A stretch of 64,000 bases of DNA from a virus: IMG/VR virus record IMGVR_UViG_3300028030_000001, positions 19,397 through 83,396 of that record; one strand, written 5' to 3'. The first letter of the stretch is position 1. Each line of letters opens with the position of its first letter. This document shows positions 1 to 64,000 of the stretch, piece by piece. The position numbers and the translations under genes were made by a program. Under the pieces are notes generated by a model. It did no database searches. It had not been told where the DNA came from and saw nothing but the letters and a program-made list of their open reading frames with translations.

Positions 1-461
1 TGAACACAAGCCCACGGTATCAATCTTCAGACTCAAGCAAAGTAGGTCCTCCGTCATTTATTGTTGAATCAGGAGGTGTATTCAAATGTTATGCGTCTTA
101 TATCTCTGACTTTAATATTGTCAATCTTGGGTCGGGAGGATCGTCTGTACTTGATATAGTTCGGTGTGATTTCTACAATAATAAAGCTGTTTATCTGAAT
201 TCGTCTAACCTTGATTTTATTCAGACTAAGTTACATTTTCCTGGCACTAACAAATCTAATATAGGCATAATTTACAGCATTAAATCATTTGAAGATATAA
301 CTGTGTTCCAGGCTACGGAATCGTTTACTGTAAGAACGAACATGACCATGAACAGGTATACAGCGTCTGATACAACTAATGACTTGGTAATACTTGACGG
401 TGTTACTGTTAATGTTATTGATTCGGATATTGACACAAGCAGTTTGAAACGTATTACATAA
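1..461 (+). CDS. Tail appendage protein, 3' part only
   Basis: The reading frame is open from base 3 to a TAA at 459-461, so this is the C-terminal ~152 residues of a gene that starts outside the window. The peptide is rich in Ser, Thr, Asn and Asp with alternating hydrophobic residues, as in right-handed beta-helix or beta-rich tail-fibre proteins. No catalytic motif is visible. The next gene starts inside the stop codon (TAATG), so the two are translationally coupled in the appendage operon. Role as a fibre or receptor-binding component is inferred from composition and position. Confidence 0.7.
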   Translation, partial: NTSPRYQSSDSSKVGPPSFIVESGGVFKCYASYISDFNIVNLGSGGSSVLDIVRCDFYNNKAVYLNSSNLDFIQTKLHFPGTNKSNIGIIYSIKSFEDITVFQATESFTVRTNMTMNRYTASDTTNDLVILDGVTVNVIDSDIDTSSLKRIT

Positions 462-1786
462 TGGCTGATTTTAGTGATGATTATAGTATAGTAGGAGCTT
501 CGTCTGATAACTTCAACTGTGACAGTACAGGTGGTTGGGGTACTGGCGGTAATGCTACATCTCTTGCTACGAACTCGGACAGGGTTGAAGGGTCTTATTC
601 GCTGGAATTGACAGCCTCTAATTCAGGGGATTCCTACTGGTATCATGATATATCGTCAGGATATAGGTTTAAAATAACGGAAAAAGATTTACACTTTTGG
701 TTTAAATACGTTAAAGGTAAAGGGGCTAATTTTCTTGTCCAAAACAGCACAGCGGTTGTAGTTAGATTGTATTTTGGCGGTACTACTAAATACGCTGATT
801 ATAGATGTACTTCTGAAGGAGATATAGAGCTTAAATTTGGTTGGCAGCTTTTGTCTTGTTCAGGTACTAATCTACGTGGAGGTTCTGTAGGTGGAGGGCA
901 TAACGGCGGTTCAGACTACGATTTAGACATATATCGTATAGAACTACATTTGAATTTTGCAAACAAAAACGACACGCCTCTTGCTATGGATTGCTGGTTT
1001 GTAGGAACCAAAATTGTAGTAACTAACGGAACAACATCTTCACCTTGTACGCCTGAAGATATTGTTTCGTATTCTGACACAGATAGATCAGCTTTTCCTT
1101 TAGGGCTTGCTAAACTTAACGGCAAACTTTTCGATCTTAAATCAGGTCTTGATATAGGCAACGGTTCTGACGGGGCAGGAAATGAGGGAGTGTTCAAGAT
1201 TACGTCAAGTTTCTTTCTTCTTAACCAGTTAAGTGAAGAGGTAAAGCACCATATAACGGTTAAAAATTATAGCCAGTTTCAGAGTGGTGAGATTGAAACT
1301 GGATCAGACGATAGTTATTACGTGCGAGGGTGTAAGATTGTTTTACCGGCTTCAAGATACTCGGATTTTGTTGTCCAGAACGGTGGAACTTGTAAACTGT
1401 ACGCTACCAAACTTTACAGATTCAGAAATATTTATTTAGGTGCTTTATCTGATACAGGTTCTACGTGTGAAATACATTCAGTAGATTTTGATTCAAATGA
1501 ATGTGTGTATTTTAGGGCTAACACACTTAATATGTCTGATGTACATATTCACGACAATCCTGCCAATATCGTAAATAATGCCTGTACATTTTCAGTGACT
1601 CCTGACAGCGTATCTACTGTAAAAATTTACAGGTGTCCGCACGGAGCATATTTTGATGCTAATGTGTCTGTATCAGACTTAACTATAACCGACACTACTA
1701 ATTATGATATAGGTATAAAAGATACATATACTGTACACATATTGAATAGTGTTTTCAATGCTAATAAACTTTTGAGGTTTACCTAA
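461..1786 (+). CDS. Tail appendage protein, beta-rich (441 aa)
   Basis: The first ~190 residues resemble a jelly-roll, carbohydrate-binding-type domain: an aromatic/glycine-rich start followed by alternating hydrophobic strands. The rest is beta-helix-like with many short Ser/Asn/Asp turns. There is no signal peptide. The start ATG overlaps the previous stop (TAATG) and the stop overlaps the next start. The likely role is a virion fibre or baseplate decoration that contacts the cell surface. This is inferred from composition and operon position only; no enzyme motif was seen. Confidence 0.65.
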   Translation: MADFSDDYSIVGASSDNFNCDSTGGWGTGGNATSLATNSDRVEGSYSLELTASNSGDSYWYHDISSGYRFKITEKDLHFWFKYVKGKGANFLVQNSTAVVVRLYFGGTTKYADYRCTSEGDIELKFGWQLLSCSGTNLRGGSVGGGHNGGSDYDLDIYRIELHLNFANKNDTPLAMDCWFVGTKIVVTNGTTSSPCTPEDIVSYSDTDRSAFPLGLAKLNGKLFDLKSGLDIGNGSDGAGNEGVFKITSSFFLLNQLSEEVKHHITVKNYSQFQSGEIETGSDDSYYVRGCKIVLPASRYSDFVVQNGGTCKLYATKLYRFRNIYLGALSDTGSTCEIHSVDFDSNECVYFRANTLNMSDVHIHDNPANIVNNACTFSVTPDSVSTVKIYRCPHGAYFDANVSVSDLTITDTTNYDIGIKDTYTVHILNSVFNANKLLRFT

Positions 1787-2622
1787 TGAATATAAAAGAT
1801 GTTACTTATGTAGGCTACAAGTCTATGGCTATATTGTGGGGTATCAGCAGTAATTACTGGGATATAGTTAAGGTATTCCGCAAACAAGCTGAGAGTAAAC
1901 AGTCTGAATATGCTCCTGGGTCTACCGAAAATGTGCGGTGGGAAAAGATAAAAGATAGGTGGAATGATTTAGCTGTTCGTATTTCGTGGGAAATGAAATA
2001 CTTAAACGGAAGTTATGGCGGTTACGGTCTTGGTGTGGAAAAGATGCTTTCACAACTATGGTCATATTTAGGCTATGACCACAAAGACTTACCAGCGTTT
2101 AGTTCATACAAACATTTGCCATTGTTGTTGCCTACAACTTTTAAAGTTGAGCCTCCCAATAATATAAGTAGTATAGAGCAACAACCTATTAGCAAAGAAG
2201 ATACTGAGTTAAGATCGCCAATACGCAACGAAAAAGAGTTTCAAGATCGGTATATCACACTGTTTAATGGTACAGTGTTTCGTATTTATACTAGTATTGG
2301 TCTTGGTATGTGGCTTAATAGTGTACTTGATAGAGACTCAGCAGATGACTATGCGTTAGATTTGTGGGACATAGTATTAGAAGGTTCCAGAAATTTTATG
2401 TATTATAGTAGGTCTTGTTTGTCAGAATCGGAAGCTAGTAATGTACAGTATTTTGACGGTAAACAAACAGATACGCAAGAAAAAATGAGAATAAGAGCTA
2501 AATACATAAGAAAACACGAAAATACTTTAACTGTCAATGGTGGAGTATACGCAATCAATAAAAGCAATATACCTGAACAATACATAAACAGTGTAAATAC
2601 TTTAGACGATTTAAATGATTAA
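1786..2622 (+). CDS. Hypothetical protein in tail operon (278 aa)
   Basis: Not recognised. It is a soluble, helix-rich protein with many Trp and Tyr in the first 110 residues (WGISSNYWD, WEKIKDRWNDL) and no signal peptide or zinc motif. This differs from the beta-rich appendage proteins around it, so it may be a non-virion or chaperone-like component. It is coupled to both neighbours: its ATG overlaps the upstream stop, and its last 8 bases overlap the start of the lipoyl-transfer homologue downstream. Confidence 0.6.
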   Translation: MNIKDVTYVGYKSMAILWGISSNYWDIVKVFRKQAESKQSEYAPGSTENVRWEKIKDRWNDLAVRISWEMKYLNGSYGGYGLGVEKMLSQLWSYLGYDHKDLPAFSSYKHLPLLLPTTFKVEPPNNISSIEQQPISKEDTELRSPIRNEKEFQDRYITLFNGTVFRIYTSIGLGMWLNSVLDRDSADDYALDLWDIVLEGSRNFMYYSRSCLSESEASNVQYFDGKQTDTQEKMRIRAKYIRKHENTLTVNGGVYAINKSNIPEQYINSVNTLDDLND

Positions 2623-3388
2623 AGGAAGACCTGTTTTATACACATACTATGAGCCATACATTGCTCCTGAATTTGCTTTAAGCTACATAGATGTTCTTAC
2701 AGATATTGTGGTGTCAAGTAAGGAGCAGTGTTTTTTGAAGTTTGATACTTTAGCACCTGCTGGCATAATGCTAGGTAAAGGTCAATCAATAAAGTGTCTA
2801 AACACTGAAAAAATAAGAGAAGATAAAATAAGAGTAACAAGAAGGCAAACTGGAGGTACTGCTATATGGGCTAATCCGTTTGATATAAGTTATACTATAT
2901 GTGTGCCTCAGAAATATATAGACACGAAAGACAGAAAACAAAGCGATATTTTTTTGTATTTTACTAGCATATTCGGTAAGGCCATAAACAGGTTAGGCAT
3001 AAAAGCTAATCAATCGAATTGGTCAACACACAGTGAACGTAAGTGTCAATTTTGTTTTTGCAGTTTAGATAAAGGGGAATTAACTGTAAACGGTAAAAAG
3101 TTATGTGGAGGAGCGTTTAAAGCCAACTCTCGTATATATATGCAACAAGGCTATACGCTTATTAACACTAATCAGGCTGATTTGATGAAATATTTTAACT
3201 ACACAGGTAAAGATATTGCTTGCGAAAACCTCAATAATTTACTAAAACAGTCTGTAAAAATAAAAATGTTTGTTGACTGTGTTATAGAAGAGTTCAGCAA
3301 GATTTTTGATGTAACAATTAAACACAGAACAACAGAAGAAACACACTTATCTATGCTTAATATAGATAGGTTCATTGTTCAGGTATAA
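2615..3388 (+). CDS. Lipoate-protein ligase / octanoyltransferase family protein
   Basis: The 257-aa protein carries the ordered motifs of the biotin/lipoate A/B ligase family: MLGKGQS near residue 52, RVTRRQTGGTAIW around 73-85 (family RRxxGGxAV), a KCQFCFC cysteine cluster at 143-149, and ELTVNGKKLCGGAFKA around 155-170 (family xVxGKKISGSAQ), then QQGYTLIN. Lys162 is the candidate conserved lysine. The Cys-Phe pair before the GKK motif recalls LipM-type octanoyltransferases, which use a cysteine acyl carrier. The expected role is transfer of lipoate or octanoate to a lysine. No lipoyl-domain substrate is visible nearby. Its place in a tail operon is very unusual. Confidence 0.85.
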   Translation: MIKGRPVLYTYYEPYIAPEFALSYIDVLTDIVVSSKEQCFLKFDTLAPAGIMLGKGQSIKCLNTEKIREDKIRVTRRQTGGTAIWANPFDISYTICVPQKYIDTKDRKQSDIFLYFTSIFGKAINRLGIKANQSNWSTHSERKCQFCFCSLDKGELTVNGKKLCGGAFKANSRIYMQQGYTLINTNQADLMKYFNYTGKDIACENLNNLLKQSVKIKMFVDCVIEEFSKIFDVTIKHRTTEETHLSMLNIDRFIVQV

Positions 3389-3390
3389 CG

Positions 3391-4521
3391 ATGTCGAGCA
3401 TACTTAACAGACGATGGACATGGAAGGTTAACGTACAGAGTGGCGGTAGTGGTGTAAGTAGTGCCAAGGTTGCTCTGTGGGATGCTGACTCGTCATTTTC
3501 CTCAAGCCTTACAAATTCTTCTGGCGATATAGCTGACCAATCCATTTACGAAGCTATATACACAATAACAGATACAAGCACTATAGCTGAGACACTAAAG
3601 ACTCCACATACTGTAGCCTGCCTTAAATACGGCCTGTCACCTGTTACGCTCTCAATCAATTTTATAGCCGCAAGAAAAGACACATTCTATATGTCTACAG
3701 ATTCGTTTATAACACAAACGGATCAGACCACGGTTGATGCCTATACCGGAATCAGTATAAGTCACAGCAACAAGACCATAACGTTATCAGAATCACATAC
3801 GATTGAGGAACTTTACGATTACTGTCAGAGCGAAGCATACAATAATCCACAGAAAGATTATCCTGACAGCATATTTAAAACAGTTGACGGTATAACATAC
3901 CAGTCCTATTACACTATAATACTAACTTCTGGCACATTTAATTGTAGCAATAAAACAATAAACTTTGTTTCTGGTGAAAAGTTAAAATGTCAAGGGGGTA
4001 TACCAGATAACATAAGTATAGTAGGCGATGTTGAGTGGGGTACATCTACATCACTAAGTAATTTCACTTTAGACGGAATATTGCAGTTTAATGATCCTGT
4101 TACATTAGATTTATACAACAGCAGCGTAGACACAGTAACAACTGAATCAGGAGAAACAGTTATTATAAATCTAAGCAAATCAACCATAAACACTAATAAC
4201 GATCCTACTAATATAACTATAAACAATTTTGTTGCTTTGGTGTTCAAAGTCACAGATATGGACGGAAATAATGTGCCAAATGCGGCTGTGTATTTGAAAG
4301 CCGATTCAGGAGGTGCTTTAGCACCTGGCACTCAAATAGTAAAAACAACTACAGACAGTAACGGGGAGCTTACTGTTAACTTTAACTACACATCTGACCA
4401 GCCAGTGATAGGCCACATAAGAAAAGCAACATCAAATCCGTATTACAAAACTTATACATTATCAGGCACAATAACCAGCAGTGGTTACAATGTTTCTGCT
4501 AAAATGGTAAAGGACGAATAA
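3391..4521 (+). CDS. Virion protein with Ig-like/carboxypeptidase-regulatory domains
   Basis: The 376-aa protein looks modular. Residues ~8-85 and ~280-376 resemble carboxypeptidase-regulatory/Ig-like beta sandwiches (pattern V.D..G..V..A.V......G....T..T..dG.....). The middle is beta-rich. Such domains often decorate phage fibres and capsids. The start lies 3 bp after the previous stop, and the stop overlaps the ATG of the coiled-coil gene. Role as an adhesin-like appendage is inferred. Confidence 0.65.
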   Translation: MSSILNRRWTWKVNVQSGGSGVSSAKVALWDADSSFSSSLTNSSGDIADQSIYEAIYTITDTSTIAETLKTPHTVACLKYGLSPVTLSINFIAARKDTFYMSTDSFITQTDQTTVDAYTGISISHSNKTITLSESHTIEELYDYCQSEAYNNPQKDYPDSIFKTVDGITYQSYYTIILTSGTFNCSNKTINFVSGEKLKCQGGIPDNISIVGDVEWGTSTSLSNFTLDGILQFNDPVTLDLYNSSVDTVTTESGETVIINLSKSTINTNNDPTNITINNFVALVFKVTDMDGNNVPNAAVYLKADSGGALAPGTQIVKTTTDSNGELTVNFNYTSDQPVIGHIRKATSNPYYKTYTLSGTITSSGYNVSAKMVKDE

Positions 4522-4718
4522 TGGACGATATTTCTAAGAAGAATTTTGTTACTATAGATGCTTGGCTCAAAAGAAACAACACCAGTATAAGCGAAGTATT
4601 AAGTAGATTAACAAAACTAGAAATTAAAGTGGCAGAACTTGAAACCGCTAATGCACAGTACAGAGAGCAAATAGCTATACTTAACGGGAGACTGTTTGGT
4701 GGAGGCCCTACAACATAA
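4521..4718 (+). CDS. Small coiled-coil protein (65 aa)
   Basis: Short hydrophilic protein with heptad-like spacing from about residue 18 to 55 (ISEVLSRLTKLEIKVAELET), ending in a Gly-rich tail GGGPTT. It probably trimerises or dimerises. It sits between two fibre-like genes with TAATG overlaps on both sides, so it may be a fibre stalk, connector or chaperone. No homologue was recognised. Confidence 0.6.
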   Translation: MDDISKKNFVTIDAWLKRNNTSISEVLSRLTKLEIKVAELETANAQYREQIAILNGRLFGGGPTT

Positions 4719-5860
4719 TGGCTATAACAGTAGAACCTGGCACATATATAATTCATGTACCTAAAGATGATCTTACCTTGGTTCAATCTGATCCTACAGA
4801 AATACGTGAGATGGACCTTAACTGGTTCAGAATGCAGTTGCGTGATTGGGAAGATAGTGAGGCAGGTATAGTTGAACCTGTTACGCATAATCACAATACT
4901 GAAGTTGTGTTAGGTGGTATAACCTATGCTAGAGTTATCGAAATATTGCCTCCGTACACTATAACATTCGAAGACGGCCAATATGCGGTTAATCTGGTAG
5001 GGGCAAATAGCAATGTCGGAGACAGAGTAAATGTTAATCAAGTTTCAATTCGTTCCAGTAATTCGGCAGGGCTGATTTTTAGTGATCTGTTAGAGTACGC
5101 TTCCTTTAATGGTTATGTAACTTACGATGAAGTTAATGGTGTTTCTGGTACTTTGATGCCTACAGGTACAGAAAAACAACCTGTAAATAATATGAGAGAT
5201 GCCAAACTAATAGCAGAATATAGGGGTTTGTTTAAAGGCTATATAAAAGGTGGTGGGATTACACTTGACGGTACAGAAGATGTAGCATCATTTGAATTTA
5301 TTGGTGAAGGCGGAGACAGGACAATAATTACTGTGCTACCAGAAGCTAACGTATCTAATTGTGTGTTTAGAAAAGCTTTCGTTACAGGTACTTTGGATGG
5401 AAAATCAAAGCTTGTTCAGTGTGCAATAGGCGATCTTTCTTATATTAACGGATATGTGTACGAGTGTTTCTTGGTAGGAGGCACTATTTCGTTAGGTGGT
5501 AATAGGGCTGCGGCGTTTCTTAACTGTTGGTCTGATAACTCTATGCCGGGAACACCTGTTATAGACTTAGGCGGGTCTGGACAGCCTTTGTCTATGCAAA
5601 ATTTTGTAGGGGAAATAACTCTTACTAACAAAACAGGCCCCGATTATGTCATGATAACATTAAGTGAAGGTTGTGTGTACGTTGATACAGCTACAATGAC
5701 TAATGGTACGCTTGTTGTGGCCGGTACAGGTCGTGTTATAGACATAGTAACAGGCAAAGATTTAGTTTCTGGTATGTATGGTAATATGGAAGTACAGAAT
5801 CACGTAATATCCCTATCAAATATAGCTGGTAGGGTGTGGTCACAAAACGAGGCCCCGTAA
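4718..5860 (+). CDS. Tail fibre/baseplate-type structural protein (380 aa)
   Basis: Starts MAITVEPGTYIIHVPKDDL, with an N-terminal ~110-residue domain rich in Asp, Trp and Pro, followed by a long Gly/Thr/Val-rich beta-helical stretch to the end. Proteins with this composition in this position are generally fibre or baseplate-wedge components, but the family was not identified. The gene is embedded in the overlapping appendage operon. Confidence 0.65.
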   Translation: MAITVEPGTYIIHVPKDDLTLVQSDPTEIREMDLNWFRMQLRDWEDSEAGIVEPVTHNHNTEVVLGGITYARVIEILPPYTITFEDGQYAVNLVGANSNVGDRVNVNQVSIRSSNSAGLIFSDLLEYASFNGYVTYDEVNGVSGTLMPTGTEKQPVNNMRDAKLIAEYRGLFKGYIKGGGITLDGTEDVASFEFIGEGGDRTIITVLPEANVSNCVFRKAFVTGTLDGKSKLVQCAIGDLSYINGYVYECFLVGGTISLGGNRAAAFLNCWSDNSMPGTPVIDLGGSGQPLSMQNFVGEITLTNKTGPDYVMITLSEGCVYVDTATMTNGTLVVAGTGRVIDIVTGKDLVSGMYGNMEVQNHVISLSNIAGRVWSQNEAP

Positions 5861-6132
5861 TGGCTACAGCTTGGGAAATATTAACGTCCAAATCTTCGGC
5901 TCCTTCTGGGAGCACAGCTTGGGAACATCTCAACAGTATAACAGGTTCTGGGGGAGTTTTTATTTTGGCTGACGGTATTGATTTGCTACTAAATAACGAT
6001 GTTTCAGTAGTGGATGTGTCTAATGAAGAAAAGTTGTCTGTTATACTGTCAGATAGCGATATTACAGTAACTGAAGATAACAGCAGAATAAGCATTAACA
6101 AAGACTATGTTGTTGATATTGTTAAGGGGTAA
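5860..6132 (+). CDS. Hypothetical structural protein (90 aa)
   Basis: The ATG at 5860 overlaps the upstream stop in the same TAATG arrangement used throughout this operon, so it is preferred over an earlier in-frame start. The protein begins MATAWEILTSKSSAPSGSTAW, where AWE repeats twice, then becomes acidic and beta-rich. No motif was recognised. Position suggests a minor virion component. Confidence 0.55.
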   Translation: MATAWEILTSKSSAPSGSTAWEHLNSITGSGGVFILADGIDLLLNNDVSVVDVSNEEKLSVILSDSDITVTEDNSRISINKDYVVDIVKG

Positions 6133-6135
6133 TTT

Positions 6136-6492
6136 ATGGCAGCAGCAGCTTCTTTAACTATAGAATACATGCGTGGGGATAGTTACCCCAAATATTTCAC
6201 AGTTATAGACACTGACACTAAAGAGCCTGTTCCTTTAGATGGATATACTGTGGTTATGACTGTTGACGAAAATCCTGAACCTAAAGACTCGTCTAGTATG
6301 GTTTTTCAGATTGATGGCGTTGTTGTTCCTGACGAAGTTGGTAAATTCTATATACACCCTACAGAAAGCAACAACAATATAGCACCAAACACTTACTATT
6401 TCGATTTTCAAATAATAAATAGTTCTTTAGGTATAAAAAGGACTATAGCTAAAGGTAAGTACAAAATTTATCAGGACATAAATAAGACTTAA
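6136..6492 (+). CDS. Hypothetical beta-sandwich virion protein (118 aa)
   Basis: Begins MAAAASLTIEYMRGDSYPKYF and continues with alternating beta strands (VPLDGYTVVMTVDENPEP, YYFDFQI). This resembles the small N-terminal attachment domains of fibre or baseplate upper proteins (BppU-N-like), an inference from pattern only. It is the last clearly virion-like gene before the membrane-protein genes. Confidence 0.6.
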   Translation: MAAAASLTIEYMRGDSYPKYFTVIDTDTKEPVPLDGYTVVMTVDENPEPKDSSSMVFQIDGVVVPDEVGKFYIHPTESNNNIAPNTYYFDFQIINSSLGIKRTIAKGKYKIYQDINKT

Positions 6493-6496
6493 TGGT

Positions 6497-6826
6497 GTGG
6501 ATATATTATTTGACAATAGTTTGTGGGTTTCTATGATTGAACCTGTTACTATTTGCTCTGCTCTGTCCATAGTAGCTAGTTTAGGCGATAGAAAAGGTTT
6601 AAAGAATAATATGGTGTGGTTTCTTCTATCAAACACCGTTTCCAGTGTTTGTATGGGTGTTTCTATACATATTATTGCGTATAGGTTTGATACTACACTA
6701 TTTAATGAGTATGAGTACGTTATGCTGATTGTGGCTGGTTTAGGCGGCGAACCGTTGCTTAGAAATATACAGAGTTTTCTTAGAAATATTAATGTTGTTG
6801 ATTTATTGAGGTGGTTACGGAAATGA
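6497..6826 (+). CDS. Small membrane protein, holin-like
   Basis: Begins at a GTG just after the previous stop. The 109-aa product has two or three predicted membrane segments: VTICSALSIVASL near residues 13-25, MVWFLLSNTVSSVCMGVSIHII near 39-60 and YVMLIVAGLGG near 73-84, then a basic C-terminus. Size and topology suit a holin, but there is no proof. It overlaps the next membrane protein gene by ATGA, which is in turn overlapped by a receiver-domain gene, so the three form one unit. Confidence 0.6.
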   Translation: MDILFDNSLWVSMIEPVTICSALSIVASLGDRKGLKNNMVWFLLSNTVSSVCMGVSIHIIAYRFDTTLFNEYEYVMLIVAGLGGEPLLRNIQSFLRNINVVDLLRWLRK

Positions 6827-7326
6827 GTAATTGCAGCTATCCTTGGCAGATTTCCGCTGTAGCTATGTTTATGATGTTGTTAACAGGTGTTATAGTGGTT
6901 TATGCCCCTGTATGGTTATACTGTGTGTTCATGATGTATATAGGGGCTGAGTATATGACATTGGCTGGAGGGTATCTGTTTTGGCTTAACAGACGTAAAG
7001 AGGATTATTACGAAGAGACCAGTGTTCTGTATAGTATTGTTATAACTGATACACGTCTTATTCTGATGTGTTCGGTTATAGATATGTACAATTTGCTTGT
7101 TATACAGCCTGAATTGTGTGTAAATTTTTCTAATTCTGTATTCATTTCCGTACTTATAGATAGACTGTTGTTGAGTGCCTTGGTTATACACGCTATACAC
7201 GCTATTCTTATGTATGAGCGTTTGTCCGGTGTAGAGTTCGGTCTGTACATGCCTTTGTGTAAGGCTATAAAGAAAATAATGACTCGTATAAGAGGTATTA
7301 AATATGAAGATTGCCATACTGGATGA
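6823..7326 (+). CDS. Multi-pass membrane protein (167 aa)
   Basis: ATG at 6823 overlaps the upstream stop (ATGA) and is chosen over an earlier GTG. About four hydrophobic segments are visible: ISAVAMFMMLLTGVIVVYAPVWLYCVFMM, a Leu/Ile-rich stretch near residue 70, VFISVLIDRLLLSALVIHAIHAILM near 110-135, and a basic tail. Function unknown. The reading frame runs 23 bp into the receiver gene, so production of the two proteins is likely coupled. Confidence 0.65.
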   Translation: MSNCSYPWQISAVAMFMMLLTGVIVVYAPVWLYCVFMMYIGAEYMTLAGGYLFWLNRRKEDYYEETSVLYSIVITDTRLILMCSVIDMYNLLVIQPELCVNFSNSVFISVLIDRLLLSALVIHAIHAILMYERLSGVEFGLYMPLCKAIKKIMTRIRGIKYEDCHTG

Positions 7327-7828
7327 TGTTAAAGGTGTAAGAGATAGTATAAAAACTTATTTATTGCATCATACATTCAAAAAGAGTGAGGATATAAGAG
7401 TAGATACTATATGTAGCTATTTCGATATAGAATCAAGTCAGCTTCTTGACTACGATCTTTTGATTATTGATGAAGCTATGGAAAAGGTGAATGGGAGCGA
7501 AATAGTGTCTCATTTATGGCACATGGTAGATAGAGACTATGACAAACTTCCGTGTATTGTATTTGTTACAGGTTTCTATAGAGGTGTGCTTGATGAAAGA
7601 CTGCGTAAAACAGGTTTTGACAGAAATAAATTGAGGTATGATGTGCTTCAAAAACCGTTTAAGTTTATTGATCTTAAAAAGGTCATATATGAAATATGTC
7701 CTGAATATGTGGCTTTTTATGCGGATGACGAACCTCTTACAGTTAAAGAGTGTGTCAAGAGCTTTATAGAAAACGTACTATTCGGGATATTGCCAATACC
7801 TACCAATTTAGGAGGAGTAGCACCATGA
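7304..7828 (+). CDS. Stand-alone response-regulator receiver protein
   Basis: The 174-aa protein has the full receiver (REC) signature: acidic pair Asp7-Asp8 (LDD), phospho-acceptor Asp56 (LLIIDEAM), Thr89 (VFVTGF), and Lys117-Pro118 (LQKPFK), with Asn63-Gly64 after the phosphorylation site as in canonical receivers. There is no output DNA-binding domain; residues ~130-174 are a short acidic/hydrophobic tail. No histidine kinase is visible, so a host kinase or a membrane partner (the gene upstream) would be needed. A receiver is unusual in a phage structural region. Confidence 0.85.
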   Translation: MKIAILDDVKGVRDSIKTYLLHHTFKKSEDIRVDTICSYFDIESSQLLDYDLLIIDEAMEKVNGSEIVSHLWHMVDRDYDKLPCIVFVTGFYRGVLDERLRKTGFDRNKLRYDVLQKPFKFIDLKKVIYEICPEYVAFYADDEPLTVKECVKSFIENVLFGILPIPTNLGGVAP

Positions 7829-8238
7829 GAAAGTTTATGTTCTTTATTCTGTTTATGTTCCTTGCAATACCTTGTTTCGGTGAACTGCTCACTGATTGTC
7901 CCGTAGACGGTAAGAGTCTTACTATCATTTATGACGGTGACTCTTACGAATCAGACGTAATAGACTGCTCTGAATCTTTTTATGGTCCAGGTTCGTGTAA
8001 TATCGAATTAAGGTGGTGGAGGCATATCACAGGCAACACATACGAGATTGTCTACACGTCTTTTTACTGTAGTGAATCAAAAATAGCTATAGATTCGCTC
8101 GGATGCTTTTATTCTGACGGTACGGTGATATGCCCTCTTACACGATCATCTGATATGATGACGTTTACGGTTGATGGTGTGGTTTATAAATATTCAAAAG
8201 ATATTCCTATGCTTCCTGTCACTGTAAGTAATCCATGA
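7825..8238 (+). CDS. Secreted/periplasmic hypothetical protein
   Basis: ATG at 7825 overlaps the receiver stop (ATGA) and has GGAGGAGT upstream. MRKFMFFILFMFLAIPCFG is a clear signal peptide, with cleavage probably after Phe-Gly. The mature ~118 residues contain about seven Cys, suggesting disulphides, and are beta-rich. Exported small phage proteins near lysis genes can be superinfection-exclusion or lysis-control factors. No homologue was recognised. Confidence 0.65.
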   Translation: MRKFMFFILFMFLAIPCFGELLTDCPVDGKSLTIIYDGDSYESDVIDCSESFYGPGSCNIELRWWRHITGNTYEIVYTSFYCSESKIAIDSLGCFYSDGTVICPLTRSSDMMTFTVDGVVYKYSKDIPMLPVTVSNP

Positions 8239-8423
8239 ATCACACTGTACCCGAAAAACAGTTAGCATACGCTATACCTATCCATTACTTTCCTGTCACT
8301 GTAACAAAAACACGAGTTAAGTTACGTTGCCCCTACTGTGATGAGATAATGACTGTTGATGTACCTGATAAGTACCCGTCACCGTTCAAGTGCAGTAATT
8401 GTAACAAGGATTTGGTTTTATGA
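8235..8423 (+). CDS. Zinc-ribbon protein (62 aa)
   Basis: CPYC at residues 32-35 and CSNC at 53-56 form a standard four-cysteine zinc ribbon in the C-terminal half (RCPYCDEIMTVDVPDKY...FKCSNCNKDL). Probable nucleic-acid or protein binding. The start overlaps the previous stop by 4 bases. Confidence 0.65.
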   Translation: MNHTVPEKQLAYAIPIHYFPVTVTKTRVKLRCPYCDEIMTVDVPDKYPSPFKCSNCNKDLVL

Positions 8424-8629
8424 ACGATTTGGTTAGAGATTTAGTGTATAATTCTCCGTGCTATCAAGTACATCACAATATGTTGAACTGTGCCCAGATA
8501 CTTGGATTTTTATGTGACAGGATAGAGTCAGGCAAATTTGCGTGTGACGGTAAAGACAAAAATATGTTAATTCGTTGTAAAGATTTACTTGAACAAGCAG
8601 TAAATAGTTGTCCGGAGGTTTGTAAATGA
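8420..8629 (+). CDS. Hypothetical protein (69 aa)
   Basis: Small helical protein with several Cys (NSPCY, LNCAQI, FLCDRI, RCKDLLEQAVNSCPEVCK) but no clear zinc motif. It overlaps both neighbours by 4 bases (ATGA), typical of this operon. Function unknown. Confidence 0.55.
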   Translation: MNDLVRDLVYNSPCYQVHHNMLNCAQILGFLCDRIESGKFACDGKDKNMLIRCKDLLEQAVNSCPEVCK

Positions 8630-8754
8630 AACGTAAAGTAGAAGTACGAGGCCAGAAACACTACAGAACTTCTATAGGTAATTCTTCTCACTCACGTCCG
8701 CTCAACAAACATAAGCGGCGTATGTTCAAGAAATATAAAGGCCAAGGAAGATGA
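8626..8754 (+). CDS. Very basic 42-aa protein
   Basis: A 43-codon frame with CCGGAGG upstream and ATGA overlaps at both ends, so it is almost certainly translated. The product is strongly basic with alternating Lys/Arg/His (MKRKVEVRGQKHYRTS, NKHKRRMFKKYKGQGR) and no hydrophobic core. It could bind nucleic acid or be a short internal head/tail peptide. No homologue was recognised. Confidence 0.55.
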   Translation: MKRKVEVRGQKHYRTSIGNSSHSRPLNKHKRRMFKKYKGQGR

Positions 8755-9260
8755 GTTCATTCACTCGCCCACTCAAAACCGAAGTCTTATCTAAATCGAG
8801 ACGGATTTTACAACCGTTCCGATTCTGGTTAGGTAGAAAATACTGTACACCTTATGTTACAGTTCCGTATGGACTTGTGTTTGATGGGGCGTCTATACCT
8901 AAGTTTTTGTGGCCTGTAGTCGGTCATCCTTACGATTCTGATTTTGTTCAGGCAGCGGCAGTACATGACTACCTGTATCAGAACCTGGGTCGGGTTACGA
9001 TTCCTATAGGGTTCTGTGACTATACGCCTACTATACTTTATGTAGGCATGTTCAAGACTAAGAAGCTGGTAGCTAACTGGCATATATCAGGATCGAAGCT
9101 TGTCATACAGTACACTCGAAAAGGTTGCGATATGATTCTTTACCTTGGGTGTAAAGTGCTTCCATGCAGTAACTGGAAAGCTAATATAATATACGAGGGT
9201 GTCAGGTTAGGTGGCTGGCACGCTTGGAATAAATACAAAAGGAAGGTAAAAAATGACTAA
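8751..9260 (+). CDS. DUF1353-family phage protein with an internal insertion
   Basis: Residues 38-76 carry the DUF1353 core (VPYGLVFDGASIPKFLW then AAAVHDYLY). The C-terminal core RKGCDMILY...NIIYEGVRLGGWHAW matches the usual second half. Between HDYLY (72-76) and RKGCD (123-127) are ~45 residues, longer than the short loop I expect for the family, beta-rich and Lys-rich. DUF1353 proteins are common near phage lysis genes; their role is unsettled. Here the gene lies between a basic peptide and a lipoprotein. Confidence 0.75.
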   Translation: MSSFTRPLKTEVLSKSRRILQPFRFWLGRKYCTPYVTVPYGLVFDGASIPKFLWPVVGHPYDSDFVQAAAVHDYLYQNLGRVTIPIGFCDYTPTILYVGMFKTKKLVANWHISGSKLVIQYTRKGCDMILYLGCKVLPCSNWKANIIYEGVRLGGWHAWNKYKRKVKND

Positions 9261-9798
9261 ATCAATCCTTACTGTACTTGCTGCAATTTTTCTCTTTGTG
9301 TGTCTTTTTGCTTGTGCCCAGCTTCAGACTGTAAGTAAACCTGCGTACAATCTTGGGGCTATTTCAGCCTATACTTATGGTTTGTCTGAGAAGATAAAAC
9401 TGGTTAAGGCTACTGTTGATGCACATCCTTACAGATTTACAAAAGACGAACTTAAAACACTTCATCAGGCATTTGAGTCTTGGGACTATATAGCGAAACG
9501 GCTCGAAGCATCTACAGCTACAGGTATAACTGCCGAAGAGTTACAGGCACTGTACCAGGTTGGTAAAGAGACATATATTAACTGTCGAAACATTGTAAAA
9601 CCCAAGCTGGACGAAATGCCGATAGAGGACCAGATGACGTTTATAAGTCTTGATATGTATGCAAAGAGACTGGACCAGGCCGTTACCGAATTCAAATCTG
9701 ATCCAAACTCAGACACAGCCATGAAAGTAGGTAAGTTTCTTCTTGAACTTGCGAACATTGCTCTTATTATTGCTCCGAAAGTGGCTGCTGTAATCTGA
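9253..9798 (+). CDS. Lipoprotein, possibly lysis related
   Basis: MTKSILTVLAAIFLFVCLFACAQ is a lipoprotein signal peptide with a Leu-Phe-Ala-Cys lipobox, Cys21 being the lipidated residue. The mature 160 residues are helical (EELQALYQVGKETYINC, MYAKRLDQAVTEF). Its neighbours are a 55-aa membrane protein and, on the opposite strand, an M15 endolysin, so an outer-membrane spanin-like role is possible but not demonstrated. Confidence 0.65.
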   Translation: MTKSILTVLAAIFLFVCLFACAQLQTVSKPAYNLGAISAYTYGLSEKIKLVKATVDAHPYRFTKDELKTLHQAFESWDYIAKRLEASTATGITAEELQALYQVGKETYINCRNIVKPKLDEMPIEDQMTFISLDMYAKRLDQAVTEFKSDPNSDTAMKVGKFLLELANIALIIAPKVAAVI

Positions 9799-9965
9799 TG
9801 CGTGATACAATAATCTTTGTACTATGTTGTACTGTTATTGGCCTTGTTATTGTTTTGAACAGTACAATAAAAAACCCCGATAATATACTGAGTATGCTTA
9901 TCGGGGCTATGGCAGGCAGTGTGTCAGGCTACAGGCTTGGCAAATCTAAGGCCGAAAAGTCTTAA
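9798..9965 (+). CDS. Small membrane protein (55 aa)
   Basis: The ATG overlaps the lipoprotein stop (TGATG). The product has a strong N-terminal membrane helix (IIFVLCCTVIGLVIVL) and a second weakly hydrophobic Gly/Ala/Ser segment (ILSMLIGAMAGSVSG), then a basic tail. Topology is compatible with a small holin or antiholin. Its 3' end overlaps the 3' end of the convergent endolysin gene by 20 bp, marking the junction between the right-reading and left-reading arms. Confidence 0.6.
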   Translation: MRDTIIFVLCCTVIGLVIVLNSTIKNPDNILSMLIGAMAGSVSGYRLGKSKAEKS

Positions 9966-10362
9966 CTGGTTCAACATTCCGGCAGTCGATATGAAGCCAA
10001 CTCGTACCTAGTTCTACTGCCGTTATATGTATGCGTGCGGGAATTGTTTTTGATATGATATGTTTCCGCACAAGTTCTACATCAGTGTCTCGAAATAAGC
10101 AGTCTGCCGCTCTTCCGAAGCTGTGTTGTGAAGTAGGTGAATAGTAAGGGCTGTTAGGTGTTCTGAGTCCTGACCATTCACGCTCCCCACCATGCATATA
10201 ATTGTTGATTATAATAGGCCCATACAAATCTCTGAGTATATCCAGAGACTTGAGAAGTCTGTCATCCATGAATTGCCATGCCTGTGCCCTAAATTGTGCG
10301 TAAATGTGTGGCGGAACAAGCTCATAAATTCTGAAATGATTGCATTTGTACATTTTTACCAC
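9946..10362 (-). CDS. Peptidase M15-type endolysin
   Basis: The 138-aa single-domain protein has the zinc-peptidase pattern of the M15 (VanY/endolysin) family: SQHSFGRAAD with His80 and Asp87, catalytic-type Glu117, and WLHID with His124. It would cleave a peptide bond in peptidoglycan stem peptides for host lysis. No signal peptide is visible, so release needs a holin. It is the last gene of the long left-reading block and is convergent with the putative lysis genes on the + strand. Confidence 0.85.
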   Translation of the reverse strand: MVKMYKCNHFRIYELVPPHIYAQFRAQAWQFMDDRLLKSLDILRDLYGPIIINNYMHGGEREWSGLRTPNSPYYSPTSQHSFGRAADCLFRDTDVELVRKHIISKTIPARIHITAVELGTSWLHIDCRNVEPVKTFRP

Positions 10363-10820
10363 CCAAGATATTCCACAGTATCTATAACTGCTTGAGTAAG
10401 CTGAGGTTCAAATAACATATTTCTGCAGTATTCTTTTGTAGCCTCCATAACTTTGTCTGGATTTTTAGCTTTTATTTCTGCTAAATCTTTTAGTATGCCT
10501 ATAACACCTCTATAGTTAGTAGTTTTAGGCACAGGCATCAACCCTTTCTGTGCTTTTTCTTGTATATTGTGTATTACAGAGGTATCTGACGCTGAAGTAG
10601 CACATTTTTTGGTAGTAACAGGTTTATTGTCGGACTGTTTGTTATTCGGTGTGTTGATTGTTACAGGTATCTGTCTATTACTGATTTTACTTTGTGCCAC
10701 TATGCTAATCATGGCTTGTTCTATCATGCTGTATTTGTAGTGTGTACTTACAGTAGATATAGCCATTATTAGTTCAGTAATAGCAGATTCAAAATTACGA
10801 ATATGAGTCAAGTGTCTCAT
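10356..10820 (-). CDS. Hypothetical protein (154 aa)
   Basis: No recognised domain. There are two helical parts (residues 1-50 and 100-154) joined by a polar Thr/Asn/Lys-rich linker. AAGGAGAATCTTTGGATG gives a good ribosome site, and the start overlaps the upstream stop (ATGA). Function unknown. Confidence 0.6.
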   Translation of the reverse strand: MRHLTHIRNFESAITELIMAISTVSTHYKYSMIEQAMISIVAQSKISNRQIPVTINTPNNKQSDNKPVTTKKCATSASDTSVIHNIQEKAQKGLMPVPKTTNYRGVIGILKDLAEIKAKNPDKVMEATKEYCRNMLFEPQLTQAVIDTVEYLGW

Positions 10821-11671
10821 CCAAAGATTCTCCTTTCCAGGTCTGAAGGAGCGGGTATTTTATCCAGCATCTCTTGTTCCAAATCCTTTGTATCCGTCCT
10901 GGTAGCCCTGTTCGGTCTTTTCTGTTTATAGTTCAAAGCACGAACGGGTACAGGTTTCTTATCTGATACAGGTTTGGTTATTTCTTTGCCTACTTTAAGA
11001 CCAGGCTTAAATAAGTCTTTCCATGAGATCATATCTTGTTGCCACGCCCATAATGCACGAGCAAGCTTAGTTCTGGCATAACCTGTAACAAGCCTTAATT
11101 CGTAACTGGTTATGGCTTTACCTCTGTGCCGTAAAACCTCATAAGTCGCATCTGTTATGTTTCTGTCCAAGTGATATAACCTGTTTCGGATATTGTCGTG
11201 TAGTTGCCTAAAATCCTGTTTTTGGGAGCACACACTGAACAGTTTAGTAATTGTGTTAGTATCACGTTTAAGCCGCTTGGCTACGTCAGATAAACTGTAC
11301 TCCTTACCGTTTATTACTACTCTCCTGGAACTGTTGTCTGGTCCGTCAATAAACTCTATCTTGTACTGTTTCTCTTTGCCCTCCATGATAACTTTCTTTC
11401 GTTCCTCAGTTATACCTGTGTCTGGCAAAGAAAATGGGTTGGTAGGGCTTGATTTTTTTGTTTCCGATTTGTGCTTGGTTTTGGTAGACTCGAATTCACC
11501 TACTGCCTCAGAGACTTTTTCTCCTATAACCTTGATTACATGCTCTGCACGGTCTTTGGGCACAGGTACTTCAAGTGCAGCTATTTCTTTTGTTTCAAGG
11601 TTTTCCCATGTCAATACAAGCACACTTAGTGTCTCGTGATACGTTGCGGATATTCTGTGTGTAGGTTTCAT
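10817..11671 (-). CDS. Hypothetical protein with helix-turn-helix-like segment
   Basis: 284 aa. The N-terminal ~75 residues form a small alpha/beta domain, followed by a Lys/Ser linker. A segment INGKEYSLSDVAKRLKRDTNTITKLFS near residues 120-146 reads like a helix-turn-helix, and residues ~180-215 (ITSYELRLVTGYARTKLARALWAW) like a second winged-helix unit. The C-terminus is basic. It may be a DNA-binding protein; family not identified. Confidence 0.55.
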   Translation of the reverse strand: MKPTHRISATYHETLSVLVLTWENLETKEIAALEVPVPKDRAEHVIKVIGEKVSEAVGEFESTKTKHKSETKKSSPTNPFSLPDTGITEERKKVIMEGKEKQYKIEFIDGPDNSSRRVVINGKEYSLSDVAKRLKRDTNTITKLFSVCSQKQDFRQLHDNIRNRLYHLDRNITDATYEVLRHRGKAITSYELRLVTGYARTKLARALWAWQQDMISWKDLFKPGLKVGKEITKPVSDKKPVPVRALNYKQKRPNRATRTDTKDLEQEMLDKIPAPSDLERRIFG

Positions 11672-11672
11672 A

Positions 11673-12149
11673 TCAATTCACCATAATCATTGCCATATTA
11701 AAATCGCTTACTGTATAGGCAGAACTAACGAGAAATTCTCTCAACTCTTCACCGCTCTGGTCAAGTTCATAATATTTCCCGTAATAAACTGCCCGGATAC
11801 CTGCTTGTATTATAGCCTTCAAACATTCGTTACAAGGCATGATAGATACTACCATTATCGCTGATTCACAAGCGGTTCCATATTTGGCACACTGCAATAA
11901 AGCATTCTTTTCCGCATGTTCACACGGTAAGTCTTGTAATACTGTGCCGCTCTTTCTATCAGGCTTCCAACAAGTTTCATTACAGTTAGGGAACCCTGAC
12001 GGAAGTCCGTTATAACCTGTAGCGATGATACGCTTGTCTCTTACTATTACACAACCTACCTTACGCCTTACACAATGGGATTTCTCCGCTACTGTGTCCG
12101 CTACTCTCAGAAAATGTGTAAGCCAATCATGTCTTATGATACCACTCAT
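11673..12149 (-). CDS. Deoxycytidylate (dCMP) deaminase
   Basis: The 158-aa protein has the zinc-dependent cytidine-deaminase motifs CEHAE (His78, Glu80) and PCNEC (Cys106, Cys109), plus the dCMP-deaminase N-terminal block RRKVGCVIVRDKRIIATGYNG. It converts dCMP to dUMP, the substrate of the ThyX encoded 3 kb upstream in the same left-reading block, so both serve dTMP supply. A CAGGAGAGGTT ribosome site precedes ATG. Ordinary length for the family. Confidence 0.93.
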   Translation of the reverse strand: MSGIIRHDWLTHFLRVADTVAEKSHCVRRKVGCVIVRDKRIIATGYNGLPSGFPNCNETCWKPDRKSGTVLQDLPCEHAEKNALLQCAKYGTACESAIMVVSIMPCNECLKAIIQAGIRAVYYGKYYELDQSGEELREFLVSSAYTVSDFNMAMIMVN

Positions 12150-12163
12150 AACCTCTCCTGTTT

Positions 12164-12190
12164 TGTGCTCCGCTCAAAGAACGGAGCACA
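12164..12190 (-). terminator. Hairpin between HU-like gene and dCMP deaminase
   Basis: Perfect 9-bp stem TGTGCTCCG / CGGAGCACA with a 9-nt loop in the 47-bp gap after the HU-like gene. No T-run follows on the minus strand, so it may be a weak terminator or an RNA-processing/stability hairpin. Confidence 0.4.
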
Positions 12191-12196
12191 GCTTAT

Positions 12197-12475
12197 CTAC
12201 TTGTTAAGTTCTTCTTTCAACATTTTCGAACATTTGAAGGTAAGCACCTTTTTGTTTGGGTAACTGATATGTCCCCTGTTTGATTTGATTGTGCCTCCCT
12301 TACGTTCTTTAATCAGAAACCGACCAAACCCACGAATGGTGATACCGTCCTCTGCTTCTTGGGCTATGTAATCCACAAAAGCATCAAGTGTTTTGCTTAT
12401 GTGATGTTTGGAAATATGCATATCAAATATTTCCTCAACTCTTTCCTGTACTCCGTCTACTATCTTTCTGTGCAT
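12197..12475 (-). CDS. HU/IHF-family DNA-binding protein
   Basis: 92 aa, the usual HU length. It has the family core GFGRFLIKERKGGT followed by a basic arm (IKSNRGHISYPNKKVLTFKCSKMLK), close to the bacterial pattern in which a beta-arm ends ..P.k.v..F..sk.Lk. The N-terminal helices lack the usual MNK start but show the dimerisation pattern. It bends DNA and could serve replication, packaging or control of the repeat regions. TGCTAC-type spacing of 4 bp to the kinase gene upstream indicates an operon. Confidence 0.9.
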   Translation of the reverse strand: MHRKIVDGVQERVEEIFDMHISKHHISKTLDAFVDYIAQEAEDGITIRGFGRFLIKERKGGTIKSNRGHISYPNKKVLTFKCSKMLKEELNK

Positions 12476-12479
12476 GATG

Positions 12480-13013
12480 CTACTCCTTAAAGTATTCCAG
12501 TGCTACGTCAGTAGCTACTATTTCAGCCATTATGAGGCTGTCACTTAGATGTATTTCTGTAAAATCCTTTATGTCGATTCGCTCCGAAGAGTGATCTGAT
12601 TCCGGTTCAATCCCATCCCTAACCAGTTTCAGTACCACACCACCAAAAGTTTCTGTTATCAATCTGGCTTCATTTTCCCTCCTTACATCATCAATTATTA
12701 CGTGTTTGTGTGGGCATTTCCGTATAGCTCGTTCCATGTTGATTACCCATAAATCCTCATGAATCAAGTCTCTGACACACTCCGTTCCGAATATCTGCAT
12801 GATCTGTCTTGGAGTCTTGCCGTATTCAGGCAATATTTGAGACTTGAGTTCCCGACTCATGAAGTATTCTATCGGATACCCGGTAAAGACAGAGCAAGCT
12901 TTTTTGAGCGGATAGGCAAACGAATATACCACACAGTCAGTTGTATTCTTACGCATGAAATTGGCGAAAGTTGTCTTACCTGTGCCTGCGTAACCGGCCA
13001 AACCTATGATCAT
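12480..13013 (-). CDS. Deoxynucleoside monophosphate kinase
   Basis: P-loop GYAGTGKT at residues 7-14 and the signature GKTPRQIMQIFGTECVR typical of phage dNMP kinases (T4 gene 1 type); DDVRRENEA in the middle is the Walker-B/nucleotide region. It phosphorylates dNMPs to dNDPs for phage DNA synthesis. Lies directly downstream of the ligase (4-bp overlap) and upstream of the HU-like gene. Confidence 0.88.
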   Translation of the reverse strand: MIIGLAGYAGTGKTTFANFMRKNTTDCVVYSFAYPLKKACSVFTGYPIEYFMSRELKSQILPEYGKTPRQIMQIFGTECVRDLIHEDLWVINMERAIRKCPHKHVIIDDVRRENEARLITETFGGVVLKLVRDGIEPESDHSSERIDIKDFTEIHLSDSLIMAEIVATDVALEYFKE

Positions 13014-14356
13014 AAACAGTTCTCCTTTATGTATTCCAATGTATCTGTTTCTCCGTCTTTATCGAATCTGATTTCAACCAGTCTAGGAAGAAATAGCGAG
13101 TACACGCCGTCTCGTGAGTCTGAATCAATAACGGATTCGTACCGAACCGTGGCAAGTTTCCCGATACAATCAGAATCAATACTTTCTCTGTCTCTGTCCG
13201 TAAGCCCTGAACTTACCTGTACCTTAACCTTACCATCATCCGATTCGAGTATAAGACTGCCTACACAATGTTCGTACTTAGTGCCCTGTTTCCCTGGCAG
13301 AATCTGTTTTATTCTGAGTTCACAATCGGATTCGTTTTTGATTTTGATCTGGTCTTTTGACGTGCCATCTTTCCAGATTCCGTACTTGTTCTTTACTACA
13401 CAACCTTCCTCACCAGATAATCTCATAGCCCTATAATGGTGAGCTATATCTTCATTAGACCTTACAATGTGTGTTATTATAGCCTCGAACACATCTACCC
13501 GTCTGTGTGTTTCAGCTATTTCACGGCATTTTTCGTACCTGTCCATGTACGGGGTAGTGCTCATACCTCTAACAAATACCTCGTATGTAACACAGTCCCA
13601 TATACTGTAACATACACTATTAAGTTCTTCTTTAGTGGCCGTGTCTTTAATACATTTGTTGATTATGCCGTTACCTTTCTTACGAGGTAGGACAAATCCG
13701 TTTTCGTCTCTTACAAGAAGCTCCCCCATAAGTACATATCGTGTATTGTACAAGCCAAGAGCTTTAGCTTGTATCATCATGGTATCATACAAAAGTACAC
13801 CAGGCTCAGACAACGCTACAATATCTGATCCGTTTCTGGTCATGAAACCTACATCTTTTGCGTTAAAGTAAGCGTAAGCGAATACGCCATCAGCCTTTGG
13901 CTGTAACATGGCCGGGAACGTAATATTGCCTATTTTGGCTTGGGAAGAACAGCGCATATAAGGAATAATCGTAATAAGGCCAGGCTCGACTTTATTCACG
14001 GTCTTGGCCGCAATTCCGCTTCCTAACCGTTTCGTTACTATCCGGCGCACAACTTCCCATGTTTCCTTGTCAGGAATCATTGAAAACAGTTCATCCTTTT
14101 CTTCTTTCTTGATTCCTCTTTGTATCGACAACTCAATAAGTTTGTTTAGAATGTCATTACCTGGTGTCTGTACACCCGTATTTTTGAACTTGGGTAGTTT
14201 GTTGATATGGAAAGTGTATCCTGGGTCAAGCGACAGCATAGCAGTTGTCCTGAACAGTGGATCAGTCAGGAAATCTTTAAGAAGCTGTTTTTTGGTTTGT
14301 GCTGAATTTGCTTCAGACAAGAGTTGAAGCTTGTCATAAACTGGTTTCAGGCTCAT
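13010..14356 (-). CDS. ATP-dependent DNA ligase
   Basis: 448 aa. Motif I KADG with Lys154 as AMP acceptor (LQPKADGVFAYAY), motif III-like VLMGELLV, motif IV EEGCVVKN and motif V DQIKIKN are all visible, followed by an OB-fold C-terminal domain. It seals nicks during replication and repair. Four bases overlap the kinase gene downstream, and a 54-aa basic gene lies directly upstream. Confidence 0.92.
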   Translation of the reverse strand: MSLKPVYDKLQLLSEANSAQTKKQLLKDFLTDPLFRTTAMLSLDPGYTFHINKLPKFKNTGVQTPGNDILNKLIELSIQRGIKKEEKDELFSMIPDKETWEVVRRIVTKRLGSGIAAKTVNKVEPGLITIIPYMRCSSQAKIGNITFPAMLQPKADGVFAYAYFNAKDVGFMTRNGSDIVALSEPGVLLYDTMMIQAKALGLYNTRYVLMGELLVRDENGFVLPRKKGNGIINKCIKDTATKEELNSVCYSIWDCVTYEVFVRGMSTTPYMDRYEKCREIAETHRRVDVFEAIITHIVRSNEDIAHHYRAMRLSGEEGCVVKNKYGIWKDGTSKDQIKIKNESDCELRIKQILPGKQGTKYEHCVGSLILESDDGKVKVQVSSGLTDRDRESIDSDCIGKLATVRYESVIDSDSRDGVYSLFLPRLVEIRFDKDGETDTLEYIKENCL

Positions 14357-14521
14357 TTACATTCTCCTACCTTTGAGTTTCTGGTATTCGTTGCGTTTAT
14401 CGTCAGCTACAATACACACCCTAGCACCTTTATCGAGTTTCCACACATAGCTCCTATGTCTTGGAGAATACTCTGTGCCATACACTGTCTTACGAATCTT
14501 TTTTGCTTTCTTGTTTCTCAT
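14357..14521 (-). CDS. Basic 54-aa protein
   Basis: An ATG at 14521 overlapping the upstream stop by 4 bases leads through 54 codons to a TAA abutting the ligase start. The product is highly basic at its start (MRNKKAKKIRKTVYG) and end (KLKGRRM). It fills the 160-bp gap between two real genes exactly, which supports it. Possible nucleic-acid-binding role; no homologue recognised. Confidence 0.6.
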   Translation of the reverse strand: MRNKKAKKIRKTVYGTEYSPRHRSYVWKLDKGARVCIVADDKRNEYQKLKGRRM

Positions 14522-15138
14522 TTAACACCTCTTAACCTGTATTTTTCTATCTTATCACACACCAAAAATTCTTTACTATGTGTAGACAGAATCAGTTGTA
14601 ACCCCAATTCAGAACATAACCTGCTCAGAACTTTAGCAGCTAATGCCTGATTATCCTCACTCAAATGTTTTAATGGTTCATCAGCTATAATTACCGGAGC
14701 GGATTCTGTCAGGACTACATAAGCCATTCTGAGTACGGTCGAGGCTATATCAGCGTAACCGAACCCACAAGACCTCAATGGGTCGTATTGATTACCGTCC
14801 CGCTCATAGGCAAATTCGCATTTAAGCTTACTCCGGTAAAAACTGAAAACGGATTTGAAAGCATAAACATTGTCTGATTCAGAACTGAACACGGCTTTGA
14901 ACGCTTCAGTTACTACATCATCGAAATAACTGGAAGCTGTAGATTGTACGATATAAAGAGCGTCATACAAGACCTCAAGTGCTTGTTTATTGGTTTGTAG
15001 CTTGTTCTGTAACTGCTCTGAGTTGTGTTCAAGCTCTGATTTTAAAGTAGTCAGGTACTCAAACCTTTTAGTGGCCTTGTCTAGTCTATTCTTCAGTTTC
15101 GAGTTCAAGGAAGTCTCCGTACTCTGATATAAACTCAT
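14518..15138 (-). CDS. Rad50/SbcC-like ATPase, C-terminal half
   Basis: 206 aa: a coiled coil over ~residues 8-75, then the C-terminal ABC lobe of an SMC/Rad50 ATPase. A signature-like CGFGYADIASTVLRMAYVV, Walker B VIIADEP followed by D-loop LKHLSE, and the H-loop LSTHS are clear. There is no Walker A. The N-terminal lobe, with Walker A and zinc hook, is encoded separately at 16985-18343, so the two would need to assemble. The start is within the upstream coiled-coil gene, a 53-bp overlap. Confidence 0.85.
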   Translation of the reverse strand: MSLYQSTETSLNSKLKNRLDKATKRFEYLTTLKSELEHNSEQLQNKLQTNKQALEVLYDALYIVQSTASSYFDDVVTEAFKAVFSSESDNVYAFKSVFSFYRSKLKCEFAYERDGNQYDPLRSCGFGYADIASTVLRMAYVVLTESAPVIIADEPLKHLSEDNQALAAKVLSRLCSELGLQLILSTHSKEFLVCDKIEKYRLRGVK

Positions 15139-15340
15139 CCCATAACTGATTAGCCTTCTCTATAGCTTCATTCACTTCTTTCTTTTGTTTTTCCAGGTAA
15201 GCTTCGGCTTCCTCTATAGTATCGAAACCTAACCTGTCCATGAGTGCTTCATATTTTCCTTCGAGCTTGTCTCGTTCTTTTTTCTTGGCCTCTATCTGTT
15301 CCTCAATGATTTTCAGATCATCTTCTGTAAATTTAAGCAT
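15086..15340 (-). CDS. Coiled-coil protein linked to split Rad50
   Basis: ATG at 15340 with GGAGAGG upstream; it overlaps the thyX stop. The 84 aa are almost entirely heptad-like and charged (LKIIEEQIEAKKKERDKLEGKYEALMDRL, LEKQKKEVNEAIEKAN). It directly precedes the Rad50 C-terminal-lobe gene and may provide part of the ascending coil missing from that half. It could also be an independent coiled-coil adaptor. Confidence 0.65.
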   Translation of the reverse strand: MLKFTEDDLKIIEEQIEAKKKERDKLEGKYEALMDRLGFDTIEEAEAYLEKQKKEVNEAIEKANQLWDEFISEYGDFLELETEE

Positions 15341-16097
15341 CAGAAAACCTCTCCAACAACTCATCACGTAACGGTTTTATAAGTGCCTGCATTTGTGGGT
15401 CAGCAGCAGAAGAACAACGCAATTCAAATATTGTTTTCCATTGAGACAGTCTTGTAGTCATAACAATGACTGTAGATAATGCTTGTGGAAGTATGTTTCT
15501 GGCCTGTTGTGCAGGCAAACCACGATTGAGCATTTTCAGATATGTAAGCTCAATATTGTGCAGTTCCATAGTAAACTCGTCTTGGATACTGTGATGCCAT
15601 TCCTCAAACTTGACAGGCTTTATGAAAACAAGTCCTTCACTTTCACGGCAATACCTGGTAGATTTTATAGAAAACCCGCAGAACAATCTGTGTCTTGTAA
15701 GTTCCGCCATCATTGCTCTGTTCGTAAAGAACTCTACCGTAATCATAGGATTACTTATATTCTGCTTGTTTCCGTCAAAGAAAGGCTCAAGATCGTCCAC
15801 AGATTCGATTCCATACCGCTCTATGAATACTCTGAGATTGTTTGCGTACCGACCATCACCTGCATAAGCTTCCCATCGAGAATTAATTGCGTTATCTGTT
15901 ATCACATCAACATGCTCAAATACAGACAAATGACCTCTTCTCAAGAGGTGGTTAAGCATCGGTTTCCACGAATCTTCCGTTATCTTGTCTCTTGAATCGT
16001 AACAAGTCCTGCCTGCTTTTTCTATCCACTTCATAGCAGGCACGAATTCTGTAGGTGGCACACCCCAAATGCTATGATATTGTTCTTTGATTTGCAT
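15333..16097 (-). CDS. thyX: Flavin-dependent thymidylate synthase
   Basis: 254 aa with the ThyX signature RHRLFCGFSIKSTRY at 135-149, the longer RHRxxxxFSxxSxRY variant, plus the N-terminal block AGRTCYDS and the C-terminal QARNILP.ALST. It makes dTMP from dUMP using methylene-tetrahydrofolate and FAD, coupling with the dCMP deaminase downstream. Oddly, it sits between mre11 and the coiled-coil/Rad50 C-half genes, splitting the recombination cluster. Confidence 0.93.
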   Translation of the reverse strand: MQIKEQYHSIWGVPPTEFVPAMKWIEKAGRTCYDSRDKITEDSWKPMLNHLLRRGHLSVFEHVDVITDNAINSRWEAYAGDGRYANNLRVFIERYGIESVDDLEPFFDGNKQNISNPMITVEFFTNRAMMAELTRHRLFCGFSIKSTRYCRESEGLVFIKPVKFEEWHHSIQDEFTMELHNIELTYLKMLNRGLPAQQARNILPQALSTVIVMTTRLSQWKTIFELRCSSAADPQMQALIKPLRDELLERFSDA

Positions 16098-17040
16098 TGA
16101 TCCACTCCTCTATTTTGTTTCGTACTGCATCTGCTACTTTACGGTCGTTTAACAGGTGCTTGATTACTTCTATTGGGTCAGGTGTTACCTCTTTGTTGCC
16201 AAATGCCTGCAACAGTTTCTGTACATCAACAGATACTGTTTTCTTTTCTTTTTTCTCTACTTCATCAGGTGTTACTTTGTAGTATTGTTCGGCAGGTAAC
16301 AAGGACTGAAGCACAATACGCCTCCATTCAAGCGTTTCGCTGTTGATAAGCCATACACAAGGTTCATGGTCATACTGGTTTATTGCAGACCTTGCGATAG
16401 AACCGCAGTTGATCAAAAGTTGATCATTTGTCTGAGTAACGAAAGATTGATGATTGTCTCCGCACAAGAACAGTTTTATATGTGGATTAGTCTGCATCAA
16501 ATCTTCAGACAGGAGGTATTTTGATTCGTCTATGGGTAAGGTTGTGTTCGATACAAGAGCGTGAACGAGAGCTTTATTTTTGTGTGTACTTATTATGTCA
16601 GACTCTGTATCGAGTTTGATAACGTAAGAAGAATCAATGGCTAACTTGACAACACCAGCAGCTATAAGCGTACCAAATTGGCTGTCTTTCACGCCTTCCA
16701 TTGTGTAGTTGTAATTCTTTACGTCATGATTGCCCGGTATAGCTTTTATTGGTACGCTCCAATGCCTGAGTTCTGTGATAAGGTCGAACATCTGAGATTC
16801 TGTTATGTTTCCTGTAGGTGCATCAAACCAGTCACCTACAAACACAACCTCTCTTACTTTATGATACTTTGCTATACCTCGTATTTCTTCAAGTGACAGC
16901 ATTGACTGTTCAAACATACTGACCTCGTTCCTGACATACTTAGGAACTCGATTAGTCATATGTAAGTCAGCAAATGCCAGTATATCAAACTCTCCAGTGG
17001 ATTCTGTAGGCTCCACACTTGGGGCAGGTTTCAAGACCAC
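16072..17040 (-). CDS. Mre11/SbcD-like nuclease
   Basis: 322 aa with the metallophosphoesterase motifs ADLH (Asp25, His27), GDWFD (Asp70), GNHD (Asn104-His105-Asp106), a later HALVS, and GDNHQ. With the Rad50-like subunits it would form a double-strand-end nuclease for recombination-dependent replication and repair, as T4 gp47/gp46 or T5 D12/D13 do. It overlaps the Rad50 N-half gene by 56 bp; a later start would be needed to avoid that, but Asp25 is near the N-terminus, leaving little room. Confidence 0.9.
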   Translation of the reverse strand: MVLKPAPSVEPTESTGEFDILAFADLHMTNRVPKYVRNEVSMFEQSMLSLEEIRGIAKYHKVREVVFVGDWFDAPTGNITESQMFDLITELRHWSVPIKAIPGNHDVKNYNYTMEGVKDSQFGTLIAAGVVKLAIDSSYVIKLDTESDIISTHKNKALVHALVSNTTLPIDESKYLLSEDLMQTNPHIKLFLCGDNHQSFVTQTNDQLLINCGSIARSAINQYDHEPCVWLINSETLEWRRIVLQSLLPAEQYYKVTPDEVEKKEKKTVSVDVQKLLQAFGNKEVTPDPIEVIKHLLNDRKVADAVRNKIEEWINANQRTIS

Positions 17041-18343
17041 TCTCTATCTCCTTTCTTTTCCGTTCCAGTTCATGAATGGAGTCTGAAACTGATTGAATTT
17101 CTGACTCACTCTGTAACAGTTTCCTGATATTGTTCGTGAGTTCTTCTATTGTTCCACGTGAAACATAAACTGATTTTGTCAGTGTGCTTAACCTGTCTAT
17201 GTTTGTAACACATTGGTTAAGTTGCTCAAACTGTCGTAACTTCCTGTGATAAAGTTTGGTATCTTCTGCTCTGTTTATTATTTCTGTTATATTACTGATT
17301 ACAGCTATACGGCCTTTAAGCTCTCCAAGTGTGTTAAACGATTGAGCTAACGCACTGTCCATAGAATCTAGCACTGTACCGATACGATCCAGAGACTTGA
17401 GCATTGACACAAGTGTATCATATTTTGAAACTTTGTCAACAACTTTTCTAAGTTCTTGAGGTGTTTCAGACGCTAACAAACTTTCAGGCAGGTCTGTTTC
17501 AAGTCTGTTTCTTGTGTGTTTTGCTTCTTGTACACCATATTCAGTTTCGTTTATCTCTCTGGCAAGTTTAGCCGATGCTACAAGAGCTTTTTTGAGCTTT
17601 TCTATGTTTATACTCGAAACAGTAGCCAGTCTGTGTGCATTGTCTCGTAATGTCCTGGCGTCTGTTATGCTTGACTGTAATTGTTCCGCTCTGTCTTTCT
17701 TACTCTCATACTCCTTAACCATCTCTTCCCAGGTACGATACATATTGTTGGCCGGTTCAACCCAAGAAAGTGATTTAAGTTCTTTACTACGTTTAGACAG
17801 ATTTTTGTCTGTTATTTTTGACTCTTGTTCTATAGCTTTGGTTTCTTTCTCTGCCAGTTCCAGTAGCTCTACCAATTCAGAAAAGTCAAACACATCATTT
17901 AACTTTTCCATTAGTTCAGAAGGCTTGTCATCAAGCATAAAGAACTGGTCTTTTTGTATCTTGATGTTCAGGTCAGTAATATCAAGCAGAGCCTTAACAG
18001 CTTCAGGTACTTTGCCGATACCTACTGCCTTGAGTATTTGTGGTTCGTATTTGTCTTTAGTTATCCTGTACTCATTTAACCTGTTCTTCTGCCATATTCT
18101 GTGTATCCTGCTCCCATCACCAAGCTCTACAATAACTTCCATAACATCTTTAGGATGTTTGTTGTTTATAAGCTTTGCAGGTGTGCCTACGTTTCTAAGA
18201 CACCACAATAAAGCTCGTATGATACTTGACTTACCTACGTCTGATGGGCCTTGCAAAACAGTAAGTACACTATTGAAATCTATAATAAGACGTTCATGTT
18301 TTTCAAAATTTTTGAGCGTGAGTTTTTTAATGACCAGTTTCAT
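16985..18343 (-). CDS. Rad50/SbcC-like ATPase, N-terminal half ending at a zinc hook
   Basis: 452 aa: N-terminal ABC lobe with Walker A QGPSDVGKSS (32-40), the Q-loop region, then ~280 residues of predicted coiled coil, and a CPKC zinc-hook motif at 440-443 only nine residues before the stop. There is no Walker B/signature lobe. It is an SMC arm cut at the hinge; the missing half lies at 14518-15138. A parS-like sequence (17150-17165) lies inside this gene. Confidence 0.88.
   Translation of the reverse strand: MKLVIKKLTLKNFEKHERLIIDFNSVLTVLQGPSDVGKSSIIRALLWCLRNVGTPAKLINNKHPKDVMEVIVELGDGSRIHRIWQKNRLNEYRITKDKYEPQILKAVGIGKVPEAVKALLDITDLNIKIQKDQFFMLDDKPSELMEKLNDVFDFSELVELLELAEKETKAIEQESKITDKNLSKRSKELKSLSWVEPANNMYRTWEEMVKEYESKKDRAEQLQSSITDARTLRDNAHRLATVSSINIEKLKKALVASAKLAREINETEYGVQEAKHTRNRLETDLPESLLASETPQELRKVVDKVSKYDTLVSMLKSLDRIGTVLDSMDSALAQSFNTLGELKGRIAVISNITEIINRAEDTKLYHRKLRQFEQLNQCVTNIDRLSTLTKSVYVSRGTIEELTNNIRKLLQSESEIQSVSDSIHELERKRKEIESGLETCPKCGAYRIHWRV
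17150..17165. promoter_or_regulatory. parS-type site inside the Rad50 N-half gene
   Basis: TGTTCCACGTGAAACA matches the ParB-binding consensus TGTTNCACGTGAAACA at all 15 defined bases. On the coding strand it spells Val-Ser-Arg-Gly-Thr, so it could be chance plus codon choice, but a second, fully canonical copy occurs at 48490-48505. Confidence 0.6.
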
Positions 18344-18351
18344 ACTAACAC

Positions 18352-18621
18352 CTATAGTTTGTGTGGGTTTAGATATTCAAGTAGCTTGTTAAAATCTTTG
18401 TCTCTATCAGTGTGTTTGTAGTACCTCCAACATATGTCAGTACCTATAAACCTTATGCACGGATAAGGTTTAGTAGTGTCTACAGGACAGTTACCGCCTT
18501 TAACATAATCAATATCTTTAGAAATGCCTTGGCACATAATTATATTAACAGGTATGTTTTCACGGGGTAATTTGTCGTGTACTATCTCAGACACAGAACT
18601 CAACACAAACAAGTGTTTCAT
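18352..18621 (-). CDS. Hypothetical protein (89 aa)
   Basis: Small alpha/beta protein (MKHLFVLSSVSEIVHDKLP, IRFIGTDICWRYY) not recognised. It overlaps its upstream neighbour by 4 bases and lies 8 bp before the Rad50 N-half gene, so it belongs to the recombination operon. Confidence 0.55.
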   Translation of the reverse strand: MKHLFVLSSVSEIVHDKLPRENIPVNIIMCQGISKDIDYVKGGNCPVDTTKPYPCIRFIGTDICWRYYKHTDRDKDFNKLLEYLNPHKL

Positions 18622-18950
18622 AGTCCCAACCTTTCACGTATCATCCGTTTCATAATGTCTTTACCGTCAATATAGCTTTTTTCGCTTACAGTATCTGCGT
18701 CCCAGGCAACACCGCAAATAATAGCATCTTTAGGTATATTGTGCTCAACACAAAACTCACGTAACGTCTTGGCAAGTTCTATCGCATTAGTAAAAACATC
18801 TTCAGATAAACCTAACGGTTGTTCTGATGTTATATACCTTACTGGTTCGTTTACAGGAAAATCGTCTGTTTCGCTGAAACTGTCACGTAACTCTCGCATA
18901 ATTCGTTCGTTTTCTTTATTTATCTCTCTCATTTTAGCGTCATGATCCAT
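18618..18950 (-). CDS. Hypothetical protein (110 aa)
   Basis: N-terminal charged helix (MDHDAKMREINKENERIMREL) followed by an alpha/beta part; no motif recognised. It overlaps the nuclease gene upstream by 11 bp and its downstream neighbour by 4 bp. Confidence 0.55.
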   Translation of the reverse strand: MDHDAKMREINKENERIMRELRDSFSETDDFPVNEPVRYITSEQPLGLSEDVFTNAIELAKTLREFCVEHNIPKDAIICGVAWDADTVSEKSYIDGKDIMKRMIRERLGL

Positions 18951-19395
18951 GATTGATTATCTCCTTTTCAAATAATTCTTCCAAGCTCATATAGCTTGGA
19001 GCCTCTTTCAACACATACGAAGCCGATTTTGACTCAAACTGCTCCTGAATCAGATTAAAAGAAATAAATCGCCATAACATAGTAGTTGTATGAAACACGA
19101 TTGTTACCGGAATCACACCAGCCATACTGTACCGAAGCATCTTGGGAAACTGTGTAAGTCTCTTTTTAGGTAAACGAAAGTCGTGTTTAACTTCCTTGAC
19201 TTCTATTATGTATGACCTTCCGGCATACCACATGAAAAAGTCCCCTGGCTGTTTCCGTATCCTGCCACGGCACTGTCTCGCATCAGGACAGCGATAGAAT
19301 ACAAATTGTTTGTCGTTTAGAAGTTGTTCAAATAACTTCTTTGCGTTTGTTTCTGATTTCTTGCCTTTGTTGGCATAAGGATTAGAGTTGTTCAT
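18940..19395 (-). CDS. PD-(D/E)XK nuclease, RecU-like resolvase
   Basis: 151 aa. GDFFMWYAGRSYIIEVKE gives the catalytic set Asp52, Glu65, Lys67 of PD-(D/E)XK nucleases, preceded by the basic CPDARQCRGRIRKQPGD region. Size, basic N-terminus and order suit a RecU/Hjc-type Holliday-junction resolvase. It follows the DNA polymerase with a 14-bp overlap and precedes the recombination genes, consistent with processing of branched replication intermediates. Confidence 0.75.
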   Translation of the reverse strand: MNNSNPYANKGKKSETNAKKLFEQLLNDKQFVFYRCPDARQCRGRIRKQPGDFFMWYAGRSYIIEVKEVKHDFRLPKKRLTQFPKMLRYSMAGVIPVTIVFHTTTMLWRFISFNLIQEQFESKSASYVLKEAPSYMSLEELFEKEIINHGS

Positions 19396-22300
19396 TTACC
19401 CACTCCTCAACAGCTTCCCATTCAATTTCGGTCAAGTTACAGTAATCAAACCCGACAGCGCACGATGCCTCAAACGGAACGATAGAGGACGAGTCAGGAT
19501 AAGGTGCATTCATAATATCTCTTACCTTACCAGCTACCTCTACCAAATCATCAAGCATTACAGACATAACCACTTCATCATGTACAGGGAAGTATATCTG
19601 CATGTCATAATACAGAGCTACTTCAAAAAATATCCTGCCCAAAGCACGTTTCGTCATTTCTGCCGCTGAACCTTGAATAATAAAGTTTGTGCCTGATCTG
19701 ATAGCGTGACCGGGATCGGAACTGTGCAGAGCCTTGGCAAGATGCCGTCTTGCTCCCAACATAGTAAGACTATACTTGTTCTCCCGTATAAAATCTTCCA
19801 TATCTTCCGACCACTCAACAAGTCCAGGAAACGCATCAGCACGTGCGTTCAAAAACAGTTGAGCTTCTTCTACATCAACGACCAACTTACGGGACAGTGT
19901 ACCTGCCTGTCCACCATACTGAGCAAGAAAGTTTGTAGATTTTCCTTTGGCACGAAATTCTTTCGATTCTTTTATTTCTTGGGCTACCGCTTCAGCGAAC
20001 TCTTCGTAAGTAGAGTACGGCCCGCCAAGCATCGTGTTAATACTGAAACCTGTAAGTGAATGCAGGTCTTTCTTCTCTTCGCCTATGTAGCAAGCCAGGA
20101 AGTTTTTGTCACCGGAAGCAAGTGCCGCAAGCCTCAATTCCTGACCACTAAAGTCAGGAGCAAATATCACAGCCCCTTCCTTATGCGGTTTGACACATGA
20201 CCTGATTTGTTTACCTTCCGGTGTCCGTTTACTCAACTGATTCACATTAGGTTTCGCAGGCGCAAACCGTCTTGAAGATGTACCACACTGTCTCAATCCT
20301 GGATGTATCTTACCTGTTTCCCAGTGAACAAATTTCGGGTACGCATCGTAATAGTAACCTTTACGGGTACGATACATTCTACAATTCTGAATAGCTTTAA
20401 GTATTTCTTTGTGTTCTTCTGTTTGAGCATCCCGTTTCAATGCCCATTCGATTGCGGTATCGTCAGAGGACGGGTTGCCTTCAAGCATACCTTTTTCTTT
20501 CTGTTTCTCAGTCAAATCGTTTCTGAACCTGACAGGAAGCCCCATGAAATCATACATCAGTTTAACTACCTGATTAGGAGACTTCACGTTAAAGTCTATG
20601 TTCGGAACAAAACACTCCTCAAGATATTGGTTCACTTCAGTAAAATCTTTTGATTCGAGTGAATCCATAAGAAGATTTTTGAGGTGTTCATCTTCTACAA
20701 GCGCAATTACTTTCTCAAGCTTTCTGAAATTAGTCTTTAGTTCGTTCCCTGTAGCAATCAGGTTTGCTCTCTTAATCTCTTTCGGAGTCAGTTTGGTTAT
20801 GGGTTGGTACTGCGCTCCAGGCCAATACTCGACCACAGTTATATCGTTACCATCTTCATCAAAATCCTCGTATTCGTATGTAAGATGCTTCAGATGCTCT
20901 ATCAGTTTTGCGTAATTTTCGTTATAGACCTCTCTATCTTTCTGTTCAAGCTCTGCAAGCCTGTCTGTGTCGAAGTTGATTCCTCCAAAGAACGCATGAG
21001 CGGTTGCGTACTGAGACTTCAAATCAACTTTGCAAAACGCAGTTATAGTTTGCTCAACTTCCATGATAAAAGAGAACAGATTAAACAAAGCAGATGACAT
21101 AATAGTATCATCACATCCGTAACCAAGGACTTCTTCACCAGTTACCTCAGACATACCTCTGCCCTGAGTAACTTCCTCATAAGTAGTCTGATGATATTTG
21201 AACCATCTGTAAGATAGTTTCTTGAGACTTTTTGAATTGTTCTCGTCCACGTAAGATGCCATGAATTGTGTGTCTACAGCATTAGGCAGGAACCCGCCGT
21301 ACCTGTTATCTTTCCAGAAATCGCCAAATGCTCTGTATAATACCGGAAGCTCAAACCCTGACGCATTATGAATCATAACAGGCATATCTTCAGGTATCAT
21401 TTCAAGTATCTGCCTGAAGTCATCCAGTGATACGTTATCTGTATCAGCATGATTTACGCTGAAATAGCAGGTATATTGTTGATTTGAACCGAAAGTGATA
21501 CTGCCTCCGGATATGTGGCTTGACCTAACATCTACGTCTATATCAGATACTTCAGACCACTTTCTTGACTCTTCCGGTACATCTGTTTCGAGATCAAGCG
21601 CAACCCACTTAGATTCATTCATGAACTCAGGCAGTTCCTGTTTCAGTTCATCTATCGTTTCAGCCGTGATTAAGTGCTGTGTAGCGGACAGTTCTTCAAA
21701 CACATGCTCATCAATCTTTGTCGGGAAACCGGCCTCCCACTTGAGCTTGTGATCCTCTATGTACACAGGTTGAGCTAACGCCCAAGTTATGTAGACATCT
21801 TCCTGAGAATCAATCAGTTTCTGTAGCTCTTTCATTTCAGCTACATCTTCCTGAAGCGCATCGAGTTCCTGACGTTCTATGAGGTCAATCAAGACCTGTA
21901 TTCCTTCATCACCAAAGGTCTGAAGCAGTTTAACAAACGCTTTCGGACCGAAACCTTTTGCTTTCAGTTTCCCGAAATCGCCAGGATCGCCTACCAGTGC
22001 CCGCCACAAAGGGATATACTTTCTTGGTATGAACTCGGTACGCTTGTTAGATAATGGCTCGCTCTTCGGATACAGTGTTCTATCAAGCAGGACAGTACAA
22101 TCATACGCAAGCATATCAGAGTCACGAGTCCACACAATATGGTCTGTCTCAGTCTGTTTTACAAAATGAGCAATAACATCATCAGCTTCTACATAATCGT
22201 AACTGACACAGATTCCACCACCTGACTTGATAAGATTCTTGACCTGTTTAATGAGTTTGTTGAACTCTTTGTAAAACTCTTTCGGCCTTTCCTCTCTATG

Positions 22301-22570
22301 CGCTTTGTATTCGTCCCATATTCTGCGCCTTGAAGCTCTTGAGTCTTTGCCGTCAAACACGGCCACTATATCAATCAGGGTCTTGTTTGTTTTTTGGAGC
22401 GCAGTCAATAACTGAGCAATAAAGTTACCGTAACCGTAATTGGCCGTGTTTACGAAAAATCCGTCTATATCTCTACCTTTCGGGTCTTTCTTGTTGAGCA
22501 GAGCGGAAGCAATAATTGAATTTGCGTCAATTATGAGTCGGGGTCGGAGCAGGTCTTGTTTTGTGATCAT
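19382..22570 (-). CDS. polA: DNA polymerase I with 5'-3' and 3'-5' exonuclease domains
   Basis: The ATG at 22570 (GAGAG upstream) is preferred to a TTG 30 bp earlier; 1062 aa. Domains in order: a 5'-3' flap exonuclease (LIIDANSII at ~9, EADD, TRDSDMLAYD), a 3'-5' exonuclease (WVALDLETD), and a family-A polymerase with motif A DFSGQELRLAAL, motif B RAKGKSTNFLAQYG and motif C PVHDEVV. It is the replicative polymerase candidate. Motif B keeps Phe at the ddNTP-selectivity position. All key residues are present. Confidence 0.95.
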   Translation of the reverse strand: MITKQDLLRPRLIIDANSIIASALLNKKDPKGRDIDGFFVNTANYGYGNFIAQLLTALQKTNKTLIDIVAVFDGKDSRASRRRIWDEYKAHREERPKEFYKEFNKLIKQVKNLIKSGGGICVSYDYVEADDVIAHFVKQTETDHIVWTRDSDMLAYDCTVLLDRTLYPKSEPLSNKRTEFIPRKYIPLWRALVGDPGDFGKLKAKGFGPKAFVKLLQTFGDEGIQVLIDLIERQELDALQEDVAEMKELQKLIDSQEDVYITWALAQPVYIEDHKLKWEAGFPTKIDEHVFEELSATQHLITAETIDELKQELPEFMNESKWVALDLETDVPEESRKWSEVSDIDVDVRSSHISGGSITFGSNQQYTCYFSVNHADTDNVSLDDFRQILEMIPEDMPVMIHNASGFELPVLYRAFGDFWKDNRYGGFLPNAVDTQFMASYVDENNSKSLKKLSYRWFKYHQTTYEEVTQGRGMSEVTGEEVLGYGCDDTIMSSALFNLFSFIMEVEQTITAFCKVDLKSQYATAHAFFGGINFDTDRLAELEQKDREVYNENYAKLIEHLKHLTYEYEDFDEDGNDITVVEYWPGAQYQPITKLTPKEIKRANLIATGNELKTNFRKLEKVIALVEDEHLKNLLMDSLESKDFTEVNQYLEECFVPNIDFNVKSPNQVVKLMYDFMGLPVRFRNDLTEKQKEKGMLEGNPSSDDTAIEWALKRDAQTEEHKEILKAIQNCRMYRTRKGYYYDAYPKFVHWETGKIHPGLRQCGTSSRRFAPAKPNVNQLSKRTPEGKQIRSCVKPHKEGAVIFAPDFSGQELRLAALASGDKNFLACYIGEEKKDLHSLTGFSINTMLGGPYSTYEEFAEAVAQEIKESKEFRAKGKSTNFLAQYGGQAGTLSRKLVVDVEEAQLFLNARADAFPGLVEWSEDMEDFIRENKYSLTMLGARRHLAKALHSSDPGHAIRSGTNFIIQGSAAEMTKRALGRIFFEVALYYDMQIYFPVHDEVVMSVMLDDLVEVAGKVRDIMNAPYPDSSSIVPFEASCAVGFDYCNLTEIEWEAVEEWVNEQL

Positions 22571-22624
22571 GACTATTTCTCTCACGTTCTTGTTTACCAA
22601 ACGTAAACTAATCAGACTTAAAAG

Positions 22625-22654
22625 TGGCCGTTACCTGTAAAGGTAACGGCCACA
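22625..22654 (-). terminator. Intrinsic terminator-like hairpin after 260-aa gene
   Basis: A perfect 12-bp stem GTGGCCGTTACC / GGTAACGGCCAC with a 6-nt loop, followed on the minus strand by TTTTAAG. It lies between the stop of the highly charged 260-aa protein gene and the start of polA, and probably reduces read-through into polA. Confidence 0.65.
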
Positions 22655-22705
22655 ACACGGAAGGAGGTATGAGGAGAACAATGGATGCAAAACCATCCGC
22701 TGCCT

Positions 22706-23488
22706 TTATTGATCAGCCACCGAAAAGTTAAAGATTGAGAACTCGTTTGAATTAAAGCTCTCTATACTTACCGTGGCCTTGATTGCGAGATAATCTTCAG
22801 GCTTGTTCATGCCCATACCGATTCGCATAGGGGCTTGAAGCCTGAGAGCGTCCCATTTCAGGACTGACTGTGGGCTTAGGTTGAACTGTACCAGGTTTCC
22901 GATTTCCGGGTAGTCATCTTCTGAATCAGTCAGGAGGCCGATAAGGTCAACGTATGTTTTGACACATGCTTTCGGGAAGCCTTTGTCCTGAAGTTCGTTG
23001 ATATACTCAGACACGAGTATACCAGAACCATCATTCAGGTACTCACCATCTTCAGATACCTTGAAGTATTTCTTACCTTTCGGTGTGTTGTCCCCGGTCG
23101 TGATACAATACTTGAAGTTGTACGAAACTGGACGGAAAGTACACCAGTTCCCAACCACACGCTTTGAATTGTCCACGATACGGCCATTGGAAGCCTTCAG
23201 AATAGGGAAAGTACCGAACTTGACCTTGCCCATAGCCTCGAACAGATTATCGAGTGGGCTTTCTATGGTCTTGCCTCCGAAAGTAAGCTGGGTTGGCGGG
23301 GCATTGGATTTGACTTCGGCAGGCGGTTCGGCCTTGGGTTCAGCCTTGGTTTCTGTATGTTCAGACTTGACTTCGGCCTGTGTTTCAGCAGGTTTGGCCT
23401 TGGCCTGTTCATCTGTCTCGAACGGAACGTCATTCTGCTCGATTACGGTTTCGGTTTCGATTGAAGATTTTTTGGAACGTAATACCAT
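22706..23488 (-). CDS. Putative replication accessory or ssDNA-binding-type protein
   Basis: 260 aa. Residues ~20-66 are a low-complexity Glu/Lys/Ala linker with KAEPKAEPPAEVK-like repeats. Residues ~80-260 form an alpha/beta domain not recognised by motif. It has its own strong promoter (23528-23556), an ideal ribosome site (TAAGGAGTATTTATCATG) and a terminator, i.e. it is wired for high expression directly ahead of polA. An abundant DNA-binding or clamp-like accessory role is inferred from this only. Confidence 0.6.
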   Translation of the reverse strand: MVLRSKKSSIETETVIEQNDVPFETDEQAKAKPAETQAEVKSEHTETKAEPKAEPPAEVKSNAPPTQLTFGGKTIESPLDNLFEAMGKVKFGTFPILKASNGRIVDNSKRVVGNWCTFRPVSYNFKYCITTGDNTPKGKKYFKVSEDGEYLNDGSGILVSEYINELQDKGFPKACVKTYVDLIGLLTDSEDDYPEIGNLVQFNLSPQSVLKWDALRLQAPMRIGMGMNKPEDYLAIKATVSIESFNSNEFSIFNFSVADQ

Positions 23489-23527
23489 GATAAATACTCC
23501 TTAGATTGAGGTTAGCGATTTAGTGTA

Positions 23528-23556
23528 AGACTACACTATGCCGTGTTATTTGTCAA
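23528..23556 (-). promoter_or_regulatory. Sigma70-type promoter
   Basis: On the minus strand TTGACA (23551-23556), 17-bp spacer, TAGTCT (23528-23533), 40 bp before the 260-aa gene start. Perfect -35 box and spacing. Confidence 0.65.
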
Positions 23557-23563
23557 ACACTTT

Positions 23564-23767
23564 TCAACTTATTTCGAACATTTTTTCGATAGCAGATACC
23601 AGACTGTACGCAACTTCACCATTCCTGCCCAAGTACCTGCAACGCCTCTGTAGCCACATGAAACAAAGTGAATCCATACACGCTTCATCAGGACAGTCTT
23701 TTGCACTATCAATAAACTCATCCATGATTGCGTCTATTTCGTCATTCAAAATTCTTCCGTTTGGCAT
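23564..23767 (-). CDS. Hypothetical protein (67 aa)
   Basis: Small helical acidic protein with four Cys (KDCPDEACMDSLCFMWLQRRC). AAGGAGATAAATAATG is a strong ribosome site. It is followed by the promoter of the 260-aa gene. Function unknown. Confidence 0.6.
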   Translation of the reverse strand: MPNGRILNDEIDAIMDEFIDSAKDCPDEACMDSLCFMWLQRRCRYLGRNGEVAYSLVSAIEKMFEIS

Positions 23768-23782
23768 TATTTATCTCCTTTC

Positions 23783-25213
23783 TTACTTTATTCTGAAAAT
23801 TTCTCCAAGCTGGTTAGCTTGAAGAACCACTTGAGAATTAACAGCATCTTTCTGAACACAGTTGCCGTATATCCGGTCCTGAATCGTATTGAGTGCCATA
23901 CAGTTCCAGACATTAACGTGCTTCTTCTGTCCGTCCCTGTACACTCGTGCTTCAGCCTGGCGATACCTTCCAGGCACGACCGGAAACTCGGCAAAGATTA
24001 TATTACTGCACACGCCCTGAAGATTGAGTCCTACACCACCAGATACCGGATTGGCTACAAGACACTTTACACTTGGCTCATTAAGGAACGCAGACAAGTT
24101 TTTATCTTGTTCAGATGCGTTCATATCACCCCATAGACCAACGGCCTCGTAGCCAATTTTGTTCAGGTAGTCGAGTATCTTACGATTCACTCTCCTGTAA
24201 TTGGCATAAATAATGGTCTTGTCAGAGCTTTGTTCAACCAGGGTCTTGATAAGCTCAAGTCCGGCTATCTTTTTTATGTTCTGGCCAAATTCTTCAGGAC
24301 ACCATATTATCCGTTGCGCTATGTTGTAAAACCGTGCCTCGTCAGTCGCATCAATGACTGCATCTTCGCCATGCTCATCAATATATTCAAGTATCTGGTA
24401 CTGCATGAGCTTCTTATAAACTCTTTCATGTTTTAAACTCAATTCATAGTGCTGAATGATACGTGATATTGGAGGCAACGAATCAAGCACATCCTCTGCA
24501 AGCACTGACACAGCCCGTCTGTACAACCGTTCATGCAACAAGTCCAAGTCACGATATGTTATTGGCTTACCGTAAAAGTCAAAGTCTTCTACATGAGTAA
24601 GCTCGAACAGTTCATAAGATTTGTACAGGTCAGGGCTATGTAACGATATATAGCTGTATGCGTCCAGAGGTTTACTTATAGGCGTTCCTGTAAGCATCTG
24701 AAGGGTGTTACCGTATGTGTGATTGTAAGCCCAAAATACGGCGTTGTAGTTAGCTGTTTCAGGGTTCTTTATACAATGTGCTTCATCGAGTATGACAGAA
24801 GTTGAGACACCTGCAAACACTTCGTTGAACCTGTCATTATCTCTTTTGTAAATATCTGTGGAAACTATAACTACATCGGGTGTTTCCAAGTCCATCTTTT
24901 CTCTCTGCTTCTTCGTGCCTTTGTACGCAAGCACATTCAGTGGTTTACCGTCTATAGTACGAATATTGGACATCCAGTAATACCACTGTGTAATCAATAT
25001 AGGCGGGACAATAATCAGTATCCGCTCTGTTCCATATACTTCTGTCTCATAGAGTGCTTTATAGGTTGAGGTTAAGGTCTTGCCTGTGCCTGGGGCCATA
25101 AAGCAACCATAGCACGGCCACGATTCAGATTTTTCGAGTACCTCTGCCTGGTACTTGTACGGAGACAGAGGTACATGGAAGTTTTTGTTTACGGTTTCGA
25201 TTATTTTGTTCAT
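23783..25213 (-). CDS. SNF2-family DNA helicase/translocase
   Basis: 476 aa with motif I APGTGKT (40-46), motif II DEAH (143-146), motif III LTGTPISKP, and helicase C-terminal motifs VANPVSGGVGLNLQG and RYRQAEARVYRDGQKK, which define the SF2/SNF2 group. Likely a phage DNA translocase for replication restart, recombination or displacement of host proteins. It lacks a visible Shine-Dalgarno and its start is 3 bp after the upstream stop, suggesting coupling. Confidence 0.92.
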   Translation of the reverse strand: MNKIIETVNKNFHVPLSPYKYQAEVLEKSESWPCYGCFMAPGTGKTLTSTYKALYETEVYGTERILIIVPPILITQWYYWMSNIRTIDGKPLNVLAYKGTKKQREKMDLETPDVVIVSTDIYKRDNDRFNEVFAGVSTSVILDEAHCIKNPETANYNAVFWAYNHTYGNTLQMLTGTPISKPLDAYSYISLHSPDLYKSYELFELTHVEDFDFYGKPITYRDLDLLHERLYRRAVSVLAEDVLDSLPPISRIIQHYELSLKHERVYKKLMQYQILEYIDEHGEDAVIDATDEARFYNIAQRIIWCPEEFGQNIKKIAGLELIKTLVEQSSDKTIIYANYRRVNRKILDYLNKIGYEAVGLWGDMNASEQDKNLSAFLNEPSVKCLVANPVSGGVGLNLQGVCSNIIFAEFPVVPGRYRQAEARVYRDGQKKHVNVWNCMALNTIQDRIYGNCVQKDAVNSQVVLQANQLGEIFRIK

Positions 25214-25215
25214 AA

Positions 25216-25431
25216 TTATTCTATAAATACGCTATCTAAAAGCCCACACTTAACTAACAACAAAAATTCACCATCACTAAAATTCCACATTATTTCTGTG
25301 TTATTATAGGTAACATTAACTTCATTTTCGCCTCCTTCTGCTGCATTCAAAGCAGCACGTAAAGCGTCAATTAACTTTTTTCTGCTGTTACCTGTCTTGT
25401 TAAAAGCCTGCTCTACAATCAAAGTGTTCAT
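25216..25431 (-). CDS. Hypothetical protein (71 aa)
   Basis: Unrecognised small alpha/beta protein (MNTLIVEQAFNKTGNSRKKLIDALRAALNAAEGG). Coupled to the helicase gene downstream. Confidence 0.5.
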   Translation of the reverse strand: MNTLIVEQAFNKTGNSRKKLIDALRAALNAAEGGENEVNVTYNNTEIMWNFSDGEFLLLVKCGLLDSVFIE

Positions 25432-25472
25432 TGATAGCTACCTTATTGTTTAATCGTTAAACTTTGACATAA

Positions 25473-26063
25473 TTATTCACCGAATTTTACTTCTATCAGA
25501 TTACCGTCACGATCCTTCACACCTTTCGATTCACGCCACAATTTCAACGACCTTTCAGCCGCAAGTAAAGTAGTCTTGTAATCGAATCCGACCAGACCTT
25601 TCTTCCGTTTCTTCAACCATTCAACAAATTCTACAGGTGTTTCTTTGGACACAATTCTCTGTAACTCAGGATCATCATGTACAGCCTGTTCAATATCTGT
25701 TATCACCGAGATTGTCACGCACTTGTTATCCTTCTTACCCATCTCAAGTGCCTCGTCAGCAACCGATCCGAACAACATAAAACACAGATTCCAACCGCAA
25801 TCCGACCAACTCTGTATTCCGTATCCGGCCTTTGACTCAACCTTGACCAGCTTCTTAGCCGGACCTTTCGGGTTCGGGTTACCGTTCACTATCCGTTCAT
25901 CCATATAATCGACGATAGTGTATGTGTAGTGTTTGCGGGAACGGGGCCACCAACTGAACTTGACCTTGATAGGGTTCGGTTTGGCAGTGTTGATGCCGAG
26001 GGCACGGGTAATGGCATCGAGGCTTGACGTGTCAACATCCTTGGCTGTTTTCATTTTTGACAT
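25473..26063 (-). CDS. Hypothetical conserved-type phage protein (196 aa)
   Basis: Soluble protein with a Gly/Asn/Pro-rich loop (VNGNPNPKGPAKK) and a Trp/Cys-rich block (SWSDCGWNLCFMLFG). No family recognised. It is the first gene behind promoter 26115-26143 and uses the AAAAGGAGACAGAATC leader, so it is clearly expressed. It heads the helicase operon. Confidence 0.6.
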   Translation of the reverse strand: MSKMKTAKDVDTSSLDAITRALGINTAKPNPIKVKFSWWPRSRKHYTYTIVDYMDERIVNGNPNPKGPAKKLVKVESKAGYGIQSWSDCGWNLCFMLFGSVADEALEMGKKDNKCVTISVITDIEQAVHDDPELQRIVSKETPVEFVEWLKKRKKGLVGFDYKTTLLAAERSLKLWRESKGVKDRDGNLIEVKFGE

Positions 26064-26114
26064 GATTCTGTCTCCTTTTGTGATTGAGATTAAAGATTAA
26101 GATTTACAGGTGCT

Positions 26115-26143
26115 ACAATAACATACGTTTTACAGTATGTCAA
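26115..26143 (-). promoter_or_regulatory. Promoter with internal inverted repeat
   Basis: On the minus strand TTGACA, 17-bp spacer, TATTGT. The spacer contains ACATAC-N8-GTATGT, a perfect 6-bp inverted repeat that begins in the -35 box and could be an operator. The same 31-bp sequence recurs at 31670-31698. Confidence 0.7.
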
Positions 26144-26946
26144 CTGTTTATTCTCTCATGAGCTAAGTCAACATATTCTTGCATAATATCTATACCGACA
26201 AATTTCCTGTTTAACTTTCTACAAACAACGCCTGTTGTCCCACTGCCCATAAAAGGATCAAGGACTGTATCATTCTCATCCGTAAAACTTTTTATAAAAA
26301 ACTCCACTAATTTTCCAGGGAAGGTAGCGGGATGTTTAGCTTTAAGAGTGAACTGGTTGCTTACATTGTTAGCGTGTATCACGTTTGATGGTCTTGTTAT
26401 CTTTATTTTTCTCAGATTTGTTTGTTCAAGCCCTGCCATGCCACTACCATTAACAGGCTTACCACACTGTTTCCTATAAGCACGAGCTACGCTTTCAGGT
26501 TTTATAGGTGTACCGCAAGCTGTAGGATTAAATTTTATGTTTGTAGGTGTGTCTTTTGTAAAATGGTAAACAGGCTCAAAAGCGTTTTTGAATCTACCTT
26601 TGAGCGCACCAGGAAACGGGTTCTTAATCCAACAAAGCTCATCCACAAACATAAAACCTATTTCACGTTTAAGAGAAATAATCAAATCAAAGACATACAA
26701 ACTACGTTCACCTTTATTCGTGTGAGGTTTTATGTTCAAGAAAAAGCTGCCTGTAGGCTTAAGTACACGCTTTAACTCTGCAGCAATAGGCTTAAACCAA
26801 TCTACATATTGTGATTCAGGTATTCCTCCGTACACGTTCTTTCGCCTGTCAGCGTAAGGAGGAGAAGTAAAGACCATATCTATAGAGTTATCAAAGATAT
26901 TTTTTAGTAATTCTCTGCAATCGCCTTGTATCAATGTAATATCCAT
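26140..26946 (-). CDS. DNA methyltransferase, beta class (TSPPY)
   Basis: The ATG at 26946 is preferred to an upstream TTG. Motif IV TSPPY at 27-31 precedes motif I-type DPFMGSGTTGVVCRKL near the C-terminus, the circular order of beta-class amino-methyltransferases (m4C or m6A). The central ~150 residues would hold target recognition. A phage methyltransferase without a visible cognate nuclease suggests protection from host restriction or transcription control. No restriction enzyme is seen nearby. Confidence 0.9.
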   Translation of the reverse strand: MDITLIQGDCRELLKNIFDNSIDMVFTSPPYADRRKNVYGGIPESQYVDWFKPIAAELKRVLKPTGSFFLNIKPHTNKGERSLYVFDLIISLKREIGFMFVDELCWIKNPFPGALKGRFKNAFEPVYHFTKDTPTNIKFNPTACGTPIKPESVARAYRKQCGKPVNGSGMAGLEQTNLRKIKITRPSNVIHANNVSNQFTLKAKHPATFPGKLVEFFIKSFTDENDTVLDPFMGSGTTGVVCRKLNRKFVGIDIMQEYVDLAHERINS

Positions 26947-26951
26947 AAGTC

Positions 26952-27134
26952 TCAATACACAAGTGATTCGTTCAAGTCCAATACACGCAACAAATTGTCT
27001 ATCTGCTCTACGTCAGGCATGTTTTCATCACCGAAAAGTTCTTCATACCGTTCCTGAAGATTAGCGCATGTAACAGGCGAAAAAAACCAGCCTGCGCCAC
27101 GTTCTATGTCGTCAGCTAAATTTATTTCGATCAT
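26952..27134 (-). CDS. Hypothetical acidic protein (60 aa)
   Basis: GAGGAGACAGAACC gives a strong ribosome site. Acidic helical protein (MPDVEQIDNLLRVLDLNESLVY). It lies between two methyltransferase genes and may assist one of them. Confidence 0.5.
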   Translation of the reverse strand: MIEINLADDIERGAGWFFSPVTCANLQERYEELFGDENMPDVEQIDNLLRVLDLNESLVY

Positions 27135-27146
27135 GGTTCTGTCTCC

Positions 27147-27734
27147 TCAATTAAACCACCTTATCACAGGTTCACCTTTGAATCCTTTTACCCAAACGAA
27201 CCAGGCATAAGCCACAGCACGACTCACATTTTTGGTAAATTCACCATTCTTTGCACAAACCAGTCTTGAAGCAGAAACATAAACTACTTTTGGAGGATAT
27301 TTCTGAAACATCTTTTTACGTTTCTTACCTTCAAGAAACTGAAGTTTAAGAAACATTGCTACTTTTCTACCTTCGGGTATTATCTCAAGTGCATGTTCCA
27401 CAAACTGTTGTGCAAGTTTGTATGGAGGGTTCGTGATTATGTCGCCGTACCATCGTGTAATACCAAAGAAATCTTGAATTTGCCCATATCCGTATGAATA
27501 TTTATCATAACTTGTTACAGGTATCTTATGTTGTTCAAGTACCTTTGATATATGACCTTCACCGCAAGCGGGTTCAAGCACGTTATTAAACTGTTCAAGT
27601 TCTAACAGAAGTTCAACAGCTTTCGGTTCAGTAGCATAGTAATCATGTTTCTGTCTATCATCCTCTGTATGAGAAGATGCACCAAGTGTTACATAGATAC
27701 TCTTTTTGTTTCCTGTCCAGTCTTTATTACTCAT
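27147..27734 (-). CDS. DNA N6-adenine-type methyltransferase (NPPY)
   Basis: The ATG at 27734 follows GAGGTAGGTG. Motif I VLEPACGEGHISKVL (52-66) precedes motif IV IITNPPY (99-105), the order of gamma/alpha-class N6-adenine methyltransferases. No target-recognition insert is obvious in 195 aa, so it may be minimal. It is the second of two methyltransferases within 2 kb. Confidence 0.85.
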   Translation of the reverse strand: MSNKDWTGNKKSIYVTLGASSHTEDDRQKHDYYATEPKAVELLLELEQFNNVLEPACGEGHISKVLEQHKIPVTSYDKYSYGYGQIQDFFGITRWYGDIITNPPYKLAQQFVEHALEIIPEGRKVAMFLKLQFLEGKKRKKMFQKYPPKVVYVSASRLVCAKNGEFTKNVSRAVAYAWFVWVKGFKGEPVIRWFN

Positions 27735-27753
27735 CACCTACCTCAAACCAAAA

Positions 27754-27772
27754 CGGGCACGTTACGTGCCCG
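27754..27772 (-). terminator. Terminator-like hairpin
   Basis: Perfect 8-bp stem CGGGCACG / CGTGCCCG with a 3-nt loop, followed on the minus strand by TTTTGGTTTG. Sits between the 230-aa gene and the methyltransferase gene. Confidence 0.55.
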
Positions 27773-27797
27773 CTTACCTGTCCGTTTACCTATCCGG

Positions 27798-28490
27798 TTA
27801 CACCACCACTATACACTCAGTATTGTCCTGAATAAATGTTTGTACTTCTGCCGCAACCTGGGCAAGCTCAATCTCACCATAGGCCAGAGACAGTGATACT
27901 TTACCGTTCCTGTCCATACGCACAAAATAGGGCAGTGTTGTATCGACTTCAGCAAACATACATTTTGGCTTCAGTTCTACCGAATCACCGATGCTCTTGT
28001 GCGCCAGACTTGTGATTCCGTTCTTCACCACTACCTGCTGAGACACACCGTTATCACGAAGTTCTGTCAAATGCTCCTGACTGATGTTGGACATGAACTC
28101 AAGCAAGGACGGGGCACTGGCTTCTTCAAAGTAAAAATTCCGCTTGAACGCTTTGAAAAAATCTGACAGTTCGTAACTGTTTCTGAGCATAGTATCAACA
28201 CTTTCCGTGTCTGTCTTTGCAATGCACAGTTGTGGCCGCTTTTTCGTTGTCGTATCCGGTTTACCAAGACATATCACCTTGAATGCTCCTGCTATGACAA
28301 TATCTACAGCATCCCTGAACAACGTATTTACGCAGTCACAGAAACCCGCCAGAGTTTTTGTATAGATCGGTTTCGGTTCATACGGTTCGATGTACGACCA
28401 GTCACCAAAACCGATTTCCCGGCCGTTTTCAGCCTTGTGTATGCCTGTGGCAGTCATTTCCTGAATCTTCTCTATTCCGTCTCGTGTCAT
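27798..28490 (-). CDS. Conserved phage protein (230 aa), DUF2303-like
   Basis: Similar in layout to a protein common in Firmicutes prophages beside the so-called replication terminator protein: a helical N-terminus, then a block NGVSQQVVVKNGI, then a LKPKCMFAEVDTTLPYFVRM end pattern. Exact function unknown. AGGAGGTTAAGTAA precedes ATG. It pairs with the next gene, as in those prophages. Family link is from memory of pattern, not from a search. Confidence 0.6.
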   Translation of the reverse strand: MTRDGIEKIQEMTATGIHKAENGREIGFGDWSYIEPYEPKPIYTKTLAGFCDCVNTLFRDAVDIVIAGAFKVICLGKPDTTTKKRPQLCIAKTDTESVDTMLRNSYELSDFFKAFKRNFYFEEASAPSLLEFMSNISQEHLTELRDNGVSQQVVVKNGITSLAHKSIGDSVELKPKCMFAEVDTTLPYFVRMDRNGKVSLSLAYGEIELAQVAAEVQTFIQDNTECIVVV

Positions 28491-28808
28491 TTACTTAACC
28501 TCCTGTAGTTGTGATACTGACGTATCTTTCAGAGACAGATCAGCTTCGCTGATGTCCACACCTGAGCCTGTTACACCGGACAGAACCTGGGTTGTGTGCG
28601 GAACTGGAGCGAGTTTGGAGTTGACGATGGTTTCAAGCTGTGCCAGGCCACGATTGTTCTTGTCAGGTTTCAGCTTCAGCTTGATGTTGATTTCTCGCAC
28701 CGCATCAGGCTTTGTCCTGAGATCGTGAATGTTTTGAACCACTTTGGCTAGCTCTTCTTCGAAAAGCTCTGCCAATGCACCCATACCAATGTCTTCGAGT
28801 TTAAGCAT
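28491..28808 (-). CDS. Replication-terminator-protein-like phage protein (105 aa)
   Basis: MLKLEDIGMGALAELFEEEL...VREINIKLKLKPDKNNR...VNSKLAP follows the pattern LxxxxxGalaE.fn.eL..v..Ni.D....KR.I...l.fkp......v...vkskLap of a small conserved phage protein. Role unsettled despite the usual name. AAGAAAGGAGTAGAATT precedes ATG; stop and the next start are adjacent. Confidence 0.65.
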   Translation of the reverse strand: MLKLEDIGMGALAELFEEELAKVVQNIHDLRTKPDAVREINIKLKLKPDKNNRGLAQLETIVNSKLAPVPHTTQVLSGVTGSGVDISEADLSLKDTSVSQLQEVK

Positions 28809-28905
28809 AATTCTACTCCTTTCTTGTTAAGGTTTACTCATTCTCTACACATATAGATTACACAAAGAATCATATGCGCTCCGTAGCGGCTGGTGATCTT
28901 TTGTG

Positions 28906-29403
28906 TTAGCACTTAACCTGCGCCTTATTGAAACGCTCCCAACATTCGAGCTTATTTTTCTGGTTCCGGCATCTTGAAAGAAGCGACCCCAGCAACGAAC
29001 CGCCGTGGAGTCTTTCACAGTCATCAACGAAACCGGGAATCCCATGACAAGCTGCCTGGTCTGCAAGCATCGGGCAAGCAAGCTGTTTGACGTGTTCCGG
29101 CATTTCTCCGCGCAGAAAGTCATCATAACTAACCCCTTTTGCCGCCATATCCACAGTTCCAATGCCTGCAAATTTTGTCTTTTTTGGGGCGATTATAAAC
29201 CCGTATGATTGTTTATACACACGAGTAACACCATCTCTTATTTTTCTTCCGGTAAATTCTTCATACTCGAAGACGTAATGTTGTCTCCCGGTTCCGTTGC
29301 AAGTATGACAGATAACTGCCGCCCCGTTTCTTTCCGACATACCGACATAAACTCCAGTCCCGTTACAAGACTTACACTCAATATCTTTTTCAATCCGCTT
29401 CAT
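28906..29403 (-). CDS. DnaJ-type zinc-finger protein
   Basis: The ATG at 29403 follows GGGAGGAGAACA. Two CxxCxGxG repeats (CKSCNGTG, CHTCNGTG) lie in the first ~40 residues, like the DnaJ cysteine-rich domain but with only two of four repeats and no J-domain. The remaining ~120 residues include more Cys (ACPML, DDCERL, SRCRN) and are not recognised. It may be a zinc-binding chaperone adaptor or nucleic-acid binder. Confidence 0.7.
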   Translation of the reverse strand: MKRIEKDIECKSCNGTGVYVGMSERNGAAVICHTCNGTGRQHYVFEYEEFTGRKIRDGVTRVYKQSYGFIIAPKKTKFAGIGTVDMAAKGVSYDDFLRGEMPEHVKQLACPMLADQAACHGIPGFVDDCERLHGGSLLGSLLSRCRNQKNKLECWERFNKAQVKC

Positions 29404-29429
29404 TGTTCTCCTCCCGGTTATAGAATGTG

Positions 29430-29510
29430 TTAACAATGCGCTGAGCCAGACCGCCTACCCGCTGGCGGTTGTGCGTGCGTCTTGCTGGTGTTGTTCTGGT
29501 TGTTCATCAT
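29430..29510 (-). CDS. Possible 26-aa polar peptide
   Basis: GGAGGTAG directly precedes tandem ATGs (29510 and 29507), and 26 codons run to TAA. The peptide is Asn/Gln/Ala rich (MMNNQNNTSKTHAQPPAGRR). It lies in the 255-bp gap upstream of the DnaJ-type gene. It may be a leader peptide or chance; low confidence. Confidence 0.3.
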   Translation of the reverse strand: MMNNQNNTSKTHAQPPAGRRSGSAHC

Positions 29511-29658
29511 CTACCTCCATACCTGCAATCCGGCGGCTGGCAGCCCTTGACGTTAGGTGTCGATTAAAATATTCTTCAGCAATATCGTTTGACATATTGC
29601 TTTTAATTTTTTAATGAGTAACAGCTTTCATATGTAGTGTTTTAATAATTTTCCTCAA

Positions 29659-30108
29659 TTACGCTCTCTCTATCACTTCAAAAAACTTGTCAGCCATTAC
29701 AGAACCTTCCTCAATATACTCATCTTTATCCAGTTTCAGGTGTTCAGTGTATTCTCGAAGCAAGTCTTGTAAATCATCAATAATCACACTACGTTTCCGG
29801 CTCGTTTCGCCATGCAATGTCTCAAGAATTGCAAGCCAGAAATTGATAACACCTGCCATAGTTGCGCCCTTGAACACGTTTTCAGCATCAAACGCATCAA
29901 GTTTACGTTCAACTGTTTTGATATACTTGACAGCTTTCTTACCTCTCAAAACACTTACAGGCCACTTTGATAACGCATCCGTAGCTGCTTTATGAACTTC
30001 TTCAAGAGCAAGTTCTGGAAAGTGTGGGGCAAGCGTCTCGGCCATGCCAGCGATTGAGGCCAGGATTATGTCTGTTTTCATTCGGGCAGTCATGGTTATT
30101 ACTTTCAC
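29659..30108 (-). CDS. Hypothetical protein (up to 149 aa)
   Basis: Helical protein not recognised. A GTG at 30108 and an ATG at 30093 are both possible starts; neither has an obvious Shine-Dalgarno. C-terminus acidic (LKLDKDEYIEEGSVMADKFFEV). Confidence 0.5.
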   Translation of the reverse strand: MKVITMTARMKTDIILASIAGMAETLAPHFPELALEEVHKAATDALSKWPVSVLRGKKAVKYIKTVERKLDAFDAENVFKGATMAGVINFWLAILETLHGETSRKRSVIIDDLQDLLREYTEHLKLDKDEYIEEGSVMADKFFEVIERA

Positions 30109-30122
30109 TTGTTAAGCAACTG

Positions 30123-30350
30123 TTATAAATTGTTTCTAAAACAGTGCAAACCCTTAATAACTTGGTGTGTTGTTAAACCAGCCTTACACAATGTTTTACT
30201 GGCAAACAGCACACGCTCCTTCAAATTGTCATCAGTTAAGTGAGATGTATCAAACCCGAAAAACGTTAAATGTTCACGTATTCTTTGTATGCAAGTTTTT
30301 TGTTGATATACTTTGAACCATGTAACTATATTGAAATTAGTTATTATCAT
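30123..30350 (-). CDS. Hypothetical protein (75 aa)
   Basis: Small basic helical protein (LTDDNLKERVLFASKTLCKAGLTTHQVIKGLHCF). No Shine-Dalgarno seen, so the start is uncertain. Lies 14 bp upstream of the 149-aa gene. Confidence 0.45.
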   Translation of the reverse strand: MIITNFNIVTWFKVYQQKTCIQRIREHLTFFGFDTSHLTDDNLKERVLFASKTLCKAGLTTHQVIKGLHCFRNNL

Positions 30351-30409
30351 TTTTAGTGCTCGTCGTTTTGGGATAAAACCAATACAGAAGTAAAAATATA
30401 GTTTATCTA

Positions 30410-30682
30410 CTATTCAGTCCAACACTCTTCACTTCTGTTTATAAGTCCGTCACGTTGTTCAGTATATTTATCTAACTTTCGTTGCAACTGTTCGATTTTA
30501 CCGTTCAACAACGACACAACAAACTCATACGCTTCACAGTATGTATCAAATATACGACTATATTCCGTATGTTTTAACTCTCTGTTACCTCTAATCCATA
30601 TAGATTTTTCTGTTTCACGCTCAACTTCTATTTCATGTATGATTCCGTCAGGCCAACGTGTTTTAACTCTGTACTTTTTCAT
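30410..30682 (-). CDS. Hypothetical coiled-coil protein (90 aa)
   Basis: The ATG at 30682 (GAGGGG 7 bases upstream) is preferred to one 6 bp earlier. The N-terminal half is a beta-rich domain (YRVKTRWPDGIIHEIEVE), the C-terminal half a helix (VSLLNGKIEQLQRKLDKYTEQRD). Coupled with the zinc-ribbon gene upstream. Confidence 0.55.
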   Translation of the reverse strand: MKKYRVKTRWPDGIIHEIEVERETEKSIWIRGNRELKHTEYSRIFDTYCEAYEFVVSLLNGKIEQLQRKLDKYTEQRDGLINRSEECWTE

Positions 30683-30684
30683 AT

Positions 30685-30852
30685 TCATCCCCTCTCAGTG
30701 TACTCACATATAGCTTCTTCGCCACAATGTTCACAAATCACGTAATCTTCGTCTGCTGGGTCTTCACAATCATTTTCACACAATTCACCACAGTAAGGAC
30801 AAGTCCATACATACCTTTCTTCTGTGTAAGCTACAAATTTTTTAATTTCCAT
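30685..30852 (-). CDS. Zinc-ribbon protein (55 aa)
   Basis: The ATG at 30852 follows GGGAGGTTAAAA. Motifs CPYCGELC and CEHCGEEAIC form a four-cysteine zinc ribbon in a very acidic context (CENDCEDPADEDYVICEHC). Small zinc-ribbon proteins are a repeated theme of this accessory region. Confidence 0.65.
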   Translation of the reverse strand: MEIKKFVAYTEERYVWTCPYCGELCENDCEDPADEDYVICEHCGEEAICEYTERG

Positions 30853-31087
30853 TTTTAACCTCCCAATCTTCACACTCAATCACACTCCGACTCTGTTTCG
30901 GACATACGCCCTTATGACGGCAATTCAAGCATATGTTATATGCCTTCACTTCGTCTTTATATCCGCAATGCGGACAGAACATAATATTGTCAGTGTCGAT
31001 TACATAATCTCCTATTGTCCAATGACCGTGACATACCCCGCAACGGAAGTGATACAGAGTCTCTTTTGTGTAGGATAATTTACTCAT
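30842..31087 (-). CDS. Zinc-binding protein (81 aa)
   Basis: The ATG at 31087 follows GAGGAATCAAAA. CGVC and CPHCG make one zinc ribbon; CLNCRHKGVC near the C-terminus may make a second site. Function unknown. Overlaps both neighbours. Confidence 0.6.
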   Translation of the reverse strand: MSKLSYTKETLYHFRCGVCHGHWTIGDYVIDTDNIMFCPHCGYKDEVKAYNICLNCRHKGVCPKQSRSVIECEDWEVKNGN

Positions 31088-31299
31088 TTTTGATTCCTCA
31101 AATATTCTCGATACGGTAACAGACACTCTTTGAACAAAACCACTGTTCCGTCATCAAGTCTGCACTTATACTTACCATCTTCAAAACCTGTGAATACAGC
31201 AGGTTGTAATGACTCATCAGACTTATTCCTGACAAGCACATTACAACCTGCTGTCATATACACACCAGTTCCAGAACTAATCAGCAATTCCAACTCCAC
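31084..31299 (-). CDS. Hypothetical protein (71 aa)
   Basis: Begins at GTG, 19 bp inside the upstream gene. A beta-rich C-terminal half (VFTGFEDGKYKCRLDDGTVVLF) looks like a small SH3- or Tudor-type barrel. No Shine-Dalgarno, so coupling is likely. Confidence 0.45.
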   Translation of the reverse strand: MELELLISSGTGVYMTAGCNVLVRNKSDESLQPAVFTGFEDGKYKCRLDDGTVVLFKECLLPYREYLRNQK

Positions 31300-31622
31300 T
31301 TCAAAGTCTCACCGATTACTTCCTGGAGACTGCTTATGTCCATGATTTTCTTTGTGGCAGTAACCTGAACCTTGATACACTCAAAGAAATGATTTATACG
31401 ACCTTCTGCTTTGAGCCTGTTGTAAAATGTCTCAGGATCAATAGGGGCATACTTCTTGGCAGACTTCACAACCAAGACGCCTTCATCAGCCATATATGTC
31501 CCAGGCTTGTCTATATCCAATTCCTTCTTTATGGCCTTCAACTGAGCCTCAAGCTCCTTGATCTGATTATTAATCCTGCAAGCCTTGTTGATAAGTGATG
31601 CTTTCCTTCCGGTAACTTTCAT
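31281..31622 (-). CDS. Hypothetical coiled-coil protein (113 aa)
   Basis: Residues 8-36 are a coiled coil (RINNQIKELEAQLKAIKKELD). A beta/alpha domain follows (GTYMADEGVLVVKSAKKYAPIDPETFYNRL). It has the exact ACGAAAGGAGAC leader and follows promoter 31670-31698. Function unknown. Confidence 0.6.
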   Translation of the reverse strand: MKVTGRKASLINKACRINNQIKELEAQLKAIKKELDIDKPGTYMADEGVLVVKSAKKYAPIDPETFYNRLKAEGRINHFFECIKVQVTATKKIMDISSLQEVIGETLKWSWNC

Positions 31623-31669
31623 GATTTGTCTCCTTTCGTGATTAAGATTAACGATTAACGATTAAGACT

Positions 31670-31698
31670 ACAATAACATACGTTTTACAGTATGTCAA
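31670..31698 (-). promoter_or_regulatory. Promoter with internal inverted repeat (second copy)
   Basis: Same 31-bp core as at 26115-26143: TTGACA, ACATAC-N8-GTATGT inverted repeat, 17-bp spacing, TATTGT. It drives the 113-aa gene and its followers. It lies between tnpB and that gene, so the tnpB insertion did not destroy it. Confidence 0.7.
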
Positions 31699-31750
31699 CA
31701 ACTTTTTATTCGTTCATACTAATTTTCACACCTTGCTTTTTATTAAAATC

Positions 31751-31776
31751 GTTAAAACTCATTACAGAGTTTTAAC
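31751..31776 (-). repeat. Hairpin spanning the TnpB stop codon
   Basis: Perfect 10-bp inverted repeat GTTAAAACTC / GAGTTTTAAC with a 6-nt loop containing the tnpB stop codon. It is in the position where IS200/IS605 elements carry a right-end hairpin and the omega-RNA scaffold; it could also act as terminator. Confidence 0.5.
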
Positions 31777-33294
31777 AAAATTTGTTGAAAAAGAAATAGG
31801 TGATACAAACTCTTCCAACAAACTTTTTAACTTGTACCGATTCAACTTCTTCGGTACAAGTCTTCCAAACGCATCAGCATTATGCAACTTGGACTTCAGA
31901 ACATCTGAAGTCAATCTGTTACATAAATTCATTGATGCATTATGGTCTGCATTATCTTCATATCCACATTGAACACATTTGAAATCTTTTTGTGTCAAGC
32001 GATTCTTTCTGTCTATAAATCCACAATCAGAACATTGTTGAGACGAATATGAAGCATGAGTTACATGAACTCTGATTCCTAACTTTTCTCCAATTCTTAC
32101 AAGAGCATTCTTAACACTACTTAAATGAAGAAGTTTAGAAAGTCTAATCCATTTGATTCCAAACTCTTCACAAAAACCGAATTTATCTTTGAGTAACAAA
32201 TCTTCAACGACTAAATCTGTTACTCCTTTATTGCTTAATGTTCTTAGAATATTGGAGCAAAGATAATCAAAATAACCTTTCAATCTCCTATGGATTTTCT
32301 TCAGTTTCTTTAATTGTCCAGAGTCAAGATTTTGATAACCAATCTCATCAAACTGTTTCAAAAGTTCAATCTGTTTCTTGATAAAATTTCTATCAAAGTC
32401 AAATTCAGTTCCATCTGAACACACAGCAAAATTATGTTTCAGATTTACATCCAGACCAACAGCTCTGTAACACTCTGAAACGAAATCTGGGTCATCAGCA
32501 TTGCAGGTTGTAACTACATGTACTTTACTTTTGTTCTCTCTTCTAAAAATGAGAAACTCTTTTGCAATCAATTTATCTGGGGTATGATAATCAAAATTAG
32601 TCTGTAACGGCAGATAAATCCCGCCATAACCTTTCTTAAGTTTCAGATAAAGCCACCAATTATAAAGGCTATTTGTTTCATCTTGTACTATTTGAGCATA
32701 ATTTTTAGATGCTTTCAAAACTGCTTCATTCTTGTACTCAATCTTTCTAACATTAGATATTGCTCTTTGACGAATTTGTTGAGAAATCTTAACAATTCTA
32801 TCGAAATATGGTTTTGACTCGTAATAATTAAGTGCTTCCTGGAACCAATCATTTTTGGCAGATTCAAATTGTTCTGGATTTAAGTAAACCAAAAATTTGA
32901 TAAATTTGCTTAAATTAGTTGGCTTTTTTATTAACTTAAAATTTTTTACGTCTCCAACCTTATGTTTCTTGGTTTTTCTTTTGTAACGAGAAACTTTAAT
33001 GTCTTTCTGTATCTTTAGATTTACTTTCTTTAATTGAGCTTTAACACTGTTCTCATACAATCTAACTTGAAACTGATATTCTTTCTGAATATTACAAGCT
33101 GGGACTATATCAGAAGTAAACTGAGCATATTGTTGGAGTAGAACTTTCTTGTTCGTTATAAGACAAACAAGATTATCAAAGATATAATCATTGATTTTGT
33201 CTCGTAACCAAGTCAATTCATTAAAAACCAAATCAAGAACATCATTCTTGCTTTGATTCTGTCTGTATGCTGTATATCTTTGTGATTTAATCAT
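31762..33294 (-). CDS. tnpB: TnpB family RNA-guided nuclease (IS605 OrfB)
   Basis: 510 aa. Split RuvC motifs are intact: RuvC-I GLDVN with Asp282, RuvC-II VVEDL with Glu364, RuvC-III NADHNA with Asp450. The zinc finger is CSDC (421-424) and CVQC (440-443). The N-terminal ~270 residues are Lys-rich and long for the family. No TnpA transposase is nearby, so it is a stand-alone copy. It is more AT-rich than its neighbours, consistent with insertion between the primase-helicase and the 113-aa gene. Confidence 0.9.
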   Translation of the reverse strand: MIKSQRYTAYRQNQSKNDVLDLVFNELTWLRDKINDYIFDNLVCLITNKKVLLQQYAQFTSDIVPACNIQKEYQFQVRLYENSVKAQLKKVNLKIQKDIKVSRYKRKTKKHKVGDVKNFKLIKKPTNLSKFIKFLVYLNPEQFESAKNDWFQEALNYYESKPYFDRIVKISQQIRQRAISNVRKIEYKNEAVLKASKNYAQIVQDETNSLYNWWLYLKLKKGYGGIYLPLQTNFDYHTPDKLIAKEFLIFRRENKSKVHVVTTCNADDPDFVSECYRAVGLDVNLKHNFAVCSDGTEFDFDRNFIKKQIELLKQFDEIGYQNLDSGQLKKLKKIHRRLKGYFDYLCSNILRTLSNKGVTDLVVEDLLLKDKFGFCEEFGIKWIRLSKLLHLSSVKNALVRIGEKLGIRVHVTHASYSSQQCSDCGFIDRKNRLTQKDFKCVQCGYEDNADHNASMNLCNRLTSDVLKSKLHNADAFGRLVPKKLNRYKLKSLLEEFVSPISFSTNFVKTL

Positions 33295-33325
33295 TTTTAT
33301 TAAAGATTAAAATGGTTTTTATCCT

Positions 33326-36034
33326 CTATATTATTTTCATCAACATATTTATGAAACTGTCCTTATTCCGTTTCTTGGCTACCCTGAAACCGAGCCGTTT
33401 CATCTCATCAATAAATTTATGTCTTGGCATGGGTCTCTTATCCATACTGCCAGCAGTCTCTCTATAAGCCTTATAAACCTCTTTTACACCTACTGCCGGA
33501 GGTTTTGTTTCAGGCGGTTTTACCTTGCTGATACTGTATGTAGCCAGGAACGCTTCGAGTACATCTTCTGATATTTTCCACTCATTCATCAACTTATGGT
33601 GTGATTTGGTGAGTGTAAAGTTGTTTTGGGCAAGCAACCTTTCAAGACCTTCACATGCCCAGCCAAGAATCTGAGGCATTTCGTGTAGCAGTTTGGTTGC
33701 CAGTCTCACATCTTTATCTCTTTCTTTGATAACTTGAGCAAACTCAAACATTAACCAACGCCTTAACATACCATGTGACATATCAGACGTTTTTATAAGG
33801 TGGTTTGAACTGAATACCTGAGCCGCATCGCATACGAAACTGTACGGGTGTCCGTACTTTCTTCGGGCAGAAATCAGGACATTATCGACTACAGCTTTGA
33901 AGTTGTCAGAGGACAGTACCTGGGTTTGAGGTAGCTCGGAAACTACATTGAGCAATTTGTCAGTAAGTTCAGCCCGCATACATGGATCAGTAAAATCATA
34001 AGGACTGACTGATACAACCAATTCATCAGGAAGTAATGACCTTAACACATTCATAACGACTGATTTTCCGTTAGAACCAATCCCATAGAAAAGCACAGCC
34101 TTATGAAATTTGTTAAGCATACCGAATATTACGGCTCCAAACACTTCCTGAAGTACAAGAATCTGGTCAGGATCACGTAAAAATGCCCAACGTAAGAATC
34201 TGAGCCATTTTTCAGGCATATTTTTCCTGTCAACTTCCGTTTTCAGTTTGTATCTTGTTTTTAATTCAGGACTCGGTGCAGTTTCTGTAACCTTCCCATC
34301 TTCTATTATGTACACCCTGTTTTCCGGTGTAACAAATGAGACAGGAGCATTAACAAAGAACTGCTCATCTTCTTTCATTTCGTAGATATGTCTTGCGATA
34401 GAAATATAATCACCCCTCTTTTTGCATACGTTGTAGGTATCACCAAAGAATCCAGCTATCTCTACAGATATTGTACTGATAGGTACAGGAACCCATCTTG
34501 CCTTTCCGTCATATCTGTAAATCATATCATAACAACCAACTAATTCATGCGGTTGTGTTGACAAATACGCCATAGCAATTCCGTGGTGTGAATTTTCAAC
34601 TTCAAGATCATCATCTAATTCTACACCTTCTACAGAAGTTTCTTCAGACTTTTCGTAGCTTTTAACCTCTTTATCCAGTACAGGTTTCCTTACGCCTACC
34701 GTCTTTGCAACTTTGGATAGATACTGCTCATACCTGATTGCATCAGCTTTTTTAAGTAAGCTGAGGCGAGCCAATCCGGTGTCTAACACTTCATCAGATG
34801 ATGTATTTTTTAACCACTCATCGAGTGTTTCTGACGGCTCTATACAAGTATAAACACGGCCTCCGTGAGCGAACGAATTTATGATTATCTCGTAATCGCT
34901 CTTATAAAATATCTTGGCCTTGCTCTTGCCATAATCAGGTTCGATAGGGTCACGAATCACCATATCTTCATATTTTTCTCTGTTCGTGAACAAATCTGCA
35001 ACCTTTATAGGCTCGTTGTCGTTTGTATAGATAATATCGTCCGGCAACAGAACGCCGGACAACCGACTCGTCACAGTTCTGGTAGGGTGCTTTACATCTC
35101 CATGTTTCTTTAATTGCTCTGTCTGTTGTTTCACATACTCTTCCCTGATTTCCTTAGCTTGATTGACATATTTGTTTTTCTCAAGTTTAATCAAACCCTG
35201 GACAGCTTGTGTATGGGCAGGACTGATAGGCTCGGTTTTGTTCGTGTCCAGTGCAATACCTGGATAGAATTTTGACTCAACAGGTATCTGACACACAGGA
35301 TCAGTACATCCTGCACGTGCCGCAAAATCAAGGCGTTCAGGAGAGAACACAGCCGTATCAAACAGAACACGAGGCAACAATGTTCCAGCTTTTGATATAA
35401 GAAACCAGCCAAGACCTTCAAACCAGCATATATTGGTCAGAATCTGTACCAGTTCCTTAATCTTGGTAAAGTCCGAAACAGGAACATACACTCTCTGTCC
35501 TGTAACGCCTTGAACAAGCTCTTTATTATTGCCTTGTTTCAGATAGATACAAGACGAAGCAGATGGACGCCATAACATAGCCGCATCACGCAACAACCAG
35601 TGCAGGTTTTTAAGCCGTTTAACAAGCTGATTACCTATAAACGGTGTTGTGTCAGGAGGCGGGTCATAATCAAAATACATAATCCCGCCTTCATCCGGCC
35701 ACACTATGTCATCGAGTGTTCTTGTTATAGCGTTCTTGTACCGTTCAGGCTCGTCCTCTTTGAGTTGCCTGCTGACAATCTCATACTTGGTACGTCTGTC
35801 TGAACCTGTTACATAGATTTTGGGAACACCTGCAACAATAGCCTGATTTGTCTTGAGGTTATTCAGAAACTCGTCAAGTTTTTCAAAGTTTATTTTAACA
35901 ACCTCAAGTACACCCTCTACCAAGTAACACTCACTTGCATCTTTTACGAGCGCACCTGATTCATCCTGATATATGCGTTTGGTCAACAAGCCGTCCTGTT
36001 TCGTTATTACACTAAACGTAACTGGAATCGGCAT
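33326..36034 (-). CDS. Primase-helicase (AEP plus D5/P4-type SF3 helicase)
   Basis: 902 aa. The N-terminal part holds an archaeo-eukaryotic-primase-like motif YFDYDPPP (Asp122, Asp124). The C-terminal third is a phage/plasmid D5-type helicase with Walker A YGIGSNGKS and the downstream block LLNVVSELPQ, and sensor-like FSSNHLIK. A Glu/Ser/Asp linker joins them. It primes and unwinds DNA at the origin. AGAGAGGTAACAA precedes ATG. Complete, with both active sites present. Confidence 0.9.
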   Translation of the reverse strand: MPIPVTFSVITKQDGLLTKRIYQDESGALVKDASECYLVEGVLEVVKINFEKLDEFLNNLKTNQAIVAGVPKIYVTGSDRRTKYEIVSRQLKEDEPERYKNAITRTLDDIVWPDEGGIMYFDYDPPPDTTPFIGNQLVKRLKNLHWLLRDAAMLWRPSASSCIYLKQGNNKELVQGVTGQRVYVPVSDFTKIKELVQILTNICWFEGLGWFLISKAGTLLPRVLFDTAVFSPERLDFAARAGCTDPVCQIPVESKFYPGIALDTNKTEPISPAHTQAVQGLIKLEKNKYVNQAKEIREEYVKQQTEQLKKHGDVKHPTRTVTSRLSGVLLPDDIIYTNDNEPIKVADLFTNREKYEDMVIRDPIEPDYGKSKAKIFYKSDYEIIINSFAHGGRVYTCIEPSETLDEWLKNTSSDEVLDTGLARLSLLKKADAIRYEQYLSKVAKTVGVRKPVLDKEVKSYEKSEETSVEGVELDDDLEVENSHHGIAMAYLSTQPHELVGCYDMIYRYDGKARWVPVPISTISVEIAGFFGDTYNVCKKRGDYISIARHIYEMKEDEQFFVNAPVSFVTPENRVYIIEDGKVTETAPSPELKTRYKLKTEVDRKNMPEKWLRFLRWAFLRDPDQILVLQEVFGAVIFGMLNKFHKAVLFYGIGSNGKSVVMNVLRSLLPDELVVSVSPYDFTDPCMRAELTDKLLNVVSELPQTQVLSSDNFKAVVDNVLISARRKYGHPYSFVCDAAQVFSSNHLIKTSDMSHGMLRRWLMFEFAQVIKERDKDVRLATKLLHEMPQILGWACEGLERLLAQNNFTLTKSHHKLMNEWKISEDVLEAFLATYSISKVKPPETKPPAVGVKEVYKAYRETAGSMDKRPMPRHKFIDEMKRLGFRVAKKRNKDSFINMLMKII

Positions 36035-36037
36035 TTG

Positions 36038-36232
36038 TTACCTCTCTGTCATATACAGGTCTTCAAGCGTCACTTCTCCGTCTGTAGCTATTACTATGTT
36101 TTGGGCCATACTTGGCCTCGGAGTCCTCTTACCTTGCACCCACAAGGTAATTGCAGACACAGAACAACCTACAATATCTGCAAATTCCTCATAGGTCATG
36201 TCATATCTTTTGATGTATTGTTCAATGGTCAT
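36038..36232 (-). CDS. Cro/CI-type helix-turn-helix regulator (64 aa)
   Basis: The ATG at 36232 gives MTIEQYIKRYDMTYEEFADIVGCSVSAITLWVQGKRTPRPS. The HTH_3/XRE pattern is clear (TYEEFADIVGCSVSAITLWVQGKR), the size of a Cro-like single-domain regulator. It is the only recognisable repressor in the left-reading block and so a candidate for the palindromic operators, though that pairing is inference. Confidence 0.8.
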   Translation of the reverse strand: MTIEQYIKRYDMTYEEFADIVGCSVSAITLWVQGKRTPRPSMAQNIVIATDGEVTLEDLYMTER

Positions 36233-36234
36233 AG

Positions 36235-36447
36235 TTATACGCCTTTTTTCTCGTAATGCATACACCAAGCACGTTTTTTAGTTGCGAAAGTGTGTCTGGT
36301 ACATCTTTTGTTAATCTCTTTTTTATAATATTTGCGCGGACCTGCAGGTATAATTTCTGAGCTATACCACCTACAGTTAGCGCACATAGGGCCTTCGGTA
36401 GTCCAACCAATTTCCTTTTTAATGTCTGCTACTGTTGTTCGTGCCAT
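36235..36447 (-). CDS. Small cysteine-containing protein (70 aa)
   Basis: The ATG at 36447 follows AGAGGAATAAT. Four Cys (MCANCRWYSS, KRCTRH, AWCMHY) in a basic protein suggest a zinc site resembling iron-sulphur or zinc-binding phage proteins. Function unknown. Confidence 0.55.
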   Translation of the reverse strand: MARTTVADIKKEIGWTTEGPMCANCRWYSSEIIPAGPRKYYKKEINKRCTRHTFATKKRAWCMHYEKKGV

Positions 36448-36457
36448 ATTATTCCTC

Positions 36458-36769
36458 TTAGTTGATGGATTGATTTGACGGTGTGGAACTGGAAGGTTTG
36501 ATGATGTTTGAGCCGAACCGCTGTTCATACGTGTTATAGACCTGTTCAACAATCGAATCGGTTACAGATATGACGTGAGCTTTTTCAATCTCGATTGTGA
36601 TGTCATTTGAAATCGGATTCGGTTCGGCTCCGAACATGAACGGCATGAAAAGGATGGACTGTTGTTGTGGCACGAGTACCATAGGATTTGTTACTTTGTA
36701 CTTGTGGCTCGTTTCCTGTTTGATTTTTGCGATTACTGTCTCGCCTGAGACAAGTTTGAAAAGATGCAT
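36458..36769 (-). CDS. Sm-like phage protein (103 aa)
   Basis: MHLFKLVSGETVIAKIKQETSHKYKVTNPMVLVPQ...MPFMF follows the pattern of a small phage family with an Sm/LSm-type barrel (k..tGe.viakv......y.l.nP..l). An RNA-binding or Hfq-like role would be notable next to the RNA-rich accessory region, but is inference. Strong AGGAGGAAAAT ribosome site and its own promoter. Confidence 0.6.
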   Translation of the reverse strand: MHLFKLVSGETVIAKIKQETSHKYKVTNPMVLVPQQQSILFMPFMFGAEPNPISNDITIEIEKAHVISVTDSIVEQVYNTYEQRFGSNIIKPSSSTPSNQSIN

Positions 36770-36807
36770 ATTTTCCTCCTAGATTAAAAGTGAAAGTGGA
36801 TTTTGTC

Positions 36808-36836
36808 AGGTTAGCACAATATTTACGGTATGTCAA
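36808..36836 (-). promoter_or_regulatory. Sigma70-type promoter
   Basis: TTGACA, spacer TACCGTAAATATTGTGC (17 bp), TAACCT on the minus strand, 39 bp before the Sm-like gene. Shares the CGTAAA element in the spacer. Confidence 0.6.
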
Positions 36837-36877
36837 CAGACTATTTTCTGAACGTCATTGATACTGTCAGGAATTTT

Positions 36878-37063
36878 TCATGGCATATACTCCTTGTACT
36901 CTTCATAAAACACTGTAGGAATACAATCTGTATCTATTTCGCCTGTTATATTGTCAGCACAACAAGCCGGGCAATACCCTGAAATAAATTCACTGTCCTT
37001 GGCCGTATACCCACACCATTCGCATCTGTGACAAAACGGCTTTAACTCTTTCTGATCTTTCAT
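36878..37063 (-). CDS. Zinc-ribbon protein (61 aa)
   Basis: CEWCG near residue 13 and CPACC near 32 form a zinc ribbon (CHRCEWCGYTAKDSEFISGYCPACC). GCGGAGGCTGAATCATG is the ribosome site. Coupled to the 91-aa gene upstream by a 4-base overlap. Confidence 0.6.
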   Translation of the reverse strand: MKDQKELKPFCHRCEWCGYTAKDSEFISGYCPACCADNITGEIDTDCIPTVFYEEYKEYMP

Positions 37064-37335
37064 GATTCAGCCTCCGCAAAGTTCCACTTCCTGAGCAAAG
37101 TTATATAGACTTCATATCCGTCCCTGTCATGAGCCTTAATCAAGCCCTGTTCAGCATTGATTACCTCAGCGTTCTCAAGTGCTTCATGATCAAAAGTTAT
37201 TTCGTAATAATAACCTTCAGGCGCACTATGAGAGAACACAAACAAGCTCTTATCATTGATCGAATACAAGTCATAACATCTGTTATTTATCATAAACCCG
37301 TCAGCCTTATAGATGGTCTCAAGTATATTTTTCAT
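37060..37335 (-). CDS. Hypothetical protein (91 aa)
   Basis: Alpha/beta protein (YDLYSINDKSLFVFSHSAPEGYYYEITFD) not recognised. Uses the exact ACGAAAGGAGAC leader. Confidence 0.55.
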   Translation of the reverse strand: MKNILETIYKADGFMINNRCYDLYSINDKSLFVFSHSAPEGYYYEITFDHEALENAEVINAEQGLIKAHDRDGYEVYITLLRKWNFAEAES

Positions 37336-37389
37336 AATTCGTCTCCTTTCGTGTATCGTATATATTATTCTGTGAACTACAAAATGTGT

Positions 37390-37411
37390 TGTGTCTCATC
37401 CATGAGACACA
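37390..37411 (-). terminator. Terminator-like hairpin
   Basis: Perfect 10-bp stem TGTGTCTCAT / ATGAGACACA with a two-base centre, just after the stop of the 93-aa gene; ACACATTTTG follows on the minus strand. Confidence 0.45.
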
Positions 37412-37416
37412 TCAGG

Positions 37417-37698
37417 TTAATAAACATCAGTTTCGCCAAGGTTCGCAATCAACTGTTCTTTTACTTCATCTTCAAATTCAGCCCAATTATCAGGCTCATA
37501 CTCTCTGCCATCCTCATCGTACACATGATAAATCCTGACATCAGTTATCTCAGGAACGATGGCATATTTTGGAGTAAGAGCGAACGGGTTTCGTGTATAT
37601 TGCGGAACCTCTTTGATGTTTAGGTCATATTCACCTATGACCAGTAGTGTTTTGTTGACATAATCAAAGTCAAAATCAAAATCGTGTGTCTGTTTCAT
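37417..37698 (-). CDS. Hypothetical acidic protein (93 aa)
   Basis: The ATG at 37698 follows AGGAGTAGCAAT. Residues 4-11 are a (HD)FDFDFDY run. Acidic throughout (YDEDGREYEPDNWAEFEDEV). Not recognised. Confidence 0.55.
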   Translation of the reverse strand: MKQTHDFDFDFDYVNKTLLVIGEYDLNIKEVPQYTRNPFALTPKYAIVPEITDVRIYHVYDEDGREYEPDNWAEFEDEVKEQLIANLGETDVY

Positions 37699-37702
37699 AT
37701 TG

Positions 37703-37978
37703 CTACTCCTCAAGAAACGCTTTCATATCATCAATGGTAACAATGACTGTACGAGTTGTGTCAGGAACTCTTACAGTCATTTTACCTTTATTCTTGCCTC
37801 GTTTAGCCTTCCTGAATTCAGCACCTTTAACAACCATCTCTTTGCATTTTGACGGGTCTTTATCTCCTACCCAGCCTGCATAATACAGTCGGAAATTTTC
37901 AGAAACATTACCAAGTTTCTTGTAAGCGGCTTTGCCATAAGCTGTATCTCCAAGCAAATCTATAATCATATCATGCAT
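37703..37978 (-). CDS. Hypothetical basic protein (91 aa)
   Basis: A Lys/Arg-rich middle (KGAEFRKAKRGKNKGKMTVRV) suggests nucleic-acid binding. The ribosome site is a tandem duplication (AAAGGAGACAAAGGAGAC) that also encodes the RRQRRQ end of the upstream gene. Confidence 0.55.
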   Translation of the reverse strand: MHDMIIDLLGDTAYGKAAYKKLGNVSENFRLYYAGWVGDKDPSKCKEMVVKGAEFRKAKRGKNKGKMTVRVPDTTRTVIVTIDDMKAFLEE

Positions 37979-38681
37979 AATCTTGTCTCCTTTGTCTCCT
38001 TTTGAATCTGTAACCTGCTTCGTTCAACGCCTGAGCCAGAATCTTGTCTGGTACAGGACTATGGCCGGGATGCATCGTAGGCAAAATCGACTCAATATCC
38101 GCTGAGAAGTGTGGCCAGAATGGGAGCATCGTCATATTGTGTTCAGTAATCTCAGGTGTTGTATCAGCATAAGTAGGTATCGTTTTATACGCCACATCAT
38201 ACCTGAACACCATAGATTGAGCGGTCATCAGTACAACATCATATGCAGACATAGCTGACACCAAATACTTTTTGAACTGTTCTGCATGTTCTGACATATA
38301 CAGAATCCTGAATATATCCATATGTCGTTCCTCGTATGTGTACTCGTTAGTGATAGGAAACCTTCTTATAGTCTGTTGATACACAGAATGGTTGAAATGA
38401 CAATCGCCGTGTTGTTTAGACCACGGACAATCCATACACTCACTTTCTACAAACTCGATACAGTACGGACACAGATCAGAATCATCTGCGGCATTAGCGA
38501 ATGCCCAGGACAGAATGTTGAACGTTAACTGGACAAGTACATTAGGCCGTTCGTGTGTGTAGCTGATTACTTCTGGATCGTTGTAGTACCTGGCCTGCCG
38601 TGGAGCATATTCAGAAATAGCTTCCGCTTTGAAGTCCATAAACTTCTTTGCTATCTCTTTGTACAGTTCGATATTTTTCAT
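37971..38681 (-). CDS. Cysteine-cluster protein, paralogue 1 (236 aa)
   Basis: Contains CPYCIEF...CMDCPWSKQHGDC in its middle, a five-cysteine cluster shared with proteins at 42056-42787 and 42952-43323. The C-terminus PMHPGHSPVPDKILAQALNEAGY-like block also resembles the first of those. Mostly helical otherwise. Probably binds zinc or a metal cofactor; function unknown. Confidence 0.6.
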   Translation of the reverse strand: MKNIELYKEIAKKFMDFKAEAISEYAPRQARYYNDPEVISYTHERPNVLVQLTFNILSWAFANAADDSDLCPYCIEFVESECMDCPWSKQHGDCHFNHSVYQQTIRRFPITNEYTYEERHMDIFRILYMSEHAEQFKKYLVSAMSAYDVVLMTAQSMVFRYDVAYKTIPTYADTTPEITEHNMTMLPFWPHFSADIESILPTMHPGHSPVPDKILAQALNEAGYRFKRRQRRQDYA

Positions 38682-38743
38682 GTTTCGTCTCCTTTAGTGT
38701 GTGTAGCAGGTGTCACAATTTGTGACACCTGCTGTAGCTCAAC

Positions 38744-39025
38744 TTATGATTCAGTAATGTAATCCAGTTTCAGAGTCCATCCACGAGGCGTGTGAAGCCA
38801 CGTTACATCCAGAGCCGTGTTAGGCCGCATTGTAGGAACGAACAGTATTGCGTCAGGTCTTTCGAGCCTTGGAATAATGGACATAATATGGCCGTCAATA
38901 TAGACTCGGATTTGTGATGGACTTGTTCTGAGTATATGTGATTCGTTGTCAGAACATGGCTCGATGTCTGACAGTTTCACAGCCTCACTGGTTACGACAA
39001 TACAATCGTTTTTTGATACTTTCAT
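38744..39025 (-). CDS. Hypothetical protein (93 aa)
   Basis: Beta-rich small protein (CIVVTSEAVKLSDIEP, IRVYIDGHIMSIIPRLERPDAILFVP). Exact ACGAAAGGAGAC leader and promoter 39046-39074. Not recognised. Confidence 0.55.
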   Translation of the reverse strand: MKVSKNDCIVVTSEAVKLSDIEPCSDNESHILRTSPSQIRVYIDGHIMSIIPRLERPDAILFVPTMRPNTALDVTWLHTPRGWTLKLDYITES

Positions 39026-39045
39026 GGTTTGTCTCCTTTCGTGTT

Positions 39046-39074
39046 AAGATAGTATAGTGTTTACGTTATGCCAC
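39046..39074 (-). promoter_or_regulatory. Promoter with ACGTAAAC element
   Basis: GTGGCA (weak -35), 17-bp spacer TAACGTAAACACTATAC, TATCTT (-10). Shares the ACGTAAAC spacer element with 39781-39809, 44158-44186 and 49283-49305. Confidence 0.5.
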
Positions 39075-39087
39075 CGGCATAATTTAT

Positions 39088-39747
39088 TTATTCTGGTAAA
39101 TGAAGCGGCCCTATAGCGAACCTGATTTCAGGGTTGAGATAGGTGTGGTTCAGAGAGTTGACTGAGCCGTAAATCAGTCCGTCCCTGATTTGTGTCAGTT
39201 CCATATTCGGGGTTTCATATGTTTTTGTTACTTTCACGGCCATTTTTGTAATCGTGTTCAGATAATCAGGATTAACCTGAATCGGTACGGAATCCTTGTC
39301 TGATTCATCATACGTTTTGAAAACGTACTTGTAATCAGGCAATGTCCTGTAGTGTGTTTTTGATTTGAAAGTCGATATATTTATGTCCTTGTCAATAGAC
39401 GTAACCGAAACTGAATCGTTAGTGTTAACGGAAACGAGCAGGGTTTTGACAATAGGCAAAAGAGCTTTCTGGTACGAGCCTGAAGCTTTTATGGCATTAG
39501 CCAGGATTTTGGCCGGGATCGGGATCGGAGTCTCTGGTGGATCGGTATGCTTTATATCAGGTTCAGGAAATTCCTGAAGCATATCCTGACACTCGTGGAT
39601 GTTTGCGAACGCCATAAAATTTCCGTGCGGGATTGCGATTAAGTGGTGAGTTTCAGAATCGTAATAAAGGAATTTGAACTCCGATTCCTTGTGGTTTGCG
39701 ATTATAGTCAGAGCTTCGGCTGTCTGTGTTGGGATGATGAACTGCAT
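39088..39747 (-). CDS. Hypothetical protein, possibly sliding-clamp-like (219 aa)
   Basis: A late block YRTLPDYKYVFKTYDESDKDSVPIQVNPDYLNTITKMA resembles the third domain of beta-clamp-type proteins (..fPDY..vip...v.ln...L...). The rest is beta-rich. This is pattern similarity only; a clamp would fit a phage with its own polymerase. Exact ACGAAAGGAGAC-type leader. Confidence 0.4.
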   Translation of the reverse strand: MQFIIPTQTAEALTIIANHKESEFKFLYYDSETHHLIAIPHGNFMAFANIHECQDMLQEFPEPDIKHTDPPETPIPIPAKILANAIKASGSYQKALLPIVKTLLVSVNTNDSVSVTSIDKDINISTFKSKTHYRTLPDYKYVFKTYDESDKDSVPIQVNPDYLNTITKMAVKVTKTYETPNMELTQIRDGLIYGSVNSLNHTYLNPEIRFAIGPLHLPE

Positions 39748-39780
39748 AGTATTGTCTCCTTTCGTGATATGTTGTGTGTT

Positions 39781-39809
39781 AGTATAGTATATTGTTTACG
39801 TTCTGTCAA
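39781..39809 (-). promoter_or_regulatory. Promoter with ACGTAAAC element
   Basis: TTGACA, 17-bp spacer GAACGTAAACAATATAC, TATACT on the minus strand: near-consensus sigma70 promoter driving the 219-aa gene. Confidence 0.7.
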
Positions 39810-40003
39810 CAAACATTTTCAAGTTTTGTTTCTACTTCATAAACTTCGCCATAATAAGTCTCAATTTCTTCTTCTATCAAGTCATCGAGCTTACTATGTG
39901 CCTCATCCGAATCTGAAGCGGTGACTGTGAATGTTTCCTGTGTGAAGTTGAACGGATCATCTTCATCATGATAGAACCTGACTATGAACTGAAATTCGTG
40001 CAT
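39806..40003 (-). CDS. Hypothetical acidic protein (65 aa)
   Basis: The ATG at 40003 follows GGAGGCAAAATC. Very acidic (YHDEDDPFNF, LDDLIEEEIETYYGEVYEVE). Not recognised. Confidence 0.5.
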   Translation of the reverse strand: MHEFQFIVRFYHDEDDPFNFTQETFTVTASDSDEAHSKLDDLIEEEIETYYGEVYEVETKLENVC

Positions 40004-40020
40004 GATTTTGCCTCCTTGTG

Positions 40021-40332
40021 TTATGTTTTTATCTCTCTTATGAGTTGTTTCACTTTCTGGTACGAACCTGGTTCGTACCACCAATCCTCCCCTGTAAGGT
40101 TGTTAGATATAGCCTGTAACACGAACTCTTTTGCATTGTTAAGCAACTGGAAATAAGCCACCTGTTTCCCGTTGTGCAGGCAAGTTACATAGTATGTATG
40201 ACCTGCCTCATGTATTCCGTAATCCATGTATGTCAGGCCATCTACAATTATGTGCCTGCCGTAATTCATGTGAATCTTGAAATTTTCTTGCTTAAAAGGT
40301 TCGTCTGGTATAGTATCATGTAGAATAGACAT
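40021..40332 (-). CDS. Hypothetical protein with DWWYEP motif (103 aa)
   Basis: The ATG at 40332 follows CAGGAGGTAAAATT. The C-terminal block LLNNAKEFVLQAISNNLTGEDWWYEPGSYQKVKQLI is paralogous to LSTFNKARKLVSILISK...NWWDSPEKYEVKQIV in the gene at 40736-41077. Confidence 0.6.
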   Translation of the reverse strand: MSILHDTIPDEPFKQENFKIHMNYGRHIIVDGLTYMDYGIHEAGHTYYVTCLHNGKQVAYFQLLNNAKEFVLQAISNNLTGEDWWYEPGSYQKVKQLIREIKT

Positions 40333-40363
40333 AATTTTACCTCCTGTAATATATGGTGTTGGT

Positions 40364-40636
40364 ATGGACGAAAACAAACCTGATTTTATTAGATATATTT
40401 CCTGGATTGCTCCGTTACTTGTCACAACAGTAATCGTCATCTACAATCTTATGTATGCAGTCAAAGCTGTATCAAAAATCGAGGTTCGACTTGAACAGCA
40501 GTTAGAGCGCATAAGAAGTGTAGAGCAGGAGCAACGGGACGCTGAAAAGCGTAATCATGTACATTACACAGAACTCAAGATAAAACTTGAGCATGTCGGG
40601 AACTTGTGCTGTTCTGAAATAGATTCGAACAAGTAG
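40364..40636 (+). CDS. Membrane-anchored coiled-coil protein on the opposite strand
   Basis: 90 aa from ATG at 40364. One membrane helix (YISWIAPLLVTTVIVIYNLMYAV) is followed by a charged coiled coil (VRLEQQLERIRSVEQEQRDAEKR). It fits exactly into the ~400-bp gap left by left-reading genes, running against them. The ribosome site is weak. Its topology resembles small inner-membrane lysis or exclusion proteins, but function is unknown. Confidence 0.5.
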   Translation: MDENKPDFIRYISWIAPLLVTTVIVIYNLMYAVKAVSKIEVRLEQQLERIRSVEQEQRDAEKRNHVHYTELKIKLEHVGNLCCSEIDSNK

Positions 40637-40665
40637 TTGACATATTCTGTGCCTTGTTGTATTGT
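40637..40665 (+). promoter_or_regulatory. Right-facing sigma70-type promoter
   Basis: TTGACA (40637-40642), 17-bp spacer, TATTGT (40660-40665), followed by AG as in the left-facing promoters at 26115 and 31670. It is antisense to the local gene direction and overlaps the start of the putative small RNA. Confidence 0.55.
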
Positions 40666-40671
40666 AGTTGT

Positions 40672-40752
40672 GTGTTTACGTCTCCTTTCGTTCACGCATA
40701 CGATCCTCCTCCGTATGTGGGCCGGTAATGCAATGTTACCGGCCAAATTTGT
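40672..40752 (+). ncRNA. Putative small RNA complementary to the shared gene leader
   Basis: After the promoter the transcript would contain GTCTCCTTTCGT (40680-40691), exactly complementary to the ACGAAAGGAGAC leader of at least five left-reading genes. A 6-bp hairpin CATACG / CGTATG (40697-40717) then displays ATCCTCCTC in its loop, another anti-Shine-Dalgarno sequence. A perfect 9-bp stem GGCCGGTAA / TTACCGGCC (40720-40744) followed by AAATTTGTTTT could end it. The alternative is that the minus strand simply keeps an unused leader of a lost gene. Confidence 0.35.
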
Positions 40753-41077
40753 TTTGTAGAAAATCATTAACAATCTGTTTCACTTCATATTTTTCCGGTG
40801 AATCCCACCAGTTCCTTCCATTGTAACCTTTACTGATCAGAATCGAGACCAGTTTCCGAGCTTTGTTAAAAGTGGACAGTCTCACGACCAAGCTTCCTGT
40901 ATCAAGCAAGATTACGTTCCAGGGATGTTTAGTGTCATGATCTGCTTTGTATATTCCGTAACAACCGTAAACGTAACCGGAAACTTTTGTAGAATATTGT
41001 TTTGTGTTGCTAATGTGTGTCACACAGAAAGTTTCTTTTTTCTTCTTTTTACCATAATTTACATTCTTTATTGTCAC
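40736..41077 (-). CDS. Hypothetical protein with NWWDSP motif (113 aa)
   Basis: A GTG at 41077 is favoured because GGAGGTTCAAAC sits just upstream and the earlier ATG has none. Basic N-terminus (KNVNYGKKKKKET); C-terminal NWWDSPEKYEVKQIVNDFLQ is paralogous to the gene at 40021-40332. Function unknown. Confidence 0.55.
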   Translation of the reverse strand: MTIKNVNYGKKKKKETFCVTHISNTKQYSTKVSGYVYGCYGIYKADHDTKHPWNVILLDTGSLVVRLSTFNKARKLVSILISKGYNGRNWWDSPEKYEVKQIVNDFLQNKFGR

Positions 41078-41279
41078 GTTTGAACCTCCAAGTACCTGAT
41101 TTATCTTTATAAGTGTACAGTGTTCCATGATACTTCATTCGTTCCTTTATATAGTTATAGTCGATTGGTTTGTATGGTTTTACTGGATAATCAGGAACGA
41201 TAGCGTATGCGAACCAGAACAGCATTAAAACGTAAAACAGAAATATAGAAGCGATTACTATATTTTTTATGTGTTGCAT
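41049..41279 (-). CDS. Single-pass membrane protein (76 aa)
   Basis: N-terminal membrane helix (IVIASIFLFYVLMLFWFAYAIV) and a basic cytoplasmic or periplasmic tail (KPYKPIDYNYIKERMKYHG). GAGAGGGTAAATC precedes ATG. Overlaps the downstream gene by 29 bp. Unknown role. Confidence 0.55.
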   Translation of the reverse strand: MQHIKNIVIASIFLFYVLMLFWFAYAIVPDYPVKPYKPIDYNYIKERMKYHGTLYTYKDKSGTWRFKRDNKECKLW

Positions 41280-41282
41280 GAT

Positions 41283-41726
41283 TTACCCTCTCACGAAAAA
41301 GTTTGAGTAATATTCCTGTAACCCTCTATAGTTTCCTTGCTTGTACATCTTGTATGCATTTATCGGTTTCGTTACTGGTGCAGATACTCTTTTGTAACCT
41401 GCTTTAGTAACTGTTTCGTATATGTACTTGAACAAGTTTACGTTAAACTTCTTTTCTGTGTATTCTTCTTTTTCTTCTTCAGTTAGTGGTTCATCTTCTT
41501 GCCAGATAACGAATACGTTATCTTGATGTGGACTTGGTTGTGAGTGTGACGTGAAGTGGCACTGTTTCGGTATGGATTGTAAGTGTTTGTGAAGTTCGTG
41601 CGGGTTTATGTCAGTTACGTCTAACGACTTAGTAACTGATTTAGTCTTTGGCATGTTTCGGTTTATTTTGTTAATCAGCTTGTTAGCGGCATAGATTATG
41701 TAATCTGCATGTACCTGGTCACTCAT
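41283..41726 (-). CDS. Hypothetical protein (147 aa)
   Basis: Helical with an acidic middle (EDEPLTEEEKEEYTEKKF) and a C-terminal segment resembling repeats of Tyr-rich helices (KMYKQGNYRGLQEYYSNF). TGAGGAGCTTAAATC is the ribosome site. Not recognised. Confidence 0.55.
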   Translation of the reverse strand: MSDQVHADYIIYAANKLINKINRNMPKTKSVTKSLDVTDINPHELHKHLQSIPKQCHFTSHSQPSPHQDNVFVIWQEDEPLTEEEKEEYTEKKFNVNLFKYIYETVTKAGYKRVSAPVTKPINAYKMYKQGNYRGLQEYYSNFFVRG

Positions 41727-41917
41727 GATTTAAGCTCCTCATACGTTTTGTCTATAAGTTCTATAGCTTTTTCCAGATTTGTGAAATCTTCATCATTAGG
41801 AACGCACTTCGTTCCGTCTGAAGCTCTACAGGCAAGAATCTGTTCCATAGCCTCTTTAGTAATCTGCAACGTATGAAACAGTAGAGCGTATGGAGTGTTT
41901 GATGTGTTGTTCTGCAT
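41723..41917 (-). CDS. Hypothetical protein (64 aa)
   Basis: Helical acidic protein (LQITKEAMEQILACRASDGTKCVPNDEDF). AAAGGAGTAAAAAT precedes ATG; overlaps its downstream neighbour by 4 bases. Confidence 0.5.
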   Translation of the reverse strand: MQNNTSNTPYALLFHTLQITKEAMEQILACRASDGTKCVPNDEDFTNLEKAIELIDKTYEELKS

Positions 41918-41940
41918 ATTTTTACTCCTTTCATAAAGTG

Positions 41941-41978
41941 GGGCAGGAACGGTTATGTATGTTGGTTTGTTCCTGCCC
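41941..41978 (-). terminator. Hairpin between accessory genes
   Basis: Perfect 10-bp stem GGGCAGGAAC / GTTCCTGCCC with an 18-nt loop; ACTTTATG follows on the minus strand. Probable terminator of the 243-aa gene or a leader hairpin for the 64-aa gene. Confidence 0.4.
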
Positions 41979-42055
41979 TACCACACACAGGAGACACTTA
42001 TAATGTTTTGTATGTTGTGTCAGGTGTCACAATTTATGACACTGTTTGATATGTT

Positions 42056-42787
42056 TCAGGCAGGAACGATTACATAACCTGCCTTCCTGAACGCATTAAC
42101 CATCATTTTTTCAGGATTATCAGTAAAAAACGTACTATGCTCATGCATAGGCAAATACTTTGTCATGTCATAAAGTTGTTCAGCTACCGCTTCAGATTCT
42201 GTCAGAATATCTCCATAAATCGGAATCGTTTCAAGGTCTGCTTCAGTAACAGACCTTTCTTCTGATACGAACTTTGACACGACCATCCACGCATCCGAAT
42301 CACAGCATGTTTCCGATTCTGTAAGCACTTCCGCTACATATTCCTGAATATTTATGCTTTTTAATGTGAGATATGCTGTTATATCCTGTGTTACCGCTTG
42401 TACGAACGGAGTAGCTTCTCTCAGAAATTCTGATAGGTTCAAATAATGTTCAGCTACCGGACTTGTAGATATTATATCGTGATATATAGAAGTTATCTCA
42501 CTGCACGGGCCATATTTTCTGCCCCAGGCACAGTTATTGAGGCAATCATGATATGATGGTACTTCCACACAGAACGGGCATATATCAGAATCGTAATTGT
42601 ATATCGGGTCTGTTATGTAACAGAGTATGTTTTTGATAAAGATCGGAAGTGAATCGGGTTCGGATTCGATGTGTTGTTGGACGATAGTTGAGTAGAAGTG
42701 TTTTCCTATTTTGTTGTCGATATACTTCTGGATATGTTTCGATTTCTGTTTCATGAATATAGTAGCGACTGCTTTATGTGTTTGCAT
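42056..42787 (-). CDS. Cysteine-cluster protein, paralogue 2 (243 aa)
   Basis: Central cluster CPFCVEVPSYHDCLNNCAWGRKYGPC aligns with those of the genes at 37971 and 42952. The C-terminal PMHEHSTFF...AFRKAGY matches paralogue 1. GGGAGACTATAGAACT precedes ATG. Function unknown. Confidence 0.6.
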   Translation of the reverse strand: MQTHKAVATIFMKQKSKHIQKYIDNKIGKHFYSTIVQQHIESEPDSLPIFIKNILCYITDPIYNYDSDICPFCVEVPSYHDCLNNCAWGRKYGPCSEITSIYHDIISTSPVAEHYLNLSEFLREATPFVQAVTQDITAYLTLKSINIQEYVAEVLTESETCCDSDAWMVVSKFVSEERSVTEADLETIPIYGDILTESEAVAEQLYDMTKYLPMHEHSTFFTDNPEKMMVNAFRKAGYVIVPA

Positions 42788-42791
42788 AGTT

Positions 42792-42968
42792 CTATAGTCT
42801 CCCTATGTAATTGTTTGATTCGTCTCTGATTTCGATTACGAACTGGTTAGTATCTGTTTCAGTTACGGTATATGACCAGTTGTTGTCCTCTGACTGGATT
42901 TGTTGTTTAACTTGTTCGGCTTGTTCGTATGTAGGGAAGTATGTTGTATAATCAGGTATTAATGGCAT
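42792..42968 (-). CDS. Hypothetical protein (58 aa)
   Basis: Runs 58 codons from ATG at 42968 to TAG, overlapping the stop of the gene upstream by 17 bp and ending 4 bp before the next start. Acidic and Tyr/Gln-rich (YFPTYEQAEQVKQQIQSEDNN, VIEIRDESNNYIGRL). It fills the gap cleanly, so it is probably real. No match recognised. Confidence 0.55.
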   Translation of the reverse strand: MPLIPDYTTYFPTYEQAEQVKQQIQSEDNNWSYTVTETDTNQFVIEIRDESNNYIGRL

Positions 42969-43323
42969 AGTCTGTGTCCTCTACATGGTCTTCAAGATAA
43001 TCAGTTATCGAATCGTAAGCGTAATCTTCTTTGAGTCTGTCCTTTACTCTTTGGTATAACGAATTCTCAATCAGACAGTAACCAAACTCTTTACCAAATT
43101 CGCATTTATGGCAATGAAAGGCGTCTGTTACATACTTTATACAGAATGGACATATTGTAGTGTCATACTGTTCTGCCAGGTTTCTAGTATTGTTTACAAG
43201 TTTTTCGGCTATATCAGGGTTTTGTTGTAGAAATGTTATAGTTATGTCTGAGGCAAAGGCAGGTTCATCGAGCATAGACGCTTTCCATTTCATAAACTGG
43301 ATTGCTTGTGTTGTGGTGTACAT
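42952..43323 (-). CDS. Cysteine-cluster protein, paralogue 3 (123 aa)
   Basis: Short version of the family: CPFCIKYVTDAFHCHKCEFGKEFGYC near the middle, without the long C-terminal domain. AGAAGGAGACAGATT precedes ATG. Function unknown. Confidence 0.6.
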   Translation of the reverse strand: MYTTTQAIQFMKWKASMLDEPAFASDITITFLQQNPDIAEKLVNNTRNLAEQYDTTICPFCIKYVTDAFHCHKCEFGKEFGYCLIENSLYQRVKDRLKEDYAYDSITDYLEDHVEDTDYAINT

Positions 43324-43428
43324 AATCTGTCTCCTTCTGTGTGTTGTGTGGTGTGTGTGTTGTGTGTGTTATATGTCATAATTTGTGACACTTGGTGTGT
43401 GTTGTGTTGTGTTTGTGTGTTATACGCC

Positions 43429-43512
43429 CCAGATTCGCTCAGAATCGTTTTATGTGACTGATGTATAGTCTGGCATGTTTCTGGAGCGTGCGTTGATTCT
43501 GAGCGAATCTGG
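43429..43512. repeat. Long inverted repeat, copy 1
   Basis: 18-bp perfect arms CCAGATTCGCTCAGAATC and GATTCTGAGCGAATCTGG around a 48-bp spacer with a small inner hairpin, between the 198-aa gene and the 123-aa gene. A closely related copy lies at 46710-46791. Confidence 0.75.
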
Positions 43513-43524
43513 AGCGGATCGGGG

Positions 43525-44121
43525 TTAATATGTGTACTTGTCCTGAAGCTCGGCTACAAAGGATTCACACTCTTCATCGAGCTTGTCTGTGTCGGCGTCT
43601 GGACACTTTTCATCCAGTTCGTCAAGGAAATCTTTGACAAGTTCTCGTATGTTCTCAATGTGTTCCTCTACAATATCTCTTGCCTCATGCTCTATGTAGA
43701 GAGCAATGGCTGTCATGCCGTTGTTTTCCCTGGGATTGTCACCGATTCCGGCGTTTTCATAGGCTTGTTCAAGTTCGCAGGAATGAAGATACCATGTATC
43801 TTCTATCTCTTTTGTGTAGATGGGTGTGTTCGAAGCGGCATAAGATATGATTGTGTCGAATATATCTTCCGGTATGCCTTCTTCCTGCGCTAATTCGTCA
43901 AGTTCGTCATAAGTGTCTGGCATGTTCGTGAGAAAATCATCGACCACTTCCTCTGCCGTGTCCTTTACTCGTTGGTTGAGTGTATCCTGTATTTCTACGA
44001 GTTGGATATTTTCTGGCCTGGTTTCTCGATTGATTTCGTGGAAAGTGTTTCGTTGCTCGGGTGTAAGGCTGTTTATGAGGTAATCATAGGCTTTGTAGGT
44101 GATGTTTGCATAGTGTTCCAT
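43525..44121 (-). CDS. Acidic hypothetical protein (198 aa)
   Basis: Strongly acidic, helix-rich (EEVVDDFLTNMPDTYDELDELAQEEGIPED, FLDELDEKCPDADTDKLDEECE). It has its own strong promoter and the AAAGGAGAC leader. A DNA-mimic or anti-restriction role is possible for so acidic a phage protein, but this is speculation; no family recognised. Confidence 0.55.
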   Translation of the reverse strand: MEHYANITYKAYDYLINSLTPEQRNTFHEINRETRPENIQLVEIQDTLNQRVKDTAEEVVDDFLTNMPDTYDELDELAQEEGIPEDIFDTIISYAASNTPIYTKEIEDTWYLHSCELEQAYENAGIGDNPRENNGMTAIALYIEHEARDIVEEHIENIRELVKDFLDELDEKCPDADTDKLDEECESFVAELQDKYTY

Positions 44122-44157
44122 AGTTTTTGTCTCCTTTCTTGTTGTGTGTTGCGTGTT

Positions 44158-44186
44158 AACATAGTTTGTTGTTTACGTTCTGTCAA
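44158..44186 (-). promoter_or_regulatory. Promoter with ACGTAAAC element next to palindrome
   Basis: TTGACA, 17-bp spacer GAACGTAAACAACAAAC, TATGTT on the minus strand, with the palindrome AGTGTCACAATTTGTGACACT starting at the first base of the -35 box (44186-44206). A regulator bound there would contact the promoter. Confidence 0.7.
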
Positions 44187-44205
44187 GTGTCACAATTTGT
44201 GACAC

Positions 44206-44484
44206 TCAGTGAATTGTGCTGATGGCTATTAGTGGTTCCCTGGTTGACCTGTCCTGAATCTCGATCACGTAACCTTCCATATAGTTGAAGTCTTTTTCGA
44301 TTCGGATTTTTCCTTTCGAATGTTCTGAAAGGATTCCAAGTTCACGGAGTGTTTTTGCTATCTTTTGAGAAGATATATCAGGGTCAAAGTGTGTTAGCTC
44401 TGCTATTGGAAAATAATTGTTCCAATACCATGAATTGTCTGAATCTCTCCATGCATCTATTGACAGAATCTTAGGTTTTTTCAT
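44206..44484 (-). CDS. Hypothetical protein (92 aa)
   Basis: Trp-rich N-terminus (DAWRDSDNSWYWNNYFP) then a helical/beta C-terminal part. AAAAGGAGAAAAAACT precedes ATG. First gene left of the AT-rich repeat region. Not recognised. Confidence 0.5.
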   Translation of the reverse strand: MKKPKILSIDAWRDSDNSWYWNNYFPIAELTHFDPDISSQKIAKTLRELGILSEHSKGKIRIEKDFNYMEGYVIEIQDRSTREPLIAISTIH

Positions 44485-45841
44485 AGTTTTTTCTCCTTTT
44501 ATTTCAGGTAGTTATAAAGTTTTGGTAATATGACGGAAATAATTTGCGTTTTTAGAAATTTTTGTATGAATCTCCGTTAGTTATAAACTAACGTATAAGA
44601 ATGACCATTTACGGAACGTAAACAGGTTCGGTTTTGTTAATGATTTTGGACTGTTGTGGATTGGGGACGAAATGTGTCTTTGTTTGCTTTATGTAAAAAA
44701 GTGTGATTTGTTAATGTTTGTAAGTGTGTGTTTTTATTGTTAATGTTAGAAAATGTGTTAGAAATTTTTGAAAACTAACAATGCCTGCACATTTTTATGT
44801 TTTCAGACTGTAAATGTGTTTTGTTCGTGTTATGTGCTGTTGTAGTGTTGTCAAAATGTTTGTATGTTAGATTTAGTTAATTTTTTCTGAATAATGTAGA
44901 AGAAAATAAAAAAATTGTATATTTAGGTGTTTAATTTTTTATTTATATGGGAAGGGGTAGGGAGTCAAAAACGGGATACCTCGCATTATTTAAGTTCGCA
45001 CAATTCTTGCTTGAATTGTTAAGTGTACGAAACCATTACTAAATAAGCTTGTTAAAAGTGGAAATATCGTTTACAGTTTGTAAAAAAGAGGTCTTTTAAA
45101 AATAACGGATTTTTCACTTTCTAACATTCGAGCTTTTTACACATAGTTTCATATAGAAAATTAAAGAAATAGCGTTTACAAACTGTAAAGTGAAAAACGT
45201 GTGCAAAAATTGCATATTAACAATTTCGTAACATAAGTTTTATATAAGAAATTCGTTAGAAGTTGTTTACGGATTGTTTTTGTGTTAAATTTGTGTTAAA
45301 TTTGTTTTTGTAAAAAATGGCCGATTTTTTCTTGTAAAATCAGCCGCTTACATTTTCTAACACTTTTTCTAACATTTTTCTAATCCGTCTTCTGATACAC
45401 TTTTTGATACATTTTCCGGCACGACTCGGAATCAGAAACTGAGTTTTGCATAGAATCACGAGCGGAAACTGGGTTTTGACAAGAATTCTGGCCGGAATCG
45501 GGAACGGAATCGGAACGGGAACGGGAACGGAATCTGATTAGCTCGGAATCGGAAAATTTGCATAGATTTTTAGTAAGAAAATTCAACACTTACAATTTCA
45601 GTGCGAATTTTCTAACACTTTTTTTCATTTTCTAACACTTTTTCTAACTCGAATCGGAATCGGAAAATTTATATAGATTTTTAGTAAGAAAATCAAACAC
45701 TTGCATTTTCTATGCGAATTTTCTAACACTTTTTTCCATTTTCTAACACTTTTTCTAACCCGAATCGGAATCTGATTAGTTCCAGGTTCAGTCAGGAAAC
45801 TTGCATAGGATCAGGATCAGGAACTGAACCTGGAACGGGAT
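44485..45841. other. AT-rich non-coding region with direct and inverted repeats, possible origin
   Basis: 1.36 kb without a credible gene. It contains many copies of TCTAACA(C)TTTT / TGTTAGAAAA in both orientations (44755, 45118, 45354, 45608-45653, 45718-45763), two TTTACA...TGTAAA palindromes (45068, 45173), long poly-A/T tracts, and a 110-bp tandem repeat. AT-richness plus iterons next to early genes suits a replication origin or a partition/regulatory locus. No minimal origin is provable by eye. Confidence 0.5.
45542..45775. repeat. Two ~112-bp tandem repeats with internal TTTTCTAACAC iterons
   Basis: Units begin at the CGGAATCGGAAAATTT block near 45544 and 45655 and share AGATTTTTAGTAAGAAAA, then paired TTTCTAACACTTTTT elements, then CGAATCGGAATC. 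The second unit differs by only about 15 bases. Upstream (45490-45540) a GGAACG/GGAATC hexamer-like array leads into the first unit. Confidence 0.7.
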
Positions 45842-45982
45842 TTAATTCTTGACGGGGCATATTTCAGCCCATGAGCATTTGCATATTCCAAGCATACATT
45901 TCATGAACCGCTCTGAAGAACAGAGCGGAACATATTTCATAGTTTCCGAACCATCTTTTATGTGAACATACTTAATACTCAT
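45842..45982 (-). CDS. Small cysteine-rich protein (46 aa)
   Basis: Begins at ATG 45982 with the GGAAGGAGACAGGTT leader and runs 46 codons to TAA. Four or five Cys in the second half (VPLCSSERFMKCMLGICKCSWAEICPVKN) suggest a metal site. Good leader, so likely translated. Confidence 0.55.
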   Translation of the reverse strand: MSIKYVHIKDGSETMKYVPLCSSERFMKCMLGICKCSWAEICPVKN

Positions 45983-46047
45983 AACCTGTCTCCTTCCGTG
46001 TGTCACAATTTGTGACAGTCTGCATAAACCGTCACAATTTGTGACAG

Positions 46048-46311
46048 TTATGCGTTCTTAATCACAATACGGTCGTCTTCCCGCTCTATAACATAGTCGG
46101 GATAGTCTGGATAACCGTATTTAGCCTCTTCACCGGACGGCTCCCCGATATAGACCTGTACCGGGGCGGGATTCTGCCCCCATCGGTCACATTCATAGCA
46201 GAAGTTGCCATAATCATCCATAAGTTCCATTACGGAATTGAATGATATTGCCGGACGGGGATAAGGGCATGTGTCCGGCAGGACTGAGAATTCAGGTGCA
46301 TAAATTTTCAT
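46048..46311 (-). CDS. Hypothetical protein (87 aa)
   Basis: Exact ACGAAAGGAGAC leader. Pro/Tyr-rich acidic protein (CPYPRPAISFN, YGYPDYPDYVIEREDDR) with one CYEC. Not recognised. Confidence 0.55.
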   Translation of the reverse strand: MKIYAPEFSVLPDTCPYPRPAISFNSVMELMDDYGNFCYECDRWGQNPAPVQVYIGEPSGEEAKYGYPDYPDYVIEREDDRIVIKNA

Positions 46312-46418
46312 GATTCTGTCTCCTTTCGTGTTAGTGTCACAAATTGTGACAAGCGTGGATTCAGTAGCTGATTTTGCATAGAATCCTGGCCTGTCACAAT
46401 TTGTGACGATATTTCAGG

Positions 46419-46679
46419 TTACATAGGGTTCCAATTCAAACCCTTAGCCTTATCCATAGAGATTGTATCTCTATGGAAGGATTCCGGCATACCTGGAATT
46501 CTTGTGTCTATCCCCTCTTTGCGGAGCTTTTCAGCCCGCAAGGACGAGTTGATAGACTTACCATCATACGGACACCATGCTAACCACATAGTGCCCATGT
46601 TTTTGAATACCTTGCCGCCTGAGACGACAAATGATCTTGTTTCACCCTTGGTCACTTTCGCACCATCGTGAATTTTCAT
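46419..46679 (-). CDS. Hypothetical basic protein (86 aa)
   Basis: AAAGGAGACATAAT precedes ATG. Compact alpha/beta protein (KGETRSFVVSGGKVFKNMGTMWLAWCPYDGKS). Not recognised. Confidence 0.55.
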   Translation of the reverse strand: MKIHDGAKVTKGETRSFVVSGGKVFKNMGTMWLAWCPYDGKSINSSLRAEKLRKEGIDTRIPGMPESFHRDTISMDKAKGLNWNPM

Positions 46680-46709
46680 ATTATGTCTCCTTTGTGTTTA
46701 ATTTGCCCT

Positions 46710-46791
46710 CAGATTCGCTCAGAATCGGTTTTATGGCCTGGGACATAGTTAGGTTTATGTCTTGGCCTTGAGTCGATTATGAGCGAATCTG
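46710..46791. repeat. Long inverted repeat, copy 2
   Basis: Arms CAGATTCGCTCAGAATCG and CGATTATGAGCGAATCTG (one mismatch) around a 46-bp spacer that itself pairs (GACATA / TATGTC). Same arms and size as 43429-43512, so a duplicated element. On the minus strand it lies between the tRNA-like sequence and the 86-aa gene. Confidence 0.7.
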
Positions 46792-46825
46792 GGGCGGGTT
46801 TGGGTGGGGGTTTATGGTAAGATTT

Positions 46826-46891
46826 GGTCAAGGCAGGAGTCGAACCTGCAAAGGCACAGATTAGTGCCGCTCCGTACCGCACGGCATGACC
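46826..46891 (-). other. tRNA-like cloverleaf, atypical or degenerate
   Basis: On the minus strand a 66-nt sequence folds as GGTCATG / CTTGACC acceptor (one mismatch), CCGT / ACGG D-stem, GGCAC / GTGCC anticodon stem and GCAGG-TTCGACT-CCTGC T-arm, the last being canonical. It lacks the two bases after the acceptor, has a 6-nt anticodon loop (TAATCT) and no clear anticodon, so it is not a normal tRNA gene. It may be a relic, a tRNA mimic or chance. Confidence 0.4.
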
Positions 46892-46978
46892 GTTTCAGGG
46901 CGGAATTACTCCAACTGCCCCTACACCGGAAACTTACCGGCATAGCTCTGTATTAACGCCCTGTGAGCGTGGCGTATA

Positions 46979-47050
46979 GTATCCAGGCACACCGAGCCAG
47001 GTTTGTCCCTTCTCAGGGGCCTGTACAGGATTCGAACCTGTCCTGGATAC
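46979..47050 (-). other. 72-nt cloverleaf-like sequence with canonical T-arm
   Basis: A 9-bp closing stem GTATCCAGG / CCTGGATAC encloses exactly 72 nt. The minus strand has ACAGG-TTCGAAT-CCTGT, a perfect T-arm, but in the position where a D-arm would be expected; read on the plus strand a CCC-TTCTCAG-GGG hairpin resembles an anticodon arm (CTC). Neither strand gives a standard tRNA. Possible permuted or decayed tRNA. Confidence 0.35.
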
Positions 47051-47192
47051 CTGTAAAGTGTCATAATTTATGACGGTTAGCATATTTTTAGCCGTCATAA
47101 ATTATGACACCTTGAAGGTGTCTGGTTATGAGCGCAGCCTTGCCTGCGCTCGGTTGTATGGATTAAGCCCCTGGCAAGGCATGGGCATATTA

Positions 47193-47444
47193 TTACTCAG
47201 AATAATAGTCTGCTCCACAAACAGGGCAGATCATATAGTCATCTTCATGTTTGCCGCCTTGGTCCACATTAGTTTCAGAACAGCAAGCATAACAAAAAGT
47301 ATGTCCGCAGGAAGGGCATATCTTTTCTGCATACTCATGGCCGCCGCCAGGACGGCAAGCCACCGTAAACCAGGGGCAGCAACCTGCCACGTCAGGGCAG
47401 GGTCCGTTAGTCGGGCATTCTGTTCCGCAGTATATCGTTTTCAT
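47193..47444 (-). CDS. Cysteine-rich zinc-binding protein (83 aa)
   Basis: The ATG at 47444 follows GAAAGGAGACTAAAA. About fifteen Cys: CGTECPTNGPCPDVAGCC at the start, then CPSCGHTFCYACC and CPVCGADYY, i.e. at least two zinc ribbons. Function unknown, but likely metal binding and nucleic-acid or protein interaction. Confidence 0.65.
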   Translation of the reverse strand: MKTIYCGTECPTNGPCPDVAGCCPWFTVACRPGGGHEYAEKICPSCGHTFCYACCSETNVDQGGKHEDDYMICPVCGADYYSE

Positions 47445-47519
47445 TTTTAGTCTCCTTTCAATTTCAGGCACAGGGGCAAGGTGCGCCTATGATTTTATTA
47501 CCCTGCCTTGCCAGGGCAT

Positions 47520-47577
47520 AGTGCCATAAATTATGACACTTACTTGTTGTGTAGCAAGTGTCATAATTTATGGCACT
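47520..47577. repeat. Perfect 22-bp inverted repeat built from two palindromes
   Basis: 47520-47541 and 47556-47577 are exact reverse complements around a 14-bp loop (ACTTGTTGTGTAGC). Each arm contains the palindrome core CATAAATTATGACA. A strong cruciform or RNA hairpin upstream of the cysteine-rich gene. A similar pair exists at 47058-47109. Confidence 0.75.
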
Positions 47578-47591
47578 ATGAGGTGTCTGTT

Positions 47592-47628
47592 ACAAGGCGC
47601 AACATGCCGCAAGCCTTGTTTCCGGCAT
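47592..47628 (-). ncRNA. H-type pseudoknot-capable motif, copy A
   Basis: Stem 1 ACAAGGC / GCCTTGT encloses a loop containing ATGCCG, which can pair with CGGCAT at 47623-47628. Copy B (47750-47780) keeps the loop GCAA..GCCGCAA but has the compensating stem CAGGAC / GTCCTG. Covariation supports RNA function; strand taken as minus from gene direction. Confidence 0.45.
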
Positions 47629-47647
47629 AGTGGGTTGAGTCTGGATA

Positions 47648-47722
47648 TTATTCAGACTCAACCCATATTATATCAAGTCCGTGTTCATCGGACTGGACTA
47701 TAATCGGAGTGTAACCTTTCAT
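47648..47722 (-). CDS. Possible 24-aa leader peptide
   Basis: GGAGGG lies 9 bases before ATG 47722; 24 codons (MKGYTPIIVQSDEHGLDIIW) end at TAA inside a perfect 13-bp hairpin (47631-47665). Lies just downstream of pseudoknot copy B, as expected for a regulated leader peptide. Could be non-functional. Confidence 0.4.
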   Translation of the reverse strand: MKGYTPIIVQSDEHGLDIIWVESE

Positions 47723-47749
47723 TGCACATTCCCTCCGTGTTAAAGGTTA

Positions 47750-47780
47750 CAGGACGCAAGCCGCAAGTCCTGTTTCCGGC
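47750..47780 (-). ncRNA. H-type pseudoknot-capable motif, copy B
   Basis: Stem 1 CAGGAC / GTCCTG; loop GCCG pairs with CGGC (47777-47780). Directly upstream of the 24-aa reading frame on the minus strand. Differs from copy A mainly in stem 1 with both sides changed together, which is the signature expected of a conserved RNA structure. Confidence 0.45.
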
Positions 47781-47792
47781 ATCGGGTTGTTA

Positions 47793-47861
47793 CCCTTTCA
47801 TTAGCCTGTCACAATTATGACAGGCTAATGAAAGGGGGCAGCCCCGTGGAGCGGGGCTGCC
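47793..47861 (-). terminator. Two strong hairpins after the 186-aa gene
   Basis: A perfect 19-bp inverted repeat (47793-47836, loop CAATTA holding a palindrome copy) is followed by a perfect 10-bp stem GGCAGCCCCG / CGGGGCTGCC (47837-47861). They begin 17 bp after the gene's stop on the minus strand. Likely transcription stop; no long T-run. Confidence 0.5.
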
Positions 47862-47878
47862 TGTTATGGAAACCGGCT

Positions 47879-48439
47879 CTAAATGAGGCCGGTTTCCCTC
47901 ATATGCGCTTCTATCGTATGATAGAAGCGCACCTTATCCTGAGAGGACAAGGTGTTAAATGCCGCAAATAGTGCGGCAACGTCGTTATTAGAGGCAGGCT
48001 TGTTGTCTGCCTCTTTTGTCTCATTGTTAGAGGCAGACTTATTGTCCGCCTTTTTGCCTGCCTTTTTGAGCTTAGTAGGGGCAGGTTTATCACCTGCCTC
48101 TTTTGCCTCTATTACAGCCATTGCCCGTTTAAGAGCAGTAGTGTGATTTCCGAATGAGGCAGGGTTTATCCCTGCCTTAACACATTCTCTGTATGCTTTA
48201 AGGGCGGCACTCTTGTACCGCCTCAGTAATGACCGGCTTTTGCCGGTCAATTCCTTTTGAAGTGTGGAAAGCTCCCTTTCCGCAACTTTATCACCCTGCT
48301 GGCACACGAAATGCCAGCACAAGGAACTGAGATTAGATACCGCACGACCTGCCTCTTGTGCGGCAACCTTAATGTCGTTAATCTCTATCACAGGGCGGCA
48401 GCCCTGAGTTTCGTCGTAATACTGTTTTAGAGTCTTCAT
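47879..48439 (-). CDS. Hypothetical basic protein next to parS (186 aa)
   Basis: The ATG at 48439 follows AGGAGGTATTACC. Residues ~1-110 are helical and basic (KSRSLLRRYKSAALKAYRECVKAG). A repeat KADNKSASNNETKEADNKPASNN links to a small C-terminal helical part. It lies just left of the parS/inverted-repeat locus, so it could bind DNA there; no ParB or ParA motif was seen. Not recognised. Confidence 0.55.
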   Translation of the reverse strand: MKTLKQYYDETQGCRPVIEINDIKVAAQEAGRAVSNLSSLCWHFVCQQGDKVAERELSTLQKELTGKSRSLLRRYKSAALKAYRECVKAGINPASFGNHTTALKRAMAVIEAKEAGDKPAPTKLKKAGKKADNKSASNNETKEADNKPASNNDVAALFAAFNTLSSQDKVRFYHTIEAHMRETGLI

Positions 48440-48468
48440 GGTAATACCTCCTGAGTTTTGGTTAATGT

Positions 48469-48545
48469 TTAATGCCATTGCCTGATTAGTGTTTCACGTG
48501 AAACAAGCTGTCACAATTATGACACTAATCAGGCAATGGCATTAA
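48469..48545. repeat. Perfect 23-bp inverted repeat enclosing parS
   Basis: Arms 48469-48491 and 48523-48545 are exact reverse complements. The 31-bp loop contains most of parS (48490-48505) and a TGTCACAATTATGACA palindrome (48509-48524). An unusual compound site that could form a cruciform. Confidence 0.8.
48490..48505. promoter_or_regulatory. Canonical parS site
   Basis: TGTTTCACGTGAAACA, identical over all 16 bases to the consensus chromosomal ParB-binding site of bacteria. It lies in the divergent control region. No parA/parB gene is in the window, so either host ParB or a phage ParB outside the window would bind. Confidence 0.85.
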
Positions 48546-49000
48546 GACCATTGCACTTGCCACCTTGACACTATCCACCATTGTCAAGGTGGCAAGGTGC
48601 GCTTTAAGTGATTAGTGCAGGTTAAAGCGTAAACCCTGCAAGCGTCCAGTTATCCTGCTAACAGACAGATGATAATGGTCGCGTCTATCATTACCGCTTG
48701 CATCCAAGCTGGTACGATTGCAACCAGTTATCACAGCATTTAGCTACTTGTTACAGTAGCGTACCGCCTTGCTACGGTTTTACTGCTGCTACCGTCTGAA
48801 AGCTCGTATTAGCTTTCACAGCGCACAGCCCCTGTTAGTCCAGGCGCACTTTACCTGTACTCAGCCGCCGTCTCACTTGACGGATAACCGGATTATCGGG
48901 CGGTTGAATCCGCCCGTTCTATGTCAAAGAGCGTGCAGGGAAAAATTACTGTCACAATTATGACAGTTGAGACAAGCTGTATCAGCCCCCTGCCCGGCTA
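48546..49000. other. Highly structured non-coding segment
   Basis: About 450 bp without genes but with a series of hairpins: a 14-bp perfect stem at 48557-48595 (TTGCCACCTTGACA), GAAAGCT / AGCTTTC at 48798-48817, GGGCGG / CCGCCC at 48898-48915, CTGGT / ACCAG, and a palindrome at 48950-48965. G+C is higher than in the flanking DNA. May be a structured RNA, packaging site or origin component. Confidence 0.5.
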
Positions 49001-49092
49001 ATCAGCCATGTTGCCTACACCCTTGTGGGTGAGTACCCACCTCTCCATCCACAACACAAAGACCAGATTTTCTTTACATAACGTAAACCAAA

Positions 49093-49160
49093 TCCCGTCA
49101 AACAACCGTTCCCGTCAAACAACCGTTCCCGTCAAACAACCGTTCCAGTCAAACAACCGT
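49093..49160. repeat. Four 17-bp iterons
   Basis: TCCCGTCAAACAACCGT repeated head to tail four times (last copy has one change, TCCAGTC). The A+C-rich asymmetric strand continues to 49260. Iterons of this kind occur at plasmid and phage replication origins and at packaging sites next to terminase genes. Confidence 0.8.
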
Positions 49161-49282
49161 CTCAACTCCTACTAAACAATTACCAAACAACCATTCCGAA
49201 TTATGTTAACCAACAAACCAACAATCCAACCTCAAAAACAAACCAACCTTAAAAATACCCACCAACCAAAACAACAAAAACC

Positions 49283-49338
49283 TTGACATAACGTAAACAA
49301 AATAATGTCTTGACAATTTCATAAACACCTTTTACTCT
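49283..49338 (+). promoter_or_regulatory. Tandem right-facing promoter boxes for the late operon
   Basis: Two TTGACA boxes (49283 and 49310). The second has a 17-bp spacer and TACTCT at 49333-49338, which puts the transcript start at about the ATG of the next gene. The first carries the ACGTAAAC element and a poor -10. Probable start of the structural operon. Confidence 0.5.
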
Positions 49339-49345
49339 AAAAAAC

Positions 49346-49873
49346 ATGGAAAAATTAATTGTGTGCTCAGGACAATCTTGCCCTATTTACAAAGTATGCC
49401 CGGCAACTGAAGTGCCTCTGCAGGGGGACGAATGTACGCTTAAAGCAGATTACTTACGGGGCGTGTGGCAGTTGATTACCAGTATGTATCCACGATACGA
49501 GAGCGATCCGGCTCTGAAGTTGAGAGCAAACTATCACTTGATTCCTCTCTATCAGGCGTTATTGGCGGCTTACATTGATTTCTATGCATACAACACAGGC
49601 GTTATCAACAAACCGCCAAAGAAGTCAATGAATATCATAAGGGATTCTATAACACTGATAGAAGCAACACTGACAAAAATGGACTCACTACAGGATGAGT
49701 ATTTGACAATAGATAGTGAAAACAGTAACAATAATGCTCTTGGGTACTACGAACGACTTCTACATAAACCGTCAACACCTGTAGACATGCCATTTGACAC
49801 ACGCAAAAACGGAAAGAAGACTATAATAGTAAAAAAAGTCCCAAGCGAATTACCTGAGAAAACATATAGATAA
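49346..49873 (+). CDS. Putative small terminase subunit (175 aa)
   Basis: Assigned from position directly ahead of portal and large terminase, not from sequence. N-terminal Cys cluster CSGQSCPIYKVCP...GDEC may bind zinc; helical middle; basic C-terminus (RKNGKKTIIVKK). No Shine-Dalgarno and a promoter -10 only 7 bp upstream suggest a leaderless message. Confidence 0.45.
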   Translation: MEKLIVCSGQSCPIYKVCPATEVPLQGDECTLKADYLRGVWQLITSMYPRYESDPALKLRANYHLIPLYQALLAAYIDFYAYNTGVINKPPKKSMNIIRDSITLIEATLTKMDSLQDEYLTIDSENSNNNALGYYERLLHKPSTPVDMPFDTRKNGKKTIIVKKVPSELPEKTYR

Positions 49874-49885
49874 CAGGAACATACC

Positions 49886-51559
49886 ATGACAGAAAACACT
49901 TCACCCAACACACCCTCCAACACACCCTCCAACACTCCCGCTTTCAAATTCGATTTCTCTTCACTTCCGTTCGAGGACAGACAAGCGATCATAGACGAAT
50001 TCGCACCAGAAATAATTGATCAGTTGGCCTTGACCAACAGACCCTGGACAACTCAACCAACAAACACACTCTATGACGAAGATGGGTTCCCTATAAACCC
50101 TAACAAGCACAAAGAAACACAATCATTACAACAGTTACAGGCAAGTTGCTGGGAAAAGGTACAGAACTCTCCACACTTGTCAGGGTACGTGAACGATACA
50201 GCAGGTAAAATCTGTGGTAACGGCTTTTCCATTGACGCATTCGACCAACGAATACAAACGGTAGTGGATGAGATTCTGACCGACCCAAGGAACGACTTCA
50301 TTCTGAATACGCCTATGTACATATCAAGGCATCTCATTGAAGGTGAGTTGTTTCTACCAATGACCATACATCCTGACGCATTCTGTGAGATAGACTTTAT
50401 TGACCCTGCCTACATCAAGGGCGGATCAGAAGATAACACAGGTATAATCTCGCATCCGACAAAACCACAAGTAAGACTGGCCTACATCATAGAAAGACCC
50501 GATAAGAAACCGATCACGATTCCGTCCACGTACCTGTTACACTACCCAAATGCTATCAAACTCATTCCGAAACAGTACAGAGACAGAATACCGACCACTA
50601 CAAATAGAAAATACAAAAAAATCAACAACATAGCCAACTACATGATCGAGTGGAAACGTGGTTATGTTACGAAACGGAATCTGTCTCAGATCAAATCAAC
50701 TCTTGAATGGTTGAATTATTATGAGTTGATGAAGAAGATTGAGGTGGATTACAAGCGGTCTGCTACCAGTTACTTATGGGTAGTGAAGTTTGAGGATAAG
50801 GCGGCTTTTCGTTTGTGGATGAGTATGACGGAAGAGGAGCAGAGGCGGACAGGTTTGATGGCTCAGAAAAGTCCTGGCGGCCAGTTGATTCTGCCTCCTG
50901 GCATGACCATATCATGTGAGGCTCCGAGATTGTCAACGATTACTGACGAGGACAGGGATTTGCTTCATTTTGTGACGGCTGGGCTTGGAGTAGATGCGTC
51001 TACGTTGACAGGGGATTATAACGCTAACACTTATGCGTCTGCAAAGATGGCTAGAACACCTTTATCAGACAGAATAAGTGCATATGCAACATATTTTGAA
51101 CGATTTATCAAGTATGAACTGTTCAGGTCTGTATTTATCGCGAAGAACATTATTAACGGAACAAAAATTGATTATAAAGTAAAACAGGTAGTAAAGTTTC
51201 TTGATAAGGAGCCGAGGTCTAGGAACGTAATAAAGAAAGCATGGGAACTTATTGATGTTTCGTTTCCATTGGATGACGTGGCCGATTTGGAAGCGAAAGC
51301 TAAAGCATTTCTTGGTTCGAAACATGGCTCGCTTCCTGACACATTGGGGATTAGTAAGGAAACTATCGCTAAACGGTTAGGGTTCGGGGCATACGCAAAA
51401 GAAGTTTACAAATATTGGTCTGAGAAAGAGTATATGCCTGATTTGCCTGTGGATGAGTTTCGGGAAAATTTGGTGAACAGTGACGAATCGGCTCAGACAT
51501 CGGTTACTGAATCAAACGATTCTGGTGTGGAAGATGCTGAGGTTCCTGGTGGGGAATAG
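49886..51559 (+). CDS. Portal protein
   Basis: 557 aa. The layout suits a phage portal: a Pro/Thr-rich start (NTPSNTPSNTPAF), a long alpha/beta wing, then helices including TLEWLNYYELMKKIEVDYKRSATSY and the block GLGVDASTLTGDYNANTYASAKMARTPL. The C-terminus is acidic. It forms the dodecameric DNA channel at the capsid vertex. Followed by the large terminase, as in many phages. Confidence 0.8.
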   Translation: MTENTSPNTPSNTPSNTPAFKFDFSSLPFEDRQAIIDEFAPEIIDQLALTNRPWTTQPTNTLYDEDGFPINPNKHKETQSLQQLQASCWEKVQNSPHLSGYVNDTAGKICGNGFSIDAFDQRIQTVVDEILTDPRNDFILNTPMYISRHLIEGELFLPMTIHPDAFCEIDFIDPAYIKGGSEDNTGIISHPTKPQVRLAYIIERPDKKPITIPSTYLLHYPNAIKLIPKQYRDRIPTTTNRKYKKINNIANYMIEWKRGYVTKRNLSQIKSTLEWLNYYELMKKIEVDYKRSATSYLWVVKFEDKAAFRLWMSMTEEEQRRTGLMAQKSPGGQLILPPGMTISCEAPRLSTITDEDRDLLHFVTAGLGVDASTLTGDYNANTYASAKMARTPLSDRISAYATYFERFIKYELFRSVFIAKNIINGTKIDYKVKQVVKFLDKEPRSRNVIKKAWELIDVSFPLDDVADLEAKAKAFLGSKHGSLPDTLGISKETIAKRLGFGAYAKEVYKYWSEKEYMPDLPVDEFRENLVNSDESAQTSVTESNDSGVEDAEVPGGE

Positions 51560-51638
51560 GTAAAAATAAGAAAACTTAATGGTTTCAGTTAGTTGGTTTA
51601 GTTTTTTGGTCGTTTTAATATTAAAAATTGATTAAATT

Positions 51639-53510
51639 ATGGCTTATAATTCGGAACAGTCCTGGCTTAATGAGAAGCTTGAATTTTGGAAATGGGGGAA
51701 TGGAGAGGCAGTTGCAGATTGGGCTGAACATCATGTAAAAGTCAAGGTATTGAATTTTGATACGGGCGGGTTTGAGTTTGTGTATCTGAAAGATATGCCT
51801 ACTCAGAAACATCCCGAAACAGGCCGGTCTTACAGGGATTTGTGGGAGTGGCAGAAGGAGTCGTATCTGTATCCTGCTTTGGAGAGGCATACGAACGGGA
51901 AGTTTCGGTACGATACGCTTGTGAATTGTACTCCTCGTGGGGAGGGGAAAACTGCGGTGAATGTGATTATTATGCTTCACCGCTTTTTCTGTTTTGTGGA
52001 GCAGAAGATTATTTGCGGAGCGAATTCTAAACAGCAGTCGGTGTTTAGTGTGAAAACGATTGCTGAAGATATTATATTGAATTCTGACCCGTTACTGTCT
52101 TTGGTTCCGAGGGACGACATAAAGGACAAGGAGATAAGGCTGAGGGATTCGAGAGGGGAAGTAAGGAATACAATTATTGCTATTTCTGCAAAGCACGGTG
52201 TGTATTCCAATATTACTCTGGCGATATTTTCTGAAATATTTCAGATGGCTCCACCGTTTGAGATGTATTACCAGTTGGATTCGTCCAGACGAAATATTCC
52301 ACATTCATTAGTTCTTGTAGATTCAACTGTATCGGACAAACATCATGTACTTTACCATCTTTACGACATTTCTAAAAAACCTGATTCGAGTGTGTTTTTT
52401 AACTATACTTATAGTAATTCTGGGGATTATCGAGACTATTATCATCCTCTCCAGACTCAGCAACAGCTTGATTCGTTTAGGGAAAAGTTTACTGATTCGG
52501 AGTTCAAGATGTTTTTCCTCAACAAGTGGTCGGGGAAATCTACAGAATTCTTCCCGGAAAAAGCTGTAGAAGCCTTGAATATAATCGGAATCGACTCACA
52601 AGTACCTGCCAATCCTAGAGAGATTATTACTCTGTGCCAGCAAAAAATTGAAGCCGAAACAAATGACGATTCAAACACATATGAACAACTGAAACATCGC
52701 CTGGTTCCGCTTCCGTACAAACTCGAAGCATACGGACATCCTGATTTTATTTCTGGTGAAGCCTTACTTGAACTTCGGGATATGTATGATACCGATTTTG
52801 CTCTTGGTATCGGTATTGATATGGCCGATGCTCTTAAGGATGATTTGACCAAGGGTGCGAGGACTATCGCAGCCTTTATGTTGAAAGGGCTTCCTGGCTC
52901 GCTTCATAATCCAAGTCTTACTTCTGGTTATGACCCTGACGATCCTGAAGATTTGTCTAAACTGGACAGACTTAATTTCGTGTATTTTTGTGCAGGATTG
53001 TTCCACGTGGAAACATCTGATGCGAATGATGTTGTTAGACTGATTGCTCAGTGCAAGGATTCGTTTGCGTTTCCGTTCAATGTACTGGTCGAAAGATGGG
53101 GAAGTTCTGAAATTGTCTCTTATTGTGAGTCTGAGATGATTCCTGTTGAGGTTGTGCATCCGAGTTATGGGTTCCAGCGGGAAGTGTTTAATAGGGTGTA
53201 TCGTCAGGTTATTGCGGGAAAGACAAAGGTTCCTGAGCTTCCGGTTCAGGGAAGAGACGAATCCGTAGATATACTGAGAGAAGAGTTGAGGAATTTTATT
53301 TATGATTCGTCAAAGAAATTCTATGGTTCCCCTACAAAATCGAATCCGAGGGGAATTCAGGATGACTCCGTGTATGCGTGGGCTTATTCACACCACAGCT
53401 TGAGGAAGGCTATTGTTCAGGACTTTGATGTTTGTGCTCAGTACGGAAAAGATGCGTCTATTCCTATGTTTGGGCTTATGATTAAACCTCAAAATGTGGC
53501 AGGTTATTGA
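51639..53510 (+). CDS. terL: Terminase large subunit
   Basis: 623 aa. Walker A-type CTPRGEGKT at 97-105, a Walker B-like LAIFSE, and a nuclease domain beginning GIGIDMADAL with further acidic residues, ending AWAYSHHSLRKAI. It cuts and pumps DNA into the procapsid. No clear ribosome site (TTGATTAAATT before ATG), unusual for this genome. Confidence 0.88.
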   Translation: MAYNSEQSWLNEKLEFWKWGNGEAVADWAEHHVKVKVLNFDTGGFEFVYLKDMPTQKHPETGRSYRDLWEWQKESYLYPALERHTNGKFRYDTLVNCTPRGEGKTAVNVIIMLHRFFCFVEQKIICGANSKQQSVFSVKTIAEDIILNSDPLLSLVPRDDIKDKEIRLRDSRGEVRNTIIAISAKHGVYSNITLAIFSEIFQMAPPFEMYYQLDSSRRNIPHSLVLVDSTVSDKHHVLYHLYDISKKPDSSVFFNYTYSNSGDYRDYYHPLQTQQQLDSFREKFTDSEFKMFFLNKWSGKSTEFFPEKAVEALNIIGIDSQVPANPREIITLCQQKIEAETNDDSNTYEQLKHRLVPLPYKLEAYGHPDFISGEALLELRDMYDTDFALGIGIDMADALKDDLTKGARTIAAFMLKGLPGSLHNPSLTSGYDPDDPEDLSKLDRLNFVYFCAGLFHVETSDANDVVRLIAQCKDSFAFPFNVLVERWGSSEIVSYCESEMIPVEVVHPSYGFQREVFNRVYRQVIAGKTKVPELPVQGRDESVDILREELRNFIYDSSKKFYGSPTKSNPRGIQDDSVYAWAYSHHSLRKAIVQDFDVCAQYGKDASIPMFGLMIKPQNVAGY

Positions 53511-53511
53511 T

Positions 53512-53883
53512 ATGATTAGAATTTTTTCTTTAGTTATTATGTTTTTGTTTTTGTTTTCGTTTCAGGTAGTGGCTACTACTCGGTTGGTGGTATATGCGGA
53601 GCAGGTAGCTACGGTTTATTGGGATTACAATGTGGAACCGGAGCCTGACTTGGCAGGGTTTTATGTTTGGTGTGATGGTGTCTTGGCTGCCAATGTTACC
53701 GATATACAGGCAAGACAAGTTGACATAACTGATTCGGTTTGTAGTGATGGAAACAACTCTATCACTGTAAGTGCTTATGACATATATGGGGAGGAAGGAA
53801 GAGAGAGTGTAGAAAAAGCTAAGTGGTTTCACAACAAACCGCCGAACGGAATCCCAAGTAATGTCAGAATTAAACCAAAATAA
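53512..53883 (+). CDS. Exported fibronectin-type III-like protein
   Basis: The ATG at 53512, 2 bp after the terminase stop, is chosen. MIRIFSLVIMFLFLFSFQVVA is a signal peptide; the remaining ~100 residues form one beta-sandwich (VYWDYNVEPEPDLAGFYVWCDGV...SITVSAYDIYGEEGRES). A secreted single-Ig/FN3 protein between terL and the protease is odd; role unknown. Confidence 0.6.
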   Translation: MIRIFSLVIMFLFLFSFQVVATTRLVVYAEQVATVYWDYNVEPEPDLAGFYVWCDGVLAANVTDIQARQVDITDSVCSDGNNSITVSAYDIYGEEGRESVEKAKWFHNKPPNGIPSNVRIKPK

Positions 53884-53897
53884 TTTCAAGAAAAATG

Positions 53898-53926
53898 TTG
53901 ACATATAAAATCTGTCATATTAACAT
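53898..53926 (+). promoter_or_regulatory. Right-facing sigma70-type promoter
   Basis: TTGACA, 17-bp spacer, TAACAT, 35 bp before the protease start: likely an internal promoter for head genes. Confidence 0.6.
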
Positions 53927-53960
53927 GACTTAAACTCATATTATATTGAGGCTATTTCTA

Positions 53961-55334
53961 ATGAAAAAATACGAAAGAATTCTGTCGCATCTCGTGTCAA
54001 AGCATTGGTTAATTGAGGAAGATTGGCTCAGGCTGATGCTTGCTATTGCTGAAAGATCGGAAGATGTTACGGCTTTGAAGGCGAGGCTTGACGCCCCGCT
54101 CCAGTCCGCTTCCGATTATGCTTCAGTTCGTGATAATGTTGCTGTACTGGACTTGAGAGGGCCTATATTTGCGTACAGTAACATGATGACGGAGCTTTGC
54201 GGGGCTACGTCTCTTTCACGTCTTGCCAAGGATTTTAAGGCGGCAGAAGAAAACCCCGATATTGATACTATTGTTCACTATATTGATACACCAGGCGGGC
54301 AGGTTACAGGTACAAACGAGTATTCTGAGCTTGTAAAGAACTCAAACAAGAAAACAATCGCTTATGTGTCAGGTACAGCGGCCAGTGCAGGTTACTGGAT
54401 CGCATCTGCTCATGATGAGATTGTGGTAGATAAAACGTCAAGGCTTGGAAGTATTGGTGTAGTAGTAGCGTTACCTCCGAAGGATGAAGGCGTTATTGAA
54501 ATCGTTAACAGCACAAGCCCTAACAAGAGAATCGACCCGGAAACGGACGAGGGCAGGGCGGTTATTGTAAAGGAATTGGATGCTTTAGCCGAGGTATTTC
54601 AAAAAACAGTAGCCAAAAACCGTAATGTATCTCTTGAAACTGTTGTTAGCGACTTTGGTAAGGGTGGAATTCTTGTCGGTGAGGACGCTATAAATATAAA
54701 GATGGCTGACAGGCTGGGATCGTTCGAGGAATTGATGGAAGAGCTTACTGATTCAGGTTCGTCTCACCACTATGTTCCTGGCGATGGCGTGGATGCCAAA
54801 AAAGACAACGGAGATTCAGAAATTATGGATAGGAAAGAACTGAAGGCCAAGTATCCTGACCTGTATGCCGAGATTCTTGATGAAGGCAAGGCTCAGGGCA
54901 AGGCCGAAGCAGAAAAGATTGCGGCTGAGAAAGTTGATTCTGTTGCTACCAAGTATCAGGAAAAGCTTTCTGCTGCTGAAGAGAGGATTGCGGCTCTTGA
55001 GAAGGCCGAGGCACAGAGGTCTATTGAAATGGCGGCCAAGGAAGCGGTGGCTTATGTTGACAAGTCCCTGCTTGCCAGTGACCTGCCTGAAGCAGTGTAT
55101 GGCAAAATAAAAGCTGCGCTTGCAGGCCAGATCAAGGCCGTGGCCGGTGGGAGTATGGAACAGGCCGATTTTGAGTCGGCGGTTGCTGAGGAAATCAAGA
55201 GTTGGTCTGATATTCTGGCAAGTGCTGCTACCGTTACAGGTATCGGCGGGAATGCCAAGGACGTTACAGGCGACTTTGACGAAGCAGATGTTGATGCGGT
55301 TGTTGACCGTATGCTGGACCATGTACAGTCTTAA
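53961..55334 (+). CDS. Prohead protease (S49/SppA type) fused to scaffold
   Basis: The ATG at 53961 follows GAGG. Residues ~1-240 are an S49/ClpP-fold serine protease with the block SGTAASAGYWIAS (candidate Ser142) after IDTPGGQV. Residues ~290-457 are an Ala/Glu/Lys-rich coiled coil (KAEAEKIAAEKVD) typical of a scaffolding domain, as in lambda gpC/Nu3. It matures the procapsid. Confidence 0.85.
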   Translation: MKKYERILSHLVSKHWLIEEDWLRLMLAIAERSEDVTALKARLDAPLQSASDYASVRDNVAVLDLRGPIFAYSNMMTELCGATSLSRLAKDFKAAEENPDIDTIVHYIDTPGGQVTGTNEYSELVKNSNKKTIAYVSGTAASAGYWIASAHDEIVVDKTSRLGSIGVVVALPPKDEGVIEIVNSTSPNKRIDPETDEGRAVIVKELDALAEVFQKTVAKNRNVSLETVVSDFGKGGILVGEDAINIKMADRLGSFEELMEELTDSGSSHHYVPGDGVDAKKDNGDSEIMDRKELKAKYPDLYAEILDEGKAQGKAEAEKIAAEKVDSVATKYQEKLSAAEERIAALEKAEAQRSIEMAAKEAVAYVDKSLLASDLPEAVYGKIKAALAGQIKAVAGGSMEQADFESAVAEEIKSWSDILASAATVTGIGGNAKDVTGDFDEADVDAVVDRMLDHVQS

Positions 55335-55358
55335 CAGACTGAAAGGATAGGAAATATT

Positions 55359-56039
55359 ATGAGCACTTACGGAAGTATCCCAAATGTAAGTTGGGGCGAG
55401 CAGGTTCCGGGAGCAGATGCGCTGTTCTATTCCCGGCGTGATGCGGCTCTACTGCTCGATAAGGCAATCAAACCTGGTTATGGTGTACTTCAGGCTGGTT
55501 GGCTTATGGGAGTAGCGGCTGATGGACAGCTTGTGCCCTATGTGATGACTGGTTTTGCAGCCACTGGCCTTGAGGCTAACGCTGTTGTGTTCGGGCTTGC
55601 GGACGTAGCAAACGGAGCGAACACTATTGATGTTCCGCTTGCGGCATCCTACAGGTTCAAGGTTGGTGACGTACTGGCTCTCGGTGAGACAGATGGACCT
55701 ACTTATCATAATGGCGGTGCTATTACGGATATTGACAGGACAAGCTCTCCGGTAAAGGCCACGATTACGTTTACCACAGCGACAACTACAGCGGCGTTTA
55801 CCACTGCCAATTCTGTGCATTGTTACATTGCTACAGGCTCAAGCGGTAAACTGTCTGAGGCTGTTTATGTTCTGGACAAGGCCGTTGATACAGGCGAAGG
55901 CGAGACTGCTGCAGGCGGGCTTACAAGTGTGGTTGTGTCAAATGCCGTACTTAATGCCCCGGTTGTAATTGGTATGGATTCCGCTGCACAGACAACTATG
56001 GGTCTTGTAGTCGATGGTGACTACGTTATTCTCAAGTAA
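55359..56039 (+). CDS. Head decoration/stabilisation protein
   Basis: 226 aa, Ala/Gly/Thr/Val-rich, beta-rich (YGVLQAGWLMGVAADGQLVPYV, LGETDGPTYHNGGAITDID), directly before the major capsid gene with GAAAGGATAGG upstream: the position of lambda gpD-type decoration proteins. No motif is diagnostic. Confidence 0.6.
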   Translation: MSTYGSIPNVSWGEQVPGADALFYSRRDAALLLDKAIKPGYGVLQAGWLMGVAADGQLVPYVMTGFAATGLEANAVVFGLADVANGANTIDVPLAASYRFKVGDVLALGETDGPTYHNGGAITDIDRTSSPVKATITFTTATTTAAFTTANSVHCYIATGSSGKLSEAVYVLDKAVDTGEGETAAGGLTSVVVSNAVLNAPVVIGMDSAAQTTMGLVVDGDYVILK

Positions 56040-56051
56040 GGAGGGAAAAAG

Positions 56052-57281
56052 ATGAAAGGTTCTAACGGTATAAAGTCCCTCAAGCTTGAGGTACTTAATG
56101 GTGTAATTGAGAAGATGCCTATGGCCCCAAACATGGTCTTTGCTTCCATGTTCGGATCAGCCAACGCAGATTCAGACACAATCAAATGGGAAATCGAGTA
56201 TTCGAGCGCAGGTATGGCTCCGTTCGTGGCTCCGGGCGCACCCGCACCCACTGTTGGGGTTGACGGTACTGGACAAGGCCGGGCAACAGCCGCTTACTAC
56301 AAGGAAAAGATGTTCTTTGATGAGGAGTGGCTGAACAACATGAGGCTTCCTGGTACACACGCTACCTATCAGACTGCTGAACGTCAGCTTTCTCGTGGTA
56401 TGCGTAAGCTTCGGTACAGAAATGACAGGCGTACCGAATGGATGTTTGCCAAGATGTTGATCAACAACGGCTTCACGTACCAAACGAAGAACCGTTCCAC
56501 ATTCACTGTGAATTACGGTATTCCCTCGACTCATATGTACGCCCTACCAAATGATCGGAATTGGGTAGACGGCTCAAACAAGAACATTGTAGAGGATGTG
56601 TTTGACGCAAAGAACATCCTTCGTGTAGATGAGGCCGTTGCTCCTACCGATGTCTTTGTTACTACGGAACTTCTGAAGCTGCTGGTGATGGACCAGGGTA
56701 TTCAGGACTTGCTGAAGAAGTCAGCGTTTGGTAACGGCGACCTGTTCTCTCGTCCGGCCCAGGTAATAGGCGAGCTTCTTGGTGTAGGAACTCTTCAGGT
56801 GTACGACGAGTTCTTCGAAACCAAGGTATATCCGACCGTACCCATTGATGGTGGCTCTACTACCTCATTCACTGTAAATACTACGCAGGACGTTGAGGTA
56901 GGCGCAATTTTCCGCTTTGTCGATGCTACAACTGATAACAAGTGGGAAGATAAGCGTATTACTGACGTGAACTACGCCACAAACACTATTACGGTTGATT
57001 CCGCTCCGACCAACGATTACCGTCCTCGTTCCGATTACGGTATCGTCCGCAACTACTTCCTGAAGGATAACGAGTTCTTTATGATGTCTCGTACTTCGGG
57101 CGGTGAGCCGATTGCGGAACTGTTGAAGGCTCCATTTGGTCTTAACAGGTATTGGGGCCAGTTTGCTGATACCAAGGATGAGTGGGACCCTGAAGGACTT
57201 TGGCTCAGAGTCCAGAACAAGGGCCTGCCTGTACTCTATCATCCAGGGGCAGTAGTTAAAATCACAACCTACACCCTCTAA
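56052..57281 (+). CDS. Major capsid protein (lambda gpE-like fold)
   Basis: 409 aa with the pattern of a phage major capsid protein: IEYSSAGMAPFVAPGAPAP followed by TAAYYKEKMFFDEEWLNN, RGMRKLRYRNDRRTEWMF, then a P-domain-type region and a C-terminal beta-rich end. AAGGAGGGAAAAAG precedes ATG, consistent with very high expression. Assigned from pattern and position after the protease and decoration gene. A terminator follows. Confidence 0.85.
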   Translation: MKGSNGIKSLKLEVLNGVIEKMPMAPNMVFASMFGSANADSDTIKWEIEYSSAGMAPFVAPGAPAPTVGVDGTGQGRATAAYYKEKMFFDEEWLNNMRLPGTHATYQTAERQLSRGMRKLRYRNDRRTEWMFAKMLINNGFTYQTKNRSTFTVNYGIPSTHMYALPNDRNWVDGSNKNIVEDVFDAKNILRVDEAVAPTDVFVTTELLKLLVMDQGIQDLLKKSAFGNGDLFSRPAQVIGELLGVGTLQVYDEFFETKVYPTVPIDGGSTTSFTVNTTQDVEVGAIFRFVDATTDNKWEDKRITDVNYATNTITVDSAPTNDYRPRSDYGIVRNYFLKDNEFFMMSRTSGGEPIAELLKAPFGLNRYWGQFADTKDEWDPEGLWLRVQNKGLPVLYHPGAVVKITTYTL

Positions 57282-57302
57282 CCTCCTCATACCCATATCC
57301 TG

Positions 57303-57331
57303 AAGCCCCTTGGTAACACAAGGGGCTTTTT
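57303..57331 (+). terminator. Intrinsic terminator after capsid gene
   Basis: AAGCCCCTTG / CAAGGGGCTT perfect 10-bp stem with a 6-nt loop, ending in TTTTT. Classic terminator; probably partial, since the structural operon continues. Confidence 0.85.
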
Positions 57332-57347
57332 ATCAAAGAGGTAAAAA

Positions 57348-57548
57348 ATGGTACTTAAACTTTTGCAGAATCTGAGATTTTCTCCTACAGAAATTTATCC
57401 TGCTGGAACTTACGAGGACCCGCCAGAAATTCTGGTAAAAGAGTTCAAACTGAGTCCTGGTCTGTTCATGGACATTACGCCGAAAAAGTCCAAACCCAAG
57501 AAAACGACTGACAACAAACCCGCTGACGATAAGAAGGCCAAGAAATGA
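57348..57548 (+). CDS. Hypothetical small protein (66 aa)
   Basis: Strong AAAGAGGTAAAAA site. Compact N-terminus and a Lys/Asp-rich tail (KKSKPKKTTDNKPADDKKAKK). In the position of head-tail joining proteins, but not recognised. Confidence 0.55.
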   Translation: MVLKLLQNLRFSPTEIYPAGTYEDPPEILVKEFKLSPGLFMDITPKKSKPKKTTDNKPADDKKAKK

Positions 57549-57973
57549 GCATCAGCACAGACGATGAACTCATTGAACGCACTCGTGCGTTAATGCTTAC
57601 TGCCGCAGACAAGGCCACGGATGATACGTGGGACCAAGCTCTGCGGCAAACTTATAATGAGCTTCCTTGGGGTGTGCCTCAAACTGATGAGGTAAAGTGT
57701 TACTGGCTTATTGAGCGATTGAGACGCCATGTGGTTTATGCTTTGTCTGTAGAGGCCGCATCCAAGTTTCAATACAAACAGATACATCTTGAGCACCGTT
57801 TTAAGCAGTATTTCGCTCTTATTGAGAATATGGACAAGGAGTTTAAGGAATTCGTAGAGAATAATCCGGCTTTGTTCCCTGTAAATACTGCTGCTTTTAT
57901 TGATGCGTTCAAGTATATAAGCTATATCGGTAACGGTTTCGTATATGACGGTGTAGGTGAGGCTATTTGGTAG
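57545..57973 (+). CDS. Head-tail connector/adaptor-type protein
   Basis: 142-aa helical protein (LIERTRALMLTAADKATDDTWDQALRQTY...RHVVYALSVEAASKFQYKQIH). Place after the capsid and before a beta-rich protein suits a head-completion adaptor. Overlaps both neighbours. Confidence 0.6.
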   Translation: MSISTDDELIERTRALMLTAADKATDDTWDQALRQTYNELPWGVPQTDEVKCYWLIERLRRHVVYALSVEAASKFQYKQIHLEHRFKQYFALIENMDKEFKEFVENNPALFPVNTAAFIDAFKYISYIGNGFVYDGVGEAIW

Positions 57974-58596
57974 TGGCCGGGTTATCGCAAGACATAAAGG
58001 AAGTTCTTTCTGAGGTGGGTGTTTCTTATAATTTGTTAAAACCTGACGGAACAATAGGTACGCCAGGTTTTATTGATTTTGCCTCTCACACAGAACACAC
58101 TACTATCACAATTCGTGAGTATTTTATAACAGGCACTGTGTCTTTCGATTCTGAGGCTGTTGTAGGAGATGTTCTTGAACTTGTCGATGGCACTAAGTTG
58201 TTGTTGACTACAAAGCAGCCTGAATATTTTGAAAATACTGTTATAGATTATTTGTATGCGTCATGGGTATGCAATGTTGTTGGAGAGATAAAAAGCCATA
58301 GTGACGAATTTGCGTATGATTCTAATTATGACCCAGTAACTGTAGGGTGGCAAACAGTTTATACTGGTGTCAATGCGGCTCAAATACCGCCAGTTATAGC
58401 TCGCCAACATACCGAGAAAATAGAAGATTTTTTTGTCATAGATGTTGGTAATGATATTTTATATTTAAGTAGCTATTATGACATTTTGCCTGGATATAAG
58501 TGGGTTGTTGGCACTTCAGAGTATATCATAGACAGTGTTACAGATACTTTGGTTAAAGGTTTGCATGTATGTAGTGTAAAGAAAGATACCAGATGA
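57973..58596 (+). CDS. Head-closure/stopper-like protein
   Basis: A GTG at 57973 overlaps the upstream stop (TAGTG), consistent with the overlaps seen elsewhere; 207 aa. Beta-rich with the element ITGTVSFDSEAVVGDVLELVDGTKLLLTTKQP, as in stopper or neck proteins. Assigned by position. Confidence 0.5.
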   Translation: MAGLSQDIKEVLSEVGVSYNLLKPDGTIGTPGFIDFASHTEHTTITIREYFITGTVSFDSEAVVGDVLELVDGTKLLLTTKQPEYFENTVIDYLYASWVCNVVGEIKSHSDEFAYDSNYDPVTVGWQTVYTGVNAAQIPPVIARQHTEKIEDFFVIDVGNDILYLSSYYDILPGYKWVVGTSEYIIDSVTDTLVKGLHVCSVKKDTR

Positions 58597-58597
58597 T

Positions 58598-59617
58598 ATG
58601 GCACTGAGAACTCATACAGACAATTTGAAACGTATTAGTGGAGCATTAACACAATTATCTAGTGTAATTGATGAAGGTACTTCTACTTATGTTCCTCTTA
58701 ATTTGTATGAGTTTTCTAATGAATTAGCAAGTTTTGAGCGTGGTATGGGCGCAGCTTGGAATTCTGGGCTGTGGTATACAGGAAATACAAAAGGTGTCGC
58801 TCTTACACGCAAATTTGCGTTAATGGCTGTGGCTGATATACGAGATGCTTTGCTTGATAATCCTACCACGAATATATCAAGGAGGTTGAGAGGAGTTTTA
58901 TTAAGTAATACAGAGACCAAATTTAAATATTTACAAGATAGCACTACTGATTATGCTAAGTGGAAGAAAGCTTTCTGGTGGTCGAAACCTATGCCTCTTG
59001 TATTAGGGGGCAATTTGGCTCATGCTTTAACTGCTCTTAAACGAGGTAAGGGTAGTTCTGTAATTACTTTTAATCGCAAGAAAAAATCCCCTTTATACAA
59101 TGTTTTTGATCCTACAGCTAACAGTCATCGTAGCCTAGTACGACAGAGTGATGCTGTTTTGGTTTATAAGTATGCTGAAAGATGGGAATATCAATCTGAT
59201 AATGTTTTAGCCATTATGGCTTATGATTGGGTACTTGATAAGTTCCCTAAATTTGCAGAATATGCAAATAAGGCTCGTGCTTGGTTAGCTAAAGAGGCTA
59301 GTGATAAAGAGAAAAAAGAAGCAAAAATTACGTCAGACGAGAAGCTAAAAAGTTCAAGTGTTACCCGCAAGGATGTTATGGAGGCGTTAGAAGAGTCTTC
59401 TGATATAGTCGGTGATGCTACTAAGCTGTTTAACGAGCATTTAGACAATGAAAGTATTTCAGGACTTACTATAACTGATTCAGCTAAAGGTGGTAGTCTT
59501 AGTGATAAGGTAGAAAAGAAGAATATGGAGGCTTTGAAAGCTCAAATGTCTGAAGAAGATAGAAAACGTATGGAAGAGATAGAAGCTTTGTTAGCTGAGG
59601 AGGGTCTTGATTTTTGA
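58598..59617 (+). CDS. Hypothetical structural protein (339 aa)
   Basis: N-terminal ~230 residues helical with Trp-rich spots (KWKKAFWWSKPMPL); C-terminal ~110 residues are a charged coiled coil (KEKKEAKITSDEKLK, MSEEDRKRMEEIEALLAEEG). Not recognised; it may be a minor head or neck protein. Confidence 0.5.
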   Translation: MALRTHTDNLKRISGALTQLSSVIDEGTSTYVPLNLYEFSNELASFERGMGAAWNSGLWYTGNTKGVALTRKFALMAVADIRDALLDNPTTNISRRLRGVLLSNTETKFKYLQDSTTDYAKWKKAFWWSKPMPLVLGGNLAHALTALKRGKGSSVITFNRKKKSPLYNVFDPTANSHRSLVRQSDAVLVYKYAERWEYQSDNVLAIMAYDWVLDKFPKFAEYANKARAWLAKEASDKEKKEAKITSDEKLKSSSVTRKDVMEALEESSDIVGDATKLFNEHLDNESISGLTITDSAKGGSLSDKVEKKNMEALKAQMSEEDRKRMEEIEALLAEEGLDF

Positions 59618-59811
59618 AAATAGTTGAAGTAGTGCCAAGAAAAGTGGTAGTTGTTATGGAGTGGGAGGCTGAGGAGTTAGAAATGTTGTCTTATATCCTC
59701 AGTAATTGTGAGTATAGGTATAACAGTGAAGATCAGTACAGTGTTAAAGTAAAAAATTTTTTAGAAGGTAAATTGTACCCTTTTCTGGAGAAAATAGCTG
59801 ATGTCGATTGA
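59614..59811 (+). CDS. Hypothetical acidic protein (65 aa)
   Basis: Starts at TTG overlapping the upstream stop (TTGA). Acidic and helical (EWEAEELEMLSYILSNCEY). Coupled between two structural genes; role unknown. Confidence 0.45.
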   Translation: MKIVEVVPRKVVVVMEWEAEELEMLSYILSNCEYRYNSEDQYSVKVKNFLEGKLYPFLEKIADVD

Positions 59812-60265
59812 CAGAAGACAATCACTGAATAACATAACCAAATCTATAAAGAAGTTTATTGTTGATGGTATGGTAAGTGATTTAGACCTTAAAGTTTTAT
59901 TTGGTTTAGCTTATACTAATACACCACAACAATACGGTAAAGATGCTGTTAGATGGTTGTGTGTTGAGTACGGTGATTTGTTTGTAAACGGGTATTTAGC
60001 TAACTATAGTTTTAACCTGTTTATGTATTATCGTAATGATGAGGAGTATGTAGGTTTATTGAAATTAAGGGATTCAGTTGTAGATTATTTTTATGATTAC
60101 TCTGCGTCTATACCTAATATATCTATACCTTTATATGATGTTAATGACTGGAGTATCATAGGTCATATGAGGACCAATTTAGGTTATGAGACAGGAGCTT
60201 CATTATTAAGCGATAATACAGCAAGTAAGGCTATAAGAGTTGGTTTGATGTGGGCTGTTAAATGA
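59801..60265 (+). CDS. Tail-terminator-like protein (154 aa)
   Basis: Helical N-terminus then a beta-rich C-terminal part (MRTNLGYETGASLLSDNTASKAIRVGLMWAVK). Position immediately ahead of the tail tube gene suits a tail terminator or tail-completion protein. Assigned by position and size. Confidence 0.5.
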   Translation: MSIDRRQSLNNITKSIKKFIVDGMVSDLDLKVLFGLAYTNTPQQYGKDAVRWLCVEYGDLFVNGYLANYSFNLFMYYRNDEEYVGLLKLRDSVVDYFYDYSASIPNISIPLYDVNDWSIIGHMRTNLGYETGASLLSDNTASKAIRVGLMWAVK

Positions 60266-60492
60266 CTGATTTACCAAACAAGAAAGTTGTTGTATATTGT
60301 TCTAAATGTGGTAAGAAATTGTTGTGTAGATATTCTAACGGTTTATGGGAATTCAAGTTTGGTAAGTATGGTGGTGATGCTCTGGTAGATATTAAGATAC
60401 ACGGGTCACTTCAAATAGTGTGTTTAAGGAAATCTTGCAGACACGTAAACACTTTTCATTGTTTACCTGTTACTGATAATCAATCGCTATAG
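60262..60492 (+). CDS. Com-like zinc-finger protein (76 aa)
   Basis: CSKCGKK (Cys13, Cys16) and CLRKSCRHVNTFHC (Cys54, Cys59, Cys67) with the pattern C..C.k.l.............i.C....C...N, similar to the Mu Com family (translation activator of mom) and to phage zinc fingers near tail genes. Its place just before the tail tube gene's structured leader is suggestive. Confidence 0.6.
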   Translation: MTDLPNKKVVVYCSKCGKKLLCRYSNGLWEFKFGKYGGDALVDIKIHGSLQIVCLRKSCRHVNTFHCLPVTDNQSL

Positions 60493-60553
60493 CGAATATA
60501 TGTATAAAACCTCGGCTTGTTATTAATTCTAAGGATACGGGGTAGCTCCTCGG

Positions 60554-60604
60554 AATTTATGCCTGACAACTCAGGAAGCTTAGTAAAGCACGCTAACATA
60601 AATT
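60554..60604 (+). promoter_or_regulatory. Structured leader closing on the tail tube start codon
   Basis: AATTTATG (60554-60561) can pair with CATAAATT (60597-60604), ending directly before the ATG at 60605. Inside are a CCTGA / TCAGG hairpin and an AGC / GCT hairpin, giving a three-way junction. No Shine-Dalgarno lies at normal distance; the nearest, AGGAAG, is at 60573-60578, ~27 bases upstream, and folding would bring it nearer the start. Confidence 0.45.
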
Positions 60605-61486
60605 ATGGCACGTACAGGTCCTATAACAAAAGATACTTCTACACTGGCTCTTGGGTTAGCCCAGGTTCGTGTGGGTGAATACAGTTCAACTCTCAACATA
60701 ACTACTCCGGTACTTACTGAGGCAGACTCACTCGGCGCATTAGCTGATACAAAGCTTACTGGCAGTGTTGAGTATTGGAGTCATAGTTCAGGTTTTCCCG
60801 CTCTTGAGGATTTTGTTATTCCTCTTAACGAGTCTCAAGCTATGGAAATGGCCTTTGAAGAGGTTACGCCGTTTAACTTAGCTTTGGCTCGTGGTATAAG
60901 TCCGTTTGCTGATGTTGATGCGGATGTTTTGGTAATAGGCTCTACTACAAGTTCAGGCACAACATCTGGGAATATTACACCGGATAATGCAGGGTCAGTA
61001 AACGATGAGTGGACAGTAGTTTTTACAAGTGCCACTACTTACGATGTTTACGGCAAAACTACGGGTTTTGTAGGGTCGGCTACAGACTTGACTTCCGCAT
61101 TCAGCCCGCTTAATGGAAGTGATCCTTATTTTACAATACCGGCCAACTATTTTACGGGTACATGGGCAGAGAACGACACACACGTATTTAGCACTACGGC
61201 TTTTGTGTCTGGCACAAATGCTTACTCTGATCCGCATACTGGTGAGATACCCTTCGGTACAGTAAAGGCTCCTGACTACATAAGGATGGAAGCAGTGTAC
61301 ACATTCCCCAACGGTGTCAATACGCTTACCATTATCTACCCGTATGCTCAGGTAACATCGAGTGTGGAACTTGGTTTCACTAACGATGACAATGCGAAAA
61401 TCTCTATCACTATCAGCTCCAAATCAGTGCCAGCTAGTGCTACGAATTGGGCTAACGCTCCGCAGGGTAAGATGATTTTTGCGTAA
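60605..61486 (+). CDS. Major tail (tube) protein
   Basis: 293 aa, Thr/Ser/Gly-rich beta protein (ITTPVLTEADSLGALADTKLTGSVEYWSHSSGFP) with an inserted Ig-like domain near resid 120-200 and a conserved-looking end (VTSSVELGFTNDDNAKISITISSK). Located between neck and chaperone genes as tube proteins are. Followed by a strong hairpin terminator. Confidence 0.7.
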   Translation: MARTGPITKDTSTLALGLAQVRVGEYSSTLNITTPVLTEADSLGALADTKLTGSVEYWSHSSGFPALEDFVIPLNESQAMEMAFEEVTPFNLALARGISPFADVDADVLVIGSTTSSGTTSGNITPDNAGSVNDEWTVVFTSATTYDVYGKTTGFVGSATDLTSAFSPLNGSDPYFTIPANYFTGTWAENDTHVFSTTAFVSGTNAYSDPHTGEIPFGTVKAPDYIRMEAVYTFPNGVNTLTIIYPYAQVTSSVELGFTNDDNAKISITISSKSVPASATNWANAPQGKMIFA

Positions 61487-61494
61487 TATTCAGT

Positions 61495-61525
61495 AAACGA
61501 GACGTACATTATGTACGTCTCGTTT
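61495..61525 (+). terminator. Hairpin after tail tube gene
   Basis: 15-bp perfect arms AAACGAGACGTACAT / ATGTACGTCTCGTTT around a single base, then AATATGAG. Strong structure; no long T-run, so it may be a partial terminator or mRNA 3' protection. Confidence 0.65.
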
Positions 61526-61541
61526 AATATGAGGGGATTTT

Positions 61542-61958
61542 ATGGTTAAAAGTAAGCTCAATCCACAAATTCGTATGTTGGAAGTAGGTGTAAGAGAAGT
61601 AAAAGAAGTTGCTGTATATCCGTTGTCTTTAGCGCATCAATTACAGTTATCAGACATGATTTTTGATGTGGCACAAGCTTTTATGGCTATTGATTTTGAT
61701 GCTGAAGATATAGAAGGTAAAGATAATAGCGTTAAAGCGGTGGAATCAGCAATAGACATTCTTAAAGACAATATAACTAAGCTGTTTCCTTTGATAGCCG
61801 ATGAAGGGGATATAACGGCTGAAAATATTACTAATGTGCAGTTGTTTGAATTAGCTAAGATCGTGTATGAGGTTAATTATGCTGATTTAGCAAAAAACTT
61901 GAAGAGCCTCCCCCAGAAGATGAAAACTCTGGTGAAGGAGGCCAAGAAAGCCAATTAG
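61542..61958 (+). CDS. Tail-assembly chaperone, short form
   Basis: 138-aa helical protein between tail tube and tape measure, the place of lambda gpG/GT-type chaperones. Ends LVKEAKKAN. A slippery A AAA AAC at 61892-61898 can shift ribosomes by -1 to make the long form. It binds the tape measure during tail assembly. Confidence 0.8.
   Translation: MVKSKLNPQIRMLEVGVREVKEVAVYPLSLAHQLQLSDMIFDVAQAFMAIDFDAEDIEGKDNSVKAVESAIDILKDNITKLFPLIADEGDITAENITNVQLFELAKIVYEVNYADLAKNLKSLPQKMKTLVKEAKKAN
61892..61898 (+). promoter_or_regulatory. Slippery heptamer A AAA AAC for -1 frameshift
   Basis: In frame 0 the codons are GCA AAA AAC, so the heptamer is correctly phased (X XXY YYZ). The -1 frame opens at 61886 just upstream and runs to 62326. 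This matches the tail-chaperone frameshift found across tailed phages. Confidence 0.85.
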
Positions 61959-62326
61959 ACAGAATAGTAGCTCAACTCATAAGAGAGTATCCTTCTTATA
62001 ATTTACAGCATTTCTTCGTTTTAGGGTTTAGAGAGGGAGGTCTTACTTATAGCCAAGTTTTATTCTTGTATAAGGCATTGTCAGAGGCTAAATGGGACGA
62101 ATACAAATTTTTAGCCGCTATACATGGCATAAATTTGGATGATGAGAAAAATAGTTCATGTAACAAAGGGATAAGTTCAAACAAGGAAGAATCTAGTTTG
62201 TTGTTTAAGTCACCTGAAGAGTATAAAGAAATGACTGACGAAGAAAGAGACAGATTGACACAAAAAATGATGTCTTATTTTAAGACTCAAGCTGCTGTAT
62301 CGCCAGCGGCTAAGTCGTTAGGTTAG
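61898..62326 (+). CDS. Tail-assembly chaperone, frameshift extension
   Basis: Reads LEEPPPEDENSGEGGQESQLDRIVAQLIREYP and onward to TAG at 62326 as the T part of a G-T fusion of about 261 aa. It has no own start. An internal ATG at 62066 is not needed. Contains VLGFREGGLTYSQVLFLYKAL and an acidic middle. Confidence 0.8.
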   Translation, partial: LEEPPPEDENSGEGGQESQLDRIVAQLIREYPSYNLQHFFVLGFREGGLTYSQVLFLYKALSEAKWDEYKFLAAIHGINLDDEKNSSCNKGISSNKEESSLLFKSPEEYKEMTDEERDRLTQKMMSYFKTQAAVSPAAKSLG

Positions 62327-62332
62327 TTTATT

Positions 62333-64000
62333 ATGGCTGCGGAAAAAGCTATTTTAGTTATAGGTGCTCAATTAGCTAATGGTACTAAGTCTGCTTTTAA
62401 ATCAGTGTCAGACGGGTTTAAAGCTATATCTGACTCTATGAAAGTACAGGCTCAAGCTCTTAGGGAGTTAGGAAAGAGTTACCAAGCACAGCAAATAGAA
62501 AAATTTGCTGAGGCTCTTGATAAACAGAACAGTAAATTAGCTGTTAGTGGTAAGAAACTTAACAGTTTAGTCACTGATTATAAAAAAGCAGCTTCTGAGA
62601 TAGGCTCTGAAACTTCTTCTGTAGCCAGAAGCGTAGATATATTAGACAAAGCTGTAAACAGGGTAGGAGTAGACTTTTCTAAATTATCCCGCATACAGGT
62701 AGGTACTAAAGGCATAAAGGACGCTGAAACCGCTGTAAAGGAAGTGGCTAAGTCTTTATCTGGTAGTGTGCCTGTTATTCAAGAACGATGGAAGCAACTT
62801 TCCAGGTTGGTAAGTACGGATATACTGTCATTTGAAAAAGCTACCGCTGACATAAAAAAATTTGGTTTAAGTCTTCACGAGCTTATGCAAGTTATGGCGC
62901 AGACAGGCCGTATGTCACCTAAAAGCATTCAAGAGTGGGCTAATGGGCTTAAACTTACTTCTGACGTTATTAAGCTGGTTGAAAAAGGTGTAAATAGGTT
63001 GTCTGAGGCTGAGTTACGGTCTTTAGGTATAAGCCAACAAACAGCCTCTGCTATAACAAAAATAACAGATAAACAAAGGTTATGGGCTAAGGAGTTAGAA
63101 AGAGTCAAATCTATTCAGTCTGATACCATAAATAGTGCTGAGAATTACGCTAAGGCTTTAACCACATTAGCAAAGAAGACACAATATTCTGACGAAAAAT
63201 TTGGTGTATATGCTAAGACATTAAGAGATATACAGGCAGCTTTATCTCGTATGAGTATAGCACAGTCTGGTAATAAAGCATTTATATCCTGGGCCAAGAG
63301 TATAGATAGAGCCGCAGTAGCTTTAGCTGCTTTAGATACTAAGTACCAACATTTGATAGTAACGTCTACAGGCTTTAAGGCTAATTCTATGGAAGGACTC
63401 AAAATATTGGGCTTGGAGTCTGTGGAAGCGGCTAAAAAAGTGGGTGTGTTAGGGAAGTCTTTTGAGTCCTTAGACAAAGAGTTGTCTGTTTTGCAGGCTA
63501 AATATAAATTATCAGATCAAGCTTTAAAAGCTATAAGTGATCAGGCTATAAGTGCTACTAAATCGTTTAAAGATGCGGCTATATGGGTCAAAAATTTCAA
63601 CAAAGAACTGTCTAACGATGTAGGTCTTCGTAAGCTTTTAAGCACGTATAGCGAGTTAATATCCTCTAATAGTACGTTAGCAGACAAAGCACATAAGGCT
63701 ATTCAAGCGTTTATTGATGGAGAGATTACTTTTAAGCAGTTGTCGTCTGCTATGAAAGAGTACAATTCTGTACTTGAAAAGACCAAAACTGATATAGAGG
63801 TTTTATCTATAAAATACAGGGATTTGTTAAGTTCTCAAAGTGTTTTTGCTGATAAGGCTAAAGCACAGTTATTTATACTTAGTCAACAACCAGAAAAAAT
63901 ACGTCAAGTTAGGGAGGAGTTAGCCAGACTAAATAAAACATACAATGTTTTAGATAGAGCTAAGAACAAATTTGAGGCTCTTTTAGCGGCTAATAACAGG
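62333..64000 (+). CDS. Tail tape measure protein, 5' part
   Basis: Opens at ATG 62333 and stays open to the end of the window (556 codons). Long Ala/Lys/Ser-rich helical repeats with heptad-like spacing (FKSVSDGFKAISDSMKVQAQALRELGKSY), typical of tape measure proteins. It sets tail length and often ejects with DNA. The rest lies beyond the window. Confidence 0.8.
   Translation, partial: MAAEKAILVIGAQLANGTKSAFKSVSDGFKAISDSMKVQAQALRELGKSYQAQQIEKFAEALDKQNSKLAVSGKKLNSLVTDYKKAASEIGSETSSVARSVDILDKAVNRVGVDFSKLSRIQVGTKGIKDAETAVKEVAKSLSGSVPVIQERWKQLSRLVSTDILSFEKATADIKKFGLSLHELMQVMAQTGRMSPKSIQEWANGLKLTSDVIKLVEKGVNRLSEAELRSLGISQQTASAITKITDKQRLWAKELERVKSIQSDTINSAENYAKALTTLAKKTQYSDEKFGVYAKTLRDIQAALSRMSIAQSGNKAFISWAKSIDRAAVALAALDTKYQHLIVTSTGFKANSMEGLKILGLESVEAAKKVGVLGKSFESLDKELSVLQAKYKLSDQALKAISDQAISATKSFKDAAIWVKNFNKELSNDVGLRKLLSTYSELISSNSTLADKAHKAIQAFIDGEITFKQLSSAMKEYNSVLEKTKTDIEVLSIKYRDLLSSQSVFADKAKAQLFILSQQPEKIRQVREELARLNKTYNVLDRAKNKFEALLAANNR

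Follow-up and report, generated by a model that had tools for sequence, protein, structure and literature searches.

Short direct repeats placed before an operon that begins with packaging genes have been described in phages with Gram-positive hosts, and these are the closest counterparts of the element presented here. In the P23 promoter of phi13, three perfect 18-bp repeats and a partial one extend from -107 to -42 relative to the late start site, and activity is lost altogether when they are deleted (PMC13123087). In TP901-1, the Alt protein binds four imperfect repeats situated from -76 to -32 (PMC13123087). Repeats in a comparable place also belong to packaging signals. In the pac region of SPP1 and SF6, direct repeats are found around the promoters and the start of the small-terminase gene (terS), and they vary between related phages (PMC4737164). 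In the same way, the cosB of lambda contains repeated sites (R3, R2, and R1) upstream of the small-terminase gene, within the head gene cluster; these sites stand apart from one another, with R2 in inverted orientation and an IHF site separating R3 from R2 (PMC4669245). Finally, the iterons of plasmid and phage replication origins are also short direct repeats in tandem.

The array described here was found in a stretch of 64,000 nucleotides (the window) that corresponds to bases 19397-83396 of an 83,396-base virus record. Its four units, starting at 49093, 49110, 49127, and 49144, follow one another head to tail; three of them are identical, and the last one, which begins with TCCAGT, differs by a single mismatch. 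The array obtains a TRF score of 129, as compared to a best score of 64 in 40 first-order Markov random sequences of 64 kb each, generated with the dinucleotide transitions of the window. The four tandem repeats reported in an earlier note on this DNA are thus confirmed as real and far above chance. When up to one mismatch is allowed, the 13-bp core of the array has no other occurrence in the window, and at up to two mismatches a single further match appears (position 16141, minus strand, two mismatches). Two adjacent units were found in none of the viral contigs searched. A unit that is found nowhere else is what would be expected of a site controlling one operon.

Local GC at the array is about 0.39-0.49. 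Past the decayed unit listed in Table 1, a looser 17-bp repeat occupies 49220-49255. The end of the array is separated by 185 bp from the ATG (49346) of a gene for a 175-aa protein; outside the array the gap is of low complexity, and these 185 bases contain only six G. More broadly, from 49060 to 50600 the strands are strongly asymmetric, with a plus strand rich in C and A and poor in G, and near 50.6 kb, within the portal gene, this asymmetry is reversed. The abundance of C and the scarcity of G on the strand raised the idea of a Rho-utilisation site, which was rejected: no convincing rightward promoter lies upstream to transcribe the array. A hairpin function was also rejected, as shuffled versions fold just as well as the array strand (z -0.3).

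Table 1. Repeat array, neighboring control elements, and associated genes (positions in the window).
Feature	Position	Strand	Remark
Operator-like element TTTACATAACGTAAAC	49073..49088	+	Immediately 5′ of the array
17-bp direct-repeat array, 4 units TCCCGTCAAACAACCGT	49093..49160	+	Unit 4 has one mismatch
Decayed array unit AATTACCAAACAACCAT	49178..49194	+	In phase with the array, 10/17
Weak candidate promoter TTACCA-16-TATGTT	49180..49207	+	56% of shuffles score as high
Second operator-like copy TTGACATAACGTAAAC	49283..49298	+	210 bp downstream of the first copy
Sigma-70-like promoter TTGACA-17-TACTCT before terS	49310..49338	+
Putative small terminase (TerS), four-cysteine family, 175 aa	49346..49873	+
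Portal protein	49886..51559	+	Lambda-family portal match
Large terminase (TerL)	51639..53510	+
HU/IHF-like DNA-bending protein, phage-encoded	12197-12475	minus	Pfam Bac_DNA_binding, 5.5e-11

The two ends of the record share an exact direct repeat of 127 bp, a common value for overlaps of this kind at the ends of assemblies, and an ORF of ~1,900 codons, taken to be the tape measure gene, stays open across the join. These two features lead us to regard the record as a circular assembly that is complete at 83,269 bp. Circular assemblies are indeed known for end overlaps as long as the assembler's largest k (PMC10914622). The genome is made of two arms, with rightward genes running from 49346 via the join to 9798 and leftward genes running from 48478 to 9946, a few short ORFs excepted. 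The leftward arm is the early one and the rightward arm the late one; they diverge from a gap of 867 bp, and it is this gap that contains the array. Searches of viral contigs with TerL and the capsid yielded about 100 uncultured relatives. Phage records yielded no relatives in searches with TerL, the capsid, or DNA, and neither did viral contigs in direct searches with the 175-aa protein, the portal, or the primase. The array is an element of an ordinary kind, in a phage lineage that is poorly known. Elsewhere in the leftward arm, the minus strand of 31762-33294 encodes a lone 510-aa TnpB/Cas12f-like protein (Cas12f1-like_TNB, 1.1e-14).

The gene that follows the array encodes a protein already proposed to be a small terminase, and comparison with relatives upholds this. 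In relatives with enough upstream DNA, TerL is preceded by a protein of mostly 150-250 aa. An iterated profile collects 76 such ORFs before TerL, and includes the window protein at 4e-25. Four cysteines are invariant across 22 aligned members (C7, C12, C18, and C30 in the window protein), and the comparison thereby defines a four-cysteine small-terminase family. The window protein itself has no direct match among the TerS models, while 3 of these 22 members match the small-terminase model phrog_361, the best at 2.7e-4. For individual members, the values against the small-terminase PHROG are 2.7e-4 (L027) and 2.8e-3 (L108), and a Terminase_4 match reached only 0.04, below the cut-off. Because it belongs to a family located before TerL, three sampled members of which match a TerS model, the 175-aa protein is assigned as the small terminase on sequence grounds. 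It is shorter at its N-terminus than most relatives in the 22-member alignment, by roughly 20-30 residues. Its structure model displays three long helices and a cysteine-rich start at low confidence; no helix-turn-helix is recognizable among these helices, and a fold search with the model gave no significant match.

The array had also been placed before the small terminase and beside the terminase genes in general. The first part stands, TerS being the next gene, but TerL comes only third, after the portal. In relatives the TerS family gene directly precedes TerL, giving the order TerS-TerL-portal, whereas the portal gene intervenes in the window (TerS-portal-TerL). The same head gene cluster encodes an S49-type protease. 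Among the relatives, the TerL of L002 contains a large insertion directly after its GEGK motif, intein-like in reading, and in L049, L050, L051, and L064 an enlargement of that part brings TerL to about 970 codons.

The gap carries several other candidate control elements. A 16-bp element, TTkACATAACGTAAAC, brackets the array with copies at 49073 and 49283. Its core, AACGTAAAC, has 9 genomic occurrences where about one is expected; at 44170, 39793, and 39058 it is positioned between promoter-like hexamers (-35/-10), 33-49 bp before early genes. This looks like an operator or promoter element common to the early genes and the late control region. Thirteen near-identical palindromes, GTCAYAA-N0-3-TTRTGAC, are all confined to 38.7-49.0 kb; several precede small leftward early genes, and they likely constitute an operator family. 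On the minus strand beside the array, ~390 nt (48600-48990) have a predicted RNA fold of -152.9 kcal/mol (z -6.2 vs. shuffles). This stretch, which has no Rfam match at E up to 1, is a candidate structured RNA or simply rich in palindromes; the Rfam search returned sub-threshold matches only, mostly to microRNA families on palindromes.

As for promoters, the two better ones are 120-150 bp downstream of the array. The sigma-70-like promoter at 49310-49338 is so near the ATG that its transcript would be almost leaderless. Strong sigma-70-like scores just 5′ of terS are found in 34% of 58 upstream regions from relatives, as opposed to 2.7% of shuffles. The candidate at 49180-49207, whose score is no better than chance, would start transcription at about 49214 and place the array at -121 to -54.

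How should such an array be understood? We tentatively favor the view that the array is a set of tandem binding sites for a protein, through which the start of the late operon is controlled, although we give this reading somewhat less than an even chance. A late activator encoded by the phage would bind the four direct repeats and recruit RNA polymerase to a downstream promoter, and the flanking operator copies would add control over timing. The target would be the long rightward operon, which includes terS, portal, TerL, and the head and tail genes. We infer each of these parts, namely the binding of a protein to the repeats, the activating role of that protein, and the promoter served. The location at the head of the rightward arm, with an 867-bp separation from the leftward one, speaks for this reading. 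As in the Ltr (phi13 P23) and Alt (TP901-1) arrays, about four direct repeats of similar unit length stand before an operon that begins with packaging genes (PMC13123087). Contrary to these sites, however, the array is rather far from the better promoters, and the Ltr/Alt type of spacing (repeats within about 110 bp of the late start) fits only the weak candidate start at ~49214. The published cases come from phages with Gram-positive hosts, and no activator gene of a known family is recognized here: among the early proteins scanned, none was recognizable as a member of the Ltr, RinA, ArpU, or Q families. Late control is nonetheless preferred to a role in packaging because the number and length of the units closely match Ltr/Alt, and because elements of early promoters bracket the array. 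If the array controls either the late operon or packaging, it provides a single short, unique, and testable DNA element for a lineage in which no cultured relative is detected through terminase or capsid genes.

The main rival reading, possible but rather unlikely in our estimation, is that of a packaging initiation site of the pac/cosB type, where TerS would bind the repeats and position TerL to cut the concatemer and start head filling. It had been put forward in the earlier note, and both position and precedent fit: the next gene is terS, and repeats occupy a comparable place in SPP1 pac (PMC4737164) and lambda cosB (PMC4669245). The likeness to lambda extends to the portal match, the S49-type protease, and a phage-encoded HU/IHF-like protein, but the units here follow each other strictly head to tail, and nothing like cosN was identified. 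Where SPP1 has a number of distinct repeat boxes, this phage has one tandem array, which is not known to have a cleavage site or protection by TerS. Moreover, repeats did not direct TerS binding in SF6/SPP1 (PMC4737164), and the TerS model lacks a recognizable helix-turn-helix. Contig ends give a mixed message. In relatives L028-L105, the 3.5 kb upstream of TerL has several times as many of them as the downstream side, an excess that physical ends, repeats, or strain variation may explain; they are however scattered over kilobases, with no single point. The record itself is joined into a circle at another place, inside a long ORF, and hence shows no fixed DNA end at the array. Nor is a fixed cos end supported there, since the contigs of near relatives end at differing distances from terS.

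The DNA before terS in relatives bears on packaging as well as on a third reading. The earlier note had raised the question of variation among relatives, and variation is indeed the rule: arrays before terS are common, but their sequences are unrelated, and they stand on either side of the terS promoter, a circumstance that counts against late control. Among gaps of at least 150 bp, 10 of 28 before terS contain an array, vs. 16 of 160 other gaps (p 0.001); stratification by gap length leaves an odds ratio of 2.7 (p 0.047), the kinship of the loci being uncorrected. This comparison lends modest support to a role for repeats before terS, packaging included. It also argues, just as modestly, against the view that the array is a recent tandem duplication, a slippage repeat in an A/C-rich control region of low complexity, having no function of its own. 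We hold this to be unlikely, despite the identity of three of the four units, the G-poor sequence 3′ of the array, and a copy number for a short repeat that differs between the same gaps of the close relatives L010 and L046 (1.9 and 2.9). A bolder version of the packaging reading appears distinctly improbable: the array would be the packaging signal of a large uncultured lineage, whose TerS would dispense with a helix-turn-helix and read DNA via its four-cysteine domain, possibly a metal-binding one; the repeat and its reader would diverge together at such a pace that every phage ends up with an array sequence of its own. The comparison with relatives also reveals a fast turnover of the DNA before terS, which bears on the evolution of late-control or packaging specificity.

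Replication-origin iterons bound by an initiator, another suggestion of the earlier note, are poorly supported and seem very improbable to us. Like them, the array consists of tandem direct repeats, in a divergent region, and it occupies the side of the circle with low cumulative GC skew. The skew minimum is however a broad plateau (~38-50 kb) that also follows gene direction; no initiator gene is found beside the array, nor does an AT-rich unwinding region adjoin it. A better candidate origin is located 4 kb away, at 44.5-45.8 kb beside early genes, with 27-36% GC, many TTTTCTAACAC units, a 111-bp repeat in 2.1 copies, and GTTTAC inverted repeats. Between the two, a strongly folding region contains the tRNA T-arm-like sequences CAGGTTCGACTCCTG and CAGGTTCGAATCCTG on the minus strand (46834-46848 and 47026-47040), where ARAGORN finds no tRNA.

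The parS site noticed near the array, from which a plasmid-like maintenance locus had been imagined, deserves a mention of its own. The site is genuine: the chromosomal consensus TGTTNCACGTGAAACA is matched exactly at 48490-48505, inside a 24-bp inverted repeat (48469-48545), and there is a second match at 17150-17165. The maintenance locus, on the other hand, is unsupported, as no ParB-family gene (ParB_N match) was found in the whole record. Among the relatives, L073 has a parS match at position 33.
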